From Arachidicoccus terrestris (GTDB lineage Bacteria > Bacteroidota > Bacteroidia > Chitinophagales > Chitinophagaceae), in NCBI RefSeq assembly GCF_020042345.1, contig NZ_CP083387.1, positions 2,356,001 through 2,420,000 of the forward strand: a DNA stretch of 64,000 nucleotides. Direction: 5' to 3'. Each line of letters begins with the position of its first letter. Position 1 is the first letter of the stretch. The position numbers and the translations under genes were made by a program. This document shows, in pieces, positions 1 through 64,000 of this stretch. Under the pieces are notes generated by a model, which did not search any database, was not told where the DNA came from, and saw nothing but the letters and a program-made list of their open reading frames with translations.

Positions 1-332
1 CTTTATTATTTCAATGCGGGGTTTAAACGTAGATTCCATATCAATAGACTTTTGTTATTATGATTTAACCAATGACCGGTTTCGTTAACAATATTGCAGC
101 ATCCAAGAATTCTTTTTGCTCTTTTTTAGCTAAAAATGGCCCTGTTTCAGGTTTTTTAGCCCCTTTAACAGGCGTCGTTAGCACTGCACCGCAGAACTTC
201 ACAATAAGATGTTAATAAACTAACGGATGGTTGTGCAATATTATCAAATTGTTACTACAAAACTAACGATAATTGAACAAAATACCATAGTTTTTGGATT
301 AAATTCATGTTATAATCCGGTTGGCAGCACTC
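1..332. other. Intergenic stretch, no gene seen
   Basis: No convincing coding frame on either strand. The sequence is A/T-rich with scattered short homopolymer runs. It probably holds the end of a neighbouring unit outside the window and the upstream region of the secreted protein gene at 383. Confidence 0.5.
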
Positions 333-340
333 TACCTTTG
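333..340 (+). promoter_or_regulatory. Putative -7 promoter element (TACCTTTG)
   Basis: Exact match to the Bacteroidota -7 consensus TAnnTTTG, 43 bases before the ATG at 383. No clear -33 TTTG box at the usual distance. Confidence 0.5.
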
Positions 341-382
341 CATCAGAAACAAAAGGAAGTAACCAACTAAAAAAATATAAAA

Positions 383-952
383 ATGAAAAAGTTCATTCAG
401 TACAGTTTAACTGCAGTAGCTTTTACCTTAATGACTGCATTTGCCAAAGCCGGCAACATCAATGTTCTTTCTAATGGCATTGTAAAGGTAATGATCAGCG
501 ATGCGCCTAATCTGCATAACATCTCTGTTTCCGATGAAAATGGTAACAGCTTGTATGAATTAAGCGACATGAAAGCGGGCTCATTCAAAAACATCGACTT
601 TTCAATGGTTCCGGATGGCACTTACTACATTAAAGTAGAAAATACAAGATCCATTGAAACCACGCAGGTACAAAAGATAGACGGACTTGTTACAATAGCT
701 GACAAATCTGATCTGTTTGTAAAACCCATCTTTAGAAAACAAGGCGATATTTTAAACGTATTTTTCACCAATCCTGATCAGAAAGAAGTAGAAATCAATG
801 TATACAACCAGAACGGTTCTGTTGTTAATACCGTTAAAACAGATGCCGCTTCCGTTGCTAAAGGTTTTGATTTCTCCAAGAGCCTTCACGGTAACTACAA
901 AGTAGTTTTATCTCAGGATAATTATGTATTCAGCACTGATTTTGATTTTTAA
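383..952 (+). CDS. Secreted protein of unknown function
   Basis: 189 aa with a clear Sec signal peptide: Lys-Lys, a hydrophobic stretch, then an AKA-G type cleavage region near residue 24. The mature part is rich in beta-strand-forming segments and looks like two small beta domains, approximately residues 25-110 and 111-189. The second half (ILNVFFTNPDQKEVEINVYN) resembles the C-terminal beta-sandwich tails of Bacteroidota secreted proteins, but I cannot assign it to a named T9SS sorting family. It appears monocistronic, with a -7 element upstream and a strong hairpin terminator downstream. No enzyme motif is visible, so a periplasmic or surface structural role is only a guess. Confidence 0.75.
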   Translation: MKKFIQYSLTAVAFTLMTAFAKAGNINVLSNGIVKVMISDAPNLHNISVSDENGNSLYELSDMKAGSFKNIDFSMVPDGTYYIKVENTRSIETTQVQKIDGLVTIADKSDLFVKPIFRKQGDILNVFFTNPDQKEVEINVYNQNGSVVNTVKTDAASVAKGFDFSKSLHGNYKVVLSQDNYVFSTDFDF

Positions 953-983
953 TATAACCCAAGGGACAACCTAATCATTTTCC

Positions 984-1015
984 AAGCCGGGCCTTTTACA
1001 AGGTCCGGCTTTTTT
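984..1015 (+). terminator. Rho-independent terminator after the 383-952 gene
   Basis: Ten-base stem AAGCCGGGCC / GGTCCGGCTT (one G-T pair) with an 8-base loop, followed by a T run. Confidence 0.85.
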
Positions 1016-1060
1016 ATGTCCTGTCAGTAATTGCTAAATTTTTCTTAATCCAACTCCAAT

Positions 1061-1076
1061 TACGAAATTTTTCGTA
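1061..1076. promoter_or_regulatory. Putative BlaI-type operator 1
   Basis: 16-mer with perfect 6-base arms TACGAA / TTCGTA around ATTT. It overlaps the first two bases of the -7 element TAGGTTTG at 1075-1082. A second copy lies 24 bases downstream. Confidence 0.65.
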
Positions 1077-1082
1077 GGTTTG
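1075..1082 (+). promoter_or_regulatory. Putative -7 promoter element (TAGGTTTG)
   Basis: Exact TAnnTTTG match lying between the two TACGA palindromes. Transcription would start around 1087-1090, inside operator 2, giving a leader of only about 12-15 bases or none. Confidence 0.55.
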
Positions 1083-1084
1083 TC

Positions 1085-1100
1085 TACGAAAACAATCGTA
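1085..1100. promoter_or_regulatory. Putative BlaI-type operator 2
   Basis: 16-mer TACGAAAACAATCGTA with perfect 5-base arms TACGA / TCGTA. It ends one base before the ATG at 1102 and so occupies the place where a ribosome-binding site would be. Confidence 0.65.
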
Positions 1101-1101
1101 G

Positions 1102-1485
1102 ATGAAGACAAACAGGAAAATAACTGACAGCGAACTGGAGATATTACAGATTCTCTGGGAAAAGGGTCCAAGCTCTGTAAGGACTGTACATGAGGCATTG
1201 GGGAATACCAAACAAACCGGCTATACAACTTCTCTTAAATTAATGCAGATCATGTTTGAAAAAGGTCTCTTGACCCGTGATGAATCTGCAAAGACACATA
1301 TATATGCAGCAGCGATTTCTGAGGTGAATGGACAAAAACAGGCTGTAGATAAAATAATTGACTCTATGTTTAAGGGGTCCTCCACCAACTTGGTCATGCA
1401 TGCTTTAGGTAACTATAATCCTTCTGATAAGGAAATTAATGAGATCAAAGCGTATTTGGAAGGGCTTCGGCAAAAAGAAAACTAA
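1102..1485 (+). CDS. BlaI/MecI/CopY-family transcriptional repressor
   Basis: 127 aa, the usual length for this family. The N-terminal winged helix (about residues 6-75; ITDSELEILQILWEKGPSSV, then a recognition-helix region with TGYTTSLKLMQIM) binds DNA. The C-terminal third is the helical dimerisation region that the partner protease cleaves in BlaI/MecI. The gene is followed after 32 bases by an M56 BlaR1-like protease, the standard repressor-sensor pair. Two matching inverted repeats and a -7 element sit just upstream, so autorepression is expected. The ATG at 1102 places the conserved TDSELEIL motif at the normal distance from the N-terminus. No Shine-Dalgarno sequence fits, because operator 2 abuts the start. 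Target genes beyond this pair are unknown. Confidence 0.92.
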   Translation: MKTNRKITDSELEILQILWEKGPSSVRTVHEALGNTKQTGYTTSLKLMQIMFEKGLLTRDESAKTHIYAAAISEVNGQKQAVDKIIDSMFKGSSTNLVMHALGNYNPSDKEINEIKAYLEGLRQKEN

Positions 1486-1517
1486 TTCAAATATTTTTTA
1501 TCCTTTAATCAGCGTTT

Positions 1518-3278
1518 ATGCAAACATTATTTGACTGGTTATCCAATCCATCGTTTAGGTCGCTGGCATTAAGCCTGCTGGCCAGTTTATGGCAGGCGGG
1601 ATTAATATTTATTGTTGTCTATGGATTATTGCGTCTCAATAAAAACGCTCCGGCCCGCATCAAATATAATATAGCCGCCGCCGGACAGCTGATCATTGCC
1701 TGCTGGTTTATTCAGACCTTTCTGCATCATCTGGCCACACAGGCAACGCTTTCCCAGTCATTAACGGCCCACGAAGCCGCCATGCTGTTTTATCCGGGAG
1801 AGTTCCCTTTATTATCTGGGTTATATACAGAAGAACTGGGAAGCGGAGGATTTCAGCTAAGCAAGTGTTTGCCACTGGCATTATGTGTATATATAATAGG
1901 GGTAGTGATTATGACCATTCGAATCATATTTGCTTATAAACAAACACGTGTACTCAAAACGAGGGGCATATTTGCGGCACCCCCGTCCTATATCGCCCAT
2001 ATGCAGCAGGTATGCGGACAACTTCATATCTATAATAATGTCAGGCTCTATTTATCAGACAAAGTGAACGTGCCTGTCATGATGGGATTTATTAAGCCCG
2101 TCATCCTCTTGCCTGTGTCAATCCTCACCCATCTGACAACCGCACAAATAGAAGCAATTATCACCCATGAGCTGGCCCATATCCGCCGTCAGGACTATCT
2201 GGTCAACTTTATCCAATCTGTCATTGAAGCCGTATTCTTCTTCAATCCTTTTGTATGGTTGCTTTCCAAGATCATGCGGGAAGAAAGGGAGAAAGCTTGT
2301 GATGAGCTCGTGATCCGTGAAGTATCTGCCTATACCTATGCAACCGCACTACTCGCTTTAGAGAAGATTAATGGGACAAAACAACTTACGCTTGCAGCCA
2401 ATGGACATAGATCCTTTAAACTTTTAAACCGCATTAAACTATTTACCATGAAACAAAACCCCATTATGACCGTCAAACAAAAGGCGCTCTCTTTATTACT
2501 CATCGTCGTTGGCCTTGGCTGTATCGCCTGGTTAAGCCCTGACAATGCTGTTCAACAAAAAAAAGAAATCAAACAGATCACAACGCAAAATACACCAGAA
2601 CTGACCGGAGGCACCTATAACAAGGAGGGTATAGCTAAAGACAGCGCTCCTCAGAGCAGGCACAGAACCGTTATTCACAGAGATTCTCTATCTCCTGAGA
2701 TTCAAAAGCAGGTAGATGAGATCACAAAGTCTGCGCAACAGATTGCCCAGAAGTTTGCAAATGACACGAGTTGGAAAGAACGCTCCAGAGCTATTCAGCA
2801 GAAAGCACAGGCGCTCGCTCTAAAATTTGAACAAGACCCCTCCTGGAAAGAAGCGCTCGACAAAATTACCAAAGACGCAAAAGCGCTTTCTCATAAAATG
2901 CAAGAAAACCCCGAGCTTAAAAGACAAATGCGAGATTTGGAAAAAAGCGCGCAGGACATGGCAAAAGACTATAAGCCTTCTCCTGAAATGCAAAAACAAC
3001 TGGAGGAAATCCGTAACAAAAGTATGGCTATTGCCCTTCAATTTAAAAATGATACGGCCTGGAAAAAACAGCTTACAGAAATTCGCTTAAAGGCCAGAGA
3101 GATGGCTAAACAAATGAAAGAGAATCCGGAAATGGCGCAAAAAATCAGGGAAATGGCGGAAAGGTCAAAAGACATGGCTTTCAAGGTATTAAATGATCCC
3201 AAGTTCAAAGCACAACTTGAAAAACTAAAAGCGGATATCCAGCAAATGAAATGGATGGATGAGGGTAGTGAAAAGTAA
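1518..3278 (+). CDS. M56-family (BlaR1/MecR1-like) membrane metalloprotease with a 24-residue repeat tail
   Basis: 586 aa. Hydrophobic segments near residues 17-40, 52-72, 117-140 and 230-250 form the membrane part. The zinc protease motif HELAH is at 217-221, with the downstream EREKACDE (about 256-263) supplying the third-ligand region. A last membrane segment lies at about 324-342. In BlaR1 a penicillin-binding sensor domain follows. Here that domain is missing, and residues 391-582 are instead eight tandem 24-residue repeats, highly charged and predicted helical. By family analogy the protease should cleave the upstream BlaI-type repressor when triggered. What the repeat tail senses or binds in the periplasm is unknown. 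The gene is co-transcribed with the repressor and closed by a terminator. Confidence 0.88.
   Translation: MQTLFDWLSNPSFRSLALSLLASLWQAGLIFIVVYGLLRLNKNAPARIKYNIAAAGQLIIACWFIQTFLHHLATQATLSQSLTAHEAAMLFYPGEFPLLSGLYTEELGSGGFQLSKCLPLALCVYIIGVVIMTIRIIFAYKQTRVLKTRGIFAAPPSYIAHMQQVCGQLHIYNNVRLYLSDKVNVPVMMGFIKPVILLPVSILTHLTTAQIEAIITHELAHIRRQDYLVNFIQSVIEAVFFFNPFVWLLSKIMREEREKACDELVIREVSAYTYATALLALEKINGTKQLTLAANGHRSFKLLNRIKLFTMKQNPIMTVKQKALSLLLIVVGLGCIAWLSPDNAVQQKKEIKQITTQNTPELTGGTYNKEGIAKDSAPQSRHRTVIHRDSLSPEIQKQVDEITKSAQQIAQKFANDTSWKERSRAIQQKAQALALKFEQDPSWKEALDKITKDAKALSHKMQENPELKRQMRDLEKSAQDMAKDYKPSPEMQKQLEEIRNKSMAIALQFKNDTAWKKQLTEIRLKAREMAKQMKENPEMAQKIREMAERSKDMAFKVLNDPKFKAQLEKLKADIQQMKWMDEGSEK
2688..3263 (+). 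repeat. Eight tandem 24-codon repeats in the M56 protein
   Basis: Repeats begin at residues 391, 415, 439, 463, 487, 511, 535 and 559 with no gaps. Each opens with a turn-like NDP/NDT/ENP/PSP segment, then a bulky residue and Lys (for example NDTSWKE, QDPSWKE, NDTAWKK), and continues as an amphipathic helix containing A-x-x-[ML]-A. The DNA copies have diverged, so this is an old protein repeat rather than a recent microsatellite. Confidence 0.9.
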
Positions 3279-3305
3279 TTCCTCAGCGCATTTGGCAATT
3301 CCAGG

Positions 3306-3339
3306 AAAAAGGGCAGCACTATGATGAGCTGCCCTTTTT
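3306..3339. terminator. Bidirectional rho-independent terminator
   Basis: Perfect 12-base arms AAAAAGGGCAGC / GCTGCCCTTTTT with a 10-base loop. It can serve the M56 gene on the plus strand and the VOC gene ending at 3415 on the minus strand. Confidence 0.85.
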
Positions 3340-3414
3340 AAGTAATTACCATAATTGCAATAAGTTTATATTTATGTGATTTTTGAGATGACAATTTTTA
3401 ATCCCTTTTAGACG

Positions 3415-3873
3415 CTACTCTCTTGCATCATTTACTTCTATCCAGTAGCCATCGGGGTCAGTAAAATAAATCTGTTTAACGCCGTCAACTCTTACCGTGT
3501 ATGTTTGCTTTTTCCCTTCCCAGCTCTCGAACTTAATATGATGCTTATCCAGATTATGGATAAAATCGCCAACAGAACTTACTGTAAAGCATAAATGACT
3601 GTTTTTGTCATGTTTTGTTTTGCCCGATGCACCCTGAATTAAATGCAACATAATTTTAGGTCCGACAGAAAACCAAGTATGCCGGCCATCATGAAATGGT
3701 TCCGGCATCGTATCCAGTCCGATTATTTGCCGGTAAAAGTCAGTGCTGATCTTCAGGTCCGAAACATATACTGCAATATGATTCAGCGAAGCCCCTGTTT
3801 TTAATGCCTGTGATTTAATGGATCCTGCCATCAAGAGAATAAAGACCAGTGTGACAATACTTTTGTTTTTCAT
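3415..3873 (-). CDS. Exported VOC-superfamily (glyoxalase-like) protein
   Basis: 152 aa. A signal peptide (residues 1-21, ending in GSIKSQA) is followed by one glyoxalase/bleomycin-resistance/dioxygenase fold of two beta-alpha-beta-beta-beta halves. Candidate metal ligands sit at the expected strand positions: H32 (NHIAVYV), H77 (IMLHLIQ), H93 (SHLCFTV) and E146 (YWIEVND). VOC proteins act as glyoxalases, dioxygenases, epimerases or drug-binding proteins, and the sequence does not decide between these. Export to the periplasm is unusual for a glyoxalase. It reads leftward toward the bidirectional terminator at 3306-3339 and appears monocistronic. Confidence 0.8.
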   Translation of the reverse strand: MKNKSIVTLVFILLMAGSIKSQALKTGASLNHIAVYVSDLKISTDFYRQIIGLDTMPEPFHDGRHTWFSVGPKIMLHLIQGASGKTKHDKNSHLCFTVSSVGDFIHNLDKHHIKFESWEGKKQTYTVRVDGVKQIYFTDPDGYWIEVNDARE

Positions 3874-4070
3874 TTAATATTTCTTTTAGTCAAATAAGTA
3901 ATTTAAAATGAACTGTTCGTTAAAGATACCTTTTGTTTGTCGGATGGGAATAAACTTTTCATACAAAGTCCCTTTGACCGGTTATCCGCTACTCCGTTTT
4001 CCGGCTCCTTTAGTTCTATATACGGATAACGCTGAAAATTTCGGTGATAAGATCCCCAATGGAGCCCGGC
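3874..4070. other. Intergenic stretch, no gene supported
   Basis: A 62-codon plus-strand frame crosses this stretch, but it has no recognisable family, runs into the terminator hairpin at 4071-4117 and lacks coding character. I see no other feature here. Confidence 0.5.
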
Positions 4071-4117
4071 AAAAAATGGTCTTGAAGATCCGTTAATAAC
4101 GGACCTTCAAGACCATT
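4071..4117 (-). terminator. Long-stem terminator for the minus-strand VOC/PhnB-like gene
   Basis: 20-base arms (4075-4094 and 4098-4117) that pair with a single mismatch around a 3-base loop. Read on the minus strand, the stem is followed by a six-T run. It lies about 85 bases beyond the stop codon of the gene at 4201-4614. Confidence 0.8.
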
Positions 4118-4200
4118 ATAACCGAGCCTGTTAGAAGTTATGGGAAGTGAATATTGCAGAACATATATGCCGCCCAGGATCACACAACGGCATTGCAGGC

Positions 4201-4614
4201 TTAGCAGTTCACCATCCAGCGGATTCCATATTTATCTATAGCATTCCCATGCCAAGCACCCCAAAATTGCTTTTCAAAAGGAACCAGTATTGTTCCTGCC
4301 TCAGCAAGATGATTGAATATCTTTATTCCGTTTTCCACATTAGAGACCTCCAGAGACAGGGCAACATCTCCACTGTTCTTTTTTGCAGGACTCTCCGGAG
4401 AAATATCGCTTGCAAATATTTCCAGATTCCCAAAGCTGAGCCTGCCGTGCAACACTTTGTCTTTAAAATTATCTGGAACAATTATTGGCGAATGATCATA
4501 TCTAACCAGGATTTCTACTGTACCGCCCAGAATGTCCTTATAGTAATTCAATGCTTCTTCACAATTTCCTTCAAAATTCAGGTATGGAATAAGCTTATTT
4601 ATTTTTGTCTTCAT
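4201..4614 (-). CDS. VOC-superfamily protein, PhnB/3-demethylubiquinone methyltransferase-like
   Basis: 137 aa from the ATG at 4614 (MKTKINKLIPYLNFEGNCEE). An in-frame ATG 24 codons upstream gives an N-terminal extension unlike the family, and an A/G-rich stretch (AAAGAAAG) precedes the chosen start. The N-terminal strand IPYLNF followed by EALNYYKDILGG is typical of PhnB-type glyoxalase-fold proteins, as are the later GRLSFGNLEIFASD and FWGAWHGNAIDKYGIRWMVN. These cytoplasmic proteins are usually of undefined function; the old 'demethylubiquinone methyltransferase' label is a misnomer. No signal peptide, unlike the neighbouring VOC protein. Confidence 0.85.
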   Translation of the reverse strand: MKTKINKLIPYLNFEGNCEEALNYYKDILGGTVEILVRYDHSPIIVPDNFKDKVLHGRLSFGNLEIFASDISPESPAKKNSGDVALSLEVSNVENGIKIFNHLAEAGTILVPFEKQFWGAWHGNAIDKYGIRWMVNC

Positions 4615-4808
4615 GGCTTTCTTTAAAATTATCTCTTTATCTATATATAAGGTTATCGTATGCGGTAACAATATTGTCATCGTCAATAAAGAATCACACG
4701 AATCTGCACGACCCTGCTAAGTCCTTTTTTAAACGCAAACAAACCGCAAGCCAAATATTTTCAACACCGCTGAAGCTTTCTATTTTAAGCCCCGGTCTAT
4801 ACTCCTCT

Positions 4809-5696
4809 TTATTTATCCGGCGGTGCGGGGATTAAGCCTGGAGGAATAAGTCCTATCTGCAGCAAGACACCCAGCCGGTCTCCCTGCATCCAGGCATTTA
4901 TGACCTTCCCGTCCCGCAACTGGTATACAACAATTGCGTTGTCTGTTACAGTTTTACCACTGGCGGGAATACTTCTAAATGGCTGCGTATGAGCAGCGTT
5001 CCATGTCCAGCGTACAATGACCTTATCTCCATCTGCCATCATATCTAGAATATTCCATTGAATATCTGGAAAGGCATCTATGACTGCCTGTACTGTACTC
5101 CGAAAGCTTTCTACTCCTTTCCCGTTCGTATTTCCTATTCCGGTATACTCCGGTGAAATAACTCGGTCCAATAGTTCAAACTTTTTATTATTCAGGATAT
5201 TTTCATACAGGAAGCGTATGGTCTTCTTGTTTTCTAATTCCTCTGCTGTAGGCGTTTTTATATCAGGCCTGGGTTGAACTTCCCTCACCTCTATTGTACC
5301 ACCTTGCTCTAAAATGGGGCATTTTTTCGCTAATTGCAATGCGTCTTCGAACGCCGAGGCTCTTATAATAAGGCAACTGATAAGCCTTAAGCCATTGGCA
5401 ACAACTTCCTCATTGACAACTTTGTCATTTGATGAAACCACGTAGCTTTCACTTGGGAAGACAAAGCTGGTTACAAAAATACCCTGCTCTTTCCAGTGAT
5501 CCGTCAGCGCTGTCCACTTTGCTCTAACAGTTGTCGCCTCTTCAGCACCATAATGACGTGGTAAACGAATCAATAATATATACTCTTTCATTTTTTTTGT
5601 TTTAGTTAAATGGATTGATTTTCCCTGTGCAAATGCAAAACTGACTGAAAATAACAAAGCAATTATAAATGCCCTCCTGGCCCTTTTGTATCGCAT
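4809..5696 (-). CDS. Secreted fusion of a YCII-like domain and a SnoaL-like (NTF2-fold) domain
   Basis: 295 aa from the ATG at 5696, which begins a good signal peptide (MRYKRARRAFIIALLFSVSF, cleavage near AFAQ). The in-frame ATG at 5732 would add 12 residues before it. Residues 36-140 (MKEYILLIRLP... ending in GGTIEVREVQP) look like a YCII/DGPF ferredoxin-like domain. Residues 150-285 (RFLYENILNNKKFELLDRVISPEY, then FPDIQWNILDMMADGDKVIVRWTW) match SnoaL-like polyketide-cyclase/ester-cyclase proteins. Both domains usually occur alone in the cytoplasm, so the fusion and the export signal are odd. An internal ATG at the YCII start (MKEYILL) is an alternative start giving a cytoplasmic protein. 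Function unknown. Confidence 0.75.
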   Translation of the reverse strand: MRYKRARRAFIIALLFSVSFAFAQGKSIHLTKTKKMKEYILLIRLPRHYGAEEATTVRAKWTALTDHWKEQGIFVTSFVFPSESYVVSSNDKVVNEEVVANGLRLISCLIIRASAFEDALQLAKKCPILEQGGTIEVREVQPRPDIKTPTAEELENKKTIRFLYENILNNKKFELLDRVISPEYTGIGNTNGKGVESFRSTVQAVIDAFPDIQWNILDMMADGDKVIVRWTWNAAHTQPFRSIPASGKTVTDNAIVVYQLRDGKVINAWMQGDRLGVLLQIGLIPPGLIPAPPDK

Positions 5697-5901
5697 AAGA
5701 ATGATTTTAATTATAGATGTTTCATACCGCAAATTTGAGACACCCTGGCCTCTGAAACTTGTAAAAAATCATTGATTTACCGATTAGAGGCTGAGATAAA
5801 AACTAATAGAGAATATCCGGTAACAATTTAACATCTCCGGTTCAGTTTTTTGCCTTGCGAGAACTTTGACAAGCAAACGAACAGTAAGTGGTGTATAAAG
5901 C
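5697..5901. other. Intergenic stretch before the tRNA-Leu terminator
   Basis: About 200 A/T-rich bases upstream of the YCII-SnoaL gene. No RNA gene or strong promoter match recognised. Confidence 0.4.
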
Positions 5902-5935
5902 AAAAAATCCCATAAATCATTGATCTACGGGATTT
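5902..5935 (-). terminator. Terminator of tRNA-Leu
   Basis: On the minus strand AAATCCCGTA pairs with TATGGGATTT (one wobble), followed by a T run. It begins 13 bases beyond the CCA end of the tRNA. Confidence 0.75.
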
Positions 5936-5947
5936 ATAATGTTTTCC

Positions 5948-6034
5948 TGGTGCGGAAGAGGAGATTCGAACTCCCAAGCCCTAACGGGCACTACCACCTC
6001 AAAGTAGCGCGTCTACCAATTTCGCCACCTCCGC
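5948..6034 (-). tRNA. tRNA-Leu (anticodon GAG)
   Basis: Complete class II tRNA with a long variable arm. The acceptor stem GCGGAGG pairs with CTTCCGC (one G-T), the D arm contains TTGGTAGA, the T arm has GTTCGAATC, and the 3' CCA is encoded (5948-5950). The anticodon GAG (complement of 5998-6000) was placed by position-by-position comparison with the E. coli tRNA-Leu layout. A TATTTTTG -7 element lies just upstream. Confidence 0.93.
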
Positions 6035-6042
6035 ATGGAGCG

Positions 6043-6050
6043 CAAAAATA
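6043..6050 (-). promoter_or_regulatory. Putative -7 element of tRNA-Leu (TATTTTTG)
   Basis: Exact TAnnTTTG match on the minus strand, 9 bases before the tRNA 5' end. Confidence 0.55.
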
Positions 6051-6152
6051 AGGTATGTTTACATTATATCTTTATTTAGTGCAGAATAATTTTATGTGCT
6101 GCGGAATTTTTGTATTTTTAATTGCCGAAGCCCTAAAAAATGACATTGTAAT

Positions 6153-7934
6153 ATGGTACCCACACGATTATATGACGCAATTGATTATCAAGAGCGCAAT
6201 TTCTCAAAAAAAGATATGTTGGTGCATAAAGAAGATGGTCTGTGGAAATCCATTTCTACGCTGGAAGTAGGAACAGCTTCTTTACATATGGCGGCGGGCC
6301 TTCATAAAATGGGTATCAACGCGGGCGATTTTACCGCGGAAGGAGCCGATAAGGTGGCTATTATTTCAGAGAACCGGCCGGAATGGATTATAGCCGATCT
6401 CGCTGTTCAACAAATTGGTGCCATTCTGGTGCCGATATACCCTACGACTCCTCCTGAAGAGCTCTTGTATATTTTTCAGGAATCAGCCGTTAAGATGGTA
6501 TTTATATCTAATCAACTGTTACTTAAAAAATACAGCGCAATTCTGGAATCTGTTCCAAGCATTCAATTTGTGTATACTTTTAATGATACAGACAGCCCCA
6601 ATTGGACCTCCATTCAGGATATGGCTGATGAAACCTCTATTGCTTCAGTACAAGAGATTAAAGCCAATATCACAGGTGATCACCTTGCAACGATTATTTA
6701 TACTTCCGGCACCACCGGTCATCCCAAAGGGGTCATGCTGTCTCATCGAAATATTTTGAGTTGCGCGATGCTGGCCAAGGAGAGCTTCCCTTTTCCGGAT
6801 AACCCTTCGCTCAGGGCACTTAGCTTTTTGCCGCTGAATCATATTTTTGAAAAATGTATCAGCTACGTATATCTGTTTAGCGGGATCAGTATTTATTTTG
6901 CGGAAGGGATGGAAATGATCGGACAGAATATTAAAGAAATAAAGCCTCATATCTTTATGACCGTTCCCCGGCTACTGGAAAAGGTTTTTGAAAAAATCAA
7001 TAAAACCGGGCAGCAATTAAAAGGAGCGCAGAAGAAAGTATTTAACTGGTCCATTCGTGTGGGAGAACAATATGATAATAGAAAATGGAAAAGTCCTCTG
7101 TATAAGGCAGAACTAAAGCTGGCCCGCAAACTGGTTTTTTCAAAATGGCAGGAGGCGCTGGGAGGGGAGATATTGTATATAATTACAGGAGGCGCTGCCT
7201 GCCCGCAACGTTTACTAAGAATATTCAATGCGGCAGGGATTCCGGTATACGAAGGCTATGGCCCAACCGAAAACAGCCCGGTCATTTCTGTGAATCGTCA
7301 TGTCCGTAACGAAAACATGATCGGAACCGTTGGTCCTGTAATGGACGGCCTTGAATTTAAATTAGAGGCAGATGGAGAAATCTGTGTAAAAGGGCCGACC
7401 GTCATGCAGGGCTATTATAAAAAACCGGAACTCACTGCAGCCACCATTATGGACGGCTGGTTACATACGGGCGATATCGGTACATTAATGGAAGGGATGT
7501 TCTTAAAAATCACAGACAGAAAAAAAGAGCTTTTCAAGACTTCGGGAGGTAAGTATGTGGCGCCTCAGCCCATAGAAAACAAATTAAAAGAGCTGGAGAT
7601 TGTCGAGCAAGCCATAATTGTCGGGGCGGAACAAAAATATGTAGGTGCACTCATCGTGCCTCAGGCAGAAGCTCTTAAATCCTGGACAGAAAGAAACAAT
7701 CTACCTTATAATAGTCTGGAACAGGCGATTGCTTTGCCGGAAGTAAAGAAACTCTATAAGGATCATATTCAAAAAATCAACCAGACCCTTAGTCAGACAG
7801 AGCAGATAAAAAAGCATATGTTGCTTTCCAAGCCCTGGGGAATCGATTCCGGAGAATTGACGCCTAAACTAAGCGTTCGTCGCAAAGTCGTAATACAAAA
7901 ATATAAGGATTCTATTGATAAATTATTTGCCTAG
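6153..7934 (+). CDS. Long-chain acyl-CoA synthetase (AMP-forming)
   Basis: 593 aa, typical of FadD15-type fatty-acid:CoA ligases. The adenylate-forming core is clear: the phosphate-binding P-loop IIYTSGTTGHPKGVMLSH at about residues 181-198, the A5-like motif YEGYGPTENSP, GEICVKGPTVMQGYYKKPE, and the hinge/A8 region GWLHTGDIGTL then ITDRKKELFKTSGGKYVAPQP. It activates fatty acids as acyl-adenylates and transfers them to CoA, feeding lipid synthesis or beta-oxidation at the inner face of the membrane. It stands alone and converges with purD, the two stop codons being only 9 bases apart. The ATG at 6153 gives the usual N-terminus (TRLYDAIDYQ). Confidence 0.93.
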   Translation: MVPTRLYDAIDYQERNFSKKDMLVHKEDGLWKSISTLEVGTASLHMAAGLHKMGINAGDFTAEGADKVAIISENRPEWIIADLAVQQIGAILVPIYPTTPPEELLYIFQESAVKMVFISNQLLLKKYSAILESVPSIQFVYTFNDTDSPNWTSIQDMADETSIASVQEIKANITGDHLATIIYTSGTTGHPKGVMLSHRNILSCAMLAKESFPFPDNPSLRALSFLPLNHIFEKCISYVYLFSGISIYFAEGMEMIGQNIKEIKPHIFMTVPRLLEKVFEKINKTGQQLKGAQKKVFNWSIRVGEQYDNRKWKSPLYKAELKLARKLVFSKWQEALGGEILYIITGGAACPQRLLRIFNAAGIPVYEGYGPTENSPVISVNRHVRNENMIGTVGPVMDGLEFKLEADGEICVKGPTVMQGYYKKPELTAATIMDGWLHTGDIGTLMEGMFLKITDRKKELFKTSGGKYVAPQPIENKLKELEIVEQAIIVGAEQKYVGALIVPQAEALKSWTERNNLPYNSLEQAIALPEVKKLYKDHIQKINQTLSQTEQIKKHMLLSKPWGIDSGELTPKLSVRRKVVIQKYKDSIDKLFA

Positions 7935-7943
7935 ATCAATCCT

Positions 7944-9221
7944 TTATTTAAATTCATAACCAATATCCTTTCTATACTGAATCCCGTCAAAATGAATGTC
8001 TTTTAGAAGCTGCCGGGATTTTTCCGCCGCCGCCTCAATGTTTTCCCCAAAAGAAGTAATGGCTAGCACTCGGCCTCCATTTGTCAGGATATCCGTTCCC
8101 TGCAATTGAGTGCCTGCGTGAAAGATCAGGCTTTCATTGTTTTGTTTTAATTCGGGAAGGGTGATTTTTTTCCCCTTCTCATAAGATCCGGGATAGCCTC
8201 CACTTACGGCTACTACAGTAACGCAAGACTGCACGGCCGGTTGTATATTTACCTCATTTAATCCTCCATAGTAGACAGCCAGGAACAGGTCTACTATATC
8301 TGCATTCAGACTAGGCATAATTACTTCCGTTTCCGGATCTCCCATGCGACAGTTATATTCAATGACCATTGGTTCCCCCTTGACGTTAATCAGGCCGAAG
8401 AATATAAATCCTTTATAGTCAATTTCCTCTTTAGCAATGCCTTCAACTGTCGGGCGTATAATCTGGTTCTCTACTTTCTCCATGAAAGAAGTATCCATAA
8501 AAGGGACCGGCGTAACACAACCCATTCCGCCGGTATTCAGCCCGGTGTCGCCTTCACCAATGCGCTTATAATCTTTTGCATGGCCAATAATCTTATAATC
8601 TTTGCCATCAGTTAATATAAAGACACTTACTTCGATGCCGTCCAGGAACTGCTCAATGACCACTTTGGAAGACGCTTCTCCAAATTGTTTGTTGAGTATC
8701 ATTTCTTCAAACGTCTTGAGCGCTTCCTCGTGGGTTTGAGCGATGACGACACCTTTGCCTGCTGCCAGACCATCGGCTTTCAGGACAACAGGCAGGCTAT
8801 GGCTTGCTATATAAGTTTTACCCTCCTGATAATTATCTGCATTAAACTCCGCATAAGAGGCTGTTGGAATCCGATGGCGTTCCATAAATTTTTTGGAAAA
8901 AGCCTTGCTGCCTTCCAGCTGAGCTCCAGCTCTGGAGGGCGCGATAACCATTCCCTTCCAATCCTGCTGCCCCTGAAAATAGTCATAGACGCCATTTACC
9001 AACGGGTCTTCAGGTCCTACCACCAACATGGTGACCTTGTTATCAATCACAAATTGTTTGATCGCATCAAAATCGTTTACGTCAATGGGGACATTCTGAC
9101 CCACAGCAGCTGTTCCTGCATTACCGGGTGCAATAAACACCTTATCACAATGTTTACTTTCCTTGATTTTCCAGGCCAGGGCATGCTCTCTACCTCCAGA
9201 CCCCAATATGAGTATATTCAT
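7944..9221 (-). CDS. purD: Phosphoribosylamine-glycine ligase
   Basis: 425 aa, full length for PurD (GARS). It catalyses ATP + 5-phosphoribosylamine + glycine to glycinamide ribonucleotide, the second step of purine biosynthesis. The N-terminus MNILILGSGGREHALAWKI is diagnostic. An ATP-grasp domain follows (SKAFSKKFMERHRIPTA; VLKADGLAAGKGVV; the DTGLNTGGMGCVTPVP loop) with the metal-binding end EYNCRMGDPETEV. It is not in a purine operon here: tRNA-Glu with its own terminator lies upstream and the convergent acyl-CoA synthetase gene downstream. Confidence 0.97.
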   Translation of the reverse strand: MNILILGSGGREHALAWKIKESKHCDKVFIAPGNAGTAAVGQNVPIDVNDFDAIKQFVIDNKVTMLVVGPEDPLVNGVYDYFQGQQDWKGMVIAPSRAGAQLEGSKAFSKKFMERHRIPTASYAEFNADNYQEGKTYIASHSLPVVLKADGLAAGKGVVIAQTHEEALKTFEEMILNKQFGEASSKVVIEQFLDGIEVSVFILTDGKDYKIIGHAKDYKRIGEGDTGLNTGGMGCVTPVPFMDTSFMEKVENQIIRPTVEGIAKEEIDYKGFIFFGLINVKGEPMVIEYNCRMGDPETEVIMPSLNADIVDLFLAVYYGGLNEVNIQPAVQSCVTVVAVSGGYPGSYEKGKKITLPELKQNNESLIFHAGTQLQGTDILTNGGRVLAITSFGENIEAAAEKSRQLLKDIHFDGIQYRKDIGYEFK

Positions 9222-9302
9222 ATAACAGATTTTAATAAAACTCCCGCGAAATTAAAAAAGCCAGGGCATTTTTCCTTTCTTCTTTTAAAATTTAAGATAG
9301 GT

Positions 9303-9341
9303 CTAAAAACAAACAAAGCCGCTAATTGTTGAATTAGCGGC
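9303..9341 (-). terminator. Terminator of tRNA-Glu
   Basis: On the minus strand the perfect 10-base stem GCCGCTAATT / AATTAGCGGC with a CAAC loop is followed by TTTGTTTGTTTTT. It lies between tRNA-Glu and purD, so the two are separate units. Confidence 0.85.
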
Positions 9342-9368
9342 CTTTGCAACTTTTAAACCTTTCCTTTG

Positions 9369-9440
9369 TAGAGCGTACGGGAATCGAACCCGTGATTCCT
9401 CCGTGAAAGGGAGGTGTCTTAACCCCTTGACCAACGCTCC
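9369..9440 (-). tRNA. tRNA-Glu (anticodon TTC)
   Basis: 72-base tRNA. Acceptor GGAGCGT pairs with ACGCTCT (G-T at the first pair). The anticodon stem CCTCC/GGAGG holds loop CTTTCAC with anticodon TTC (complement of 9405-9407). The T arm is ACGGGTTCGAATCCCGT. The 3' CCA is not encoded. A TACCTTTG -7 element precedes it and a terminator follows. Confidence 0.94.
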
Positions 9441-9457
9441 GTAATCGTTTGGGATTG

Positions 9458-9465
9458 CAAAGGTA
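9458..9465 (-). promoter_or_regulatory. Putative -7 element of tRNA-Glu (TACCTTTG)
   Basis: Exact TAnnTTTG match on the minus strand, 18 bases before the tRNA 5' end. Confidence 0.55.
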
Positions 9466-9623
9466 ATATAATTTAAATTTTGACCAAATATTTTTCAACA
9501 TTTCTGAAAAACAAATGTTTGCAAACAAACGGTTATTCACGAGAAAAATGTTAATTCTTTATTATAACTCCAGTCTTTCCTGTAAATTCGCATCACATTA
9601 TTCAAAACAAAAATAAATTCGAT

Positions 9624-10637
9624 ATGAGTTCAGTTAAAGTTGCGATCAACGGATTTGGTCGCATTGGTCGTCTCGTTTTCCGCCAAATTTATAATATGGA
9701 AGGGATCGATGTTGTGGCTGTTAATGACCTTACCAACCCATCAACGTTAGCCCACCTGCTTAAATATGACAGTGCCCAGGGCCGTTTTGAAGGTACCGTA
9801 ACAAGCACTGACAAATCTATCATCGTCAATGGTGAAGAAATCAATATATATGCCCAAAGAGATCCATCTCAGATTCCGTGGGGAGAGCATGATGTAGATG
9901 TTGTTATTGAATCTACAGGCTTCTTTGCCGATAAAGATAAAGCAGCTGCACACTTAAAAGCAGGTGCGAAAAGAGTGGTGATCTCTGCTCCGGCAACCGG
10001 TGACCTGAAGACAATTGTTTTCAATGTTAACCATGAGATCCTGGATGGCAGTGAAACGATCATCAGCTGCGCATCTTGTACGACCAACTGTCTGGCTCCT
10101 ATGGCTAAAGCGTTAAATGACGCTTTCAAAATTGAAGTAGGTAGCATGACCACTGTTCACGCTTATACCAACGACCAGAATACACTGGACGCACCACATC
10201 CGAAAAATGACCTGCGTCGTGCCCGCGCTGCTGCCCAGAACATTGTTCCAAATTCTACTGGTGCAGCTAAAGCAATCGGCCTGGTATTGCCAGAACTGAA
10301 AGGTGTATTAGACGGAGGTGCCCAGCGCGTTCCTGTTATCACCGGTTCATTAACAGAGCTTACCGCTGTTTTAGCTAAAAAGACCTCTGTTGAAGAAGTT
10401 AATGCCGCAATGAAAGCAGCGAGCAATGAAAGCTTCGGTTACAATGAAGATCCTATCGTCAGCTCCGATATCATCGGCATCCATTATGGTTCGTTGTTCG
10501 ATGCGACACAAACTAAAGTGGTTGAATTCGGCGACAAACAGCTGGTAAAAGTCACCAGCTGGTATGACAATGAAATGAGTTATGTATCTCAACTGGTTCG
10601 TACTGTTCATTATTTCGCTGGCTTGATCTCTAAATAA
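9624..10637 (+). CDS. gapA: Glyceraldehyde-3-phosphate dehydrogenase, type I
   Basis: 337 aa, full length. It oxidises and phosphorylates glyceraldehyde-3-phosphate with NAD+ in glycolysis. The Rossmann start [15 protein letters not shown] is clear, and the catalytic Cys152 lies in SCASCTTNC. Later family motifs include [34 protein letters not shown] and the C-terminal WYDNEMSY. The acidic residue in VAVNDLT fits NAD rather than NADP preference. It is monocistronic and followed by a hairpin terminator at 10670-10702. An imperfect -7 box, TAAATTCG, lies at 9593-9600. Strong expression is expected for this central enzyme. Confidence 0.97.
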
Positions 10638-10669
10638 TTCTTCTTAATAGAATTCTGACATTTAAATAA

Positions 10670-10702
10670 CAAAGGGGTATGTCGTTGAGACCTACCCTTT
10701 TG
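10670..10702 (+). terminator. Terminator after gapA
   Basis: 14-base arms 10670-10683 and 10689-10702 with one wobble and one mismatch, 5-base loop, stem ending in CCCTTTT. Confidence 0.7.
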
Positions 10703-10757
10703 CTATTTAAGCCGGATATTTTGCAAGAACATTTTCTATTTATAAACAATTCTAACA

Positions 10758-11084
10758 ATGAACTGGTTCATTCTAATTATTGCAGGGTTATTCGAAGTAG
10801 GCTTTGCTACTTGTCTGGAAAAAGGCAATCAGTCCAGTGGGTCAACCGCGGTCCTATGGTATAGCGGTTTTGTGATCAGTTTGACAGTCAGTATGTTATT
10901 ACTGATTAAGGCAACGCAGGCGCTCCCTATCGGAACAGCTTACGCAGTCTGGACAGGAATTGGCGCTGTCGGCACTGTTTTGGTAGGTATATTATGGTTT
11001 AAAGAACCAGCCAGTTTTTGGCGGGTCTTTTTCCTATTCACGCTGATTGGTTCCATTGTGGGGCTTAAAGCAGTATCACATTAA
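10758..11084 (+). CDS. sugE: Small multidrug resistance (SMR) transporter, SugE/Gdx type
   Basis: 108 aa, four membrane helices. The essential coupling glutamate is E13 in IIAGLFEVGFA. Several stretches match the SugE/Gdx branch rather than EmrE: LPIGTAYAVWTGIGAVGTVLVG and the end LIGSIVGLKAVSH closely follow E. coli SugE (LPVGTAYAVWTGIGAVG; GLKLSTH). Gdx proteins are dual-topology dimers that export guanidinium in exchange for protons, so that is the best inferred role; some relatives export quaternary ammonium compounds. No guanidine riboswitch is recognisable in the 55 bases between the gapA terminator and the start. The next gene begins 2 bases after its stop codon. Confidence 0.88.
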   Translation: MNWFILIIAGLFEVGFATCLEKGNQSSGSTAVLWYSGFVISLTVSMLLLIKATQALPIGTAYAVWTGIGAVGTVLVGILWFKEPASFWRVFFLFTLIGSIVGLKAVSH

Positions 11085-11086
11085 TT

Positions 11087-11776
11087 ATGAATATAGTTAC
11101 AAAAAAGACACTACTGGCCATTATTTCTTTACTGTTACTCTCCGGATGGGTAAGGGCCCAACCGGACCAACAGAAGGGCAATTCCGAAAAGGCGCTTTTA
11201 TCCCTGTCATTTGACGAGCTTCCCAATACAATCCAAGTATTAGGTAATGATATCACTTATTCAAAATTCAGCAAAACATTAAAAATCAGCTGTATTGGTA
11301 TCACGCAGTATAAAAATGCCAATATATCTTATACATTTAGCCTGACGCTTCCAGGATTTGACTTTAATAATGGAGCCAACAACAGTTACTCCAATGAAAA
11401 AAGCCACTTTTTTGATGCAAACAGTGATGCGGCACTAATGCTTCAATTAGGTAATAAGCAATTTGGTAATCTTTACAGATCAAAAGAAAAAGAAAATATA
11501 CTTTCTAAGGTAGCCACGACAGATTATAAAATAAATTGTACAAACATTAAAGACAAAAATGGAAAATATATCATATTAATACGAATTAATAATGGGTCCG
11601 TTTTACAGGAAAGTTCTGAGAAGAAAAGCAAAACGGAGGAAGAAACCCTTCATATTTCTAAAGACCCGATGAGCCAGATTCGTGTAAGCAATCCACAGCC
11701 CGCATTACCTAAAGTAGAATCCTATAAATTCAAGAGTTCCAGTGAAGTCATCTATCCAAAGGATCGCTTAAATTAA
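11087..11776 (+). CDS. Secreted protein of unknown function
   Basis: 229 aa. Signal peptide at residues 1-25 (LLAIISLLLLSGWVRAQ). The mature part begins with a low-complexity polar stretch, then a region rich in beta strands (about 40-170), and ends in a Lys/Ser/Pro-rich tail. No family recognised. It starts 2 bases after the SugE/Gdx stop and is probably co-translated with it, yet nothing in the sequence links it to transport. It converges with the diacylglycerol-kinase-family gene, the two stops lying 6 bases apart. The coding frame is long and intact, and composition matches its neighbours. Confidence 0.75.
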   Translation: MNIVTKKTLLAIISLLLLSGWVRAQPDQQKGNSEKALLSLSFDELPNTIQVLGNDITYSKFSKTLKISCIGITQYKNANISYTFSLTLPGFDFNNGANNSYSNEKSHFFDANSDAALMLQLGNKQFGNLYRSKEKENILSKVATTDYKINCTNIKDKNGKYIILIRINNGSVLQESSEKKSKTEEETLHISKDPMSQIRVSNPQPALPKVESYKFKSSSEVIYPKDRLN

Positions 11777-11782
11777 ATTCAC

Positions 11783-12739
11783 CTATGGCCGAATAAGCCT
11801 GTAAGCGTTTTTAAGAATCTGAACATTAATTTCAGGCGCAAAATCAATGGGTTCTCCATCAATATGCATCGGGGCATTCAACAGATTTTTAATTTTAATT
11901 TCAGGGGTCTGAAAATACAGAATATTCTTATTGGTTACTTCCTCTACCAGTTGTTGTAACTTATTATTGCCACGTACTTGTTGAAGCACGGCAAAGGGTA
12001 ATTTGGCTTTATTCATTTTCTGTACGACTACGATATCCAGTAAACCGTCATTTAATTTGGCTTCCGGTGCGATCGTGACGTTATTCCCGAACTGATTCGC
12101 ATTCGCTACACTGATAAAAAAAGCATCAGAAAAAAATGAAAACTTATCCACTTCAATTTCGAACTGATAAGGCTGCGCCTTAAAATAATTGATAATACTT
12201 TGTTGTGTATAAGTAAGTAAACCCCGATTACTTTTTGTCGCAAAATCGTGAGCAACTTTCGCATCAAAACCGACACCGCTCAGCATGCAGGCAAAATGCC
12301 CGTTTACTTTAAAAGCATCTACATATTTCGCGTCGCCATCCAGGATCAGTTCAAAAGCCAGTTTGGGTTTAGAAGGAATACCTGCTGCTCTGGCCAGTCC
12401 ATTTCCACTGCCGTAGGGAATTATTCCGAAAGTAACCGGTTCATTGTATAAAGCGCCTACCACATGGTTTACTGTTCCGTCACCTCCGATGATTACAATA
12501 TCCGTAATATCTTCTTTTTGGATCTTATCAATCAGAAAATCATAGTTGCCTCGTTTATTCGTAGGCATAATCTCCGAATGAAGCCCTCTTTCTTTACTGA
12601 TCTTTTCAATAAGTGTTACAAGGGTTTCTTTTTTAGCTGTTCCGGAGATCGGATTTACGAGATAGATTAGCTTACGCTCTTTTTTTTGAATGGCTACGCG
12701 CTGCACATTTGGCTGTTGTATCGTTTGTATATGCTCCAT
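11783..12739 (-). CDS. Diacylglycerol/sphingosine kinase-family lipid kinase (YegS/LCB5 type)
   Basis: 318 aa. The nucleotide-binding DAGK catalytic domain covers about residues 22-150, with NPISG at 29-33 and the phosphate-binding IIGGDGTVNH at 83-92, then FGIIPYGSGNGLARAAG. The C-terminal beta-rich half carries PEAKLNDGLLDIVVV, typical of YegS/DgkB/BmrU proteins. It phosphorylates a lipid alcohol such as diacylglycerol. Which lipid is used here is unknown; Bacteroidota also make sphingolipids, so a sphingoid-base substrate is possible. A TATCTTTG -7 element lies upstream at 12768-12775. Confidence 0.9.
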   Translation of the reverse strand: MEHIQTIQQPNVQRVAIQKKERKLIYLVNPISGTAKKETLVTLIEKISKERGLHSEIMPTNKRGNYDFLIDKIQKEDITDIVIIGGDGTVNHVVGALYNEPVTFGIIPYGSGNGLARAAGIPSKPKLAFELILDGDAKYVDAFKVNGHFACMLSGVGFDAKVAHDFATKSNRGLLTYTQQSIINYFKAQPYQFEIEVDKFSFFSDAFFISVANANQFGNNVTIAPEAKLNDGLLDIVVVQKMNKAKLPFAVLQQVRGNNKLQQLVEEVTNKNILYFQTPEIKIKNLLNAPMHIDGEPIDFAPEINVQILKNAYRLIRP

Positions 12740-12767
12740 AATGATACCATTTGCATTCGTTAGGCAA

Positions 12768-12775
12768 CAAAGATA
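12768..12775 (-). promoter_or_regulatory. Putative -7 element (TATCTTTG)
   Basis: Exact TAnnTTTG match on the minus strand, 29 bases before the lipid-kinase start. Confidence 0.5.
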
Positions 12776-12897
12776 TTTGTTTAATCACATAAAATCTGTT
12801 AATAAATCCAGCAAATTAATAGGAATCAAAAGCCTCGAACCGAATTAAAATTTTAATTATCTTTAAGCCTCACAACGACAAAGCTTCATATATTATT

Positions 12898-14154
12898 TTG
12901 AAACTAATCAGGCACTTAAGCTTTCTAAAGGCCGTTCTATGGTATACTTTAACTGCATTCGGAGGGGCGCAGGGTCATTTTGCCATGATGCTTAAAACCT
13001 TTGTGCAGCAAAGGAAAGATATTACGGAAAATGAACTCCTGGAATACAATGCTTTTTGCCAGATGTTACCGGGTGCATCCTCTTCACAGACAATTACACT
13101 GATTGGCTATAAAAGGGGTGGTCTGATTCTGGCCATACTAGCTTTAATAACGTGGGTTTTACCAGCCAGTATCATTATGGGTAGTCTGTCGTTTTTACTG
13201 GACTATCTGGATAAAAGTGCCATTGATACCAAAGAGCTCTTCAAATACATCAAACCGATGGCTGTGGGGTTTATCGCATTTTCAGCAGTAAAATTGTGTA
13301 GAATATCCATCAATAACACCATTACTAAGGCCATCCTGGTTATCGGTACTGTTTTGACCTATAGTTTTTTTAAAACTCCCTGGATCTTTCCTGCCGTAAT
13401 CATTGCTGCCGGCATTACCACCAATTTCAGCCATAAGCGTATTCCGCAAATAGAAACAGCAACCAAAAAGATCCGTTGGGGAAATATCTTAATATTTTTC
13501 GCCATTTTCATCCTGGCCGGTGTTCTTTCAGAAACAGCGCGTAAAAATAACTGGAGTCAACGCGGTAAATATAATCTTTTTGAAAACTGTTATCGCTTTG
13601 GTTCACTCACATTCGGGGGGGGAGATGTGCTGGCCCCGTTGATGTATGAACAGTATGTTGTACGTCCCACGACTAAAGGCGTTCAGGAAAAAAATATGGG
13701 GGTATTGAAAATGGACAATGATGCCTTTCTAACTGGCTATGGTATGCTGAAGGCCATTCCGGGGCCAACATTTACCATCAGTTCTTTTGTAGGAGGAATG
13801 GTCCTGAAAGACCGAGGGCCGTCAGCACAGTTTTGGGGTTGTGTTATCGCGACAGTTGCCATCTTTCTCCCCTCAACTTTGCTTATTCTTTTTTTCTTTC
13901 CCGTATGGAATAATTTAAAAAAATATGCAATTATTTACCGCTCACTTGAAGGCATTAATGCCGCCGTGGTTGCCATCATATCAGCTTCTTCTCTATATCT
14001 TATGAAAGATATTTCCGTAAATGTTATCGATGGAAATATAGAACATATTATTAATATAACAACTATTGCCGGAACGTTTTTATTACTTAAATATACCCGG
14101 GTTCCGGCTCCTTATATCGTAATTATTTGTCTCCTGTTAGGGGTTATATTTTAA
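12898..14154 (+). CDS. chrA: Chromate transporter (CHR/ChrA) family membrane protein
   Basis: 418 aa with two homologous CHR halves. The first has TAFGGAQGHFAMM and QMLPGASSSQTITLIGYKRGG (about residues 18-82); the second has FGSLTFGGGDVLAPLMYEQYV and LTGYGMLKAIPGPTFTISSFVGG (about 235-305). Long hydrophobic segments surround each. Members export chromate or take up sulfate-like anions. The duplicated length fits the family, but the substrate is not proven by sequence. The start is a TTG at 12898: the first ATG lies after the conserved FGG motif and so is too late. A near-consensus -7 box TATCTTTA is at 12858-12865. Divergent from the lipid kinase. Confidence 0.85.
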   Translation: MKLIRHLSFLKAVLWYTLTAFGGAQGHFAMMLKTFVQQRKDITENELLEYNAFCQMLPGASSSQTITLIGYKRGGLILAILALITWVLPASIIMGSLSFLLDYLDKSAIDTKELFKYIKPMAVGFIAFSAVKLCRISINNTITKAILVIGTVLTYSFFKTPWIFPAVIIAAGITTNFSHKRIPQIETATKKIRWGNILIFFAIFILAGVLSETARKNNWSQRGKYNLFENCYRFGSLTFGGGDVLAPLMYEQYVVRPTTKGVQEKNMGVLKMDNDAFLTGYGMLKAIPGPTFTISSFVGGMVLKDRGPSAQFWGCVIATVAIFLPSTLLILFFFPVWNNLKKYAIIYRSLEGINAAVVAIISASSLYLMKDISVNVIDGNIEHIINITTIAGTFLLLKYTRVPAPYIVIICLLLGVIF

Positions 14155-14188
14155 GTAATAATAAATATTTTTAATATGTAATGTTATT

Positions 14189-14761
14189 CTATTTAAAGTA
14201 GTTATTTGTCTCGATATAGTCAACAACCCTTTCTGGCACTAGAAAACGGATGGATTTATTTTCTTGAATATTTTTCCGGATAAACGATGCAGATATATCC
14301 AGCATAGGTGCTTCCAGGATATGTGCATTTATGCCAGGGTTTAATCTTTCAACCGGAAAACCGGGCCTTAAATAAATCAAAAATAAATAATCACGTATTA
14401 ACTGTTCATAATTTCGCCATTTGGGCAAATTATTAAAACTGTCAGACCCCATGATCACGGTAAATTCATCATCCGGATATTTTTCAGTCAGATAAGTAAG
14501 CGTTGTAATAGTATAAGAAGGTTTCGGCAATCGAAATTCTACGTCTACCGCTTTTAGTCGGCTACTGTTTTCAATAGCAAGATTAACCAAATGCAACCGG
14601 TCATATTCGCCCAACAAAGTGCTGGAAGGTTTGAGTGGATTCTGTGGCGATATTACCAACCATACCCTATCTAAATCAGTATAATTTAGTACGTGCTCGG
14701 CAATGATAAGATGACCAGTATGAATCGGATTAAAGGATCCAAAGTATAAACCTATCTTCAT
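14189..14761 (-). CDS. nadD: Nicotinate-nucleotide adenylyltransferase
   Basis: 190 aa, full length. It transfers AMP from ATP to nicotinate mononucleotide in NAD+ synthesis. The nucleotidyltransferase signature GSFNPIHTGHLIIAEH is at residues 8-23, VIMGSDSFNNLPKW mid-protein, and the ISASFIRKNI motif (the ISxTxIR equivalent) near the C-terminus. It lies 49 bases downstream of feoA on the same strand. nadA, an earlier enzyme of the same pathway, is 4 kb away on the same strand, but nadB and nadC are absent. Confidence 0.95.
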   Translation of the reverse strand: MKIGLYFGSFNPIHTGHLIIAEHVLNYTDLDRVWLVISPQNPLKPSSTLLGEYDRLHLVNLAIENSSRLKAVDVEFRLPKPSYTITTLTYLTEKYPDDEFTVIMGSDSFNNLPKWRNYEQLIRDYLFLIYLRPGFPVERLNPGINAHILEAPMLDISASFIRKNIQENKSIRFLVPERVVDYIETNNYFK

Positions 14762-14810
14762 ATTAAAAGAATGGAATAATATAACATTAAAGAAAAATCA
14801 GGAAGACATG

Positions 14811-15038
14811 CTAGACTACCTCTTCAACGAGTATATTCTCGGCTTCATTTATCCGCAAGCTTAAATTATAGCCCACTACAGAGATGGATATAGGATCACC
14901 CAATGGGGCAATTTGTTCTACTTTAATAATTTCACCTGGAATACAACCCATCTCCATTAACTTAATAAATATTTCATTATTAGAAAATTCCCTAATTACG
15001 ACGGCTTTTCCAACACGGATTTCTGACAACTTCTTCAT
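14811..15038 (-). CDS. feoA: FeoA-domain protein
   Basis: 75 aa, a single SH3-like FeoA domain (LSEIRVGKAVVIREF; LMEMGCIPGEIIKVEQIAPLGDPISI; LSLRINEAENILVEEV). FeoA is the small cytoplasmic partner of the ferrous-iron transporter FeoB. No feoB is nearby; the downstream neighbour is nadD. It may act with a FeoB encoded elsewhere. Divergent from ybeY. Confidence 0.9.
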   Translation of the reverse strand: MKKLSEIRVGKAVVIREFSNNEIFIKLMEMGCIPGEIIKVEQIAPLGDPISISVVGYNLSLRINEAENILVEEVV

Positions 15039-15133
15039 ATATAGAAAATTATAAACGCAAAATTAACTGATTTCAACCATTAGGCAGGCTTTTTCGAGAT
15101 AATTTCCGAATTTTGACAATTAAACAACAAACC

Positions 15134-15586
15134 ATGCAAAGAGTATCCTTTAATTACTTAGACAAACAGCTTCATTTAAAGAATAAAACCGCAATTAAAG
15201 CTTTTATAGCAACAATTTTCAAATCTGAAAAGAAAGGCCTCAAATCAATTGACTACATATTCTGCTCTGACGATACACTGCTTGATATGAATAAGCAACA
15301 GCTAAAACATGATTATTACACAGATATCCTTACGTTTGAATTAAGTTCTACTAAAGATACAATAGCAGAGGTTTACATTAGTGTTGATAGGGTAAAAGAC
15401 AATGCAAAGACCTTACAGGAGCCTTTTGAAAAGGAAATGCTTCGTGTTTTATTTCACGGTGCCCTACATCTTTGCCACTATAAAGATAAGACAGCAAAAG
15501 AAGCGGTATTGATGCGAAAAATGGAGGATTACTACATAAAAAAGTACTATAGGACAAGTGTTCCACGTGGAACTAAATTAAGATAG
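15134..15586 (+). CDS. ybeY: Endoribonuclease YbeY (rRNA maturation factor)
   Basis: 150 aa from the ATG at 15134. An in-frame TTG at 15113 is possible but overlaps promoter-like sequence and adds residues unlike the family. YbeY is a zinc-dependent RNase for 16S rRNA 3'-end processing and ribosome quality control. The metal motif reads HGALHLCHYKDKT: the first two histidines are conserved, and the third ligand of the usual HGxLHLxGYDH is replaced by the KD that I recall as common in Bacteroidota. The central LNMNKQQLKHDYYTDILTFEL-like stretch is also typical. The last codons overlap a parS-like palindrome at 15559-15574. Confidence 0.92.
   Translation: MQRVSFNYLDKQLHLKNKTAIKAFIATIFKSEKKGLKSIDYIFCSDDTLLDMNKQQLKHDYYTDILTFELSSTKDTIAEVYISVDRVKDNAKTLQEPFEKEMLRVLFHGALHLCHYKDKTAKEAVLMRKMEDYYIKKYYRTSVPRGTKLR
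15559..15574. promoter_or_regulatory. parS-like site 1 (TGTTCCACGTGGAACT)
   Basis: 15 of 16 bases of the symmetric consensus TGTTCCACGTGGAACA, with a perfect 14-base palindromic core. It lies inside the last codons of ybeY. ParB/Spo0J proteins bind such sites to load the segregation complex. Confidence 0.7.
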
Positions 15587-15597
15587 GTATTAATCAC

Positions 15598-15653
15598 CAT
15601 AAGATAGTAAGTAAAAAGGTTCCACGTGGAACCTTTTTACTTACTATCTTATG
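15598..15653. repeat. 56-bp perfect palindrome with a parS-like core
   Basis: Every base from 15598 to 15625 pairs with its mirror in 15626-15653, with no loop and no mismatch. The centre is the parS-like 16-mer GGTTCCACGTGGAACC (15618-15633), flanked by AAAAA and TTTTT. As RNA it would form a long hairpin and could also terminate ybeY transcription in either direction. Confidence 0.95.
15618..15633. promoter_or_regulatory. parS-like site 2 (GGTTCCACGTGGAACC)
   Basis: Fully palindromic 16-mer sharing the GTTCCACGTGGAAC core with site 1. It is the centre of the 56-bp palindrome. Confidence 0.65.
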
Positions 15654-15714
15654 TATAACCAAAGCGCGCTAACGACAATATGGTAATTCAATATATAGTT
15701 TTAGTCTAATCAAC

Positions 15715-15730
15715 TGTTTCACGTGAAACA
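15715..15730. promoter_or_regulatory. parS site 3 (TGTTTCACGTGAAACA)
   Basis: Exact match to the classic bacterial parS 16-mer. It is centred about 30 bases upstream of the mnmG -7 element, so it overlaps the -33 region, and bound ParB could affect mnmG transcription. Confidence 0.85.
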
Positions 15731-15751
15731 TCAATTTAATAATTAATCAAC

Positions 15752-15759
15752 TACCTTTG
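15752..15759 (+). promoter_or_regulatory. Putative -7 element of mnmG (TACCTTTG)
   Basis: Exact TAnnTTTG match, 20 bases before the mnmG start codon, implying a very short leader. Confidence 0.6.
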
Positions 15760-15778
15760 CACCCTATAAATTTTAATT

Positions 15779-17650
15779 ATGTTTCAGGAATATGATGTTA
15801 TAGTGGCTGGAGCCGGACATGCCGGAAGTGAAGCTGCTGCCGCTGCCGCTAACTTAGGTAATAAAGTGCTCCTTATTACCATGAACATGAATACGATTGC
15901 TCAAATGAGCTGTAATCCAGCTATGGGAGGAATCGCTAAAGGTCAAATAGTCCGGGAAATAGATGCAATGGGGGGTTATAGTGGCATTGTCTCAGATAAG
16001 AGCATGATCCAGTTTAGAATGTTGAATAAAAGCAAAGGTCCCGCCATGTGGAGTCCCCGCACACAAAATGACCGCATGTTGTTCGCCTTAACATGGAGAG
16101 AAATGCTTGAACATACAGAGAATCTCGACTTCTATCAGGACACAGTGCAGGGTATTCTTGTAAAAGATCAGCAAGTTATAGGCGTAAAGACTAATCTAGG
16201 CCATGAAATCAAGGCTAAATCGGTTATACTTACAAGTGGAACCTTCTTAAATGGTATTATACATATTGGCGAAAAGCAATTTGGAGGGGGCAGGGTAGCT
16301 GAAAAAAGCGCGACTGGCATTACTGAACAACTGATAAGCCTGGGTTTTCAAAGTGACAGGCTTAAAACAGGTACTCCTCCCAGGGTAGATGCCAGAAGTC
16401 TGGACTATTCAAAAATGGAAATCCAAAAAGGAGACGATGTAATCACAGGATTTTCATACCTCGAGACAGTCAATAAATTAGACCCGGCCAAACAATTGCC
16501 TTGCCATATTACTTATACAAACACTGAGGTACATGACTTATTAAAAACAGGTTTTGATCGAAGTCCAATGTATACAGGGAGAATAGAAGGAACAGGCCCC
16601 AGATACTGCCCCAGTATCGAAGATAAGATAAACCGGTTTGCTGATAAGAACCGACACCAATTGTTTGTTGAACCCGAAGGGTTCAAAACAGTCGAAATCT
16701 ATGTAAACGGGTTTTCAACTTCCCTACCGGAAGATGTACAATATAAGGCACTGTCAAAAGTACCAGGATTCGAAAATGTAAAAATGTTTCGCCCGGGTTA
16801 TGCCATTGAATACGATTATTTTCCACCTACACAGTTAAAAGCAAATCTTGAAACAAAACTTATTAAAAATCTGTTCTTTGCCGGGCAGATAAATGGAACC
16901 ACCGGATATGAAGAAGCTGCCTGTCAGGGATTAATGGCGGGTATCAATGCACATCTTGCCATATCAGAAAAGGAGCCATTAATTTTAAAAAGGAATGAAG
17001 CTTATATAGGTGTACTCATTGACGATCTGATCAATAAAGGCACTGATGAGCCCTATCGGATGTTCACCAGCAGAGCGGAATATCGAACATTATTACGGCA
17101 AGACAATGCCGATTTAAGGTTGACTGAGTTAAGCTACCAGTTAGGTTTGGCAAAAGAAGAGCGCTACCAAACAGTTCAACAGAAAAAAACGGACGTCGCA
17201 GCGATGATTGAACAGTTAAAGCAAACCTCCATTTCTCCTGAACAGATCAATCCCTATTTGGAAAAAATCGGTTCTACACCCATTAGTGAAAAGCAGAAAT
17301 TTTCTAAGATAATTCTCCGCCCTGCAGTTTCACTGGAAGATATGATCAATGAAGTAGGTATATTGAAGGATATTATTAATATTAAAAATTTAAATAATAT
17401 TCAACAATCTGAAATACAGATAAAATATGAAAGATATATAGAAAAAGAACAGGAAATTGTTGATAAAATCAATCAGATGGAATCTTTAGTAATACCCGAT
17501 TCATTTGATTATAATAAAATAACCGCATTAGGCACAGAAGCTATCCAAAAATTCAATAAAATCCGTCCAAGAACCATTGGGCAGGCAGGCAGAATAAGCG
17601 GCGTAAATCCGGCTGATATTCAAATTCTGATGGTTCATATGGGCAGGTAA
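15779..17650 (+). CDS. mnmG: tRNA uridine-5-carboxymethylaminomethyl modification enzyme MnmG (GidA)
   Basis: 623 aa, full length. With MnmE it installs the carboxymethylaminomethyl group on wobble uridine 34 of certain tRNAs, using FAD and methylene-tetrahydrofolate. Seen: the FAD-binding GAGHAGSEAA at residues 10-19, the redox region MSCNPAMGGIAKGQIVREIDAMGG, GTFLNGIIHIGEKQFGGGR, FAGQINGTTGYEEAACQGLMAG, DEPYRMFTSRAEYRTLLRQDNAD, and the C-terminal GRISGVNPADIQILMVHM. mnmE is not in the window. In many bacteria mnmG lies near the replication origin, which fits the parS sites just upstream and the DnaA-box cluster 2 kb downstream of its stop. Confidence 0.97.
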   Translation: MFQEYDVIVAGAGHAGSEAAAAAANLGNKVLLITMNMNTIAQMSCNPAMGGIAKGQIVREIDAMGGYSGIVSDKSMIQFRMLNKSKGPAMWSPRTQNDRMLFALTWREMLEHTENLDFYQDTVQGILVKDQQVIGVKTNLGHEIKAKSVILTSGTFLNGIIHIGEKQFGGGRVAEKSATGITEQLISLGFQSDRLKTGTPPRVDARSLDYSKMEIQKGDDVITGFSYLETVNKLDPAKQLPCHITYTNTEVHDLLKTGFDRSPMYTGRIEGTGPRYCPSIEDKINRFADKNRHQLFVEPEGFKTVEIYVNGFSTSLPEDVQYKALSKVPGFENVKMFRPGYAIEYDYFPPTQLKANLETKLIKNLFFAGQINGTTGYEEAACQGLMAGINAHLAISEKEPLILKRNEAYIGVLIDDLINKGTDEPYRMFTSRAEYRTLLRQDNADLRLTELSYQLGLAKEERYQTVQQKKTDVAAMIEQLKQTSISPEQINPYLEKIGSTPISEKQKFSKIILRPAVSLEDMINEVGILKDIINIKNLNNIQQSEIQIKYERYIEKEQEIVDKINQMESLVIPDSFDYNKITALGTEAIQKFNKIRPRTIGQAGRISGVNPADIQILMVHMGR

Positions 17651-17722
17651 ACATTTTACCATTAAATTAATGAAAGCTTAGGGAAAGATCAGTAATATTA
17701 CCCTGATTTAATACGACCGCAT

Positions 17723-18538
17723 TTGAAACCATTCGGCATTTTACTATTCATCTCTATCTGGGGCCTTTTTCCCGCTACTGTCTTATTTGCACAAATGACG
17801 GTAAAGGGGCATGTATACCAGGACAAGTATCGGACGCCGCTGGATTCAGTCGTTGTCATTACTCAATCCGGCAAGAGAGCCGTTTCGGATTCAACAGGCA
17901 GTTACCAGATCCAGATTGACCCTAAAAATGATTCTATTTGGTTCAAGTTCAGAGACAAAATCACACATAAGTACCCCGTAGACACGATTAAAAATACAAG
18001 AGATTTTGAGGTCCAGATTTATTTACCAAAAGCCTACACACAAACACCAAAAGGATACTTACCCACGGTTACGGTAAGAGCCAGGAATTATTATGAAGAT
18101 TCTCTGGCTTTAAGGGAGGATTACGCAAAAATATTTAATTACAAAAAACCAAGTCAGGCACTGGGTGAAAGTTTCGGTGTAGGGGATAACGGTGGAATGG
18201 CCGTTGACCTGGATGCGATTGTCAATCTATTCCGGTTTGGTTATAACCGCAGGCAGAAAGTCTACCAGAAGTTTGCCCTCAGTGTGGAACAGGAAAGATA
18301 CGTCAACCACCGTTTCACCAAAAAACTTGTAGAAGATATAACAGGGTTGTATGACGCTGAGCGGGATAAGTATATGGAAGTATACCGGCCATCTTATGAA
18401 GATCTCTCACGCATGAACGATGTACAGCTGGGTCAATACATTAAAATCACGTACAAAAAATTTCTCCATCAGAAAACAGAAGACAAGTATGAAAAGAATA
18501 TTTTCCTCTCTCCTTATGAGCAAAGAAGAGGAAAATAA
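17723..18538 (+). CDS. Exported protein with an N-terminal carboxypeptidase-regulatory-like domain
   Basis: 271 aa from the TTG at 17723, which places a signal peptide (ILLFISIWGLFPATVLFAQ) at the N-terminus; no ATG lies before that peptide. Residues 26-95 (MTVKGHVYQDKYRTPLDSVVVITQSGKRAVSDSTGSYQIQI) resemble the small beta-sandwich found at the front of SusC proteins and many Bacteroidota surface proteins. Residues 100-271 are charged and rich in Tyr/Lys with no recognisable enzyme motif. No barrel is attached. Function unknown; an envelope location is likely. It converges with nadA, the stops being 8 bases apart. Confidence 0.75.
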   Translation: MKPFGILLFISIWGLFPATVLFAQMTVKGHVYQDKYRTPLDSVVVITQSGKRAVSDSTGSYQIQIDPKNDSIWFKFRDKITHKYPVDTIKNTRDFEVQIYLPKAYTQTPKGYLPTVTVRARNYYEDSLALREDYAKIFNYKKPSQALGESFGVGDNGGMAVDLDAIVNLFRFGYNRRQKVYQKFALSVEQERYVNHRFTKKLVEDITGLYDAERDKYMEVYRPSYEDLSRMNDVQLGQYIKITYKKFLHQKTEDKYEKNIFLSPYEQRRGK

Positions 18539-18546
18539 GCTATCTG

Positions 18547-19554
18547 TTATTTTATTAATCCTGCATTCCTGCTGATCTCCATCATACGGTCGATAGGCTT
18601 CTTGGCCGCCAGCCGCAGCGATTCATCCATTTTTATCTCCGGCAACTGGAACTTCATACACAAATACAGCTTCTCCAGCGTATTGAGTTTCATATAGGGG
18701 CAATCGTTACAGGCACAGGCATTATTGGGTGGCGCCGGAATAAAAGTTTTTGTCGGAGAATCCTTTTCCATCTGATGCAGAATCCCCGCTTCAGTCGCCA
18801 CAATAAATTCCTGTGCAGGACTCTTTTTAGCAAAATTCAATATCTGGGTCGTACTGCCGATAAAATCAGCCTCTTTTAAAATAATCTCTTCACATTCAGG
18901 GTGCGCTAATAATAGTGCCTCTGGATGCCGCTCTTTAAGGCCTAAAATCTTCTCTAAACTGAAAATCTCATGAACCATGCAGGAACCGTCCCAAAGCAGC
19001 ATATCGCGCCCCGTACGTTTGTTTATGTAAGCACCTAAATTTCTGTCCGGAGCAAATATGATCTTTTGTTCCTTAGGTACACTGTCAATGATCTTTTCCA
19101 CATTGCCACTGGTACATATGATATCACTCAGCGCTTTAATCTCTGCAGTACAATTGATGTAAGAAATAACGATGTGGTCTGGATGGGCCTCTTTAAATTT
19201 TCTAAATGCTTCAGTCGGTGCACTGTCTGCCAGAGAACAACCCGCGTTTAAATCGGGCAATAATACTTTCTTAGTCGGATTCAGGATCTTTGCTGTTTCC
19301 GCCATAAAGTGTACACCGGCAAATACAATTACATCCGCACTAGTGGTCGCTGCTTGTTGCGCGAGGCCCAGGCTATCTCCAATATAATCTGCCAGATCCT
19401 GAATATCAGCCTCCTGATAGTAATGTGCTAAGATAATGGCGTTGGTCTCTTTCTTTAGTTTTTCAATCTCCGCAAATAGATCCAGGGAAGGATCCACAGG
19501 GAGATCTAAAAAACCTTTTTTATTTAAATGCGCTTTCGCTTCTATTATGTTCAT
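18547..19554 (-). CDS. nadA: Quinolinate synthase
   Basis: 335 aa. It condenses iminoaspartate with dihydroxyacetone phosphate to quinolinate, using a [4Fe-4S] cluster, at the start of de novo NAD+ synthesis. Diagnostic segments: [42 protein letters not shown], the cysteines of LNAGCSL and [19 protein letters not shown], and the late [10 protein letters not shown] cluster region. It stands alone; its start is next to the DnaA-box region. nadD lies 4 kb away and the aspartate oxidase gene is not in the window. Confidence 0.96.
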
Positions 19555-19960
19555 AACTGCTGTAATAATTAATTATATAATTATTTATTTAAAAACCCTA
19601 TTACTATTAAGGGTGTGAATATCTGAATAAATTGATTATTCACAATCATCAAAGTTAATTACTTTTCAGTTATCAACCGTTATCCACAAAATTATCCACT
19701 CCCTGAACCCTTTTAAATACTAGCTTTATCTACAATTATCCACACTGTGGATAAACAAAGTTCAGTTTATTCACATTCACTTATCCACAGCTATGCACTG
19801 TTAATTATGATAGGACAAAAAGTTAAGAAATAGACGTTCTTTTAACCGTCCATAAAATACCGTGTATTTGTTCTAAACTTATCCACATTCGTTTGGATAA
19901 AATCGAGAGTTATACACCATATTTATAGTTATCCAGATAGGTATGTGGATTAGCGTTCAA
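19555..19960. other. oriC: Putative chromosomal replication origin (oriC): DnaA-box cluster with adjacent A/T-only stretch
   Basis: Five perfect DnaA boxes TTATCCACA lie at 19680-19688, 19736-19744, 19746-19754 (minus), 19781-19789 and 19879-19887. Two TTATTCACA boxes are at 19636-19644 and 19767-19775. One-mismatch boxes lie at 19692-19700, 19726-19734, 19910-19918, 19929-19937 and 19944-19952 (minus). On the left, 19562-19594 is almost only A and T, a good candidate unwinding element. No coding frame crosses the gap. DnaA would bind the boxes and melt the A/T stretch. The dnaA gene itself is not in the window. Confidence 0.85.
19736..19754. repeat. Head-to-head DnaA-box pair (19-bp palindrome)
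   Basis: TTATCCACA and TGTGGATAA separated by a single C, giving a perfect 19-base inverted repeat in the middle of the DnaA-box cluster. Confidence 0.9.
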
Positions 19961-20260
19961 TCAAGAATAGAGTGATCGACCCACTCACCATTAATCAAAA
20001 TTCTTCATGCCATTTATGATAATCTTTCGGTTACGAAAGTAGAGCTATCTGATGCTATAGGTCAAGGTGTAATAGGGAACCACGAACAATGCACCATTTT
20101 CGGAAAATACAAGCACCCTGTTTCGGTAAACTACCGGCTAATATTGGTTCTATTCATTATAAAGGACAACCAGGATTTTTCTAATACCGACCCGTTTTTT
20201 TGACTGTTACTGTACCTGACTTCTTCATGGTCATATAACAATCAGGTAACTGCTATGAAG
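19961..20260. other. Non-coding stretch right of the DnaA boxes
   Basis: No gene, RNA or clear promoter recognised. The DnaA-box density stops at about 19955. Confidence 0.5.
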
Positions 20261-20295
20261 AAAAGGCAGTCAGAGATATTTTCTGGCTGCCTTTT
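20261..20295 (-). terminator. Terminator of nuoA
   Basis: 14-base arms AAAAGGCAGTCAGA / TCTGGCTGCCTTTT with one wobble and a 7-base loop. It lies 25 bases past the nuoA stop codon on the minus strand. Confidence 0.8.
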
Positions 20296-20319
20296 AAAAA
20301 TTAAAAAATGAAAACGGTT

Positions 20320-20724
20320 TTAATCTTCCCACTGTAACGCTCTCTTTTTAATAATATAGACAAACCCAATAAGAAATAAACCCACAAAAAGCAGTATTTC
20401 TATAAAACCTGTCCAGGAGAGGCTTTTAAAGTTAACAGCATAGGGATAGAAGAAAATAACTTCTACGTCAAATAAAACGAAAAGGATCGCAATCAAGAAG
20501 TATTTAATGGCCATCGGCTGCCGCGCGTTACCATGGGTCGTAATACCACTGGTAAAGTTAGCGAGCTTATCATTTGTTTTGCGTTTAGGGCCTAGTAAAG
20601 AAGACACGAAGATCATCAGCGCTACGAAACCTATTGCAAAAATGATCTGTAAGGCGATAGGTAAATAATCGGTCGCGTTTTCAACTACACCCGGAGCGGC
20701 ACTTAAAATATGATTTAATGACAT
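20320..20724 (-). CDS. nuoA: NADH-quinone oxidoreductase subunit A
   Basis: 134 aa from the ATG at 20724. A start at 20793 would read through the terminator hairpin of the upstream gene and is rejected. Three membrane helices: LPIALQIIFAIGFVALMIFV, the MAIKYFLIAILFVLFDVEVIFFYPYAV segment with the conserved acidic pair DVE, and WTGFIEILLFVGLFLIGFVYII. The loop GPKRKTNDKLANFTSG matches the family's quinone-site-facing loop. It is a small membrane subunit of respiratory complex I. Only subunit A is here, bracketed by terminators on both sides, so the rest of the nuo genes must lie elsewhere. Confidence 0.93.
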   Translation of the reverse strand: MSLNHILSAAPGVVENATDYLPIALQIIFAIGFVALMIFVSSLLGPKRKTNDKLANFTSGITTHGNARQPMAIKYFLIAILFVLFDVEVIFFYPYAVNFKSLSWTGFIEILLFVGLFLIGFVYIIKKRALQWED

Positions 20725-20770
20725 ATTATACTCAGTTTGAATGGCAAAAATACGCTTTTCAGTCAAAAAC

Positions 20771-20808
20771 AAAAAACTTCGTAATCCTGTCATGGATTAC
20801 GAAGTTTT
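20771..20808 (-). terminator. Terminator after the TPR gene
   Basis: Perfect 15-base arms AAAACTTCGTAATCC / GGATTACGAAGTTTT with a 6-base loop and a T run on the minus strand, 25 bases past the stop codon at 20833. Confidence 0.9.
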
Positions 20809-20832
20809 CTATATGATTATTCCTTTTCGGAA

Positions 20833-22554
20833 TTACTTTCCACCAGTGGAATCAGTAGAGGTGGAGTCTGCATCACCTTTATGTTTTTCCAGATAACTTC
20901 TGATCTGATCGCCATATTGTTTAGCGGCCGCATTGGTTGGATCCAGCGCTAAAATCGCATCAAACATTTTCAGACCATTCGGATAGTCTCCTTTGGCGTT
21001 CACATAATAATTGGCCAGGAAACCGTACTGTGCCAGAATATAATCTTTATATTTTGCAGTATCCTTTTTCATAAAATCAATATAATCCATGATAGCGGGT
21101 ACGGCTGCAGTAGTGTCTCCGGCTTTTAATTTAGAGTCTACCAGGTATTTGTAGCCATATATCTGTGTAGGATACTTGGTCTTATAAAGTGTGAACAGTG
21201 AGTCTGCAGTCGGATAATAGGTAGAGTCAGTCTGTGCCAACTCATATGCCGCATAACCTGCATTGAAAAGAGCAGTATTGTAACCATCAGATGTACTGTC
21301 TTTTTCATCATACAGTTTTCTTAACCATTGATATTTTTCAACTGGTTTATTGGCCTTTTCCAGTGCAAAGGCGATAGAGTCTGCATAAATGGACTTTTCT
21401 GCAGGAACAGTATCCATATCGTAGGCAATTTTCAGGTATTTAACCGCTGAATCTGCCATTTCAGGAACATCTTTGTAGATAAAACCACCGAATGCATAGT
21501 CATCTGCAGTCAGATTAGAGGGCGCAACCGTTGAGAAGAATTTCTTCGCATAAGTAACGGACTGCGTGGTATCGCCTAAGCGGTGATAGTTCATCGCCAT
21601 AAGCAGGTTCAGATGAGAGAAATTGGCACAAGTACCGGCTTCCATTTCTTTACCTTTATTAATGGATTCCTGATAGCTACCTGACCGGAAAAGATAATCT
21701 GCCTGGAAATATTGTACGTTACAACCACCATCAGAATTTTTCACATATTGGTCTAAATAGGCTTTAGCCTTGTTGTAATCTGTATTTTTGAAATAATCAA
21801 AATAATCCAGATAGATAGGGGCATATGTTGCATCCGCAGCGATACCTTTTTTGTACCACTCATCCATCACGTCAAAGTTATTTTGAGAATGGAAGATTTT
21901 CCCCATGCGGTAATAGGCTGCTGCGTAGGCAGGGTTCCTTAAAATAGCATTGTTAAAAGCAACAAATGCATTACCACCCTGGTCTCCACCTAATTTTAAA
22001 AAGTTCATCCCTAAATACAGGCAAGGTTCCGGATTGGTTTTATCCAGATCCATAGCTTTCTGTAATATGGGAATAGCATAAGCGGGATCACCGATATCTC
22101 TGTTTCCATACACGCTGGCACGGCCAACAGCTGTCATGAGTTTAGCCTGCTCTTCTTCTTTATGTCTGCCCTTGAATTTATCAGCTGCAGCTAAAGCGGC
22201 CTCAAATTTCTGTTCAGCGGCCTGTTTGTTATGGTTGATAAAGTCTATTTCACCAAGACCGACCAATACCCATGGATCTTTACTCGCAGCGTATTTTTGA
22301 TACAGCGCGTTGGCTTTAGCCACACCGTCTGCTTCACCATATGTGTTATCCAAATACACCTGGCCTAACCAATAAATGGCCTGGCCATCTGGTTCTTTTG
22401 CTTTGTTTACAACATCCTGCAAAATTTTCTCGGCGTTTGTATATTTTTGGTAATACAGTGCTTTAACGCCCTCTTCCAGGCTTTGCGCCGTGGCAAATGA
22501 AATTGCACTTACAACCGCGAGAAAACTAAAAACAACCTTCTTCATTTTCTTCAT
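20833..22554 (-). CDS. Periplasmic tetratricopeptide-repeat protein
   Basis: 573 aa. A signal peptide at residues 1-23 (VVFSFLAVVSAISFATAQ) is followed by many helical TPR-like units over most of the length, for example QAIYWLGQVYLDNTYGEADG, PEPCLYLGMNFLKLGGDQGG, AAYYRMGKIFHSQNNFDVMDEWYKKG and GLKMFDAILALDPTNAAAKQYG. The C-terminal ten residues are Ser/Thr/Asp-rich. TPR proteins are scaffolds; no catalytic motif is seen. It lies 62 bases downstream of the PstS-like lipoprotein on the same strand. In other Bacteroidota such TPR and PstS-like genes, as I recall, accompany exbB/exbD/tonB genes, which suggests a role in envelope energisation, but those genes are absent here. Confidence 0.85.
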   Translation of the reverse strand: MKKMKKVVFSFLAVVSAISFATAQSLEEGVKALYYQKYTNAEKILQDVVNKAKEPDGQAIYWLGQVYLDNTYGEADGVAKANALYQKYAASKDPWVLVGLGEIDFINHNKQAAEQKFEAALAAADKFKGRHKEEEQAKLMTAVGRASVYGNRDIGDPAYAIPILQKAMDLDKTNPEPCLYLGMNFLKLGGDQGGNAFVAFNNAILRNPAYAAAYYRMGKIFHSQNNFDVMDEWYKKGIAADATYAPIYLDYFDYFKNTDYNKAKAYLDQYVKNSDGGCNVQYFQADYLFRSGSYQESINKGKEMEAGTCANFSHLNLLMAMNYHRLGDTTQSVTYAKKFFSTVAPSNLTADDYAFGGFIYKDVPEMADSAVKYLKIAYDMDTVPAEKSIYADSIAFALEKANKPVEKYQWLRKLYDEKDSTSDGYNTALFNAGYAAYELAQTDSTYYPTADSLFTLYKTKYPTQIYGYKYLVDSKLKAGDTTAAVPAIMDYIDFMKKDTAKYKDYILAQYGFLANYYVNAKGDYPNGLKMFDAILALDPTNAAAKQYGDQIRSYLEKHKGDADSTSTDSTGGK

Positions 22555-22616
22555 TTTTATTTTTTGTTTACCTGATTTCGATATGTAGGTTTATCGCTTT
22601 AAAAATTTTAATACCT

Positions 22617-23558
22617 CTATTTATCTTTGACTGATGAATCCTGATCCGGTTTGTTAATCACCTTTCGGACGACGAAATTCATCTTTGCGGGGACAAGCTC
22701 CCCCCTTCTGAAAATCAGTTGTCCTCTTTCAAAACTCATAAAATTGTAAAAGGAAGCGCCTAATCCGATATCAGCATTTTTCAGAATCCCATACAAAGGA
22801 CGTACCAAAGGATACTGGACACTGTATATTGTTGCTTGCGAAGGCTTTGCAAAGGTTCCGTCATTGCATCGCTTACATTCCACATAAGCCAGTTTTACCC
22901 GGTCTCTGTATTTTTCTGCAATTTCTGACCCCAGTATCCAACTCGAGCCAACAAAACCAATAGCATTTTTATTATCTGCTACCTGCTTTAAGACATCTTC
23001 GTTGCCACTAGTCCCTTTTACGTTAACACCAAAGTTTTTTCCATTTGTGATAGAATCCATAATAAATCTGACTGAACTGGTAGCATTATCGCCATCTAAT
23101 AGTACCTGATATTTGCCAGGGGTTTTATCAGTCAATAATTTCCGTAGCTGCTCAATTGAAAATGTACTATCATCAGCTGAACGGTTGACCACAAGTGCAA
23201 CTGCATCATAGGCCAGTACGGAGTACAATAATGGATGACCCAAAACTTTTTTGTAATAATCACTTTCCTCTTCGTTCGGGGCCCTGGTTACAAGAATCAT
23301 TTGCGTACTGTCGGATTGAAAATCTCGAAAACAGTCGGCTTCTGACTTATATTTAATTTCAATGTGCGCTTTTGGGAAAGAGGCTTCGAAAACCATGATT
23401 TGTTGATCAATTATGGGTTTAAAAGACTCGTCCACACTCACACGAAGGGTTCCTTCTTGAGGATGACTATCCTTTTTTATTTTGGATTCACAGGAAGTTA
23501 AATTCCAAAGAACGAGGCTAAAAATAAGTAGAAATTTTGTTGCACGAAAAAAAAACAT
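22617..23558 (-). CDS. PstS-like substrate-binding lipoprotein
   Basis: 313 aa. Lipoprotein signal with lipobox LTSC (Cys23). The mature protein has the two-lobed periplasmic binding-protein pattern of PstS: LRVSVDESFKPIIDQQIMVFE, DSTQMILVTRAPNEEE, VALVVNRSADDSTFSIEQLRKLLTDKTPGKY, SSVRFIMDSI, and NAIGFVGSSWI. It contains the GNEDVLKQVADNKNAIGF segment, similar to the S-G-T phosphate-binding region of PstS. No pst permease genes are nearby, so it may be a stand-alone binding protein of the type found with TonB-related genes. Probably co-transcribed with the small membrane protein upstream and the TPR protein downstream. Confidence 0.82.
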   Translation of the reverse strand: MFFFRATKFLLIFSLVLWNLTSCESKIKKDSHPQEGTLRVSVDESFKPIIDQQIMVFEASFPKAHIEIKYKSEADCFRDFQSDSTQMILVTRAPNEEESDYYKKVLGHPLLYSVLAYDAVALVVNRSADDSTFSIEQLRKLLTDKTPGKYQVLLDGDNATSSVRFIMDSITNGKNFGVNVKGTSGNEDVLKQVADNKNAIGFVGSSWILGSEIAEKYRDRVKLAYVECKRCNDGTFAKPSQATIYSVQYPLVRPLYGILKNADIGLGASFYNFMSFERGQLIFRRGELVPAKMNFVVRKVINKPDQDSSVKDK

Positions 23559-23614
23559 AAACTTTTGTTTTTTAGAAATAATCCGGTTTCTAAATTTAAC
23601 ACATATTTACAAAA

Positions 23615-23866
23615 TTAATAATCTTGTTTAATTCCCCTATATAGCCTGAATCCGCCATAAAGCGCGCATAGTCCGCCGAATAAATATTTGATGATCGGAT
23701 CTTTATCAGCCATCATTGCCTGAGTCAGCTCAAATTTATCACCGAAGAACATTAGAACTCCTACGGTCAAAATTAAAACGGCCATGACGATGTCCTTAAT
23801 TGACCGTACGTTATTATAGCGTTTTCTTTGTCTTTCCCTAACCTGACGACCCAGATCCGTATCCAT
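23615..23866 (-). CDS. Small membrane protein, two predicted helices
   Basis: 83 aa. The first 22 residues are highly charged (RQVRERQRKR), followed by hydrophobic segments at about 25-43 (DIVMAVLILTVGVLMFF) and 60-75 (YLFGGLCALYGGFRLY). No named family recognised. It sits between hemL and the PstS-like gene on the same strand (gaps 77 and 56 bases) and looks like the first gene of a three-gene unit with the PstS-like and TPR proteins. An accessory role for those two is inference only. Confidence 0.78.
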   Translation of the reverse strand: MDTDLGRQVRERQRKRYNNVRSIKDIVMAVLILTVGVLMFFGDKFELTQAMMADKDPIIKYLFGGLCALYGGFRLYRGIKQDY

Positions 23867-23943
23867 AATATATCATTTTAATAATTGTACTACAACTAAG
23901 ATGTTGATTTTGCTATATTCCATACCTGAATCTGTCAAAATAC

Positions 23944-25233
23944 TCATAATTCCTCTGCTGTCTTGCGGATGACGTCCAGCGTTTCCTCCAGATCCGACTG
24001 ACTCAGTGCGTTGCTAAGGAACCAACTTTCATAACCGGAGGGAGGTAAATGTACGCCTCTTTTTAAAAGCCCATGGAAGAACCGGGTAAACCTGCTCATG
24101 TCTGAACGGCTTGCGGAAGCAAAATCAGTTACCGGCTCCGTATTAAAAAAGAGGCTTAACATGCTACCAAATTGGTTAACCTGTACAGGAATATTCTTTT
24201 CTTTAAATATATCAATCAGCCCTTTTTGCAAAAAGGCTCCTTTTTCGTTCAATTCTGTATAGTATTCAGGATGATCCTTTAGTTCCGCAAGTAAGGTATA
24301 ACCGGCAATCATTGCCAGCGGATTACCGCTAAGGGTCCCTGCCTGATAGATATTTCCTAACGGAGCCACCTGCTCCATAATTTCTTTTTTGCCGCCAAAT
24401 GCGCCCACGGGAAGCCCTGCTCCGATCACTTTACCATAAGTGACGAGATCTGCATTAATATTGAGCCGCTCTTGTGCTCCTCCGGGCGCCAATCTGAAAC
24501 CGGTCATGACCTCATCAAAGATAAGTAAGATATTTTCCTGATCACAGATCTGACGCAGCCCTTCCAGGAACCCCGCTGCAGGCAATACACAACCCATATT
24601 ACCAGCTACCGGCTCTACAATAATTGCAGCAATTTCTCCTGCATATTGTTTTACCAGATTGCGGACCGCTTCCAGGTCGTTATAGGGAGCCGTGAGCGTA
24701 TCCAGGGCAGTACCTGCTGTGACGCCCGGCACCTCCTGGATGCCAAAAGTGGCTACGCCACTGCCTGCTTTTACCAGAAACATGTCGGCATGTCCATGGT
24801 AGCAGCCCTCGAATTTGATAAATTTATTCTTACCAGTATACCCCCTGGCTACCCGAAGAGCAGACATGCACGCCTCTGTTCCGCTATTGACCATGCGGAT
24901 CAGATCCACATTCCTGGTCAGGGATTTGATCAATTCAGCCATTTCTACCTCGAGTTCAGTCGGCGCGCCGAAAGAAGTAGAATTTGCTGCTTTTTTTTGT
25001 ATTGCGTTTACGACTGGTAAATAACTATGACCCAGGATCATAGGCCCCCAGGAAGCTATATAATCTATGTATTTCTGGCCATCCGCGTCATAGAGATAGG
25101 CGCCTTTGGCTTTTTCTATAAATATAGGGGTACCTCCGACACTTTTAAAAGCCCTGACCGGAGAATTAACGCCGCCTGGTATGGAATTTTGTGCTCTTTC
25201 AAAGAGGCGTTTGCTGGACGTGTATTCGTACAT
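23944..25233 (-). CDS. hemL: Glutamate-1-semialdehyde 2,1-aminomutase
   Basis: 429 aa, full length. A PLP enzyme converting glutamate-1-semialdehyde to 5-aminolevulinate, the last step of the C5 route to heme. Catalytic Lys268 is in VTYGKVIGAGLPVGAFGG. Other class III aminotransferase motifs: MVNSGTEACMSALRVARGYT, FEGCYHGHADMFLV, and FDEVMTGFRLAPGGAQ. It lies 34 kb from the hem operon at the right end of the window, whose hemA supplies its substrate. A TACATTTG -7 element precedes it at 25275-25282. Confidence 0.97.
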   Translation of the reverse strand: MYEYTSSKRLFERAQNSIPGGVNSPVRAFKSVGGTPIFIEKAKGAYLYDADGQKYIDYIASWGPMILGHSYLPVVNAIQKKAANSTSFGAPTELEVEMAELIKSLTRNVDLIRMVNSGTEACMSALRVARGYTGKNKFIKFEGCYHGHADMFLVKAGSGVATFGIQEVPGVTAGTALDTLTAPYNDLEAVRNLVKQYAGEIAAIIVEPVAGNMGCVLPAAGFLEGLRQICDQENILLIFDEVMTGFRLAPGGAQERLNINADLVTYGKVIGAGLPVGAFGGKKEIMEQVAPLGNIYQAGTLSGNPLAMIAGYTLLAELKDHPEYYTELNEKGAFLQKGLIDIFKEKNIPVQVNQFGSMLSLFFNTEPVTDFASASRSDMSRFTRFFHGLLKRGVHLPPSGYESWFLSNALSQSDLEETLDVIRKTAEEL

Positions 25234-25274
25234 AATATCTGAATCGTTGTCGTTCTAAATCGATTATAAGTCAG

Positions 25275-25282
25275 CAAATGTA
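25275..25282 (-). promoter_or_regulatory. Putative -7 element of hemL (TACATTTG)
   Basis: Exact TAnnTTTG match on the minus strand, 42 bases before the hemL start. Confidence 0.55.
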
Positions 25283-25333
25283 CGCTATAATTCAGGACAA
25301 CCTATGCATCAGGCGCATCCTTCTGGTGTATTG

Positions 25334-25930
25334 TTATTCCGGTTTGGCTTCTTTTAACGCTTTTTCAATTCTTTTGTCGGGGACCAGCCAAATGATGGCG
25401 CTGAGCGCATAAAAGGCAATGGACAGCCATGGGATAAAAAAGGCACTGGCAATGCCGGCTATGTAGATAAACGGAGAGGCCTGTTCTTTAAGCGTTTTAT
25501 TTTCGACTGCCTTGGCAAGCAGGCCGCTGCGGTCATTGGCATGGATCAGACAGTTCAGTAAGATGACCCAGGCAATTGCCGCCATAAACAGCACAAAGCC
25601 ATATAAGGCCAGTGGCGCTGCTGATGTGTGGTTTTCACCGACCCACGCCGTGGTAAAAGGAAATAAAGATAACCAGAAGAGCAAATGCAGATTCGCCCAA
25701 AGGACCTTTCCATTTACAACTTTGCAGCATTGTAACATATGGTGGTGGTTATTCCAGTATATCCCCACATAGATAAAACTGAGTATATAGCTAAGGAATT
25801 TTGGAACCAATGGCAGCAGAGCGCTAAAATGGCCATCACCCGACTCAGGAATTTTGAGTTCCAGTACCATGATTGTGATGATAATGGCCAGCACACCATC
25901 GCTGAAGGCTTCCAGTCTATTCTTTTCCAT
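25334..25930 (-). CDS. TMEM175-family (DUF1211) potassium-channel-like membrane protein
   Basis: 198 aa, six hydrophobic segments. The signature R-x-x-x-FSDGVLAIIIT (residues 5-18) is the ion-filter helix motif of bacterial TMEM175 channels. Later segments include YILSFIYVGIYWNNHHHMLQ and LWANLHLLFWLSLFPFTTAWVG, as in the family. Bacterial members have one six-helix repeat per chain and form tetrameric K+-leak channels. The physiological role here is unknown. A near-consensus TATATTTC box lies upstream on the minus strand. Monocistronic. Confidence 0.88.
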   Translation of the reverse strand: MEKNRLEAFSDGVLAIIITIMVLELKIPESGDGHFSALLPLVPKFLSYILSFIYVGIYWNNHHHMLQCCKVVNGKVLWANLHLLFWLSLFPFTTAWVGENHTSAAPLALYGFVLFMAAIAWVILLNCLIHANDRSGLLAKAVENKTLKEQASPFIYIAGIASAFFIPWLSIAFYALSAIIWLVPDKRIEKALKEAKPE

Positions 25931-26023
25931 GTATATTAATCACTTACGGTGAGGAATTTAACCCTAAATTAGCCGAAATATAGCAATATTGTATCTTTTG
26001 ACAGAAGAATCTGGCCGCGGCGT

Positions 26024-26353
26024 TTACCATTTGTGCGGATCATCCTGCGGGTCTTCAGTTTCATCTTCCTGCAATAACCGGTCGAGTTTTGTTTGTAAGC
26101 TTTGCAGTTTTTCCTCGGTTTGCTGCATTTCAATGAGGAATTCTCCCGCTTTATTCTGTTCTGTCGCCAACCAGAGTAAGGCCATCGAAACATAATCTTG
26201 CATGTCCTTACCGGCAAACTTGCTTTTGTATTCCATGACTTTATCATTGACCATCTTAACCGTTTTACGAACGATCTCCTCATCGGCCTTTTTGGTTTTT
26301 AGCCGGAAGGTTCGATCTCCGATGAGGACATTAATGATAATGATATCAGTCAT
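26024..26353 (-). CDS. zapA: Cell division protein ZapA
   Basis: 109 aa. The N-terminal domain IIINVLIGDRTFRLKTKKADEEIVRKTVKMVNDKV is typical ZapA, followed by a coiled coil (about residues 65-95) and an acidic tail. ZapA cross-links FtsZ filaments and promotes Z-ring assembly. It begins 4 bases after the stop of a coiled-coil gene and is the last gene of the pheT unit. I did not recognise a 6S RNA in the short gap after it. Confidence 0.88.
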   Translation of the reverse strand: MTDIIIINVLIGDRTFRLKTKKADEEIVRKTVKMVNDKVMEYKSKFAGKDMQDYVSMALLWLATEQNKAGEFLIEMQQTEEKLQSLQTKLDRLLQEDETEDPQDDPHKW

Positions 26354-26357
26354 ATTA

Positions 26358-26642
26358 TCAGGCGTCTAAAAGTGTAAGGCATTTATTGATTTCTTTCAGG
26401 TACTGATCGATGCGGTTTTGTAGCAACTGTTGCTGGTGCTGGTCCATTGTTTTAGTAGTGCTGATAATACCCGCGTCGAGTTTTAACTGTAAGGCCTCAC
26501 AAGCCTTCTGACTTTTAGCCAGTGCTGTTTCAGTTTCGGATAAGCTGTTTTTCAACTGCTTATTCTCTTTTTGCAACAACTGATACTTTTTAAGGAGTTG
26601 CTCCAGTTTATCTTCCAGATTTTTAAGCGTGGTCTGCTCCAT
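26358..26642 (-). CDS. Small coiled-coil protein upstream of zapA
   Basis: 94 aa, almost entirely heptad-like (LEDKLEQLLKKYQLLQKENK, then LKNSLSETETALAKSQKACE). No signal peptide. Its size, coiled-coil nature and tight coupling to zapA suggest a ZapB-like FtsZ-ring accessory, but sequence similarity to ZapB is not evident, so this is inference. It lies 62 bases downstream of pheT. Confidence 0.78.
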   Translation of the reverse strand: MEQTTLKNLEDKLEQLLKKYQLLQKENKQLKNSLSETETALAKSQKACEALQLKLDAGIISTTKTMDQHQQQLLQNRIDQYLKEINKCLTLLDA

Positions 26643-26704
26643 GATAAAAAGTGTTTAAAGTTATTGCCTTATTTATATTCTGCAGTGCTTGAAGCACGCA
26701 GGCG

Positions 26705-29122
26705 CTATTTTCGGATTTCTGCTTCTAATTGTTTCTCGAACCCTGTTATGAGTTTGATCATCATATGATCAATTTCTTTATCTGTCAGCGTTTTTTGCTC
26801 ATCCAGGAAGGCAAAGTTAATAGCCAGAGACTTCTTCCCTTTACCAAGTTTATCATTTTCAAAGACGTCAAATAAACGGGTCTCTTTAAGTAAAGGTAAG
26901 TTGGTTTTTTTAATAACCTCCAGAATCTGATCATAATGAACGCTATTATCCAATACCAAGGCCAAGTCTCTATAGACAGTCGGGAACTTAGAAACTTCTT
27001 TATAAGTAATCTTTTTATTTTCCTTTAATGAAATTAATGTGCCAAAATCCAGGTCCACAAAAAATACCGGGACCTTGATTCCAAACCGCTCTCTTTTAGC
27101 GGTACTGATGGTTTGGATTTCTATGACTTTCTTTTTGTCGGCCGCGACTTCAATGAAGCCGGATTCTGGCAGTATGGTGAATTTAATCTGGGTAAATCCG
27201 CATAACTGCAATAATGCATAAGCCAGGCCCTTTGCCTGATAAATAGTATAGGCCGTCCCTTTTTCAGACCAGAGATCCTCATGATCTTTACCGGTAATGT
27301 AGATGGCCAGGTGTTCTTTTTCCTGATACTGCCCTACGCCCGTGGTACTATAGGTTTTGCCAAACTCAAAAAACTGAAGATTATCATTTTTACGATTAAT
27401 ATTATATGAGAGAGACTCCAGACCGGTCTCAATCATAGACGGTCGCATGACATCCAGATCTGCACTAAGATTATTGATCATTTTGACCACCGACTGCAAG
27501 GTCTGTTCATTATAATACTTACTGTCTGTAATGGAATTGGTCATGATCTCATTAAAACCTCTTCCCACCAGAAACCCCGCTAACTTTTCTTTGAGATCTT
27601 CTTTAAGGCCATTGGCATCTATTGCCGGAGTAATTGTAATAGAGCTGGGAATATCAATATTATCCAGACCATCAATTCTCAGGATCTCCTCTACGATATC
27701 GGCCGGCAAGCTGATATCGGGCTTACTGTAAGGAACGGCCACCCAGACTTCATCCATGCCTTCCTTGATTTTTTCAAATCCGAGGGCTTCCAGAACATTA
27801 ATAATGGTGTCTTGATGATAGTTTTTGCCACTTAATTTTTTAAGGTAATGGTATTTTAAAGCTACCTGCGTTTTTTCCTTCGGTGTAGGATACACATCTT
27901 TGATCTCTGAACTGATCTGGCCTCCGGCAATTTCCCTGATCATCATCGCAGCCCGTTTCAGGACGTATACTGTATTTGAAATATCTACGCCTTTTTCAAA
28001 ACGGGAAGCGGCGTCAGTACGCAGTCCGTGGCGAACCGACGTTTTTCTGATCGAAGTAGGATTGAATACAGCGCTTTCCAGGAAAATCTCTGTAGTTGTT
28101 TCTTTTACGCCGCTTTTTTTACCGCCGAATACGCCGGCAATACACATAGGCGCCTCACTGTTGCAGATCATCAGGTCTTCATCAGACAAAGTACGGATCT
28201 TGCCATCCAGTGTTTCAAATGAATAGCCCTTATCCAGTGTTTTGACCTGGATCTGATTGCCGGTAACGGCCGCCAGGTCAAATGCGTGCAACGGCTGCCC
28301 GGTTTCATGCAAAATGAAGTTGGTAATATCAACGATGTTATTAATAGGCCTTTGACCGATGGCTTTCAGCTTTTGCTGCAACCACTCTGGTGATGGACCG
28401 ACTTTGACACCAGACAGAACAATACCTGCGTACCGGGGACACAATTCAGGGTTGTCTATTTGAATATCAATATTGTGACTGTAACTGTCCGGTTTAAAAC
28501 CATTCACAGAAGGTGTCTTTATCTTAAAGGTTCCGCTGTTGTGGCGGGTCAGGTAAGCGGTAACATCGCGGGCAACCCCCATATGACTCTGGGCGTCCAT
28601 GCGGTTAGGTGTCAGGCCGATCTCATATATGTGATCGGTATAAACCGGAAAAATATCTGTTGCCGGAATGCCTATTTTGGTATCGGCAGGGAGCACCAGG
28701 ATCCCATCATGGCTTTCTCCTAAACCGAGTTCGTCCTCTGCACAGAGCATGCCCATACTTTCCTCATCCCTGATCTTCGCCTTTTTTATGGTCAGCGCCT
28801 CTCCTTCTTTATTATATAAGGTGGTCCCGATGGTGGCGACCAATACTTTTTGGCCTGCCGCAACATTGGGTGCTCCGCAGACGATATTCAGCGGCGTTTC
28901 CTGTCCTATATTTACCGTAGTAAGCTTTAGCTTATCGGCCCCCGGATGCGGAACGCAGGTTAGCACCTCTCCTACTACGATTCCCTCAAGGCCGCCTTTG
29001 ATGCTCTGGTAATCTTCCAGGCTTTCTACTTCCAGTCCGATGGAGGTTAAAATTCTGGAGAGTTTTTCAGGATCTAATTTTTCCGGTAAATATTCACTTA
29101 ACCAATTATATGAAATCGTCAT
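26705..29122 (-). CDS. pheT: Phenylalanine-tRNA ligase beta subunit
   Basis: 805 aa from the ATG at 29122 (MTISYNWLSEYLPEKLD, the family's standard N-terminus). A start at 29197 would lie upstream of the likely promoter. Domains in order: B1/tRNA-binding (EMAP-like, about residues 40-150; VVGEVLTCVPHPGADKLKLT), B3/B4 editing region (about 210-390), B5 (about 400-475), a core similar to the catalytic fold, and the C-terminal ferredoxin-like anticodon-binding domain (about 710-805; SKFPTVYRDLALVLD). It acts as an alpha2-beta2 tetramer with PheS, whose gene is not in the window. A TATATTTG -7 element lies 47 bases upstream. Confidence 0.97.
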   Translation of the reverse strand: MTISYNWLSEYLPEKLDPEKLSRILTSIGLEVESLEDYQSIKGGLEGIVVGEVLTCVPHPGADKLKLTTVNIGQETPLNIVCGAPNVAAGQKVLVATIGTTLYNKEGEALTIKKAKIRDEESMGMLCAEDELGLGESHDGILVLPADTKIGIPATDIFPVYTDHIYEIGLTPNRMDAQSHMGVARDVTAYLTRHNSGTFKIKTPSVNGFKPDSYSHNIDIQIDNPELCPRYAGIVLSGVKVGPSPEWLQQKLKAIGQRPINNIVDITNFILHETGQPLHAFDLAAVTGNQIQVKTLDKGYSFETLDGKIRTLSDEDLMICNSEAPMCIAGVFGGKKSGVKETTTEIFLESAVFNPTSIRKTSVRHGLRTDAASRFEKGVDISNTVYVLKRAAMMIREIAGGQISSEIKDVYPTPKEKTQVALKYHYLKKLSGKNYHQDTIINVLEALGFEKIKEGMDEVWVAVPYSKPDISLPADIVEEILRIDGLDNIDIPSSITITPAIDANGLKEDLKEKLAGFLVGRGFNEIMTNSITDSKYYNEQTLQSVVKMINNLSADLDVMRPSMIETGLESLSYNINRKNDNLQFFEFGKTYSTTGVGQYQEKEHLAIYITGKDHEDLWSEKGTAYTIYQAKGLAYALLQLCGFTQIKFTILPESGFIEVAADKKKVIEIQTISTAKRERFGIKVPVFFVDLDFGTLISLKENKKITYKEVSKFPTVYRDLALVLDNSVHYDQILEVIKKTNLPLLKETRLFDVFENDKLGKGKKSLAINFAFLDEQKTLTDKEIDHMMIKLITGFEKQLEAEIRK

Positions 29123-29168
29123 GGATCTAATAGCTTTAATTCGTGCGGCATGCCGCTGAAATAGTTTG

Positions 29169-29176
29169 CAAATATA
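29169..29176 (-). promoter_or_regulatory. Putative -7 element of pheT (TATATTTG)
   Basis: Exact TAnnTTTG match on the minus strand. It supports the pheT start at 29122 rather than 29197. Confidence 0.55.
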
Positions 29177-29349
29177 AGTGTAATTCGTGAATGCCACCAG
29201 AAGTTCCTATAACCGGTCCTTCAGAATAAGTTGGTTTCTGAGGGCTTGAAATCGGACTTATTGTACCGCGCGTCCGACGTTTCACTGAAAAATTTCATAA
29301 TTTCACAGCTCAAGACAATGTTCTACGATTAATCAAACAAAATAATAGG

Positions 29350-31236
29350 ATGCAAAGATCATTATTAACCGCAATCAGCGGGTGCCTGTTGACGATGGGC
29401 AGCCTGTCACTCGCTGCTCAAGAGCTGTATGTTCCCAGAAACATAAAAAAAGCGATTGAAAAAGGGACGAGAACGCTTAACGGGCAGCCCGGTAAAAACT
29501 ACTGGCAAAATAAAGGGGCCTATGATATTCAGGTTAAGGTAACGCCTGAAACGCGTCTGGTAACGGGTCAGGAAAAGATCAAATATACCAACAACAGCCC
29601 GGATACACTTAAAATGATTGCCATTCGATTTGTCAACAATTTACATAAGCCTACCTCTCCAAGGTCTCATGTAACAAGCCCCGACTTTCTGGATACCGGA
29701 CTGGATATTACCCACTTGGTAATTGATAATCAAGTATATAACGTTGACGCTAAGGGCTGGGGTACTGTGGCGGGGATTCGGCTGAAGTCACCCGTTTTGC
29801 CACATCAGACAATAGATCTGGATATTAACTGGAACTACCCCCTGTCAAAACAAAGCGGCAGGGAAGGCCAGATTGATAGTACCACCTTTTATGTAGCCTA
29901 TAGCTATCCCAGGGTTTCTGTCTATGATGATTATAACGGCTGGGACATGCTGGACCACTCTGACCGCCAGGAATTCTATAATGATTTTAATGATTATACA
30001 TTAGCGGTAAGTGTCCCTAAAAACTATATCGTCTATGCGACGGGAGATTTATTGAATCCCGATGAAGTGCTTCAACCAGAGATCGCGATGCGGTTGAAAA
30101 AGTCCTATACGTCAGATGAAGTGATGCATATTGCTAATTTTCAGGAAGTTAAAAGCGGAAAGGTCACGAAGCAAAATGATTGGAACACCTGGAAATTTAA
30201 AGCGGATCATATTACAGATATGTGTTTCGGTACGAGTAAAAATTATGTATGGGATGCAGCAAGTGTTGTAGTTGATCCTAAAACAGGTAGGCGCGCCAGC
30301 GTGCAGGCCGCCTTTAATGATACCGCGACAGACTTTCACCATAATGTAGCCTGGGCCCAGCACTCACTTCATTATTTTTCTACCGAGTGGCCCGGCGTTC
30401 CCTATCCGTTTTCCAAAATGACTTCCTTCCAGGGATACGCCGATATGGAGTACCCCATGATGGTCAATGATGGAACAACGCCCGATCTGAAATTCTCTCA
30501 AATGGTACAGGACCATGAAATTGCGCATACCTATTTTCCGTTTTATATGGGGATTAACGAAACCCGCTACGCCTATATGGACGAAGGCTGGGCGACGACG
30601 TTTGAGTATTTAATTGGTCAGAAAGAATTTGGCAAAGCGCATGCTGATTCAGTATATAAGATGTTCAGGGTCGCCAGGTATATCAGGAACCCGGCAGCAG
30701 AAGAAGATCAGCCGATTATTTCTATGTCCAGTCAGGTAAGTGGTGCGGGATATGGACATAATTCTTATGGGAAGGCCTCTTTAAGTTATCTGGCACTCAA
30801 GGATTTACTAGGAGATCAGCTCTTCAAAAAAGCCTTACATTATTACATGGACACATGGAACGGCAAACATCCCATTCCCTGGGATTATTTTGGTGCGATG
30901 AACGCTGGTTCCGGCCGGAACTTGAACTGGTTTTTCCAGAACTGGTTTTTTACTAATAACTATATCGATATCCGGTTATCTAAAGTTGAGAAAGGGAATG
31001 GAACATATACTCTGACCATTGATAATCCCGGTGGATTTGCAATTCCATTTGATGTGGTTGTTACGTATACAGATGGTACAACCAGTACAAAACATCAGAC
31101 GCCGATTACCTGGAAGGAAAATCAACTGGAACAGGTTTTAAAGATTACTACCAAAAAGGCCATCGCGAAAATCACATTAGACGGTAATCTCTTTATGGAT
31201 TATACGCCGGCGGATAATGTTTGGACGGCTAAGTAG
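29350..31236 (+). CDS. Exported M1-family zinc aminopeptidase
   Basis: 628 aa. Signal peptide at residues 1-24 (LLTAISGCLLTMGSLSLAAQ). The gluzincin site is complete: HEIAH at 389-393 and the third ligand E412 in MDEGWATT, 19 residues after His393. N-terminal beta-domain residues 50-170 match M1 proteins (VTPETRLVTGQEKIKYTNNSPDTLKMIAIR). The exopeptidase GxMEN-type motif appears as YADMEYPMMVNDG, that is with MEYP, which is seen in bacterial periplasmic M1 members. It likely trims peptides in the periplasm or at the surface. Monocistronic, with a long-loop terminator at 31291-31347. Confidence 0.92.
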   Translation: MQRSLLTAISGCLLTMGSLSLAAQELYVPRNIKKAIEKGTRTLNGQPGKNYWQNKGAYDIQVKVTPETRLVTGQEKIKYTNNSPDTLKMIAIRFVNNLHKPTSPRSHVTSPDFLDTGLDITHLVIDNQVYNVDAKGWGTVAGIRLKSPVLPHQTIDLDINWNYPLSKQSGREGQIDSTTFYVAYSYPRVSVYDDYNGWDMLDHSDRQEFYNDFNDYTLAVSVPKNYIVYATGDLLNPDEVLQPEIAMRLKKSYTSDEVMHIANFQEVKSGKVTKQNDWNTWKFKADHITDMCFGTSKNYVWDAASVVVDPKTGRRASVQAAFNDTATDFHHNVAWAQHSLHYFSTEWPGVPYPFSKMTSFQGYADMEYPMMVNDGTTPDLKFSQMVQDHEIAHTYFPFYMGINETRYAYMDEGWATTFEYLIGQKEFGKAHADSVYKMFRVARYIRNPAAEEDQPIISMSSQVSGAGYGHNSYGKASLSYLALKDLLGDQLFKKALHYYMDTWNGKHPIPWDYFGAMNAGSGRNLNWFFQNWFFTNNYIDIRLSKVEKGNGTYTLTIDNPGGFAIPFDVVVTYTDGTTSTKHQTPITWKENQLEQVLKITTKKAIAKITLDGNLFMDYTPADNVWTAK

Positions 31237-31290
31237 TTCAGGGGTTCCGGAGGATACCTACGGTAGGCAGAAAGAAAGCTGTCTTAAATT

Positions 31291-31347
31291 AAACAGACAA
31301 TGCATTTCGCTATACAGAAATAGTAAAGCCATGCATTGTCTGTTTTT
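31291..31347 (+). terminator. Terminator of the M1 peptidase gene
   Basis: Perfect 15-base arms 31291-31305 and 31331-31345 (AAACAGACAATGCAT and complement), 25-base loop, then T run. Confidence 0.8.
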
Positions 31348-31373
31348 ATTTGATTAAACTTATTTTTGGACCT

Positions 31374-32378
31374 ATGCGAAGAAACTGGATCATTTTTGTA
31401 ATGGCTTGTGTGGTATGCTATTTTGGCTGTAAAGCGGGCAAAAGGAAGGGGCCTAATATCCGGAAAGTCAAACTGGATATCAAGGTAGACCATTTTGAAA
31501 AGGATTTCTTTGCACTGGATACCAATACTCATTACATGAGTGAGGGGTTAAAAAGGCTTAAAACCCAATATGGTTATTTCTATGAAGGCTTTCTATATAA
31601 TATCGCCGCATTTTCCATGGATGATGCTGTTCTGCCTGATGAGATGAACAAATTCATTGTTGAAAACCGTTATTTGTATGATAGTATAGACGATTATATC
31701 CCGCATTTAGACCGGCAGCTTAAGAAAATTGAAAATGCGCTAAAAAGGGCGAAGATCTATTTTCCTCACTTATCACTACCCGGTCGTATAATTACTTATA
31801 TAGGGCCGGTTGACGGGTATGGATGTTTTGCCAGTAAAGCTGGTCTCGCCATTGGATTACAACAATTTTTAGGTCCGGGGTTTACCGGGTATCAATCTGA
31901 TTATTTGTTGAGTTTATTTGGACAGCAGCGATTGCATCAATTTACACCCGATTATATTGCTCCTTCTGTCATAGGTAGTTGGATCGCGAAAATATTTCCG
32001 GATAAAGCTGAACAATATACCTTAAAAGACAAAATGATTGAAGAAGGCAGAAAATTATATGTTTTAAAAGCCTTACTGCCAGATCTGCCGGACTCTTTAA
32101 TCTTTGGCTATTCGGGGAAACAAATGACGTGGTGTGCAAACAACACTTATTTAATAAAGAAGTATTTTGAACATGAAAAACTGCTACAAATCCAAAATCC
32201 TGAAATTATTGTTGAATATATGAGCGATAATCAAAGGCCCGACGACCTGCCAATGGAATATCCTAATAATATCGGGAAATACTTAGGGTTCCTGTATGTG
32301 AAAGAGTATATGAAAGACCATCCTAAAATTAATCTGCCACAATTGATGGGAGAAAAGGTGTGGGCTCTAAAATTTTAA
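31374..32378 (+). CDS. gldB: GldB-family gliding-motility/T9SS-associated lipoprotein
   Basis: 334 aa from the ATG at 31374. A TTG at 31350 in the same frame directly abuts the upstream terminator and is less likely. A hydrophobic N-terminus with two cysteines (Cys15, Cys19 in CVVCYFGCK) suggests a lipoprotein, although the lipobox is imperfect. The body matches GldB: FEKDFFALDTN, FLYNIAAFS, and the C-terminal NNIGKYLGFLYVKEYMKDHPKINLPQLM. GldB is needed for gliding in Flavobacterium and is linked to the type IX system; homologues occur in non-gliding relatives. No other gld genes are adjacent. Probably its own unit. Confidence 0.82.
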   Translation: MRRNWIIFVMACVVCYFGCKAGKRKGPNIRKVKLDIKVDHFEKDFFALDTNTHYMSEGLKRLKTQYGYFYEGFLYNIAAFSMDDAVLPDEMNKFIVENRYLYDSIDDYIPHLDRQLKKIENALKRAKIYFPHLSLPGRIITYIGPVDGYGCFASKAGLAIGLQQFLGPGFTGYQSDYLLSLFGQQRLHQFTPDYIAPSVIGSWIAKIFPDKAEQYTLKDKMIEEGRKLYVLKALLPDLPDSLIFGYSGKQMTWCANNTYLIKKYFEHEKLLQIQNPEIIVEYMSDNQRPDDLPMEYPNNIGKYLGFLYVKEYMKDHPKINLPQLMGEKVWALKF

Positions 32379-32710
32379 CGAAAGAAGAAAAAATATTTCA
32401 TAGTTTAGCCTTTTTTGCAACAACTATTCAAATAAAAATAATCATAATGTTGTTTGTAGTCTACTTAATTTGTAGACTATTTAAAAGCATACTTTGTTGT
32501 TTATTAGCGTTTTATATACATGAAATTAAAAAACATATAAAATTTATATCATCTACCGTTAAAGTCTTTTAAAAAAAATCTTGCCAAAACGTTAATTGTG
32601 TTGAATGGTTTAATAACTTTACGCCGTTGTTACCCTTACAATGAGACCATAATAATTAACTAAAATCCAAATTGTAACTAACGACTCCAATCAGATTTAT
32701 TAATCAATTT
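32379..32710. other. A/T-rich intergenic region upstream of susC unit 1
   Basis: About 330 bases with no gene. An 8-base perfect hairpin TAGTCTAC / GTAGACTA lies at 32457-32479 and may end the gldB transcript. A near-consensus -7 box TAACTTTA with a TTGTGTTG upstream lies around 32600-32625 and is the likely promoter for susC unit 1. Confidence 0.45.
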
Positions 32711-32718
32711 AAAAGTAC

Positions 32719-35700
32719 ATGAGACAAAAACTTTTATTAATTTTCTGTTTCGGGCTGTTCGTATTCGCGAACAAAGTATTTGCGCAAAATAAGGCAAATG
32801 TTGAAGGCACCGTACGGAACGAAAGAGGGGAAGCCATTCCATCGGCTTCGATCAAACTACAAGGAACCAATCAAGGAACCCTAACAAATGATGATGGGCA
32901 TTTCACCATTAAAGCCGAAATCGGTCAAACATTGATCGTTTCTTCCATTGGCTATGATGACCTTTCTATTGTTATTGACAAAAGAGATTTGGACATTGAA
33001 CTAAAATCGTCTAACAACAATCTAACAGATGTAGTCGTTACCGCAGGGGGTATTACAAGAAAGAAGATCGAATTAGGTGCGGCACAAACAATTGTTGCGG
33101 GCGAACAAATCACTCAGGCTAAAAGTGTAAATATTGCCGGAGGGCTGCAAGACAAGGTAGCAGGTTTACAGATCCAGGGAACAACAGGAGGCGTTAACCC
33201 GAACTATCGTATTATTTTAAGGGGTAACAGATCGCTTACCGGAAATAATGAAGCGTTGATCGTGTTGGATAATGTTATTGTGCCCAATGAGGTATTAGGT
33301 AATTTGAATCCGGAAGACGTTGCGTCAATTAACGTATTGCAAGGTGCTGGCGCGGCTGCGATCTATGGTTCTAAGGCGTCCAATGGAGCGATAATCGTAA
33401 CCACTAAAAAAGGACGTGCTGGGAGTACTGCAGTAAAACTTTCTCAGACGGCAACCATTGAAAGTGTTGCTTATTTTCCGAAAATGCAGACAAAGTATGG
33501 TCAGGGAGGTAGTGCCTATGGCTATGATGCAAATGGGTTTCCTACTTTTTCCAGCATTGAGAATCAAAGCTATGGCCCTCCATTTGACGGGTCTACTGTA
33601 CCTTTAGGAGATCCTCTGGAAGACGGCTCTCAAGAAACGATGACATATTCCGGAAATGATACAAGAAGAGATTTCTGGGATAAGGGCATGACCAATCAGA
33701 CTGATTTCTCACTGACGAGTGGCGATGATGTTTCTACATTCTACATGTCAGGTCAATATGCTACTGTAAAAGGAACGACTCCTAAAGATAAATTCAATCG
33801 TGCCTCCCTTCGCATAAATGGAACGCGTAAGCTATTTGATGATAAAGTGAAAGCAACTTATTCACTGGGATTCACACAGAATAACTATGATATCACGACC
33901 AGAACAGCGGACATATATAACAACATGTTGAACATGCCGTCAGATATCAATATTACAAGATACAAGAATTGGCAGACAGACCCATTCGCAAATCCTAATG
34001 GCTACTATAATCCATGGTATCTGAACCCGTATTGGGAATTGGACAATTATCGCCAACACTCCCGTAACTCATATTTGGTCGGGAATGTGCAGGTGACTTA
34101 CAACCCATTCTCCTGGTTAGAATTAACGGCTAGGCAGGGGATTACACACAGGAATTATTCCGATAAGACCTGGAATGGCTCATTTACCTATACTCAATAT
34201 GCAAAAGACGTAAGTGGTAACTCAAAGTCCGACATCGCTGCGGCTGTATCTGATGGAGAGTTCTATAGCACGAACTTACTGAGTGACCTGTTTTTTCAAG
34301 CCCATTTCAAAGCAAATGATTTTAGCTTTAATTTCCTAGGAGGTGGGCAATGGAATCAGGATGAATATAAAGGCGTTAATGTTTCAGCGTCACCACTGGT
34401 TGTGCCAGAATTATATAACGTTGGAAACCTTGTCGGTATCCCCGGCGCAAGTGAAAGTAATTATAAAGCCCGTACCATGGGCTTCTATGGAGATTTCCGT
34501 ATTGGGTACAGAAACTACCTTTTCTTACATATGACCGGAAGAAATGACTGGACCTCTATTTTACCCGTAAATACAAGAAACTTCTTCTACCCTTCTGCGG
34601 ATATATCTTTTATAGCAACTTCGGCGATAGATTTCTTAAAAGAAAGTCCGGTTATTCACTTCCTGAAGATTCGTGGAGGTATCTCAAAAGTGGGTGAAGT
34701 TAACTTGCCGGGCACTTACGGTGCTTATCAGTTGCAGAGAACCTACTCTCAACAGGCAGGCTTTCCATATGGAAGTTTACCCGGATTTGGGCTGGATAAC
34801 AGAATCGTTTCAGACGATCTGAAACCGGAAATGACCAACCAATATGAGTTTGGTTTTGATATGAACTTGTTTGAACGAGATTTAGTAACAGCAGCTTTTA
34901 CATACTATCACTCTACCACATCTGACCAAACGGTTAGCACAGGGATTTCTTCTGCTTCCGGTGGAAGCTCCTACCTGACTAATGTTGGTGAAACAATGAG
35001 CCAGGGTATCGAAACCGAATTGAAAGTAACTCCGATCAGAAATGACGATTGGGATGTAACTTTTGGTGTTAACTATACCTATCTGGATAACAAAGTCGTA
35101 AGTATCAATGGAGACTTGATCAACCAGATTGCGTTATCGTCCTATGGAGATGGATCGGGGTCCTATGCTAAAGCAGGATATGCATTTCCTGTGATCATGG
35201 GTCTGGATTATTACAGGGATCCAGAAGGTCATGTCATTGTAGACAGAGAATCTGGATTGCCAACAAAAGATCCAAATCTTAAAGTGTTGGGGAATGCTGT
35301 AGCGAAAAACAGATTGGGATTGGACTTTAATGTTAGCTATAAGGGAATAACCCTTGCGGGATTATTTGAATACAGAGGCGGATATGATATGTATTTCGGA
35401 GGCGGTAATACTTATGACTGGGCAGGTACCGGTATTCAAACAACAATTTTTAACAGAGGAAGATTTGTATTCCCGAATTCTGTTTATGAAGATCCAGATA
35501 ATCCGGGAACATATATTAAAAACACGAACATAACCATTACAGACGGAAATGGTAACTCCGGGTATTGGACAGACGATTTAAACAGAGCAGTTTCTTCAAA
35601 CTATGTTTCATCCGGTGCATTTTGGAAATTGCGTGAATTGAGCCTTTCTTATGATTTGCCAAGAAGCTTATTAAAGAAAACTAAGGCAATTAAGAAGTTG

Positions 35701-35871
35701 ACTATAAGTTTACAAGGGCGCAACCTCTTTATTTGGTTGCCTAAAACCAACTTATATACAGACCCTGAATATAGTGAAGTGGCAAGTACAAGTAACGGTG
35801 TAGGTATTACCGGAATCAGCTCTGCACCTCCTTCAAGATATTATGGTGGAACAATTTCAATCACATTCTAA
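32719..35871 (+). CDS. SusC/RagA-family TonB-linked outer-membrane protein, unit 1
   Basis: 1050 aa. Signal peptide at 1-22 (LLLIFCFGLFVFANKVFAQ). Carboxypeptidase-D-like beta domain at about 26-95 (VEGTVRNERGEAIPSASIKL). TonB plug at about 110-235 with the SusC signature LNPEDVASINVLQGAGAAAIYG and ASNGAIIVTTKKG. A 22-strand barrel fills the rest, ending in the aromatic TISITF. It should import large nutrients (glycans or peptides) across the outer membrane with its SusD partner, whose gene begins 22 bases downstream. The substrate is unknown because no degradative enzyme is encoded alongside. Its first 29 bases around the start are identical to those of the unit 3 susC gene. Confidence 0.95.
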   Translation: MRQKLLLIFCFGLFVFANKVFAQNKANVEGTVRNERGEAIPSASIKLQGTNQGTLTNDDGHFTIKAEIGQTLIVSSIGYDDLSIVIDKRDLDIELKSSNNNLTDVVVTAGGITRKKIELGAAQTIVAGEQITQAKSVNIAGGLQDKVAGLQIQGTTGGVNPNYRIILRGNRSLTGNNEALIVLDNVIVPNEVLGNLNPEDVASINVLQGAGAAAIYGSKASNGAIIVTTKKGRAGSTAVKLSQTATIESVAYFPKMQTKYGQGGSAYGYDANGFPTFSSIENQSYGPPFDGSTVPLGDPLEDGSQETMTYSGNDTRRDFWDKGMTNQTDFSLTSGDDVSTFYMSGQYATVKGTTPKDKFNRASLRINGTRKLFDDKVKATYSLGFTQNNYDITTRTADIYNNMLNMPSDINITRYKNWQTDPFANPNGYYNPWYLNPYWELDNYRQHSRNSYLVGNVQVTYNPFSWLELTARQGITHRNYSDKTWNGSFTYTQYAKDVSGNSKSDIAAAVSDGEFYSTNLLSDLFFQAHFKANDFSFNFLGGGQWNQDEYKGVNVSASPLVVPELYNVGNLVGIPGASESNYKARTMGFYGDFRIGYRNYLFLHMTGRNDWTSILPVNTRNFFYPSADISFIATSAIDFLKESPVIHFLKIRGGISKVGEVNLPGTYGAYQLQRTYSQQAGFPYGSLPGFGLDNRIVSDDLKPEMTNQYEFGFDMNLFERDLVTAAFTYYHSTTSDQTVSTGISSASGGSSYLTNVGETMSQGIETELKVTPIRNDDWDVTFGVNYTYLDNKVVSINGDLINQIALSSYGDGSGSYAKAGYAFPVIMGLDYYRDPEGHVIVDRESGLPTKDPNLKVLGNAVAKNRLGLDFNVSYKGITLAGLFEYRGGYDMYFGGGNTYDWAGTGIQTTIFNRGRFVFPNSVYEDPDNPGTYIKNTNITITDGNGNSGYWTDDLNRAVSSNYVSSGAFWKLRELSLSYDLPRSLLKKTKAIKKLTISLQGRNLFIWLPKTNLYTDPEYSEVASTSNGVGITGISSAPPSRYYGGTISITF

Positions 35872-35893
35872 GAAAGGAAACAAATACTAAGAT

Positions 35894-37480
35894 ATGAAAA
35901 GAATACTATATATAACAATATTGAGCTGTGCGTTGATGTTCGGTATGACGTCCTGCCAGAAGTATCTCAATATTAATGACAATCCAAATTCAGCGACCAA
36001 CTCAACTCCTGAGCTAATGTTATCACAGGCATTGACGTCTACAGGAGCTGTGGTAAACACCTACAATACCATGGGTGCGCAGCTGGTGGGGTACATGGCT
36101 AATGCTGGCGGGTATGGTGGTTTTGGGCCAGCCGTCACCTACAGTTTCGGAAATGGAAATTTTCAGGGGTGTTGGAATGATGCCTATAATAATTTGACGG
36201 ATTACCAATGGATTATTACTCATACCAATGGCGATTTAAGTTATGCCTATTATAATGGAGCCGCTAAGATTATGAAGGCGTTGGTTTTCCAGTTATTAGT
36301 AGATACCTATAATAACGTACCCTATACTGATGCCTTTAAAGAGAAAGAGAATTTAACGCCCAAATATGACGATGCAAAGGTGGTATATGACAGCATCTAT
36401 GCGCTGTTAGACGGGGCCATCGCTTCTATTAATGAGGGTCAGCACGACTTAGAAACCAATGGTTCCAGTAATGTGCAGGAATTTGGGGACAATGATGTTC
36501 TTTTTGGTGGTGATATGGACGATTGGAAAAAGCTGGCAAATACGCTTAAATTGAGGATTGCATTACGCTCAAAAGGAACCCTGACCTTTAATAATAATTA
36601 TGATGCTGTCGGATTTTTAGATAAGGATGCTATGGTAAATCCGGGGTATCAGCAAGCTGACGGTAAGCAAAATCCATTGTACAACAGTTGGGGTTATACC
36701 TATACAGGATCCACCGCAAATAGGGCATGGATGACTTGCACGTTTGTTTCTGCATTCTATGATGGAAATAAATTAGATGACTACAGAGGGTATGCTATCT
36801 TTAATAATTTCGGAGGCTCATCCTATGGAATAAATCAGTTAGGCTATGAGAGCAATAGTGTGCCTTCTGCACCATCAGCAGGCAGTTGGATTACGCCTTA
36901 TCAAGACAAGAATAATAATATCGGCGTATTAAAAGGCCCGGGCGCCAGTATGCCAATCCTGACGCTCGCTGAAGCTGATTTTATGCAGGCTGAAGCGGCG
37001 CTTGTTGGTGGTCTCGGAGTGAGCGGCGACGTTAAGACATATTTTGACGCTGGCGTATTAGATTCCTATAAGTATATTTATAGGTTAAGTGATGGAAACT
37101 ATGATTTGACCAATTGGAATCCTGAAACGGACTATCAGGCCTACTTAGATATGAATCCAGACAGTTATCTTGTTCATATTGATCTTGCTGAGAACAATGC
37201 TCAAAAACTGGAAGCAATTATTACACAAAAGTATATTGCTCTTAATATGGTCAACTCTGATCAATCTTGGAATGATTTTAGAAGAACCGGATATCCGAAA
37301 ATTGTAAATGGCTCTTCAAACGGTGTTTTAACTTTTGCCTCTTTACAATCGACCAGTTCCCGGACGGATAAACTGCCTTCAAGAATTCTTTATCCCACCA
37401 GTGAACTCTCATACAATAATGAGAATGTACCAAAGGATATCAATCAATTTACGTCAAGGATATTTTGGGATCCAGAATAA
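35894..37480 (+). CDS. SusD-like lipoprotein (SusD-like_2 type), unit 1
   Basis: 528 aa. Lipobox MTSC (Cys21) directs it to the outer-membrane surface. The start YLNINDNPNSATNSTPELMLSQAL and later DNDVLFGGDMDDWKKLANTLKLRIALR are typical of the SusD-like_2 branch, distinct from classic SusD. It caps the SusC barrel encoded just upstream and holds the ligand during import. The helical TPR-type region and the C-terminal WNDFRRTGYPKI / LPSRILYPTSE motifs are intact. It is followed by a DUF1735-like lipoprotein gene. Confidence 0.93.
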   Translation: MKRILYITILSCALMFGMTSCQKYLNINDNPNSATNSTPELMLSQALTSTGAVVNTYNTMGAQLVGYMANAGGYGGFGPAVTYSFGNGNFQGCWNDAYNNLTDYQWIITHTNGDLSYAYYNGAAKIMKALVFQLLVDTYNNVPYTDAFKEKENLTPKYDDAKVVYDSIYALLDGAIASINEGQHDLETNGSSNVQEFGDNDVLFGGDMDDWKKLANTLKLRIALRSKGTLTFNNNYDAVGFLDKDAMVNPGYQQADGKQNPLYNSWGYTYTGSTANRAWMTCTFVSAFYDGNKLDDYRGYAIFNNFGGSSYGINQLGYESNSVPSAPSAGSWITPYQDKNNNIGVLKGPGASMPILTLAEADFMQAEAALVGGLGVSGDVKTYFDAGVLDSYKYIYRLSDGNYDLTNWNPETDYQAYLDMNPDSYLVHIDLAENNAQKLEAIITQKYIALNMVNSDQSWNDFRRTGYPKIVNGSSNGVLTFASLQSTSSRTDKLPSRILYPTSELSYNNENVPKDINQFTSRIFWDPE

Positions 37481-37514
37481 TGACGAACTTTTAATTTCAA
37501 TATAAATCTAATAT

Positions 37515-38510
37515 ATGAAAAAAATAACGATATTCAGTGTATTTGTTCTTCTTTTATCTTTGGGACTAACCTCATGTTTAAAAGATGAATCTTTAACACT
37601 CGACACCAACAAATCAAACAATGTTACTGAATTTGCCAACACGGGTACTCCGGCGGCTCTCCCGTCAGGTGGGGCTGCTGTAAGGTTTGCGATTGACCTG
37701 GGTTCATTAAAGTCCGGAGATACTGCTTCATTTAATGTGAATGTGGATTATGCCGGACATGACATGGCACCTCAGGACATCAAGGTAACAATCGATATCG
37801 ACGAGTCTTTATTAGCAACGTATAATGAGGCTCATGCGGCAGATGAAGCGAATTATGAAATGCCGGTATCCGGATTGATACAATCAACATTTCCATTGAC
37901 CCTTACAATACCCAAAGGAAAACAATATGCCCAATCGGTGATTAAAGTAAAGCTGCCGGCCAATTATGACTTTAATGCCAGCTATGCACTTCCCCTCAAG
38001 ATTTCCAGTACTTCTGTCGGCGAGGTTAGTGGCAATTTTGGCGAAGCGTTATATTCTTTGAATGTACGTAATATTTTCGATGGCAGATTCACGGTGACGG
38101 GTACTTTTGTTGACCTTACAAATGCATCTTTCCATGATGTATATCCTAAAACCATCGATCTGGTGACCACAGGGGCATTTACAAATGCTTATTGGGATAA
38201 GGATTTGAATGGAGGAACATTCGGCTACAGATTTGATGCCGATGGTTCAGGATCATATTTTGGTAATTTTGACCCGGTATTCAAGTTCGATAACGAGGGT
38301 ACTGTTGTCAGCGTTTCAAATTACTATGGAGATGCTAATTCAAATTCCAGTCATCGTGATGCCCAACTGGACCCAGATGGCGTGAATAAACTTACCTTCG
38401 ATGAGAACGGCGTTCCTAAAGAGTTGAACGTAAGCTACTTTATGTTACAATCAGGCGCAATTCGTTTAAAAATAACGGAGAAGTTCGTTTATCAGGAGCC
38501 CAGACCATAG
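37515..38510 (+). CDS. DUF1735 (BT_3987-like) surface lipoprotein
   Basis: 331 aa. Lipobox LTSC (Cys21). Residues about 45-175 form the DUF1735 beta domain (AAVRFAIDLGSLKSGDTASF; TIDIDESLLATYN; GKQYAQSVIKVKL; YALPLKISST). The C-terminal half (about 185-331; GRFTVTGTFVDLTN, then NAYWDKDLNGGTFGYRFD) looks like a second beta domain. Such proteins accompany SusCD pairs and are thought to be surface ligand-binding or stabilising factors. It ends the three-gene unit, with a strong terminator downstream. Confidence 0.88.
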   Translation: MKKITIFSVFVLLLSLGLTSCLKDESLTLDTNKSNNVTEFANTGTPAALPSGGAAVRFAIDLGSLKSGDTASFNVNVDYAGHDMAPQDIKVTIDIDESLLATYNEAHAADEANYEMPVSGLIQSTFPLTLTIPKGKQYAQSVIKVKLPANYDFNASYALPLKISSTSVGEVSGNFGEALYSLNVRNIFDGRFTVTGTFVDLTNASFHDVYPKTIDLVTTGAFTNAYWDKDLNGGTFGYRFDADGSGSYFGNFDPVFKFDNEGTVVSVSNYYGDANSNSSHRDAQLDPDGVNKLTFDENGVPKELNVSYFMLQSGAIRLKITEKFVYQEPRP

Positions 38511-38533
38511 AGTTGCTGAATACGACCTTCTTG

Positions 38534-38566
38534 AAAAAGGACCCGGCCCGAGGCTGGGTCCTTTTT
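38534..38566 (+). terminator. Terminator of SusCD unit 1
   Basis: 15-base arms AAAAAGGACCCGGCC / GGCTGGGTCCTTTTT (one wobble) with a 3-base loop. Confidence 0.92.
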
Positions 38567-38627
38567 GTTAGCGGGAAGGGATATGTCTGAGGTTTGAAGA
38601 TTTTCAAAATGTATATTAGGGACGAAG

Positions 38628-38786
38628 ATGTGTCAGCATGAAGTACGCGTCAGTTTCGGTCGCAAGAGCCCCGGCGTTAGTGTATTGCCACAGGCTTTCG
38701 ACTGCAAGGATTCTCCTCATGCCTATTTAATAGACGCATTATTATATGCGATCACCTTTGGTCGTCATGCCCAGTCTTTCGCCTGA
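38628..38786 (+). CDS. Possible small ORF, 52 codons
   Basis: ATG at 38628 to TGA at 38786, in a stretch distinctly richer in G+C than the flanking intergenic DNA. The peptide (MCQHEVRVSFGRKSPGVSVL...) has no recognised family, no signal peptide and no clear ribosome-binding site. It could be a real small protein, a degraded fragment or chance. Confidence 0.25.
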   Translation: MCQHEVRVSFGRKSPGVSVLPQAFDCKDSPHAYLIDALLYAITFGRHAQSFA

Positions 38787-38845
38787 AGCTCCTAATGAAT
38801 TCTTAAACTTTTTATAAAGACTGTTAAGTTTCCATTATCTTAAAC

Positions 38846-38853
38846 TACTTTTG
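38846..38853 (+). promoter_or_regulatory. Putative -7 element of SusCD unit 2 (TACTTTTG)
   Basis: Exact TAnnTTTG match. A start here gives a leader of about 115 bases before the susC ATG at 38974. Confidence 0.5.
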
Positions 38854-38973
38854 CAGCGTCGGATTCTCTGTAGCAATCTTTAGCCCTAAACTTAAGGTTG
38901 TTTACTCATTCTATTGGCGTTCTATACTGCCAACAGGATACTATTGTATTTTAACTAATTAATAAACAAGTAC

Positions 38974-41900
38974 ATGAGAAAAAAGTTGTTCTTACTTTTC
39001 TGTGTTAGCTGCTTATTTGCATTAAACGCTGTTTTTGGGCAGACCATTATCGTGCATGGAAAAGTACAAAACGAGAAAGGAGAAGCTGTTGCTGCGGCTT
39101 CTGTAAAAATTAAACTAACCAGCAAAGGGACCTTAACAAACGATCAGGGTGAATTTACCTTGAATGTTGAAAAAGGAAAGATTTTAATAATTTCTGCAAT
39201 TGGTTATGAAGAGCAGGATGTAAAAGCAGAAGAAAGTCTTACGATCACATTAAAAGACGCGGAAGCCGCAACTGCGGGCTCTGATGTTGTCGTAACAGCG
39301 AATGCGATCCGTCGTGAAAAAAGAACACTTGGTTATTCGGCTCCCATTATTAAAAGCGATGAGTTGATGCAGGGGCAAAGTACCAGCCCATTGGCTGCCC
39401 TTGCCGGAAGGGTTCCAGGCGTGAATGTTACCTCATCCACCGGTGCACCAGGTAGCTCAACCAGAGTGGTACTTCGTGGAGGATCCTCTATCACGGGGAA
39501 TAACCAGGCATTAATTGTCGTAGACGGAGTGGTTATGGATAACTCAAGCGAAATCGGAGGTGGCGCACTTACCGCAGTAGATTTTGGAAACAGAGGTAAT
39601 GACATTAATCCGGATGATATTGCGTCTGTAACAGTCCTTAAAGGACCTGCTGCCGCAGCCTTATACGGATCAAGAGCTTCTAATGGTGCACTGATCTATA
39701 CAACTAAAAGCGGTTCTTCTCATAAAAAACAGGAAATTACTTTTAGTTCTTCAAATACTTTTTCTTCTATCCTTAAATTGCCGGACTTTCAAAACGAATA
39801 TGGCCAGGGATACTGGAGCAATAAGCTGGATAAAGATGGTAATTTGATTTATACATTAGACCCCCGTGAAAACGGAAGCTGGGGCCCGGCTTTTACCGGA
39901 GAGGTCCAGGAATGGGGCCAGGAAGTTGATGGAAAAAGGTTAACCAAGCCTTTCTCTGCTTTACCGGATAACATTCGTAATTTCTTTTCTACAGGATTTG
40001 TTACAGATAATAACGTGTCAATTGCCTCCGGAAACGAAAAAGCCAGCTATTATCTGGGGCTGAATTCCGTTAATTCCAACGGGATCTATCCAGGCGACTA
40101 TGATACGTATAATAAGTATAATGTAAGATTTAATGGCAAGGCGCAGCTTTCCAATAAATTTTATTCCGCTATCTCATTCAATTACAGTAAAATTCACCAG
40201 AATCAAATCGGTGGCGGTCAAGGCGGCGGATCGGTTTTAAGCAATTTATATCAGACTCCGCGAGATATTCCTATTGATAAAATGGGAGATCTGAATAATA
40301 AGTATTACGGTTATGGATATACAGATGCGAATGGTGTTCCTCACAATGATGAGTTTGGATACTATGGGGTATATACGATGAGCCCTTACTACCTTTTGAA
40401 AAATTATAAAAACTACGATGATGTGGATCGCATCAGTGGTAGCTTTACAATTGGGTATAATCCAACGGACTGGCTGAATATCGTTGAAAGGGTAGGAACT
40501 GACTTTTATTCGGACAGAAGAAGACTTCTTGAGCCTAAGTATGAATTTTATCCGATCGATCCCGGGACAACCGGATGGTATTCTGCCGGTGATCTACAAA
40601 ACAGCAATGGTTCCTACGCAGAAAATAACATCACTGTTGGAGAGGTTAACCATGATCTGATGATCACGGCATCCCATGAATTCAATAAAGATTTCAGTGG
40701 ATCTTTAATGGTAGGCAATAATATCAGGCAGCGTTCTTATACGAATGATTATACATCAACCAATCAGAGTTCCGGATTGGTGGTCCCGGGATGGTATAAC
40801 TTTGGAAATACAAATGGTCCCATTTACGCCACCAATGAAACTTCCACCAAAAGGTTGGTGGGTGTCTATGCAGATTTAAACCTGGCATATAAAAACATGT
40901 TGTTTTTGGATGCGACTGCCCGTAATGACTGGTCTTCTACACTTCCAAAAGAACATAATTCTTTTTTCTATCCAAGTGTGAGCGGCTCGTTCATATTTAC
41001 CGAACTACTTAAGAGCTCCAGCATTACGAATGTATTAAACTATGGTAAACTGAGAGCTAGCTGGGCGCAAGTGGGTAATGACGCGGACCCTTATCTGTTG
41101 ACTACCACTTATGGGGCTACCTCTATTTCTGACGGTTTTGCTTCAACACAATTTCCATTCAATGGAATCCCTGGCCTGCAGGTGGGTTCGACTATTGGAA
41201 ATCCAAATTTAAAACCTGAAATCACCACTTCGTATGAGGTTGGTACAGAGTTGTCTTTCCTGCACAATAGATTGTCACTGGATTTCAGTTATTATACCAA
41301 TAAATCCAAAAATCAAATACTGAAAATCCCCATTCCTAACTCCACGGGTTATGGGTTCAAAGTTGTCAATGCTGGCGTTATCCGTAACAGAGGAATTGAG
41401 TTGAGCCTGAGAGGAACTCCTATAAAAACGAATAATTTCAGCCTGGAGCTATACGGTACTTATTACAAGAACAACAGTATGGTATTGTCCTTGATGGATG
41501 GCGTTTCTCAGGTGACTATCGGAGGATTCAATGGTATGGCAATCGTTGCGGCAGTAGGTCATCCATATGGAGAATTCTATGCAGTGACCAATCAGACGGA
41601 TGGCCAGGGACATACTGTCGTAAGTGCCAAAAACGGTATTCCATTGCAGACATCAGAAGCGCAATATCTGGGAAGTTATAATCCAGATTATCAGGCATCA
41701 TTTGGTGGCAAGGCGCAGTATAAAAACTGGACTTTGGGATTCTTGTTTGATACAAAACAAGGCGGTGTATTTTATAGTCAAACCAAGAGTTATATAGACT
41801 TTAATGGTACGGCTCTTGAAACAGGAGGAAACCGCAATCCACAAATTTGGCCAAATTCTGTTATCAATACAGGAACTGCAGAAAATCCGGTATATGAAAC

Positions 41901-42222
41901 AAATACCTCTGCTAAATATATCAAGCAAACTTATTTTGGCAGCTATATCCCTGCGGGTATGAATGTTATTGATGGCTCTTTTGTCAAATTGCGTACATTA
42001 TCGTTAGATTATCGTGTGCCGACAGCAGCACTTGAACACACTCCATTCGGCTCTTTGAGTGTTGGCCTCTACGGAAATAATCTCTTTATCTGGACACCTT
42101 CCTCTAATCAGTTTGTAGATCCGGAAATGAACTCTACCGGTTCTGGTAACGAGCAGGGTTTCGATTTTGCAGCACAGCCTTCTGTGCGCAACTATGGTGT
42201 AAATATTAAGGTAACTTTCTAA
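38974..42222 (+). CDS. SusC/RagA-family TonB-linked outer-membrane protein, unit 2
   Basis: 1082 aa. Signal peptide at 1-22 (FLLFCVSCLFALNAVFGQ). CarboxypepD-like domain (VHGKVQNEKGEAVAAASVKI) at about 26-95. Plug with LAGRVPGVNVTSSTGAPGSS, DINPDDIASVTVLKGPAAAALYG and ASNGALIYTTKSG. Barrel to the C-terminal NYGVNIKVTF. It has the same architecture as units 1 and 3 but is clearly diverged in the plug and barrel, so the ligand probably differs. Its SusD partner starts 11 bases after the stop. Confidence 0.95.
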   Translation: MRKKLFLLFCVSCLFALNAVFGQTIIVHGKVQNEKGEAVAAASVKIKLTSKGTLTNDQGEFTLNVEKGKILIISAIGYEEQDVKAEESLTITLKDAEAATAGSDVVVTANAIRREKRTLGYSAPIIKSDELMQGQSTSPLAALAGRVPGVNVTSSTGAPGSSTRVVLRGGSSITGNNQALIVVDGVVMDNSSEIGGGALTAVDFGNRGNDINPDDIASVTVLKGPAAAALYGSRASNGALIYTTKSGSSHKKQEITFSSSNTFSSILKLPDFQNEYGQGYWSNKLDKDGNLIYTLDPRENGSWGPAFTGEVQEWGQEVDGKRLTKPFSALPDNIRNFFSTGFVTDNNVSIASGNEKASYYLGLNSVNSNGIYPGDYDTYNKYNVRFNGKAQLSNKFYSAISFNYSKIHQNQIGGGQGGGSVLSNLYQTPRDIPIDKMGDLNNKYYGYGYTDANGVPHNDEFGYYGVYTMSPYYLLKNYKNYDDVDRISGSFTIGYNPTDWLNIVERVGTDFYSDRRRLLEPKYEFYPIDPGTTGWYSAGDLQNSNGSYAENNITVGEVNHDLMITASHEFNKDFSGSLMVGNNIRQRSYTNDYTSTNQSSGLVVPGWYNFGNTNGPIYATNETSTKRLVGVYADLNLAYKNMLFLDATARNDWSSTLPKEHNSFFYPSVSGSFIFTELLKSSSITNVLNYGKLRASWAQVGNDADPYLLTTTYGATSISDGFASTQFPFNGIPGLQVGSTIGNPNLKPEITTSYEVGTELSFLHNRLSLDFSYYTNKSKNQILKIPIPNSTGYGFKVVNAGVIRNRGIELSLRGTPIKTNNFSLELYGTYYKNNSMVLSLMDGVSQVTIGGFNGMAIVAAVGHPYGEFYAVTNQTDGQGHTVVSAKNGIPLQTSEAQYLGSYNPDYQASFGGKAQYKNWTLGFLFDTKQGGVFYSQTKSYIDFNGTALETGGNRNPQIWPNSVINTGTAENPVYETNTSAKYIKQTYFGSYIPAGMNVIDGSFVKLRTLSLDYRVPTAALEHTPFGSLSVGLYGNNLFIWTPSSNQFVDPEMNSTGSGNEQGFDFAAQPSVRNYGVNIKVTF

Positions 42223-42233
42223 ACAAGAAAAAA

Positions 42234-43697
42234 ATGAATAAGTTTCAAAATAAAATCCGGTATATCCTTGCAGTCGTTTGCAGCCTGGTTGTTCTGGGCG
42301 CCGTGACAGGCTGTAGCAAGTTTCTGGACGTCAATGAAAACCCGAATAATCCTGAGAGTGCATCACCTGATTTACTTTTACCTACGGCACAGGTTTCTTT
42401 GGGTATAACTGTCGGCAATAGTTTCCAAATCTATGGGAGCATGTTGAGCCAATATTGGACACAAAGTCCCAGTTCAAGTCAATATAAGACAATTGATCAG
42501 TATGCATTCACGAATGCAAACTTTAATTATCCCTGGATATTCCTCTACCGTGATGCCTTGATTAATTTGCAATTGATCATAGACAATTCAAATGAATATC
42601 AACAGCAGTATGCAGCTATCGCTTATATATTAAAGGCCTATAGTTTACAACTAGCAACAGATGCTTTTGGTGACGTGCCTAATAGTTCGGCGTTACAGGG
42701 TGCGGAGGGAGAAACAAGCCCGACTTATGATAAACAGGAACTTGTTTACGACAGCATTTTCCAGTATCTGAAGAAAGGGAAATCAATGATTGATGCAGGT
42801 AGTGAACTTGCACCAGGCTCTGAGGATTTACTTTTTGCAGGAGACATGCAAAAATGGGAGCAATTTGCCAATACACTGGAATTAAGAGCCTACTTAAGGT
42901 TATCCCAAATAGATCCTGCAAAAGCAAAAGCTGGTGTGGCAAAACTGTATTCAGAGAAGGCGGCTTTTCTGGAAGAAGATGCAGCATTGCAGTATTCTAC
43001 AACAGGAGGAAACCAAAACCCGTTATATATTAACATGGTAGGTCTTGGAAAAACCCAGAATCTGGTTGCCAGCGGAACGATCATTCATGCATTTAAAAGA
43101 AATGATGACCCCAGGATGAATGTACTTTTTGATAAAATTAGTGGCCAGGACACGATTGCATATATTTCACAAGGAGATTATGAGAATAATTCTACGAAGA
43201 AAGTTTCTCCCCCGTCAGCGCTTGTGGCTGGCAATGCGCAAGATGATAACTCTGCTTTGGCTCCTGTACGGCTGATCTCTGCTTCAGAAAGCTATTTTTT
43301 ACAGGCCGAAGTGGTTGCCAGAGGTTGGGGCAAAGGAAGTTTGTCCGCTGAGGCTCTTTTCAAAAAAGGAATCGAAGCTAGTTTTGACGCAGATGGCATC
43401 AGTAGTGACGCTGCGGACTACATTAAGGAGGCCCCTGATGCTGTTTTCCCAACAGGCACCTCTGATCAGATCAAAGCAATTATTACGCAAAAGTATTATG
43501 CGATGTGTGGAAGCCAGGGATTTGAGGCATGGACCGAATGGAGAAGAACGGGATTCCCGGATTTCTTTACTGAATCGGTAGCGGCGCAAGGGCTTGATTT
43601 TCCAAAGCGTTTTCTGTATCCGAATTCTGAGGTTACCAGCAACCTGAATTATCCGGGAACTGTATCTATGGATAAGCCAGTTTGGTGGGATAAATAG
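42234..43697 (+). CDS. SusD-like lipoprotein (SusD-like_2 type), unit 2
   Basis: 487 aa. Lipobox VTGC (Cys27). FLDVNENPNNPESASPDLLLPTAQ and EDLLFAGDMQKWEQFANTLELRAYLRL mark the SusD-like_2 branch. The C-terminus has GFEAWTEWRRTGFPDF and FPKRFLYPNSE. Surface partner of the unit 2 SusC. It ends the two-gene unit; no DUF1735 gene follows, unlike unit 1. Confidence 0.93.
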   Translation: MNKFQNKIRYILAVVCSLVVLGAVTGCSKFLDVNENPNNPESASPDLLLPTAQVSLGITVGNSFQIYGSMLSQYWTQSPSSSQYKTIDQYAFTNANFNYPWIFLYRDALINLQLIIDNSNEYQQQYAAIAYILKAYSLQLATDAFGDVPNSSALQGAEGETSPTYDKQELVYDSIFQYLKKGKSMIDAGSELAPGSEDLLFAGDMQKWEQFANTLELRAYLRLSQIDPAKAKAGVAKLYSEKAAFLEEDAALQYSTTGGNQNPLYINMVGLGKTQNLVASGTIIHAFKRNDDPRMNVLFDKISGQDTIAYISQGDYENNSTKKVSPPSALVAGNAQDDNSALAPVRLISASESYFLQAEVVARGWGKGSLSAEALFKKGIEASFDADGISSDAADYIKEAPDAVFPTGTSDQIKAIITQKYYAMCGSQGFEAWTEWRRTGFPDFFTESVAAQGLDFPKRFLYPNSEVTSNLNYPGTVSMDKPVWWDK

Positions 43698-43718
43698 GCC
43701 ATTTTAAGAAATTCTCTG

Positions 43719-43775
43719 AAAAAAGTGCAAATTGTTTACTCAATTTTTCTGAGCAGACAGTTTGCACTTTTTTTT
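43719..43775 (+). terminator. Terminator of SusCD unit 2
   Basis: Outer stem AAAAAAGTGCAAA / TTTGCACTTTTTT with a short inner stem ACTCA / TGAG in the interior, followed by T residues. Confidence 0.8.
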
Positions 43776-44089
43776 AAAGATTAAAGAATTTAAGATATAA
43801 AAATAAATGGCATAACTTCCTACTAAACAATAGCATACGGCTTCTCTTTTTATACATATGTGAAAAATACATATTAATAATGTGCTTTATATCATTGCTT
43901 TAAATCAGAAAATCATAAGGAAAGGTCAAAAAGAAATGACTAATCGTTAAATAAAATAAAATAATTGTCTTAATTTCACCTCGAGAAGAGGTTCCAAAAC
44001 AGCAATTTAAGCACATTCTTAGATTGTTTTTTTGTTTCAAATTCTCATTACTAACTATTGTTGGTTTGTAATTTTAAAAGAACAAAAAT
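43776..44089. other. A/T-rich intergenic region upstream of SusCD unit 3
   Basis: No gene recognised. A one-mismatch -7 box, TATTGTTG, lies at 44056-44063. Nothing else stands out. Confidence 0.4.
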
Positions 44090-44097
44090 AAAAGTAC

Positions 44098-47000
44098 ATG
44101 AGACAAAAACTTTTATTACTGTTCTGTTTCGGTTTTTTCTTTTTTGCGAATACGCTATTTGCACAAGAGAAATTAGTTACAGGTACAGTAAAAAATGAAG
44201 CTGGCGATGCCATCCCATCCGCATCGGTAAAAATCATTGGATCGGATAAAGGCACCATTACTGATGCTAATGGAGCTTTTAAAATCGGAGTAACTGCTGA
44301 AGATAAGTTGGAATTCAGCGCAATCAATTACCAAACACAGCAAATCACAGTCGGAGATCAAAGTATTATTCAAGTGGTCATGGTCGCTACTGAAGGAAGC
44401 AATCTGAGTGATGTCGTTGTAACAGCCTTGGGAATTAAAAGATCAAAATCCAATTTGCCTTATGCCGTTCAGGAAGTTGGCGGAGATCAATTCACAGAAA
44501 CCAGGGCCAGTAATTTTACAAATGCCCTTTCTGGACAAGTAGCCGGTTTGCAGATTACTCAGAATAACAACTTGGGAGGATCCACAAACGTGGTTCTCAG
44601 AGGTTTTAAGTCCCTTACAGGCAACAACCAGGCACTGTTTGTTATTGACGGAGTGCCAATTAATAACAGTAATACCAATAGTGCCAGCCAAAAACGCGGC
44701 TTTGCAGGATATGACTATGGAAATGCGGCGGCAGATATCAACCCTGATGATATTGCTTCTGTTACTGTATTAAAAGGTGCTGCTGCAACAGCTCTTTACG
44801 GATCCAGAGCTGCGAATGGCGTAATCCTGATTAATACCAAAAAGGCGACAAAAGCCGGGATTGGCGTTTCCGTCAACTTTGGGGTGACCACCGGGTCGAT
44901 GGACAGGTCTACCTTTGTCCATTATCAGGATCAATATGGTGGAGGTTATTTTAATCCTGGGTTCTATTCTTATGATGTTGACGGCGACGGGAAAAAGGAT
45001 ATTGTTGCCCCTACGGGAGACGATGCGTCTTTCGGCAGCAAGTTTGATCCGAACCTGATGGTTTTTCAGTGGTATTCTCAGGATCCGACAAACCCCAATT
45101 ATAATAAGGCAACTCCCTGGGTGGCCGCTAAGAATGGCGCTGAGACCTTTTTCATAAATCCATGGTCCAACAGTTCAAGTGTATTGGTGAGTGGCTCTAA
45201 TGAAAAAGGCGGGTTTAAAATGGGCTATACTAGAAATCAGGATAAAGGAATTATGGTCAATTCCAAAATAATCAAAGACCTGCTGAACTTCGGCGCTCAT
45301 TACAAACTTTTGGACAACCTAACCGTAGAAGGCGCTGTTGATTATTCAAGAGTAAGAGGACGCGGCCGGTATGGCAATGGTTATGGAGATCCGTCCAGTA
45401 TCGCGTCTAATTTCAGAGAATGGTGGCAGACAAATGTGGATATGGAGGACCTTAAAAATGCCTACTTTAATAATAACAAAACCAATATGACTTGGAACCT
45501 AAAGCGTATTGGTACTAATAATGTGCCGGCCTATTGGGACAATCCATATTTTTCCCGTTATGAAAACTATGAGACCGATGAGAGAAATCGTTACATAGGC
45601 CATGTGTCGGTAAATTATCAGGCAACTCCTTGGCTAAATATAATGGGACGAGTGTCCTTAGATCATTATGATGAGTTACAGGAAGAAAGAACCGCTACAG
45701 GATCACTGAATCCAGATGGTTATACAAGGTATAACCACGCATTCAGTGAGTTCAATTATGATCTATTGGCAACAGTGAATAAGGATTTAAATGAAGACCT
45801 TTCCTTAAATGCATTATTGGGAGGCAATATCCGGAAAACCCATAATTCTTCAATATTCGCCGCAACAAACGGCGGCCTGGTCGTCCCTAATTGGTTTGCA
45901 CTTTCAAATTCGTTGAATCCGATCGAGGCGCCCACTGAAACAGACGAGAATATAAGAGTGAATGGTGTGTTTGCCGGAGCGACATTGACCTATCGTAATT
46001 TCCTGAGTCTTGATTTGTCTGGAAGAAATGATATTTCTTCAACTCTACCAGAGGGCAATAATAGCTACTTCTATGGTTCAGTTTCCGGGTCATTTATTTT
46101 TTCCGAGTTGTTAAAGAATGCTAACTGGCTTAATCATGGTAAATTGAGAATTAACTATGCATCGGTTGGTAATGATGCGCCGTTTGCCTCAACCAATGAT
46201 GTTTATACCAAACCGACTGGCTTTGGTTCTATTCCTATTTTCACTTTACCTAATACAAAGAATAATGAAGATCTTGTTCCCGAAAGGACGAACAGCTTTG
46301 AGTTAGGCTTAAATATGCAAATGCTGAACAATAGAATAGGCTTTGATGTCACTTATTATAATACACATACGATTAATCAGATCATGCCTGTGGCAATTTC
46401 TGATGCGACAGGATATGGATTTAAATATGTAAATGCTGGTGATCTACAGAATAAGGGCCTTGAAGTAAGTTTGAATCTGACTCCGGTTCGAAACAGAGAC
46501 TTCAGTTGGGACATGAATATTAACTGGACACGTAACAGAAGCAAGGTATTGGAACTTTTTGGAGAAAATACAAACCTTCAACTAGGTGGAGGAGGATTCC
46601 AGGGTGGCGTCTCTGTAAACGCAACAATAGGCCAGCCTTATGGAACGCTCAGAGGAAGCGACTTTGTTTATTATGGATCTGAAGAAGGCCAGACAGTTGC
46701 ATCAGCCATCGGAAAACATATCATCCTTGAAAACGGGGATCCTATGGTTTCCGGAAGTAATGAAGTTATTGGTAATATTAACCCAGACTGGATTGGCGGC
46801 ATAAACAATACATTTAAATATAAAAACCTTTCGCTTAGCTTCTTAATTGATATGAAGCAAGGTGGAGATGTGTTTTCTATCGACCAATGGTATGGACAGG
46901 GAACAGGGCTATATGAAAGCACTGTCGCGACTAATGCGAATGGTAAAAATATAAGAGACGCCGTGGAAGATGGTGGCGGTATCCTGAATCCAGGCGTTAC

Positions 47001-47337
47001 CGCGGATGGCCAGCCTAATACGACATATGCTACTGTTTCTGGTATTCAGGGCTTAGGTTATAACGCAATGCCAAATAAAGCTTTTGTCTATGATGCAAGC
47101 TATATCAAACTGCGCAGTGTTTCTATCGCTTATAATTTTCCTCAAAAATGGTTTGAAGATAAGGCTATTAAAGGGGCAACATTCTCCTTATTTGGCAGAA
47201 ACCTTTGGATCATTCATAAGAATCTACCAGATGCAGATCCGGAAGACGCGGCGAGCTCTGGAAACGTACAGGGGTTTCAGGTGGGATCCTATCCAACATA
47301 TAGAATGTACGGGTTTAATTTAAATGTGCGGTTTTAA
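44098..47337 (+). CDS. SusC/RagA-family TonB-linked outer-membrane protein, unit 3
   Basis: 1079 aa. Signal peptide at 1-22 (LLLLFCFGFFFFANTLFAQ). CarboxypepD-like domain (VTGTVKNEAGDAIPSASVKI). Plug with ALSGQVAGLQITQNNNLGGS, DINPDDIASVTVLKGAAATALYG and AANGVILINTKK. Barrel ending MYGFNLNVRF. The signal peptide and leader DNA nearly match unit 1, although the rest has diverged, which points to duplication of an ancestral unit. Its SusD partner begins 18 bases downstream. Confidence 0.95.
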   Translation: MRQKLLLLFCFGFFFFANTLFAQEKLVTGTVKNEAGDAIPSASVKIIGSDKGTITDANGAFKIGVTAEDKLEFSAINYQTQQITVGDQSIIQVVMVATEGSNLSDVVVTALGIKRSKSNLPYAVQEVGGDQFTETRASNFTNALSGQVAGLQITQNNNLGGSTNVVLRGFKSLTGNNQALFVIDGVPINNSNTNSASQKRGFAGYDYGNAAADINPDDIASVTVLKGAAATALYGSRAANGVILINTKKATKAGIGVSVNFGVTTGSMDRSTFVHYQDQYGGGYFNPGFYSYDVDGDGKKDIVAPTGDDASFGSKFDPNLMVFQWYSQDPTNPNYNKATPWVAAKNGAETFFINPWSNSSSVLVSGSNEKGGFKMGYTRNQDKGIMVNSKIIKDLLNFGAHYKLLDNLTVEGAVDYSRVRGRGRYGNGYGDPSSIASNFREWWQTNVDMEDLKNAYFNNNKTNMTWNLKRIGTNNVPAYWDNPYFSRYENYETDERNRYIGHVSVNYQATPWLNIMGRVSLDHYDELQEERTATGSLNPDGYTRYNHAFSEFNYDLLATVNKDLNEDLSLNALLGGNIRKTHNSSIFAATNGGLVVPNWFALSNSLNPIEAPTETDENIRVNGVFAGATLTYRNFLSLDLSGRNDISSTLPEGNNSYFYGSVSGSFIFSELLKNANWLNHGKLRINYASVGNDAPFASTNDVYTKPTGFGSIPIFTLPNTKNNEDLVPERTNSFELGLNMQMLNNRIGFDVTYYNTHTINQIMPVAISDATGYGFKYVNAGDLQNKGLEVSLNLTPVRNRDFSWDMNINWTRNRSKVLELFGENTNLQLGGGGFQGGVSVNATIGQPYGTLRGSDFVYYGSEEGQTVASAIGKHIILENGDPMVSGSNEVIGNINPDWIGGINNTFKYKNLSLSFLIDMKQGGDVFSIDQWYGQGTGLYESTVATNANGKNIRDAVEDGGGILNPGVTADGQPNTTYATVSGIQGLGYNAMPNKAFVYDASYIKLRSVSIAYNFPQKWFEDKAIKGATFSLFGRNLWIIHKNLPDADPEDAASSGNVQGFQVGSYPTYRMYGFNLNVRF

Positions 47338-47355
47338 TTTCTAAAACAGAAGACA

Positions 47356-48801
47356 ATGAAAAAAATAATAATAGCCATTGGTATCGTAGTGTCGCTATTT
47401 ACATATAGCTGCTCGAAGGATTTTGGCGATATGAATACGAATAAAAAGGCAGCGACAACCGCTATTCCTGAAGCCGAGTTCACCAATGCACAAAAGGCAT
47501 ATGTGGATTTAATGGCGACGCCCAATGTGAATACGAATATCTTTGAATTGATCACACAGTACTGGGCAGAAACACAATATCCGCAAGAAAGCCAATATGA
47601 ACTCACAGAGAGGAATATACCAAGGAACTGGTGGGCAACGCTGTATAAAGATGTTATTGCTAATATAGAGGACGCCCAGAAAGGGATTTCAGCAAAACAG
47701 ACTCCTCTACCTGAAGATGTAAAAGCGCAGTCCAATTCGTTAGCTATTTGCAAGATTCTAAATGTGAAAGCCTATACTGACTTGGTAGTCACTTTTGGAG
47801 ATATCCCGTTTAGTGAGGCGGTGGATATAAATGCTACAACAACACCAAAATATGATGATCAAAAAGACATCTATTATGCCCTTGTAGATTCTTTAGACGC
47901 AGCTTTAAATATGCTGGATGCCAATTATGGAAGTACATTGGGAGACCAGGATCTCTTCTATCAGGGAGATGTTGCAAGTTGGGCGAAATTGGGTAACTCG
48001 ATTAAATTGTATCTGGGGTTATTGATTGCTGATATAGATCCGACTAAGGCCGGCGCCATGGTTAAAGCTGCGTCACCGCTCGCTTTCACATCTAGTAGTG
48101 ATAATGCAACACTGCGGTATTTATCGGCACCTCCAAATACAAACCCTATCTGGGTGAATCTGGTGCAGGGAGGAAGAGATGACTTTATCCCTACTTCAAC
48201 AATTGTTAACGAAATGGAGGATCTTAATGACCCTAGAATGGATATTTATTTTGCCAACAAAATTGACGGTAAATATGTGGGCGGTGTGACTGGAACGGGA
48301 AACTCTTACAGCGAGTTCAGCCATCCGGGAGACGGATTGAAAGAGCCAAATTATCCATTTACCATATTTGATTATGCACAGGTGGAATTCTTAAGAGCAG
48401 AAGCAGTGGAGAGAGGCTTTAATGTTGGTGGTACTGCCATGTCCCATTACAATAAGGCTGTTACTGCGTCTATCCTGCAATGGGGTGGGTCTGCCAGCCA
48501 GGCAGCGGTTTATCTTCTACAACCTTCTGTCGCATATCTTACAGCAGCCGGGACTTGGAAACAAAAAATTGGCATTCAGTCTTGGATTCATTTCTACCTA
48601 AGAGGGTTTGACTCATGGACGCAGCAAAGAAAGCTCGATTTCCCCAAACTTGTGGCACCTCCATTGGCCGTTTCTGGCTATCCGGTTCGCTATACTTATC
48701 CTCAAAATGAGTATACGCTTAATCAGGAGAATGTGGAAGCTGCTGCCAGCAAGATTGGTGGCGATAAAGTGGAAACCAAACTGTTTTGGGATAAGAACTA
48801 A
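47356..48801 (+). CDS. SusD-like lipoprotein (SusD-like_2 type), unit 3
   Basis: 481 aa. Lipobox TYSC (Cys19). FGDMNTNKKAATTAIPEAEF, DQDLFYQGDVASWAKLGNSIKLYLGLLI and FDSWTQQRKLDFPKL give the SusD-like_2 pattern; the usual arginine-pair motif is changed to QQRKLDFP. Surface partner of the unit 3 SusC and last gene of the unit. Confidence 0.92.
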   Translation: MKKIIIAIGIVVSLFTYSCSKDFGDMNTNKKAATTAIPEAEFTNAQKAYVDLMATPNVNTNIFELITQYWAETQYPQESQYELTERNIPRNWWATLYKDVIANIEDAQKGISAKQTPLPEDVKAQSNSLAICKILNVKAYTDLVVTFGDIPFSEAVDINATTTPKYDDQKDIYYALVDSLDAALNMLDANYGSTLGDQDLFYQGDVASWAKLGNSIKLYLGLLIADIDPTKAGAMVKAASPLAFTSSSDNATLRYLSAPPNTNPIWVNLVQGGRDDFIPTSTIVNEMEDLNDPRMDIYFANKIDGKYVGGVTGTGNSYSEFSHPGDGLKEPNYPFTIFDYAQVEFLRAEAVERGFNVGGTAMSHYNKAVTASILQWGGSASQAAVYLLQPSVAYLTAAGTWKQKIGIQSWIHFYLRGFDSWTQQRKLDFPKLVAPPLAVSGYPVRYTYPQNEYTLNQENVEAAASKIGGDKVETKLFWDKN

Positions 48802-48832
48802 AGATCCTTTACTGTATGTTAACAGAATGAAT

Positions 48833-48865
48833 AACCCGCTCTTAATATTTAGGAGCGGGTTTTTT
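48833..48865 (+). terminator. Terminator of SusCD unit 3
   Basis: Perfect 9-base arms AACCCGCTC / GAGCGGGTT with an 11-base loop and T run. Confidence 0.9.
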
Positions 48866-48927
48866 AATCTGAAAAAACCATAGTATCTTGCCTTCTATTG
48901 TATTTTCAAGCGTTTTAACCCTAAATC

Positions 48928-49629
48928 ATGGCAGAATCCGTCATTTCGATCAGTAATGCAAATATTTACCAGGGCAATAATCTCATATTGCAGGATGTAA
49001 ATTTTAAAATTGAGAAAGGAGAGTTTGTATATCTGGTGGGTAAAACCGGAACGGGTAAATCCTCTCTGCTAAAAACGCTCTACGGAGAAATTCCGCTTAA
49101 AGAAGGAGAGGCGACGGTGGCGGGAACTGAGATCCGTGGCCTGAACTGGAAAAGTGTACCTTTTTTGCGTCGTAAACTAGGCGTGGTTTTTCAGGACTTT
49201 CATTTGTTGACGGATCGTAATGTTTATGAGAACCTGCGCTTTGTACTCAGGGCAACCGGGTGGAAAGAAAAGCATTTGATCGATGAGAAGATCAATGATT
49301 CGTTGGAGAAAGTAGGCCTGAAAGGAAAAGGGTTCAAAATGCCTTTCGAGATGAGTGGTGGGGAACAACAACGGGTGGATATTGCCAGAGCTTTACTGAA
49401 CTCACCAAAACTGATTCTGGCCGATGAGCCAACTGGTAACCTGGACCCCGAAACCAGTAATGGCATAATGCAATTACTGTTGAGCATCAGCAAAGACCTC
49501 GGGACTACCGTGTTGATGGCTACCCATGATTATGTGGTGATTAACAGATATCCTTCCAGAATCCTTAAAACTGAATTAGGAAAGGTGCTGGACAGTGATG
49601 TTGTGTTGGCTGCCAATAAATCGGAATGA
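48928..49629 (+). CDS. ftsE: FtsE-like ABC transporter ATP-binding protein
   Basis: 233 aa ABC ATPase: Walker A GKTGTGKS at 38-45, VVFQDFHLLTDRNVYENL (Q-loop region as in FtsE), signature MSGGEQQRVDIARALL with Met in place of the usual Leu, Walker B LILADEPTGNLDPE, H-loop ATHD. In other bacteria FtsE works with FtsX at the divisome to control peptidoglycan hydrolases. No ftsX is adjacent. Its stop overlaps the start of a glycosyltransferase gene (ATGA), so the two are translationally coupled. A LolD/MacB-type role is possible but the sequence favours FtsE. Confidence 0.85.
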   Translation: MAESVISISNANIYQGNNLILQDVNFKIEKGEFVYLVGKTGTGKSSLLKTLYGEIPLKEGEATVAGTEIRGLNWKSVPFLRRKLGVVFQDFHLLTDRNVYENLRFVLRATGWKEKHLIDEKINDSLEKVGLKGKGFKMPFEMSGGEQQRVDIARALLNSPKLILADEPTGNLDPETSNGIMQLLLSISKDLGTTVLMATHDYVVINRYPSRILKTELGKVLDSDVVLAANKSE

Positions 49630-50777
49630 GTCCCAAACCCGTAATAGTTATTTCTGCGACCCGTTTTTTTCAGGGCGGAACACTGGTGGTCGTAGGTGAG
49701 TGCCTTAAGTTTTTATCGGCTCAATATAGTGCAACGCACACCATAAAAGCCCTCGTTCATAAAAAGCATCTTTATGAACCGATATCGAATATCGAATGGA
49801 TTGAGTTTCCAGACTCCCGAAAATCGGTAGTGAACAGGTTATATGATGAGTATATCCGCTTTAATCGACTTTCAAAAAAATGGCAACCTGTCCTATGGCT
49901 ATCCCTGCAGGATAGCACGCCGAGAGTAAAAGCGAAAGTAAGAGCGGTGTATTTTCATAACCCCCTGTTATTAAAGCCCCGATGGCTGCAGTTATGGAAG
50001 CATCAACCCCGACTGGAAGTGTTGCGGCTGCTATATAGATACGTTTATACCCGCGGCATAAACCGTAATGATTTCGTTATTGCTCAACAGGAAAGTATTG
50101 CCAGTTATTTATGGCGGTCTTACCATTTAGAAAAAGAGAAAGTCTGGGTATTCCCGCCAACAGCCTATTTATTTAAATCTGAAAAGCGTAATAACGCCGG
50201 TTCTGGAAAGATCGGTTTCGACGCTGAAACGGCTGTGCAGCCTTACACCTTCATATATCCGGCCACAGCTTTTTATTATAAAAACCATACGTTACTCCTA
50301 AATGCCTGCCGCCTGGTGGGTGAGCGGGGCCTCAATTTTCGAATATGGCTCACCATTGACGGAACTGAAAACAGATATATAAAAAAGCTGGTGGTAATCG
50401 CTCAAAAAGAGCTGCCACAAATTCAATTTCTGGGGTTTCTAAATAGAGAAGATTTGTTCGGCTATTATGACCAGGCAGATTGTTTGGTATTTCCTTCTTT
50501 ACTGGAAAGTTGGGGACTGCCGTTAACAGAGTTTGCTACCTACGGCAAACCTGTACTGTGTGCAGACCTGGCTTATGGCAGGTCGACGATGTCTGCGGTT
50601 AATTATACAGGTGTTGCATATTTCGATCCGGTTGACGCACAGGAGCTGGCGAGGAAAATGACCGAAGCGATAGAAGGTAGGCTTGTATTTGACAACGAGC
50701 AAGGCCAATCGAAAATAGCGTTTCAGCAGATGACGAACTGGGCCGATTGTTTTAATGAACTATTGTCTGGCGGTTAG
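49626..50777 (+). CDS. Glycosyltransferase, GT4-like (GT-B fold)
   Basis: 383 aa, no signal peptide. The C-terminal Rossmann half contains FIYPATAFYYKNHTLLLNAC, IQFLGFLNREDLFGYYDQADCLVFPSLLESWGLPLTEFA, the nucleotide-sugar-binding pattern of GT4 enzymes including the E-x7-E-like LESWGLPLTE. The N-terminal half is diverged. It transfers a sugar to an unknown acceptor, probably in surface polysaccharide synthesis. Coupled to ftsE and convergent with a second glycosyltransferase. Confidence 0.85.
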   Translation: MSPKPVIVISATRFFQGGTLVVVGECLKFLSAQYSATHTIKALVHKKHLYEPISNIEWIEFPDSRKSVVNRLYDEYIRFNRLSKKWQPVLWLSLQDSTPRVKAKVRAVYFHNPLLLKPRWLQLWKHQPRLEVLRLLYRYVYTRGINRNDFVIAQQESIASYLWRSYHLEKEKVWVFPPTAYLFKSEKRNNAGSGKIGFDAETAVQPYTFIYPATAFYYKNHTLLLNACRLVGERGLNFRIWLTIDGTENRYIKKLVVIAQKELPQIQFLGFLNREDLFGYYDQADCLVFPSLLESWGLPLTEFATYGKPVLCADLAYGRSTMSAVNYTGVAYFDPVDAQELARKMTEAIEGRLVFDNEQGQSKIAFQQMTNWADCFNELLSGG

Positions 50778-50798
50778 TAGCCCTCTTCAATATGATGC

Positions 50799-51890
50799 CT
50801 ACGGTTTCAGTCCATGATAAAACTGAATCAATTTTTTCTCCTCTGTATTCCAATTATAGATTTCCCGGGCCTTTAAGCAATTTGCCTGTAATCTTGCATA
50901 TAGATTCTTGTCCGACAGTAAAGCGTTTAGGGCATCGGCAATTGTCTCAGGAGACAGGTCATCTATTAAAACGCCTATTTCAAATTGATCGTTGATCTTT
51001 TTATTTTCAGGATAATTCATGGTGAGCTGCGGGATACCGGCATGCATATAATCAAAGAACCGGTTGGATAGAGAAAGGTAAAAACTGGCGCCCAGGTTAT
51101 CATTTAGATTTAGTCCAATATAGGCCTGCCGGGTATATTGACTGAGCTGTTCAGGCAATACAAAACCCTTAAAGTCAAATTTTTCCGTAAGATTTCTTTT
51201 TTGCACTTCTGCCTTAACTTCTGTCAGATAAGAGCCGTTCCCGCAAACAGTAACGTGGGCGGAAACCTCTTGCATCGCAGGTACCAGCCCTTCAAATCCT
51301 CTGCCCTTTTCAATGACGCCCTGATAAATCAAACTGTGTTCGTCCTTTTGTTGTGGCGATGTCAGTTCTTTGAGGTAGGGGCTGTTCATGACAATAAAAT
51401 AGTTAACCCCATACATTTTATGATAGGCGGCCGCATATCCTTCGTTCTCGGTGTAACCAAGCGGAAAACGGGGTTGGCAAAAGCGCTCAATCCTTTTCCA
51501 GAACTTGTAAATGCGTGGGCGGCTGATAATATCATGCATTTCACAGAAAAGCTCATGCGCATCAAATACACGGACGGTTCTACGGAATACTGAAGCAAAT
51601 AATACAGGCAAGGCTGTATCCAGATCATTGGCAACCAGAATATCCGCTTTATGTGACAACAGGTAAAAAAAGAGGCGGATATTGGTCTCTATAAAGAATA
51701 AAGGTCCTCTCTGGAAAATCAACCCGAGCCTGCGTTGTTTAAACTTTTTTTGCCCCAGAGGGTTGCAGTTTTTTTTATTAAAGCCCAGGAGTAATATATC
51801 AAAACCATTCATAGCAAGAGATGTGCAGATCTTTTGCATACGCTGGTCATAGACCAGGTCATTTGTCACAGAGAAAATAATTTTTTTCAA
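50799..51890 (-). CDS. Glycosyltransferase, GT4-like, second
   Basis: 363 aa. The N-terminus MKKIIFSVTNDLVYDQRMQK and ADILVANDLDTALPVLFAS, VFDAHELFCE, are typical of a Bacteroidota GT4 subgroup. The C-terminal half has LIYQGVIEKGRGFEGLVPAM, VTVCGNGSYL and FYLSLSNRFFDYMHAGIPQL. Acceptor unknown. It is 22 bases from the convergent glycosyltransferase, and downstream of rlpA on the same strand (36-base gap). Confidence 0.87.
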   Translation of the reverse strand: MKKIIFSVTNDLVYDQRMQKICTSLAMNGFDILLLGFNKKNCNPLGQKKFKQRRLGLIFQRGPLFFIETNIRLFFYLLSHKADILVANDLDTALPVLFASVFRRTVRVFDAHELFCEMHDIISRPRIYKFWKRIERFCQPRFPLGYTENEGYAAAYHKMYGVNYFIVMNSPYLKELTSPQQKDEHSLIYQGVIEKGRGFEGLVPAMQEVSAHVTVCGNGSYLTEVKAEVQKRNLTEKFDFKGFVLPEQLSQYTRQAYIGLNLNDNLGASFYLSLSNRFFDYMHAGIPQLTMNYPENKKINDQFEIGVLIDDLSPETIADALNALLSDKNLYARLQANCLKAREIYNWNTEEKKLIQFYHGLKP

Positions 51891-51926
51891 AATCAGTTGT
51901 TAAGGAGTGACGGATGTTGGACTACG

Positions 51927-52295
51927 TTAGCGTTTATGTTTCTTATATTTGATCTGAACCGGGACGACACCATCTTCCAACATATCTAATTTTTTGGCGG
52001 CCTTCCAGCTAAGATCGATAATTCTGCCGGGAACAAAAGGACCCCGGTCATTAATCCGGACTTTAACGGTATGGCCGTTTTTCAGGTTTTTGACCTTGAC
52101 ATGCGTGCCAAAGGGCAGCGTCTTGCTGGCTGCGGTCAATTTATGTTTTCTAAATGTCTCTCCATTAGCGGTTTTACGTCCAATGAATTTACCCGCATAA
52201 TAGGAGGCTTTACCGGTTTCCTTTATAGTGCGTCCACAACCAGCAACAAAACCAATCATACCTACTAATAATATCCAATAAAATAATTTACGCAT
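51927..52295 (-). CDS. rlpA: RlpA-like double-psi beta-barrel lipoprotein
   Basis: 122 aa. Lipobox VAGC (Cys20). The DPBB domain follows directly: [65 protein letters not shown]. RlpA enzymes are lytic transglycosylases acting on peptidoglycan stripped of peptides at the division site; the Asp of INDRGPF is the conserved catalytic-site residue. There is no C-terminal SPOR domain, so this is a minimal form that may not be septum-targeted by denuded glycan binding. Confidence 0.9.
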
Positions 52296-52311
52296 ACAAT
52301 ACTATTATATG

Positions 52312-52351
52312 TAAAACGGCTGAAAAGAGTATTTATTTCTTTCAGCCGTTT
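52312..52351 (-). terminator. Terminator of gcvT
   Basis: Perfect 12-base arms AAACGGCTGAAA / TTTCAGCCGTTT with a 14-base loop. On the minus strand it lies about 65 bases past the gcvT stop. Only a short T run. Confidence 0.65.
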
Positions 52352-52415
52352 AGGTTTAACTTTATTTGTAAAGAAGCCGTCGCTTCAACAATGGCATTCT
52401 TTATTTAGAAGTTTA

Positions 52416-53507
52416 TTATTCAAAAGGGGTTTTTACCACCTTTGCTTTCACGCCTTTATTTCTGATTGAGATAAAAATTTCTTTATCCAGACTGGCATGG
52501 CTTATTTCCACGTAACCCAGACCGATGGCTTTTCCCAGGGAGGGAGACTGTGTGCCACTGGTAACTTGTCCGATCTGACGGCCCTCACTATCCATAATTG
52601 GATAATGGTGTCGGGGAATCCCTCTCTCTATCATTTCAAAGCCGACCAGTTTTTTCTGAATGCCCGCGGCTTTTTGGTCGATGAGTGTGTTTTTAGAAGG
52701 GAAATCTACTGCTTTTTTGAGCTTAGTGATCCATCCGAGACCCGCTTCCAGTGGGGAAGTCGTATCGTCGATATCATTGCCATAAAGGCAATAGCCCATT
52801 TCCAGGCGGAGTGTGTCTCTGGCGCCTAATCCGCATGGCTTGATATTCCCGGCTTTCCCGGCTCCAAAAATGGCGTCCCAGATCTTATCTGCATGGCCAT
52901 CTTTGTTTTCAAAATAGATCTCAATACCTCCGGCACCTGTATAACCGGTGGCGCTGATCAGCACATTATCCACACCGGCAAAGCTGTTCTTTTCAAACGT
53001 ATAATATTTTAGCTTCTGGAGATCAGTTGGCGTTAAAGGCTCCATGAGTTTACAGGCATTGGGTCCCTGGATGGCCAGCAGGCAAGTCTGATCACTGATG
53101 TTCTCCATGTCGACGCCTTTGTCATTATGGCCAGCAATCCAGTTCCAGTCTTTTTCAATGTTGGAGGCATTGACAACCAATAAATAAGTCTTGTTTTGTT
53201 CCAGACAATAAACGATCAGGTCGTCTACGATACCGCCATTATCATTAGGCAGGCAGCTGTACTGGGCCTGGCCGTTGATCAGTTTGGAGGCGTCATTACT
53301 GGTGACCCGCTGAATCAGATCCAGCGCATGCTCCCCTTTTAAAATAAACTCTCCCATGTGGCTGACATCAAAAACGCCTATACTATTACGCACGGCAAAA
53401 TGTTCATCATTGATTCCGGAGTAGCTGATAGGCATGTTATAGCCGGCAAATTCAGCCATTTTCGCGCCTAAGGCCTCATGTTTATTGACAAAGGGCGTAT
53501 TTTTCAT
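52416..53507 (-). CDS. gcvT: Aminomethyltransferase (glycine cleavage system T protein)
   Basis: 363 aa from the ATG at 53507; a TTG two codons earlier is also in frame. It transfers the methylene group from the aminomethyl-lipoyl H protein to tetrahydrofolate and releases ammonia. Diagnostic: [62 protein letters not shown], and [21 protein letters not shown]. gcvH and gcvP are not here. No glycine riboswitch is visible in the leader. A -7 element TACTTTTG lies at 53604-53611. Confidence 0.96.
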
Positions 53508-53603
53508 CCTCAAGAGTTATTAGAATTAATAGTTGATTGTTAATGGACTAGAACGCTGCTTCGTAACACAAGATACTTGCAGCGGTTGATCTTTATCCGG
53601 GTG

Positions 53604-53611
53604 CAAAAGTA
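53604..53611 (-). promoter_or_regulatory. Putative -7 element of gcvT (TACTTTTG)
   Basis: Exact TAnnTTTG match on the minus strand. It implies a leader of about 90 bases. Confidence 0.5.
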
Positions 53612-53727
53612 ACATATGTTAGTCGATATCAGAAATATTTCCGCGGCCATTTACCTGACAGCACAAACGTTTTCGTGGGCAAGAGGCGATGCTGCATACC
53701 TACTCATCTGTATAGATACGGAAGCGG

Positions 53728-55926
53728 CTAGATCGCTTCAAGAATGAATACAGCACTTTGTTCTTTCCTTTTTAAAAACCATTTTAATCCTTGGTGAATC
53801 AGGGACTCCCCACTAAACACCCGGCCATCTTCCTTAAACGAGGAATGGACGCTGTCCGGAAGATTGATCTCCTTTATCCGGTAGCTTTTTTGGGGGTCCA
53901 GTCCGTAAAGCTTCCATTCGGGCCAGGTATCCTGCTGCATGGTTTCCATACTATAAGCAAAGAGTATGGCAGTGGACTTAGTACTGTCCACATACATTAG
54001 TGAGGAGAAATTGGTGGTATAAGGAGAGACCAGACGGTACAGGTCGCCATAATTAATCACTGGCTGATACTGGAGGTAATTATCCACGGTTTGCCTTGCA
54101 AGCGCCAATTGGTCTGATGATAGCTTTTGTACATCTATGTCGAATCCCAGTTTGCCGGACATGGCGACATCCATTTTGTATTTGAGCGATTCTCTGCCGG
54201 CGGCTGTTACATGCGCGCAGATGGTCAATGCCGGATAGAATATAGATGTAGCCCATTGCAGGCGTATTCTGTCTACCGGATAGGTATTATCGCTGGGCCA
54301 GAATTCCTGAAAATACTTAAGTGCTCCATATTCTACCCGGCCTCCGCCGCTGGCACAAAGCATCATCTGCAAATCCGGATATTTTTTGCGAATCCGATCC
54401 AGGACTTTGTAATAAGCCTGAGTGTACCGGATATAGAGTGCATTTTGTTCTTTGCCCAGATAAGGGCTATAGGCATTATCCATGGATCGGTTACAGTCCC
54501 ATTTCATGTAGGCGATTGAAGGCGCCTGTTGCATCAGAGAATCGATCACTCCGAATACAAAATCCTGGACGGCCGGATTGATTAAATCCAGTACCAGTTG
54601 TGTCCGGTATAGGTGCTTCGGGCGGTTGGGGGCTGCAAGCACCCAGTCCGGGTGCTTTTTGTAAAGTTCACTGGACGGGTTGATCATCTCCGGCTCGATC
54701 CAGATACCGAATTTCAATCCTTTCGCTGTCGCCTGCCTGGAAAGGTAGCCGATGCCTGACGGCAGTTTCTTCTTATTCGCCTGCCAGTCACCCAGTCCGG
54801 CAGAGGAATTGTTTCTGGGATAGGTATTACCGAACCAGCCATCATCCAGGAGGAACATATCCACGCCCAGTTTTTTAGCACCGTCAAATAAATTAACCAG
54901 TTTATCCTGATTATAATCAAAATAGGTGGCTTCCCAGTTATTGAGCAGAGTCAGTCTTTTCTGACGCCCGTTATAGATTCCGTAGTTAATGGCCCAACGA
55001 TGAAAATTACGGGAAATCTGTCCCAAGCCTTTTTGTGTGTAGGAGAAAACGAACTTTGGCGTTTCAAAAACTTCTCCCCGCTGTAGGCGATAGTGGGAGG
55101 CATAGGCATTGATGCCTGGAATGATTCTCAGGGAATTGCCCATGTCAATATTCAACTGTAGCTGCTCGAACTGGATATTGAAATTGCCGCTGTAAGCCAG
55201 TGTTCCGGCAAAAACCGCTCCCTCATTCTCTTTTACGGCTTGTTGTGGTGTAATAAAAAAAGAAGGATTATAGTTACAGGCTGTGCGTACGCCAAGCTTA
55301 GACTGGATGGAAAAGATACCCGGCTGTAATTTAGCTGTGCTCATTTCCATTTCTTTCTCATATTCTCCATAGAAATGCGTCAGATAGGGATTGTTCCAAT
55401 CGATATTGATGAAGGCGGATGCGAACCGGTCCAAAATGACGGGCGCATCTTCGTTGTGGTGGATCGTTGTCCGGGTTGTAATAACATCTTCTTTTGCATA
55501 AGACTCGAAATGTAATGTGATCCAGAATGGGTAAACAGGATCTTTCATTTGGATATCTGTGCGGGTGATATCATCGTTTATTTTTTTTACCTGCACATGC
55601 TCGACGTTTAATACCAGCGACATATTTCCATCTGCATGCTGTACTTCCATGGCCGGCTCATTCAGATAAGTTGCACCGCCTGTAGGAAAGCCCATGCCAA
55701 GCGTTGGATTTTCATTTCTGAAATCTGCATTGACATCCCTGTAGGCAGCCTGGCTAATGAGCTTTGTGCCGATATAGATCTGTTGTAACTGTCGGTTCGT
55801 ATCTATTTGGTATACCAGTGCACAATGATCAGTGGAAATAGTGATGTTTTGTTGTGCAACGGCCGCGGGTCCGGCGATCAAGACACAAAGTATGCAGGAG
55901 ATCAGTGTATGAAATTTACTTGTCAT
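53728..55926 (-). CDS. Exported GH36-family alpha-galactosidase
   Basis: 732 aa, full length for GH36. Signal peptide at 1-24 (LISCILCVLIAGPAAVAQ). N-terminal beta-supersandwich to about residue 310, then the (beta/alpha)8 barrel: FLLDDGWFGNTYPRNNSS, FGIWIEPEMINPSSELYKKHPDWVL, nucleophile Asp477 in YMKWDCNR, acid/base Asp546 in WPSDNTYP, and SGGGRVEYGALKYFQEFW. C-terminal beta domain from about 640. It should hydrolyse terminal alpha-1,6-galactose from raffinose-type sugars or galactomannan in the periplasm. 60 bases downstream of a DUF6055-like gene and probably co-transcribed. No SusCD pair is directly attached. Confidence 0.95.
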   Translation of the reverse strand: MTSKFHTLISCILCVLIAGPAAVAQQNITISTDHCALVYQIDTNRQLQQIYIGTKLISQAAYRDVNADFRNENPTLGMGFPTGGATYLNEPAMEVQHADGNMSLVLNVEHVQVKKINDDITRTDIQMKDPVYPFWITLHFESYAKEDVITTRTTIHHNEDAPVILDRFASAFINIDWNNPYLTHFYGEYEKEMEMSTAKLQPGIFSIQSKLGVRTACNYNPSFFITPQQAVKENEGAVFAGTLAYSGNFNIQFEQLQLNIDMGNSLRIIPGINAYASHYRLQRGEVFETPKFVFSYTQKGLGQISRNFHRWAINYGIYNGRQKRLTLLNNWEATYFDYNQDKLVNLFDGAKKLGVDMFLLDDGWFGNTYPRNNSSAGLGDWQANKKKLPSGIGYLSRQATAKGLKFGIWIEPEMINPSSELYKKHPDWVLAAPNRPKHLYRTQLVLDLINPAVQDFVFGVIDSLMQQAPSIAYMKWDCNRSMDNAYSPYLGKEQNALYIRYTQAYYKVLDRIRKKYPDLQMMLCASGGGRVEYGALKYFQEFWPSDNTYPVDRIRLQWATSIFYPALTICAHVTAAGRESLKYKMDVAMSGKLGFDIDVQKLSSDQLALARQTVDNYLQYQPVINYGDLYRLVSPYTTNFSSLMYVDSTKSTAILFAYSMETMQQDTWPEWKLYGLDPQKSYRIKEINLPDSVHSSFKEDGRVFSGESLIHQGLKWFLKRKEQSAVFILEAI

Positions 55927-55986
55927 GAATGAAATATTTGGTAATTGAAGAGATGAGATTTGTTAAAGATACGGCAGCCTTCCAAT

Positions 55987-57387
55987 TTAATGCCCGGGCG
56001 GGAAAAGGTTCGTCCCTTCAAGTTTGACAGCGTAGGGCCATTCACAATAGCAGACCGCCTTTTTTTCGTGATGCAACACAGGTGGTACATATAATCCGGG
56101 GGCGCCCATGACCACCAGCCAGAGGTAGGCTGTTCCTTTAGGAACCACATAAGAGAGGCGGCCATGGCTGTTACGGCCTATGTCACTGTAATAGGTCTCG
56201 CCTTCTCTGGTATAAGCAACAAAACCATAACGCCATCCCGCGGGTATTTTCTTGCCTCCGGCAATATCGGTAGTCACCAATCCTTTAAATTGTAGAGTAA
56301 TATCATTAAGGTTGTTATCAGGGACCTGAAGCCTGATGGCGTTATAACCGTAGTTCTGCGGGACGTGTATAGTATCGACTCTATACCATCCTGCTGCTCC
56401 AGGCGCCATTCTGGTGCCATGCGGATTGGCATACGGCACGGCGATTGATCTGATCCTGGGCAAGTCCCAGGTGATAAAATGACGGACACCGGCAAACATA
56501 TCGTCATTGAACGCTTCTTGATCCATCTGCCGGACCCGTTTGAATACCGCTACAATATCTTCCCCTTTTTTAGCCTGGTGCAGCAATTGACTGTAGAATG
56601 TCTTTCCATACTTCTCTGACCAGTATTCCAGCACAAAAGGACTGTGATACATATTGGCCGGGTGCTCAAAGGCCAGATGGGTTTGCTGCATGAATGCTTT
56701 TAAATGGTAATTTTCGAAGGTCAGCCAGCCAGGGTAAACCTGCCAGAGCAGGTATTGAGCCGCCATTTCTGTAATAGGACCACCCAGCGTCCCAGTATAG
56801 TCGAGCGAGGAAAGATATTGAAAGGCATGTCCCAGTTCATGGGCCAGGACGCCATAGGGATAGTGGCTCATTCTGGAGGCCGGTGTCCATAGAACACCAA
56901 CGCTGTCCTGGCCCCAGCCGTAGGCCGTATTATCGGTGCCTCCCACGACCAGAAAAATCACTTTATATTTATCAATGACTCCGCCTTTTTTCTGAACCAC
57001 TTGTAATGAATCCACATAAAACCGGTAGAACCGTTCGCATTCTTTGAGGGCTCTTTTGGCGTCGAATCTTCTGAGGGTATCCGGATTGGTCAGCGGATCC
57101 TGCCCATACTGTTTGGACCAGAAGATGATAATGTCTTTGCCTTCTATACTGCGCTGATAGCAATATTCACTGGCGGTATCATGGAAATCATTATTGTCCG
57201 GGACGGTACTTAAGTGAGCCGGGATCCGAATTTCTTTACTGTGGCCGGATTTGCCGGTCGTATCAGAAAACGGTGTATGCGCGGAGGTTACAAAAGCCTG
57301 GAAAAGTAAGGCACATAGAAACAAAGCTCTGTAAGAAGCTAAAACGAAAGCGCATTTATATTTTAATATCACACGATAAACGGCCAT
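55987..57387 (-). CDS. Exported DUF6055-like putative metalloprotein
   Basis: 466 aa from the ATG at 57387, which begins a signal-like segment (ALFLCALLFQAFVTSAH). An earlier in-frame ATG at 57459 adds 24 residues. The middle carries HELGH at 183-187 in VLAHELGHAFQYL, with E207 (GGPITEMAAQYLLWQ) as a candidate third ligand, resembling zinc peptidases and the DUF6055 family. The C-terminal part (about 330-466) is a beta domain. Protease activity is inferred from the motif, not shown. It precedes the GH36 gene on the same strand. Confidence 0.78.
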   Translation of the reverse strand: MAVYRVILKYKCAFVLASYRALFLCALLFQAFVTSAHTPFSDTTGKSGHSKEIRIPAHLSTVPDNNDFHDTASEYCYQRSIEGKDIIIFWSKQYGQDPLTNPDTLRRFDAKRALKECERFYRFYVDSLQVVQKKGGVIDKYKVIFLVVGGTDNTAYGWGQDSVGVLWTPASRMSHYPYGVLAHELGHAFQYLSSLDYTGTLGGPITEMAAQYLLWQVYPGWLTFENYHLKAFMQQTHLAFEHPANMYHSPFVLEYWSEKYGKTFYSQLLHQAKKGEDIVAVFKRVRQMDQEAFNDDMFAGVRHFITWDLPRIRSIAVPYANPHGTRMAPGAAGWYRVDTIHVPQNYGYNAIRLQVPDNNLNDITLQFKGLVTTDIAGGKKIPAGWRYGFVAYTREGETYYSDIGRNSHGRLSYVVPKGTAYLWLVVMGAPGLYVPPVLHHEKKAVCYCEWPYAVKLEGTNLFPPGH

Positions 57388-57491
57388 TCTGTTTGGTTTA
57401 GACGCAAAAAGCTGAAACAAGATGAAGGAAGCCCGTGCAATAAAAACAAAATTCAACAAATAACCTGACGCCGGTTAAAATCGGGCCATAA

Positions 57492-57722
57492 ATGGTTAAT
57501 TCAAAAGAAAGGAGTACGGCTAACGCGATTAAATTTCAAATAATGCATACAGATGCGCATTCCGGTAATACTACAATCCTACGAAAGAATTACCCTTTTG
57601 TTGAAGAGCCAGAGGTCAACGAAAGCGTCCGGCAAGGACTTTTAAATCAAGGCATATTTGATTCGATGAAGGGCAGATCTTCATCCCCTTTGGTGAGACA
57701 CGGGCATTTCAAAATGGAATAA
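57492..57722 (+). CDS. Possible small hypothetical protein
   Basis: 76 aa, no recognised family, signal peptide or strong ribosome-binding site. It fills an otherwise empty gap between divergent genes. It may be real or chance. Confidence 0.3.
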   Translation: MVNSKERSTANAIKFQIMHTDAHSGNTTILRKNYPFVEEPEVNESVRQGLLNQGIFDSMKGRSSSPLVRHGHFKME

Positions 57723-57796
57723 TTGTTATATGTTTGTTCAGGATTATACTGTCACATGAACACAAAGACATATTTTAAAAAGAAACCCCAGCTATT

Positions 57797-58720
57797 ATGA
57801 AAGACCAAGCTGTTCAGGACCCTCCTGATCAAGGAGATGTGCCTCTTCATCCTTGCCCCAACTGCGGCTTTGACGCTTCGGGGCATTACTGTGCTAATTG
57901 CGGTCAGCAAACCCATCTACATAAGGACACTTTTTGGGGGCTTATCAGCCATTTTGTGGCGCACTATTTCCACTATGACAGCAAATTCTGGCGGACGCTC
58001 AGCGCCCTGGTGACTGCTCCCGGTAAACTGACAGTGGCCTATCAGCAGAAGAAAAGGCAAAGTTATATTCCTCCGATTTCTCTCTATATTTTTGTGAGCA
58101 TCGTATTTTTTTTATTATTGCCGATGTTCCAGCAATCCCTCTTTAGTGTCAAGTATGGGGATGCAAAACAGCAGAAAGTAGAAGAGGCAAAACCGGATTC
58201 TATTAAAGACGTCTCCATTCAGAAGCTACTTCAGGAGGATGCGAAGAAAAACGGAAGAGAAATCAATGCCGCAGAAAAATATACCAGTGAAGTGGGGGAC
58301 GACCTGCTTTCTGAACTAAGGGAAAATCCGAAAGAATTTAAGGAGCGCCTAATGCATTCCTTTCCCAAGATCTTTTTCTTTATGATCCCGGTTCTGGCGG
58401 GCCTATTGAAGCTATTTCTGATACGACAAAAAAAGTATTATTTTGTCGATCACGCCGTGTTCGCATTACATATGCATAGCTTTGTTTTTATTATCTGCAT
58501 TATTCCTTTAATAAATCCATTTGATTCGCTTCAGACCAATTTAAGTAATATCGCATTAATAGCCTGTATCCTTTATTACATTATTGCAATCCATCGGGTA
58601 TATAAAAGCGGCTGGATAAAGTCAACGATTATCGGACTTAGTACAGCCGCCTTGTATTTCATTGCGCTTTTGTTAGTCACACTTCTGGATCTTTGGCTCT
58701 TATTTTCTCTACAAAGATAG
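57797..58720 (+). CDS. DUF3667 membrane protein with zinc-ribbon N-terminus
   Basis: 307 aa. The N-terminal ribbon CPNCGFDASGHYCANCGQ (Cys pairs at about residues 23-26 and 36-39) is the DUF3667 hallmark. It is followed by FWGLISHFVAHYFHYDSKFWRTLSALVTAPGK and membrane segments at about 96-112, 190-206, 218-238, 246-268 and 275-300. Function unknown; common in Bacteroidota. It converges with hemB, the stops being 7 bases apart. Confidence 0.88.
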   Translation: MKDQAVQDPPDQGDVPLHPCPNCGFDASGHYCANCGQQTHLHKDTFWGLISHFVAHYFHYDSKFWRTLSALVTAPGKLTVAYQQKKRQSYIPPISLYIFVSIVFFLLLPMFQQSLFSVKYGDAKQQKVEEAKPDSIKDVSIQKLLQEDAKKNGREINAAEKYTSEVGDDLLSELRENPKEFKERLMHSFPKIFFFMIPVLAGLLKLFLIRQKKYYFVDHAVFALHMHSFVFIICIIPLINPFDSLQTNLSNIALIACILYYIIAIHRVYKSGWIKSTIIGLSTAALYFIALLLVTLLDLWLLFSLQR

Positions 58721-58727
58721 CGAATGC

Positions 58728-59708
58728 CTACCCCAGCAGTTCCGCCACGTCCTTGGCAAAATACGTCGCAATCAGATCAGCGCCGGCCCTCTTAATGGAG
58801 GTCAGACTTTCCAGCACCGCTTTCTGCTCATCCAGCCAGCCCATTTTCGCGGCGGCCTTGATCATCGCATACTCACCGCTGACATGGTAGGCGCTGACAG
58901 GTACCGTTACCGCATTTCTGACTTCTCTTATAACATCCAGGTAGGCCATGGCTGGCTTTACCATTACGATATCCGCTCCTTGTTCTATGTCCTGCAGGGT
59001 TTCGTTAATGGCTTCTATGCGGTTGGCATAATTCATCTGATAGGTCTTCTTGTCCCCGAAGCCCGGAGCACTGTCCAGCGCATCTCTGAAGGGACCATAA
59101 AAACAGCTGGCATATTTGGCGCTGTATGAAAGAATGCCAACCCCGGTATTGCCGTTGTCTTCCAGCGCTTTTCTAAAGGCACCAATACGCCCATCCATCA
59201 TATCACTGGGCGCGATAAAATCCGCACCGGCCTCTGCATGGGAGATGCTCATTCTGGTCAAGGCCTCTACGGTTTCGTCATTTAAGATATAACCGCTTTT
59301 GATATCAACGATACCGTCATGGCCGTATTGAGAATAAGGGTCGAGTGCCACATCGGTCATTACAATCATTTCGGGAACGGCGTCTTTGATCGCCTTGATG
59401 GCTCTTTGCATCAGCCCGTCCGGATTCCAGCTCTCTTTTCCGGTATTGTCTTTGACATTGTCATCGCATTTGACAAACAGCAGGACGCTTTTAATACCGA
59501 GGCCCCAGAGCGTCCGGACTTCTTCTATCGTCTTATCCAGGGAGCGACGGTAATAACCCGGCATGGAAGGGATTTCATGGACAATTTCTTTGCCTTCGTC
59601 GATGAATATAGGTAAAATAAAATCGTTGGGTGTGAGTGTTGTCTCCGCTACCAGGCTACGGATGGCATCCGTACGCCGGGTAATTCTGTTTCTTCTTTGT
59701 AAATACAT
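58728..59708 (-). CDS. hemB: Delta-aminolevulinic acid dehydratase (porphobilinogen synthase)
   Basis: 326 aa, full length. It condenses two 5-aminolevulinates to porphobilinogen. The two active-site lysines are Lys198 (SYSAKYAS) and Lys251 (MVKPAMAY). The metal region reads DVALDPYSQYGHDG, lacking the three cysteines of the zinc-dependent enzymes, so it belongs to the aspartate-rich, magnesium/other-metal class. It is the last gene of the hem operon here (63-base gap after hemF). Confidence 0.97.
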   Translation of the reverse strand: MYLQRRNRITRRTDAIRSLVAETTLTPNDFILPIFIDEGKEIVHEIPSMPGYYRRSLDKTIEEVRTLWGLGIKSVLLFVKCDDNVKDNTGKESWNPDGLMQRAIKAIKDAVPEMIVMTDVALDPYSQYGHDGIVDIKSGYILNDETVEALTRMSISHAEAGADFIAPSDMMDGRIGAFRKALEDNGNTGVGILSYSAKYASCFYGPFRDALDSAPGFGDKKTYQMNYANRIEAINETLQDIEQGADIVMVKPAMAYLDVIREVRNAVTVPVSAYHVSGEYAMIKAAAKMGWLDEQKAVLESLTSIKRAGADLIATYFAKDVAELLG

Positions 59709-59771
59709 ATCACTTGTAAATTTATGGTGAGCCAGCAGATACCGCCGGCAATTGGGTTACTTATTTGCGGC

Positions 59772-60776
59772 CTACGCCCAGTCCCTGGGATGCCGGCACA
59801 CGTCCAGAAGGGCGGCTTCGGGTGATCCTTCCGCAGGCTGGTAATTATAGTCGAAACGAACTTGTGGCGGCAGGCTCATAAGAATGCTCTCAGTCCGGCC
59901 ATTGGTTTTAAGGCCGAATAAAGTTCCGCGGTCATGGATCAGGTTAAACTCGACATACCTGCCGCGCCGGATTTGTTGCCAGTAGGTGTTTTGGTCAGTA
60001 TAGGGTTCGTCTGCTCTTCTTTCTATAATCGGCAGGTACGCCGCCATAAACTGATTCCCTACTGCTCTTTGAAAGGCGAAGGCTTCTTCCAGGGTAAAGG
60101 AAACGGGATGCTGTTTGCTCATCTCTCCCGGAACCAAGTGGTCATAGAAGACGCCGCCAATGCCACGCATCTCAAATCCTCTGTGCGCATTATTAAAATA
60201 TCGGTCGCACCAGGCTTTGTAAGCCGGATACAGTGTGCTGCCAAAAGGAGCCATGGCGTTTTTAAAACAGCCATGAAAATGGCGGGCATCCTCCTCAAAT
60301 AAATAATAAGGAGTTAAGTCTGCGCCACCGCCAAACCAGTTTCGAATTACTTTTCCTTTCTCGTCATATAATTCAAAATAACGCCAGTTGGCATGCGAAG
60401 TCGGCACAAAAGGGTTTTTAGGATGCAGCACAAGGCTAATCCCTGCCGCAAACCAACGGTCACCATCCATTCCGAGCTGCACGCGCATTGGGTCAGTGAC
60501 TTTTCCATGAACAATAGAGGTATTGACCCCTCCTTTTTCAAAAATGCTTCCACCGGAGATGATGCGGGTGCGCCCTCCGCCCTCTGCCTTTGAGTCCGTT
60601 CCGGATCTGGCCCATTGTTCATCTGTAAAACGGGAGATCCCGTCCTTTGCTTCAAGGCCCGTACAGATTGACTGCTGCAGTTCCAGTATATAGCTGGCCC
60701 AGCGTTCCCTGAATCCATTGGCAGAGGGTCCCATTTCCCTGGTAACATCTGCTATTGAAAATACTTTTTCCATCAC
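59772..60776 (-). CDS. hemF: Oxygen-dependent coproporphyrinogen III oxidase
   Basis: 334 aa. It decarboxylates coproporphyrinogen III to protoporphyrinogen IX using O2. Family motifs: GGGRTRIISGGSIFEKGGVNTS, HPKNPFVPTSHANWRYFEL, WFGGGADLTPYY, GIGGVFYDHL, and YVEFNLIHDRGTLFGLKTNGRTESILMSLPP. The HemF type points to aerobic heme synthesis; the anaerobic HemN is not in the window. 20 bases downstream of hemE. Confidence 0.97.
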   Translation of the reverse strand: MMEKVFSIADVTREMGPSANGFRERWASYILELQQSICTGLEAKDGISRFTDEQWARSGTDSKAEGGGRTRIISGGSIFEKGGVNTSIVHGKVTDPMRVQLGMDGDRWFAAGISLVLHPKNPFVPTSHANWRYFELYDEKGKVIRNWFGGGADLTPYYLFEEDARHFHGCFKNAMAPFGSTLYPAYKAWCDRYFNNAHRGFEMRGIGGVFYDHLVPGEMSKQHPVSFTLEEAFAFQRAVGNQFMAAYLPIIERRADEPYTDQNTYWQQIRRGRYVEFNLIHDRGTLFGLKTNGRTESILMSLPPQVRFDYNYQPAEGSPEAALLDVCRHPRDWA

Positions 60777-60796
60777 AATTGCTTTGCTGTTATACG

Positions 60797-61858
60797 CTAG
60801 GCTTTCCGCTCAAATGTCTGTACTGTTTCCACAAATGCCCGGGCATGATCCACAGGTATATTGGGCAAAATACCATGACCGAGATTGGCAATCCAGCTAT
60901 CATCGCCAAAGCTCAGCAACATTGCCTCTACTTCTTTTTTGAGCGCCGCAATCGGCAAAAGGAGCTTTGAAGGATCCAGATGCCCTTGCAAAGTAATGTC
61001 TTTTCCTGCAAGATCTCTGGCAGTCGCAGCTTCAATACACCAGTCTATTCCCAACCCGCTGGCACCGGTTTTGGCCATAGCGGGCAAGGACTGCCAGGCG
61101 CCCTTGGCAAACAAGATCACCGGCGCTTCATCGGCGATGGCAGCCGTGATCTGTTGAAGGTAGGGAAGTGACCAGGTTTCAAAATCTGATTTACCCAGCA
61201 GTCCGCCCCAACTGTCAAAGACTTGAATCAGGTCTGCTCCGGCTGCAATCTGTGCTTTCAGGTAAAGAATAGTGCTGTCGGTGATCTTTTGTAAAAGCTT
61301 TGCTGCGAGCGCCGGATTTTGATAACAAAACGCTTTTGCCTCGTCAAAAGTCTTGGAGCCCTTACCCTGAACCATATAACATAATAATGTCCATGGGGCA
61401 CCTGCAAATCCAATCAAAGGCACGCGTCCATTTAATTCTTGTTTGATCAACCGGATCGCATCAGTGACATATCCCAGTTTTTCCTCAATATCCGGCACCT
61501 GAAGACGCTCAATATCTTTGGCTGCCTTAATCGGATCCGGCAATAAGGGGCCTATCTTTTCTACCAATTGCACTTCCATCCCCATCGCCTGTGGAATGAC
61601 CAGGATATCAGAAAATAAGATGGCGGCATCGACACCGATAATATCAACCGGTTGGAGGGTGATCTCTGCGGCCAGTTCCGGGGTCTGGACCCTTTCAAAA
61701 AAGGAGTATTTATTTCTGAGCCGGATATACTCTGGCAGATAACGGCCTGCCTGACGCATCATCCATACCGGAAATCGTTCGGTAGGAGCGCCATTTAGCG
61801 CCCTTAATATTAAATCGTTTTTTATGGCGGCAGAAGATGTATTAATAGTTGTTGTCAT
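60797..61858 (-). CDS. hemE: Uroporphyrinogen decarboxylase
   Basis: 353 aa. It removes four acetate carboxyls from uroporphyrinogen III to give coproporphyrinogen III. Motifs: FPVWMMRQAGRYLPEY, the ILFSDILVIPQAMGMEV region with the active-site Asp, GFAGAPWTLLCYMVQGKGS, and IQVFDSWGG. 12 bases downstream of hemD in the hem operon. Confidence 0.97.
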   Translation of the reverse strand: MTTTINTSSAAIKNDLILRALNGAPTERFPVWMMRQAGRYLPEYIRLRNKYSFFERVQTPELAAEITLQPVDIIGVDAAILFSDILVIPQAMGMEVQLVEKIGPLLPDPIKAAKDIERLQVPDIEEKLGYVTDAIRLIKQELNGRVPLIGFAGAPWTLLCYMVQGKGSKTFDEAKAFCYQNPALAAKLLQKITDSTILYLKAQIAAGADLIQVFDSWGGLLGKSDFETWSLPYLQQITAAIADEAPVILFAKGAWQSLPAMAKTGASGLGIDWCIEAATARDLAGKDITLQGHLDPSKLLLPIAALKKEVEAMLLSFGDDSWIANLGHGILPNIPVDHARAFVETVQTFERKA

Positions 61859-61870
61859 AAAAAGTGGGAA

Positions 61871-62593
61871 CTATTTTTCAAGTTTTTTTAAAGCTTCAAA
61901 ATATATTTTTACTTCATTTAAGAGCGCTGCCTCGCTAGGCTCAGGCGCCACAATAATTTCGTTGGCACAATGTGCTTTGATAGACTCAGCTGTTGTTTCC
62001 CCAATAGCAAACAAAACAGACTTATCAGAAACCTGCGGATTATGCGTGAAAAAACAGTCAACAGCAGAGGGACTGAAAAATAAAAAGCCATGAATGTCTC
62101 CGCGAATGGTTGAGGGTGCGCAGGACGTATTATAACTGATTATTTCTTCTAAAGGGATTCCGAGCTGCTGAAAAGTCAGGGGTAGCGTAGGCATTCTGCG
62201 GTTTCCGCAGAAGAAGACCGCCGGCCTTTCTTTCAAGGGGTCCGGATGTGCTTTGATTATAACGGAAAGATCCGAACTGTTGCGCCCCATTGCGGCGATC
62301 AGAGTCTCTGGAATAAACTTTAAAAGCGTTGTTCTGGTCTTGCCGCTTAAGCAATAGATATTCCAATCCGGTTGTTGTTCAAGTCTTTCAAATACCGATC
62401 TCACAGCAACCTCACTGGTAAATATTGCGTTGATCTTTTCTCTTCCCCGTTGAAATATCAACTGTTCCACTTCACTGTCATAGGAAAGTTCCTTTCGTAT
62501 TAAAGGAAAGGTATACAGTCTGTACGAGAACTCCCAGCTATCAATAGCGCTCGAATCTGAAATTTCTGCTGTAGTAATTATACATTTGATCAT
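61871..62593 (-). CDS. hemD: Uroporphyrinogen-III synthase
   Basis: 240 aa. It closes and inverts ring D of hydroxymethylbilane to give uroporphyrinogen III. HemD sequences are poorly conserved; the call rests on the fold-typical segments AIFTSEVAVRSVFERL, IYCLSGKTRTTLLKF, FLFFSPSAVDCFF and LFAIGETTAESIKAH, and on its place between hemC and hemE with 12-base gaps on both sides. Confidence 0.93.
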   Translation of the reverse strand: MIKCIITTAEISDSSAIDSWEFSYRLYTFPLIRKELSYDSEVEQLIFQRGREKINAIFTSEVAVRSVFERLEQQPDWNIYCLSGKTRTTLLKFIPETLIAAMGRNSSDLSVIIKAHPDPLKERPAVFFCGNRRMPTLPLTFQQLGIPLEEIISYNTSCAPSTIRGDIHGFLFFSPSAVDCFFTHNPQVSDKSVLFAIGETTAESIKAHCANEIIVAPEPSEAALLNEVKIYFEALKKLEK

Positions 62594-62605
62594 GACGGTA
62601 CAATT

Positions 62606-63571
62606 TTAAGACTTCTGAGCATCTGATGAGCCTGTCTCTTGTTTGATCTGGCGTACGATTTTATCAGCCCCCTGGTCCAGTAAGGCCTTCGCAGCCGTTA
62701 TTCCCAGATCCTGACAGGAGCTGAGTGCGGCCACTTCCCGGCATTCAAATTTTTGCCGGCCATCCGGCGACAGGATACTGCCGGCGAATAGGACCTGGCC
62801 ATCTTTTATCCGGGCATAGGCGCTGATCGGGGTGGAACACCCTCCCATCAGTGTACTTAAAAAGTCGCGTTCTATCTGTACGGCTTTTTCTGTATGTACA
62901 TCATTAAGTGGGCGAACAGCTTCCAATGCCGTGGTATCATCTGTGCGGGCAACCACTACTATAGCCCCTTGAGCCGGAGCCGGCAGCATCCAGGGAATCG
63001 CTGAAGCATTTACGGGACGTTCACCTATGCGCTCTAATCCTGCCGCGGCAAAGATGGCGCCGTCCCACCCGTGATGGTGAAGTTTTTGCATGCGGGTCTG
63101 TACGTTGCCGCGAAGGTTCTCTATTTTAAGTAAGGGGAATTTTTGCAGGATCTGCGCTTTGCGCCTTACAGAACCGGTGGCAATAGTTCCGGAAAGCTGA
63201 CTGTCTTCTCCTTTAAGAAAAGCCTCGGCGAAGGCCGGTTCTTTAAACACCAGAAGGTCTTTTTCGCTGGCCCTGGGCAGCACGGCTCCCTGGGCGATGC
63301 CAGCCGCCAACTGTGTAGGAACGTCCTTAAAAGAATGCACGACAATATCTATTTTGCGGCTCAGTAAGAAAGCGTCGAGGGTTTTGGTAAAAACCCCCTG
63401 AACACCCATGGCATATAGCGGCGTTACCAAATCTAAATCACCTTCACTTTTTACGGGCACTAATTCAGTTTGAATGCCGAGTCGTTGGAGTAAGCCCTGA
63501 ACAGTTGTTGCCTGCCACATGGCTAACCGACTATCTCTGGTTCCTATTTTTAATACACGGGATCTGTCCAT
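62606..63571 (-). CDS. hemC: Porphobilinogen deaminase (hydroxymethylbilane synthase)
   Basis: 321 aa. It polymerises four porphobilinogens on its dipyrromethane cofactor. Cofactor-binding Cys245 is in LMGGCSTPISAYA and catalytic Asp83 in VVHSFKDVPT. The start LKIGTRDSRLAMWQ and RGNVQTRMQKL / AAAGLERIG are typical. 80 bases downstream of hemA in the same direction. Confidence 0.97.
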   Translation of the reverse strand: MDRSRVLKIGTRDSRLAMWQATTVQGLLQRLGIQTELVPVKSEGDLDLVTPLYAMGVQGVFTKTLDAFLLSRKIDIVVHSFKDVPTQLAAGIAQGAVLPRASEKDLLVFKEPAFAEAFLKGEDSQLSGTIATGSVRRKAQILQKFPLLKIENLRGNVQTRMQKLHHHGWDGAIFAAAGLERIGERPVNASAIPWMLPAPAQGAIVVVARTDDTTALEAVRPLNDVHTEKAVQIERDFLSTLMGGCSTPISAYARIKDGQVLFAGSILSPDGRQKFECREVAALSSCQDLGITAAKALLDQGADKIVRQIKQETGSSDAQKS

Positions 63572-63651
63572 CAGTGCTTTTTTTATTCAGAAGATCTCTA
63601 AAGGGCAAGAGAAAGAGACCGGTTATAAAAGATTCAATAAGGTTGCCTGGA

Positions 63652-64000
63652 TTATCCCAGCTCGGATGCCAGCGACTCCGGGTTGTCCTTTCTTTTACGG
63701 GCAAGGCCGGTCGAAGCCGTAAAGTTGACAAAATCATGAAGGGTCTCTATATAGGCGCATCCCGGCGTTTGTTCCTGGCTGCGCATTTTGACTGCAAGGT
63801 TTTTAATAGCCGTCTTGATGGCGTCTTCCTGTTGTGCGGCATTTTCGGGGGCCTCCATCTGGAGGGACTGAAACCAGGCGCAGTGATGGATATCCATGAG
63901 CGACTGCTTGGCAGCGCGGATGATGGGTACATTTTTGCGCATCTGGTACCACTGTTTAAATTCCTCCAGATAGCTATCGATAATGGAAAGAGCTTTAGGG
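63652..64000 (-). CDS. hemA: Glutamyl-tRNA reductase, C-terminal part (cut by window edge)
   Basis: About 115 codons of the C-terminal dimerisation domain are visible; the N-terminal part lies beyond 64000. The helix pattern LSIIDSYLEEFKQWYQMRKN followed by VPIIRAAKQSL matches the end of HemA (the family's F-x-x-W-x-x-R-x-x-x-P-x-I-x-x-L motif). It reduces glutamyl-tRNA to glutamate-1-semialdehyde, the substrate of the hemL product. First gene of the visible hem operon. An apparent internal ATG at 63942 is not the real start. Confidence 0.88.
   Translation of the reverse strand, partial: PKALSIIDSYLEEFKQWYQMRKNVPIIRAAKQSLMDIHHCAWFQSLQMEAPENAAQQEDAIKTAIKNLAVKMRSQEQTPGCAYIETLHDFVNFTASTGLARKRKDNPESLASELG

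Follow-up and report, generated by a model that had tools for sequence, protein, structure and literature searches.

A probable chromosomal replication origin with a DnaA-trio-like array upstream of nadA in Arachidicoccus terrestris and its relatives in the Chitinophagaceae

Introduction

Is the gap between nadA and the adjacent gene for a subunit of NADH-quinone oxidoreductase the site where replication of the Arachidicoccus terrestris chromosome starts, and if so, by which element would the DNA be opened there? The gap lies in the stretch of 64,000 bases that was analysed here (hereafter, the window; C1:2356001-2420000 of a genome that consists of one contig of 4,901,925 bases), and positions without the contig prefix count from the first base of the window. 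A first-pass annotation of this DNA proposed that the gap was the probable origin, and pointed to a short sequence with a three-base period that might be related to DnaA-trios, although its strand and phase did not seem to fit.

The origins of Bacteroidetes are commonly far from dnaA, as already published, and those predicted with DoriC/Ori-Finder, for example that of Prevotella intermedia, consist, like the locus described here, of a box cluster at a skew transition; the passages on these origins do not mention trios (PMC4755523). In the trio literature, the consensus is 3'-GAT-5', the rule used to search for the basal unwinding system (BUS) calls for a box at most 16 bp from at least three 3'-NAN-5' repeats, and the spacer to the better box peaks at 10-13 bp (PMC8287927). 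A search of the main texts of the open literature yielded nothing on DnaA-trios in Bacteroidetes or on DnaA boxes and oriC in Chitinophaga.

The DnaA-box cluster and its genomic setting

The gap (19555-20319) is free of genes, as had been claimed, with no open reading frame of at least 80 amino acids in the program-made list. Of the two flanking assignments, that of nadA on the left (18547-19554, minus strand) stands, with a match to NCBIfam TIGR00550 above the cut-off, whereas the gene on the right (20320-20724, minus strand), previously called nuoA, matches the NADH-quinone oxidoreductase subunit A family (nuoA/ndhC-like) only below the curated cut-offs of the models, with a best E-value of 1e-25. 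About 2 kb to the left of the putative origin is mnmG (gidA; 15779-17650, plus strand; NCBIfam TIGR00136, above the cut-off), a frequent neighbour of bacterial origins; a comparison of mnmG with plasmids was uninformative about the origin. The Rfam matches in the 64-kb window are two tRNAs only. Over the 9 kb to the right of the putative origin (20320-29197), the main ORFs are on the minus strand and hence would face the fork leaving it. The dnaA gene itself (C1:4315901-4317289) is 1.94 Mb away from the box cluster and ∼0.24 Mb from the inferred terminus.

The 406 bases at 19555-19960 contain seven exact TTATNCACA boxes and 15 boxes with at most one mismatch, compared with means of 0.04 and 0.95 and maxima of two and five, respectively, in 2000 dinucleotide shuffles of the same bases, a density far above chance. 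All the boxes reported in the first pass, five perfect ones, two of a variant form and several with one mismatch, were located. The exact boxes are five TTATCCACA (19680-19688, 19736-19744, 19781-19789 and 19879-19887 on the plus strand, and 19746-19754 on the minus strand, facing the box at 19736) and two TTATTCACA (19636-19644 and 19767-19775, plus strand). A sequence scan adds the one-mismatch boxes TTATCCACT (19692-19700) and TTATCTACA (19726-19734), both on the plus strand, four more within 19892-19952 (starting at 19892 and 19944 on the minus strand, and at 19910 and 19929 on the plus strand) and two tandem boxes that are described below. In addition to these 15, a one-mismatch box overlaps the start of nadA, TTATGAACA (19548-19556, minus strand).

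In the 2.06 Mb of chromosome that were sampled, only one further place has at least three exact boxes per 400 bp, namely C1:2763571-2763805 (loci L058, L106 and L107), with five exact boxes within 235 bp, the nearest of them 89 bp upstream of mraZ. By box content, this cluster could itself be taken for the true origin, with the nadA-nuoA boxes, there or if the origin were at yet another place, acting as a DnaA titration site; this is highly improbable, given that the cluster sits 388 kb inside the positive-skew arc described in the next section and that no run of four TAN triplets was found around it, in 2763350-2763799. Possible roles for the mraZ boxes are DnaA control of the cell division and wall cluster, of which mraZ is the repressor, and titration.

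GC skew and the A/T stretch

GC skew, which had been named as a check on the proposed origin, was computed for 100 stretches of 20 kb and the window, 2.06 Mb of the 4.9 Mb in total. Values are predominantly negative as far as 2.37 Mb and predominantly positive from there to ∼4.55 Mb, after which they turn negative again. When a two-arc model is fitted to 412 pieces of 5 kb (R2 of 0.55), the skew becomes positive at ∼2.381-2.386 Mb and negative again near 4.56 Mb; the first piece of the positive arc has its centre at 2.3885 Mb in the best fit and at 2.3835 Mb in the next best. Positive skew is found in 81% of the 184 pieces of this arc, and negative skew in 89% of the 228 pieces outside it. The box cluster is at 2.37556-2.37596 Mb, so that the negative-to-positive change falls 5-13 kb to its right, an offset that may be explained by the location of the main ORFs at 20.3-29.2 kb on the minus strand. 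Within the window, the skew has a local minimum near 28.5-30 kb, with no exact box in its vicinity. In two relatives (G018 and G067), the mean skew on either side of the corresponding element has the expected signs, in noisy data where three of the 10 and four of the 10 samples, respectively, are of the wrong sign.

Beside the boxes, positions 19563-19595 consist exclusively of A and T (33 of 33), which makes this stretch a probable DNA unwinding element; the earlier description of a near-pure A/T run was correct except for its limits (19562-19594), which were off by one base. By nearest-neighbour energy, the least stable 35 bp of the entire 64-kb window begin at 19560; with windows of 50 and 80 bp, other places in the 64 kb rank above the A/T stretch.

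A trio-like array next to tandem boxes

Between the A/T stretch and the exact boxes, the plus strand reads TAT-TAC-TAT-TAA (19599-19610), a GGG spacer (19611-19613), TGTGAATAT and then, at an offset of 8, TCTGAATAA. The last two are one-mismatch boxes on the minus strand, the array-proximal ATATTCACA (19614-19622), in the place of B. subtilis box 7, and TTATTCAGA (19622-19630), in the place of box 6. The sequence singled out in the first pass, CTATTACTATTA, is indeed at 19598-19609. The misfit of strand and phase noted at the time holds for a reading as CTA/TTA on the opposite strand but not for a plus-strand array of 5'-TAN-3' triplets that runs towards the boxes.

This orientation was compared with the dnaA-dnaN gaps of five Firmicutes (Priestia, S. 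epidermidis, Acetoanaerobium, Latilactobacillus and Aerococcus), the geometry of B. subtilis being taken from PMC8287927, PMC10721633 and PMC6669920. In all five, a TAG/TAA array runs 5' to 3' into a 4-nt spacer that is followed by a reverse box, and a second reverse box is at offset 8 in three gaps, at offset 9 in Latilactobacillus and weak in Aerococcus. The strand of the array in the window likewise runs 5' to 3' into a spacer and reverse tandem boxes, so that the puzzle of the trios appears to be resolvable: the polarity matches in five of the five gaps and the register in three. Polarity is a fair criterion because its reversal stopped opening in H. pylori (PMC8235120) and because reversing boxes 6/7 inactivated the unwinding region of B. 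subtilis (PMC6669920). By the search rule of PMC8287927, the array also qualifies: it has four TAN repeats, and of the two one-mismatch boxes, the first is at a distance of 3 bp and the second at 11 bp. It does not conform to the consensus trio (3'-GAT-5', with G or A at the first base), and the box-proximal base, at position -4, is A. Opening of the BUS type in the canonical direction appears likely.

The alternative is an origin in the same gap in which the array is a consensus trio (3'-RAT-5') on the minus strand, with unwinding that would proceed rightwards or start at a left-hand box. Read in this way, CTA-YTA-YTA-TTA becomes 3'-GAT-RAT-RAT-AAT-5', a perfect match to the consensus, and CCCTATTACTATTA resembles the spacer plus trios of Firmicutes. 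However, on its left side the array has a single box within the gap, TTATGAACA, with one mismatch and at a distance of 42 bp, beyond the 16 bp of the search rule (PMC8287927), the C bases on the left are less conserved than the G bases on the right, the A/T stretch would come to lie on the box side, and the polarity would be the one that stopped opening in H. pylori (PMC8235120). The minus-strand array is, thus, unlikely.

For the plus-strand array, there are two possible frames. Taken as 3'-YAT-5' (the TAN frame), it leaves a spacer of 3 nt, compared with 4 nt in the five Firmicutes; taken as 3'-ATY-5', it leaves the customary 4 nt. In the latter frame, each triplet has a pyrimidine in 45-50 of the 50 loci analysed below and the central adenine is lost; a trio without the central adenine was raised as a possibility in PMC8287927.

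Conservation of the element

The A. terrestris NadA protein has matches in 135 of the 147 Chitinophagaceae genomes, from which 30 loci were drawn (L108-L137); together with 21 of 80 named loci, assigned to the family by record name, these yield an alignment of 51 loci (50 of them distinct, 49 passing the anchor score for the table of columns) that was anchored on the box side only, without use of the array. The columns read TAY-TAY-TAT-TAN-GGS-TGTGNAT, followed by a second box of the GGATAA type. The T and A of the array are present at 42-49 of the 49 loci and the third base of the triplets is degenerate (in the box-proximal one, 19 G, 16 C, nine T and five A, n = 49); in the spacer, the first G is conserved at 44 loci and the second at 34, and in the tandem boxes, the fixed positions of TGTGNAT at 42-48 and the GGA-A core at 43-49. 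All four T-A steps at period 3 were detected in 42 of the 50 distinct loci and three of the steps in six more, compared with all four steps in 0-2 loci at 30 other offsets; the remaining two (L113 and L147) are mis-anchored, yet contain an array-like sequence elsewhere. The array is nearly free of guanine: in 48 of the 50 loci, G is missing from all 11 core positions (-15 to -5), and the box-proximal base, at -4, is G in 20.

The surrounding sequence is conserved in kind as well. Sequence rich in boxes and flanked by A/T is a recurrent feature upstream of nadA in the Chitinophagaceae: in each of L108-L137, 1 kb of upstream DNA contains 4-15 boxes with at most one mismatch, compared with 0-5 when read backwards, and the loci with Saprospiraceae names have 0-3 boxes. 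The exact pattern TAYTAYTATTANGRNTGT has 83 matches in 78 of the 147 family genomes and is absent from 69; 69 matches, in 69 genomes, precede nadA by <250 nt and are all oriented alike with respect to it, and the backward control has 19 matches in 17 genomes. Among the 14 matches that are not just upstream of nadA, six were inspected, of which four do not look real and two do (G057 and G134). These two genomes have no NadA match, yet contain the array, an A/T-rich left side and nine and seven boxes, respectively, with at most one mismatch, which implies that the element follows the boxes rather than nadA.

The latter observation bears on the possibility that the element serves nadA as a DnaA-controlled promoter or leader and is not an unwinding site. 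DnaA boxes can serve as regulator sites, and in most loci, ∼36-51 nt separate the array from the matched start of NadA, but in others the distance is 61-146 nt (this set of distances is selected on the array and includes some chance matches). With the array and boxes kept in two genomes that have no NadA match, and with the skew change falling here, a nadA promoter or leader is very unlikely. The boxes, the A/T stretch, the skew change and the recurrence in the family all support the original proposal, and, as judged from these sequence features, the nadA-nuoA gap is very probably the chromosomal oriC.

Outside the family, the exact pattern is scarce. In a search of 296 genomes of the phylum, TAYTAYTATTANGRNTGT was found in 14, namely seven of the 11 family members and seven of the 285 others, where the backward control matches 12. 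One of the seven, in a genome of another family of the same class (G253; L252), looks real, since tandem boxes accompany the array and its spacer; the remaining six matches, with 0-2 boxes, do not. In the Sphingobacteriaceae (19 nadA gaps chosen by record name, two of which, L167 and L171, share one sequence), a related element with fewer boxes is found upstream of nadA (L161-L208): 13 gaps read TTATTAG or TTGTTAG-NN-TGT, one (L174) TTAG-NN-TGT, four TTAAGG-TGT and one neither. The base next to the box is G (TAG) in 14 of the 19 and A (TAA) in four, as in the consensus. These gaps suggest that the Sphingobacteriaceae origin may also be located at nadA.

DnaA residues facing the trio

In the cryo-EM structure of B. 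subtilis DnaA, the first trio base (G18) is assigned to Arg202 and Glu228, the adenine to Asn187 and Glu183, the third base to Asn196 and a spacer phosphate to Lys222 (PMC10721633). With the B. subtilis chain of 8btg as the reference for alignment, in all 15 Chitinophagaceae DnaAs, position 202 is Ile, position 228 is Ala and Lys222 is replaced by Ala, with Asn187 and Glu183 retained (G128, a partial match, was excluded). Sixteen further Bacteroidia (15 genomes and Parabacteroides) likewise lack Arg/Lys at 202 and Glu at 228, so that Arg202 and Glu228 are absent from 31 of 31 Bacteroidia DnaAs, whereas all 14 of the DnaAs compared from outside the phylum, those of B. subtilis, T. maritima and A. 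aeolicus and 11 named ones, have both Arg/Lys at 202 and Glu at 228. Among the best 30 of 61 further genomes of the phylum, none has Arg/Lys at 202 and 17 have Glu at 228. Asn187 is not universal, being found in six of the 15 further Bacteroidia genomes and in four of the best 30 of 61. Two side observations concern the DnaA matches themselves. Several genomes of the family and class contain frames of ∼150-216 amino acids that match the DnaA model only C-terminally (L296, L358 and further weak matches), and in G447, the genome of L180, the match is split into two parts, the first of which contains stops, perhaps a broken or misread gene.

The loss of the guanine pocket (Arg202/Glu228) and the nearly guanine-free array of the Chitinophagaceae could mean that Bacteroidia use a different trio code, a tentative suggestion that we consider somewhat less probable than its converse. 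In H. pylori, changing the first and third positions of the trios stopped opening (PMC8235120). The paucity of guanine is a firm observation on the sequence; that the array is read by a changed DnaA pocket is offered as a hypothesis. A simple co-variation of trio base and pocket is weakened by the Sphingobacteriaceae, which keep TAG beside the box in 14 of the 19 gaps, yet Arg202 and Glu228 are lacking in two DnaAs that were assigned to this family because the corresponding NadA proteins are 94% and 81% identical to that of a Pedobacter. A connection between the shorter spacer and the loss of Lys222 was dropped because G253 has the same array and spacer and a DnaA that retains Lys222.

Discussion

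The explanation that accounts best for the entire set of observations, and a very probable one, is that the gap is oriC, where DnaA would be passed to the tandem boxes and then along the array, opening the A/T stretch. In this mechanism, DnaA would bind the strong boxes at 19636-19887 and be passed from these to the two weak tandem boxes at 19614-19630; a DnaA oligomer, binding the array as a single strand, would then run 5'-ward on the plus strand over 19610-19599 and open the A/T stretch at 19563-19595, so that the helicase could be loaded, as in the B. subtilis BUS. Replication would, accordingly to this scheme, start at the gap.

The likeness to the B. subtilis BUS extends to the order and polarity of the elements, the period of 3, the tandem reverse boxes, the GC-rich spacer and the flanking A/T stretch. 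The differences are that the trios in the window are TAY/TAT/TAN rather than TAG/TAA, that the spacer in the TAN frame is 3 nt rather than 4, that the putative oriC is 1.94 Mb from dnaA and that the A. terrestris DnaA lacks Arg202, Glu228 and Lys222. With the oriC of E. coli, the locus shares the proximity to mnmG, the distance from dnaA and an A/T unwinding element beside a reverse box. The BUS score of E. coli is relatively weak (PMC8287927), whereas the array in the window is strictly of period 3. The H. pylori oriC2 also has degenerate trios beside the proximal box, with opening that starts 3 nt from the box, but its trios keep the G in the first position (3'-GAT-5' and 3'-GAC-5') (PMC8235120). 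Without the consensus guanines, the array of the Chitinophagaceae would be a variant of the trio.

The distance between dnaA and the array is 0.74-3.0 Mb in eight relatives, G018 and G067 among them (by subtraction of coordinates, with contigs taken as circles and some sizes rounded). In one of these, G114, the record begins at dnaA, yet the putative origin element is 0.74 Mb away. In a family with the origin far from dnaA, as in the genome of A. terrestris and these eight relatives, the element predicts the site of DNA opening, and it can mark origins in genomes that have been rotated to dnaA. If DnaA does read this guanine-poor array, a change in the pocket of the initiator can be accompanied by one in its single-strand code.
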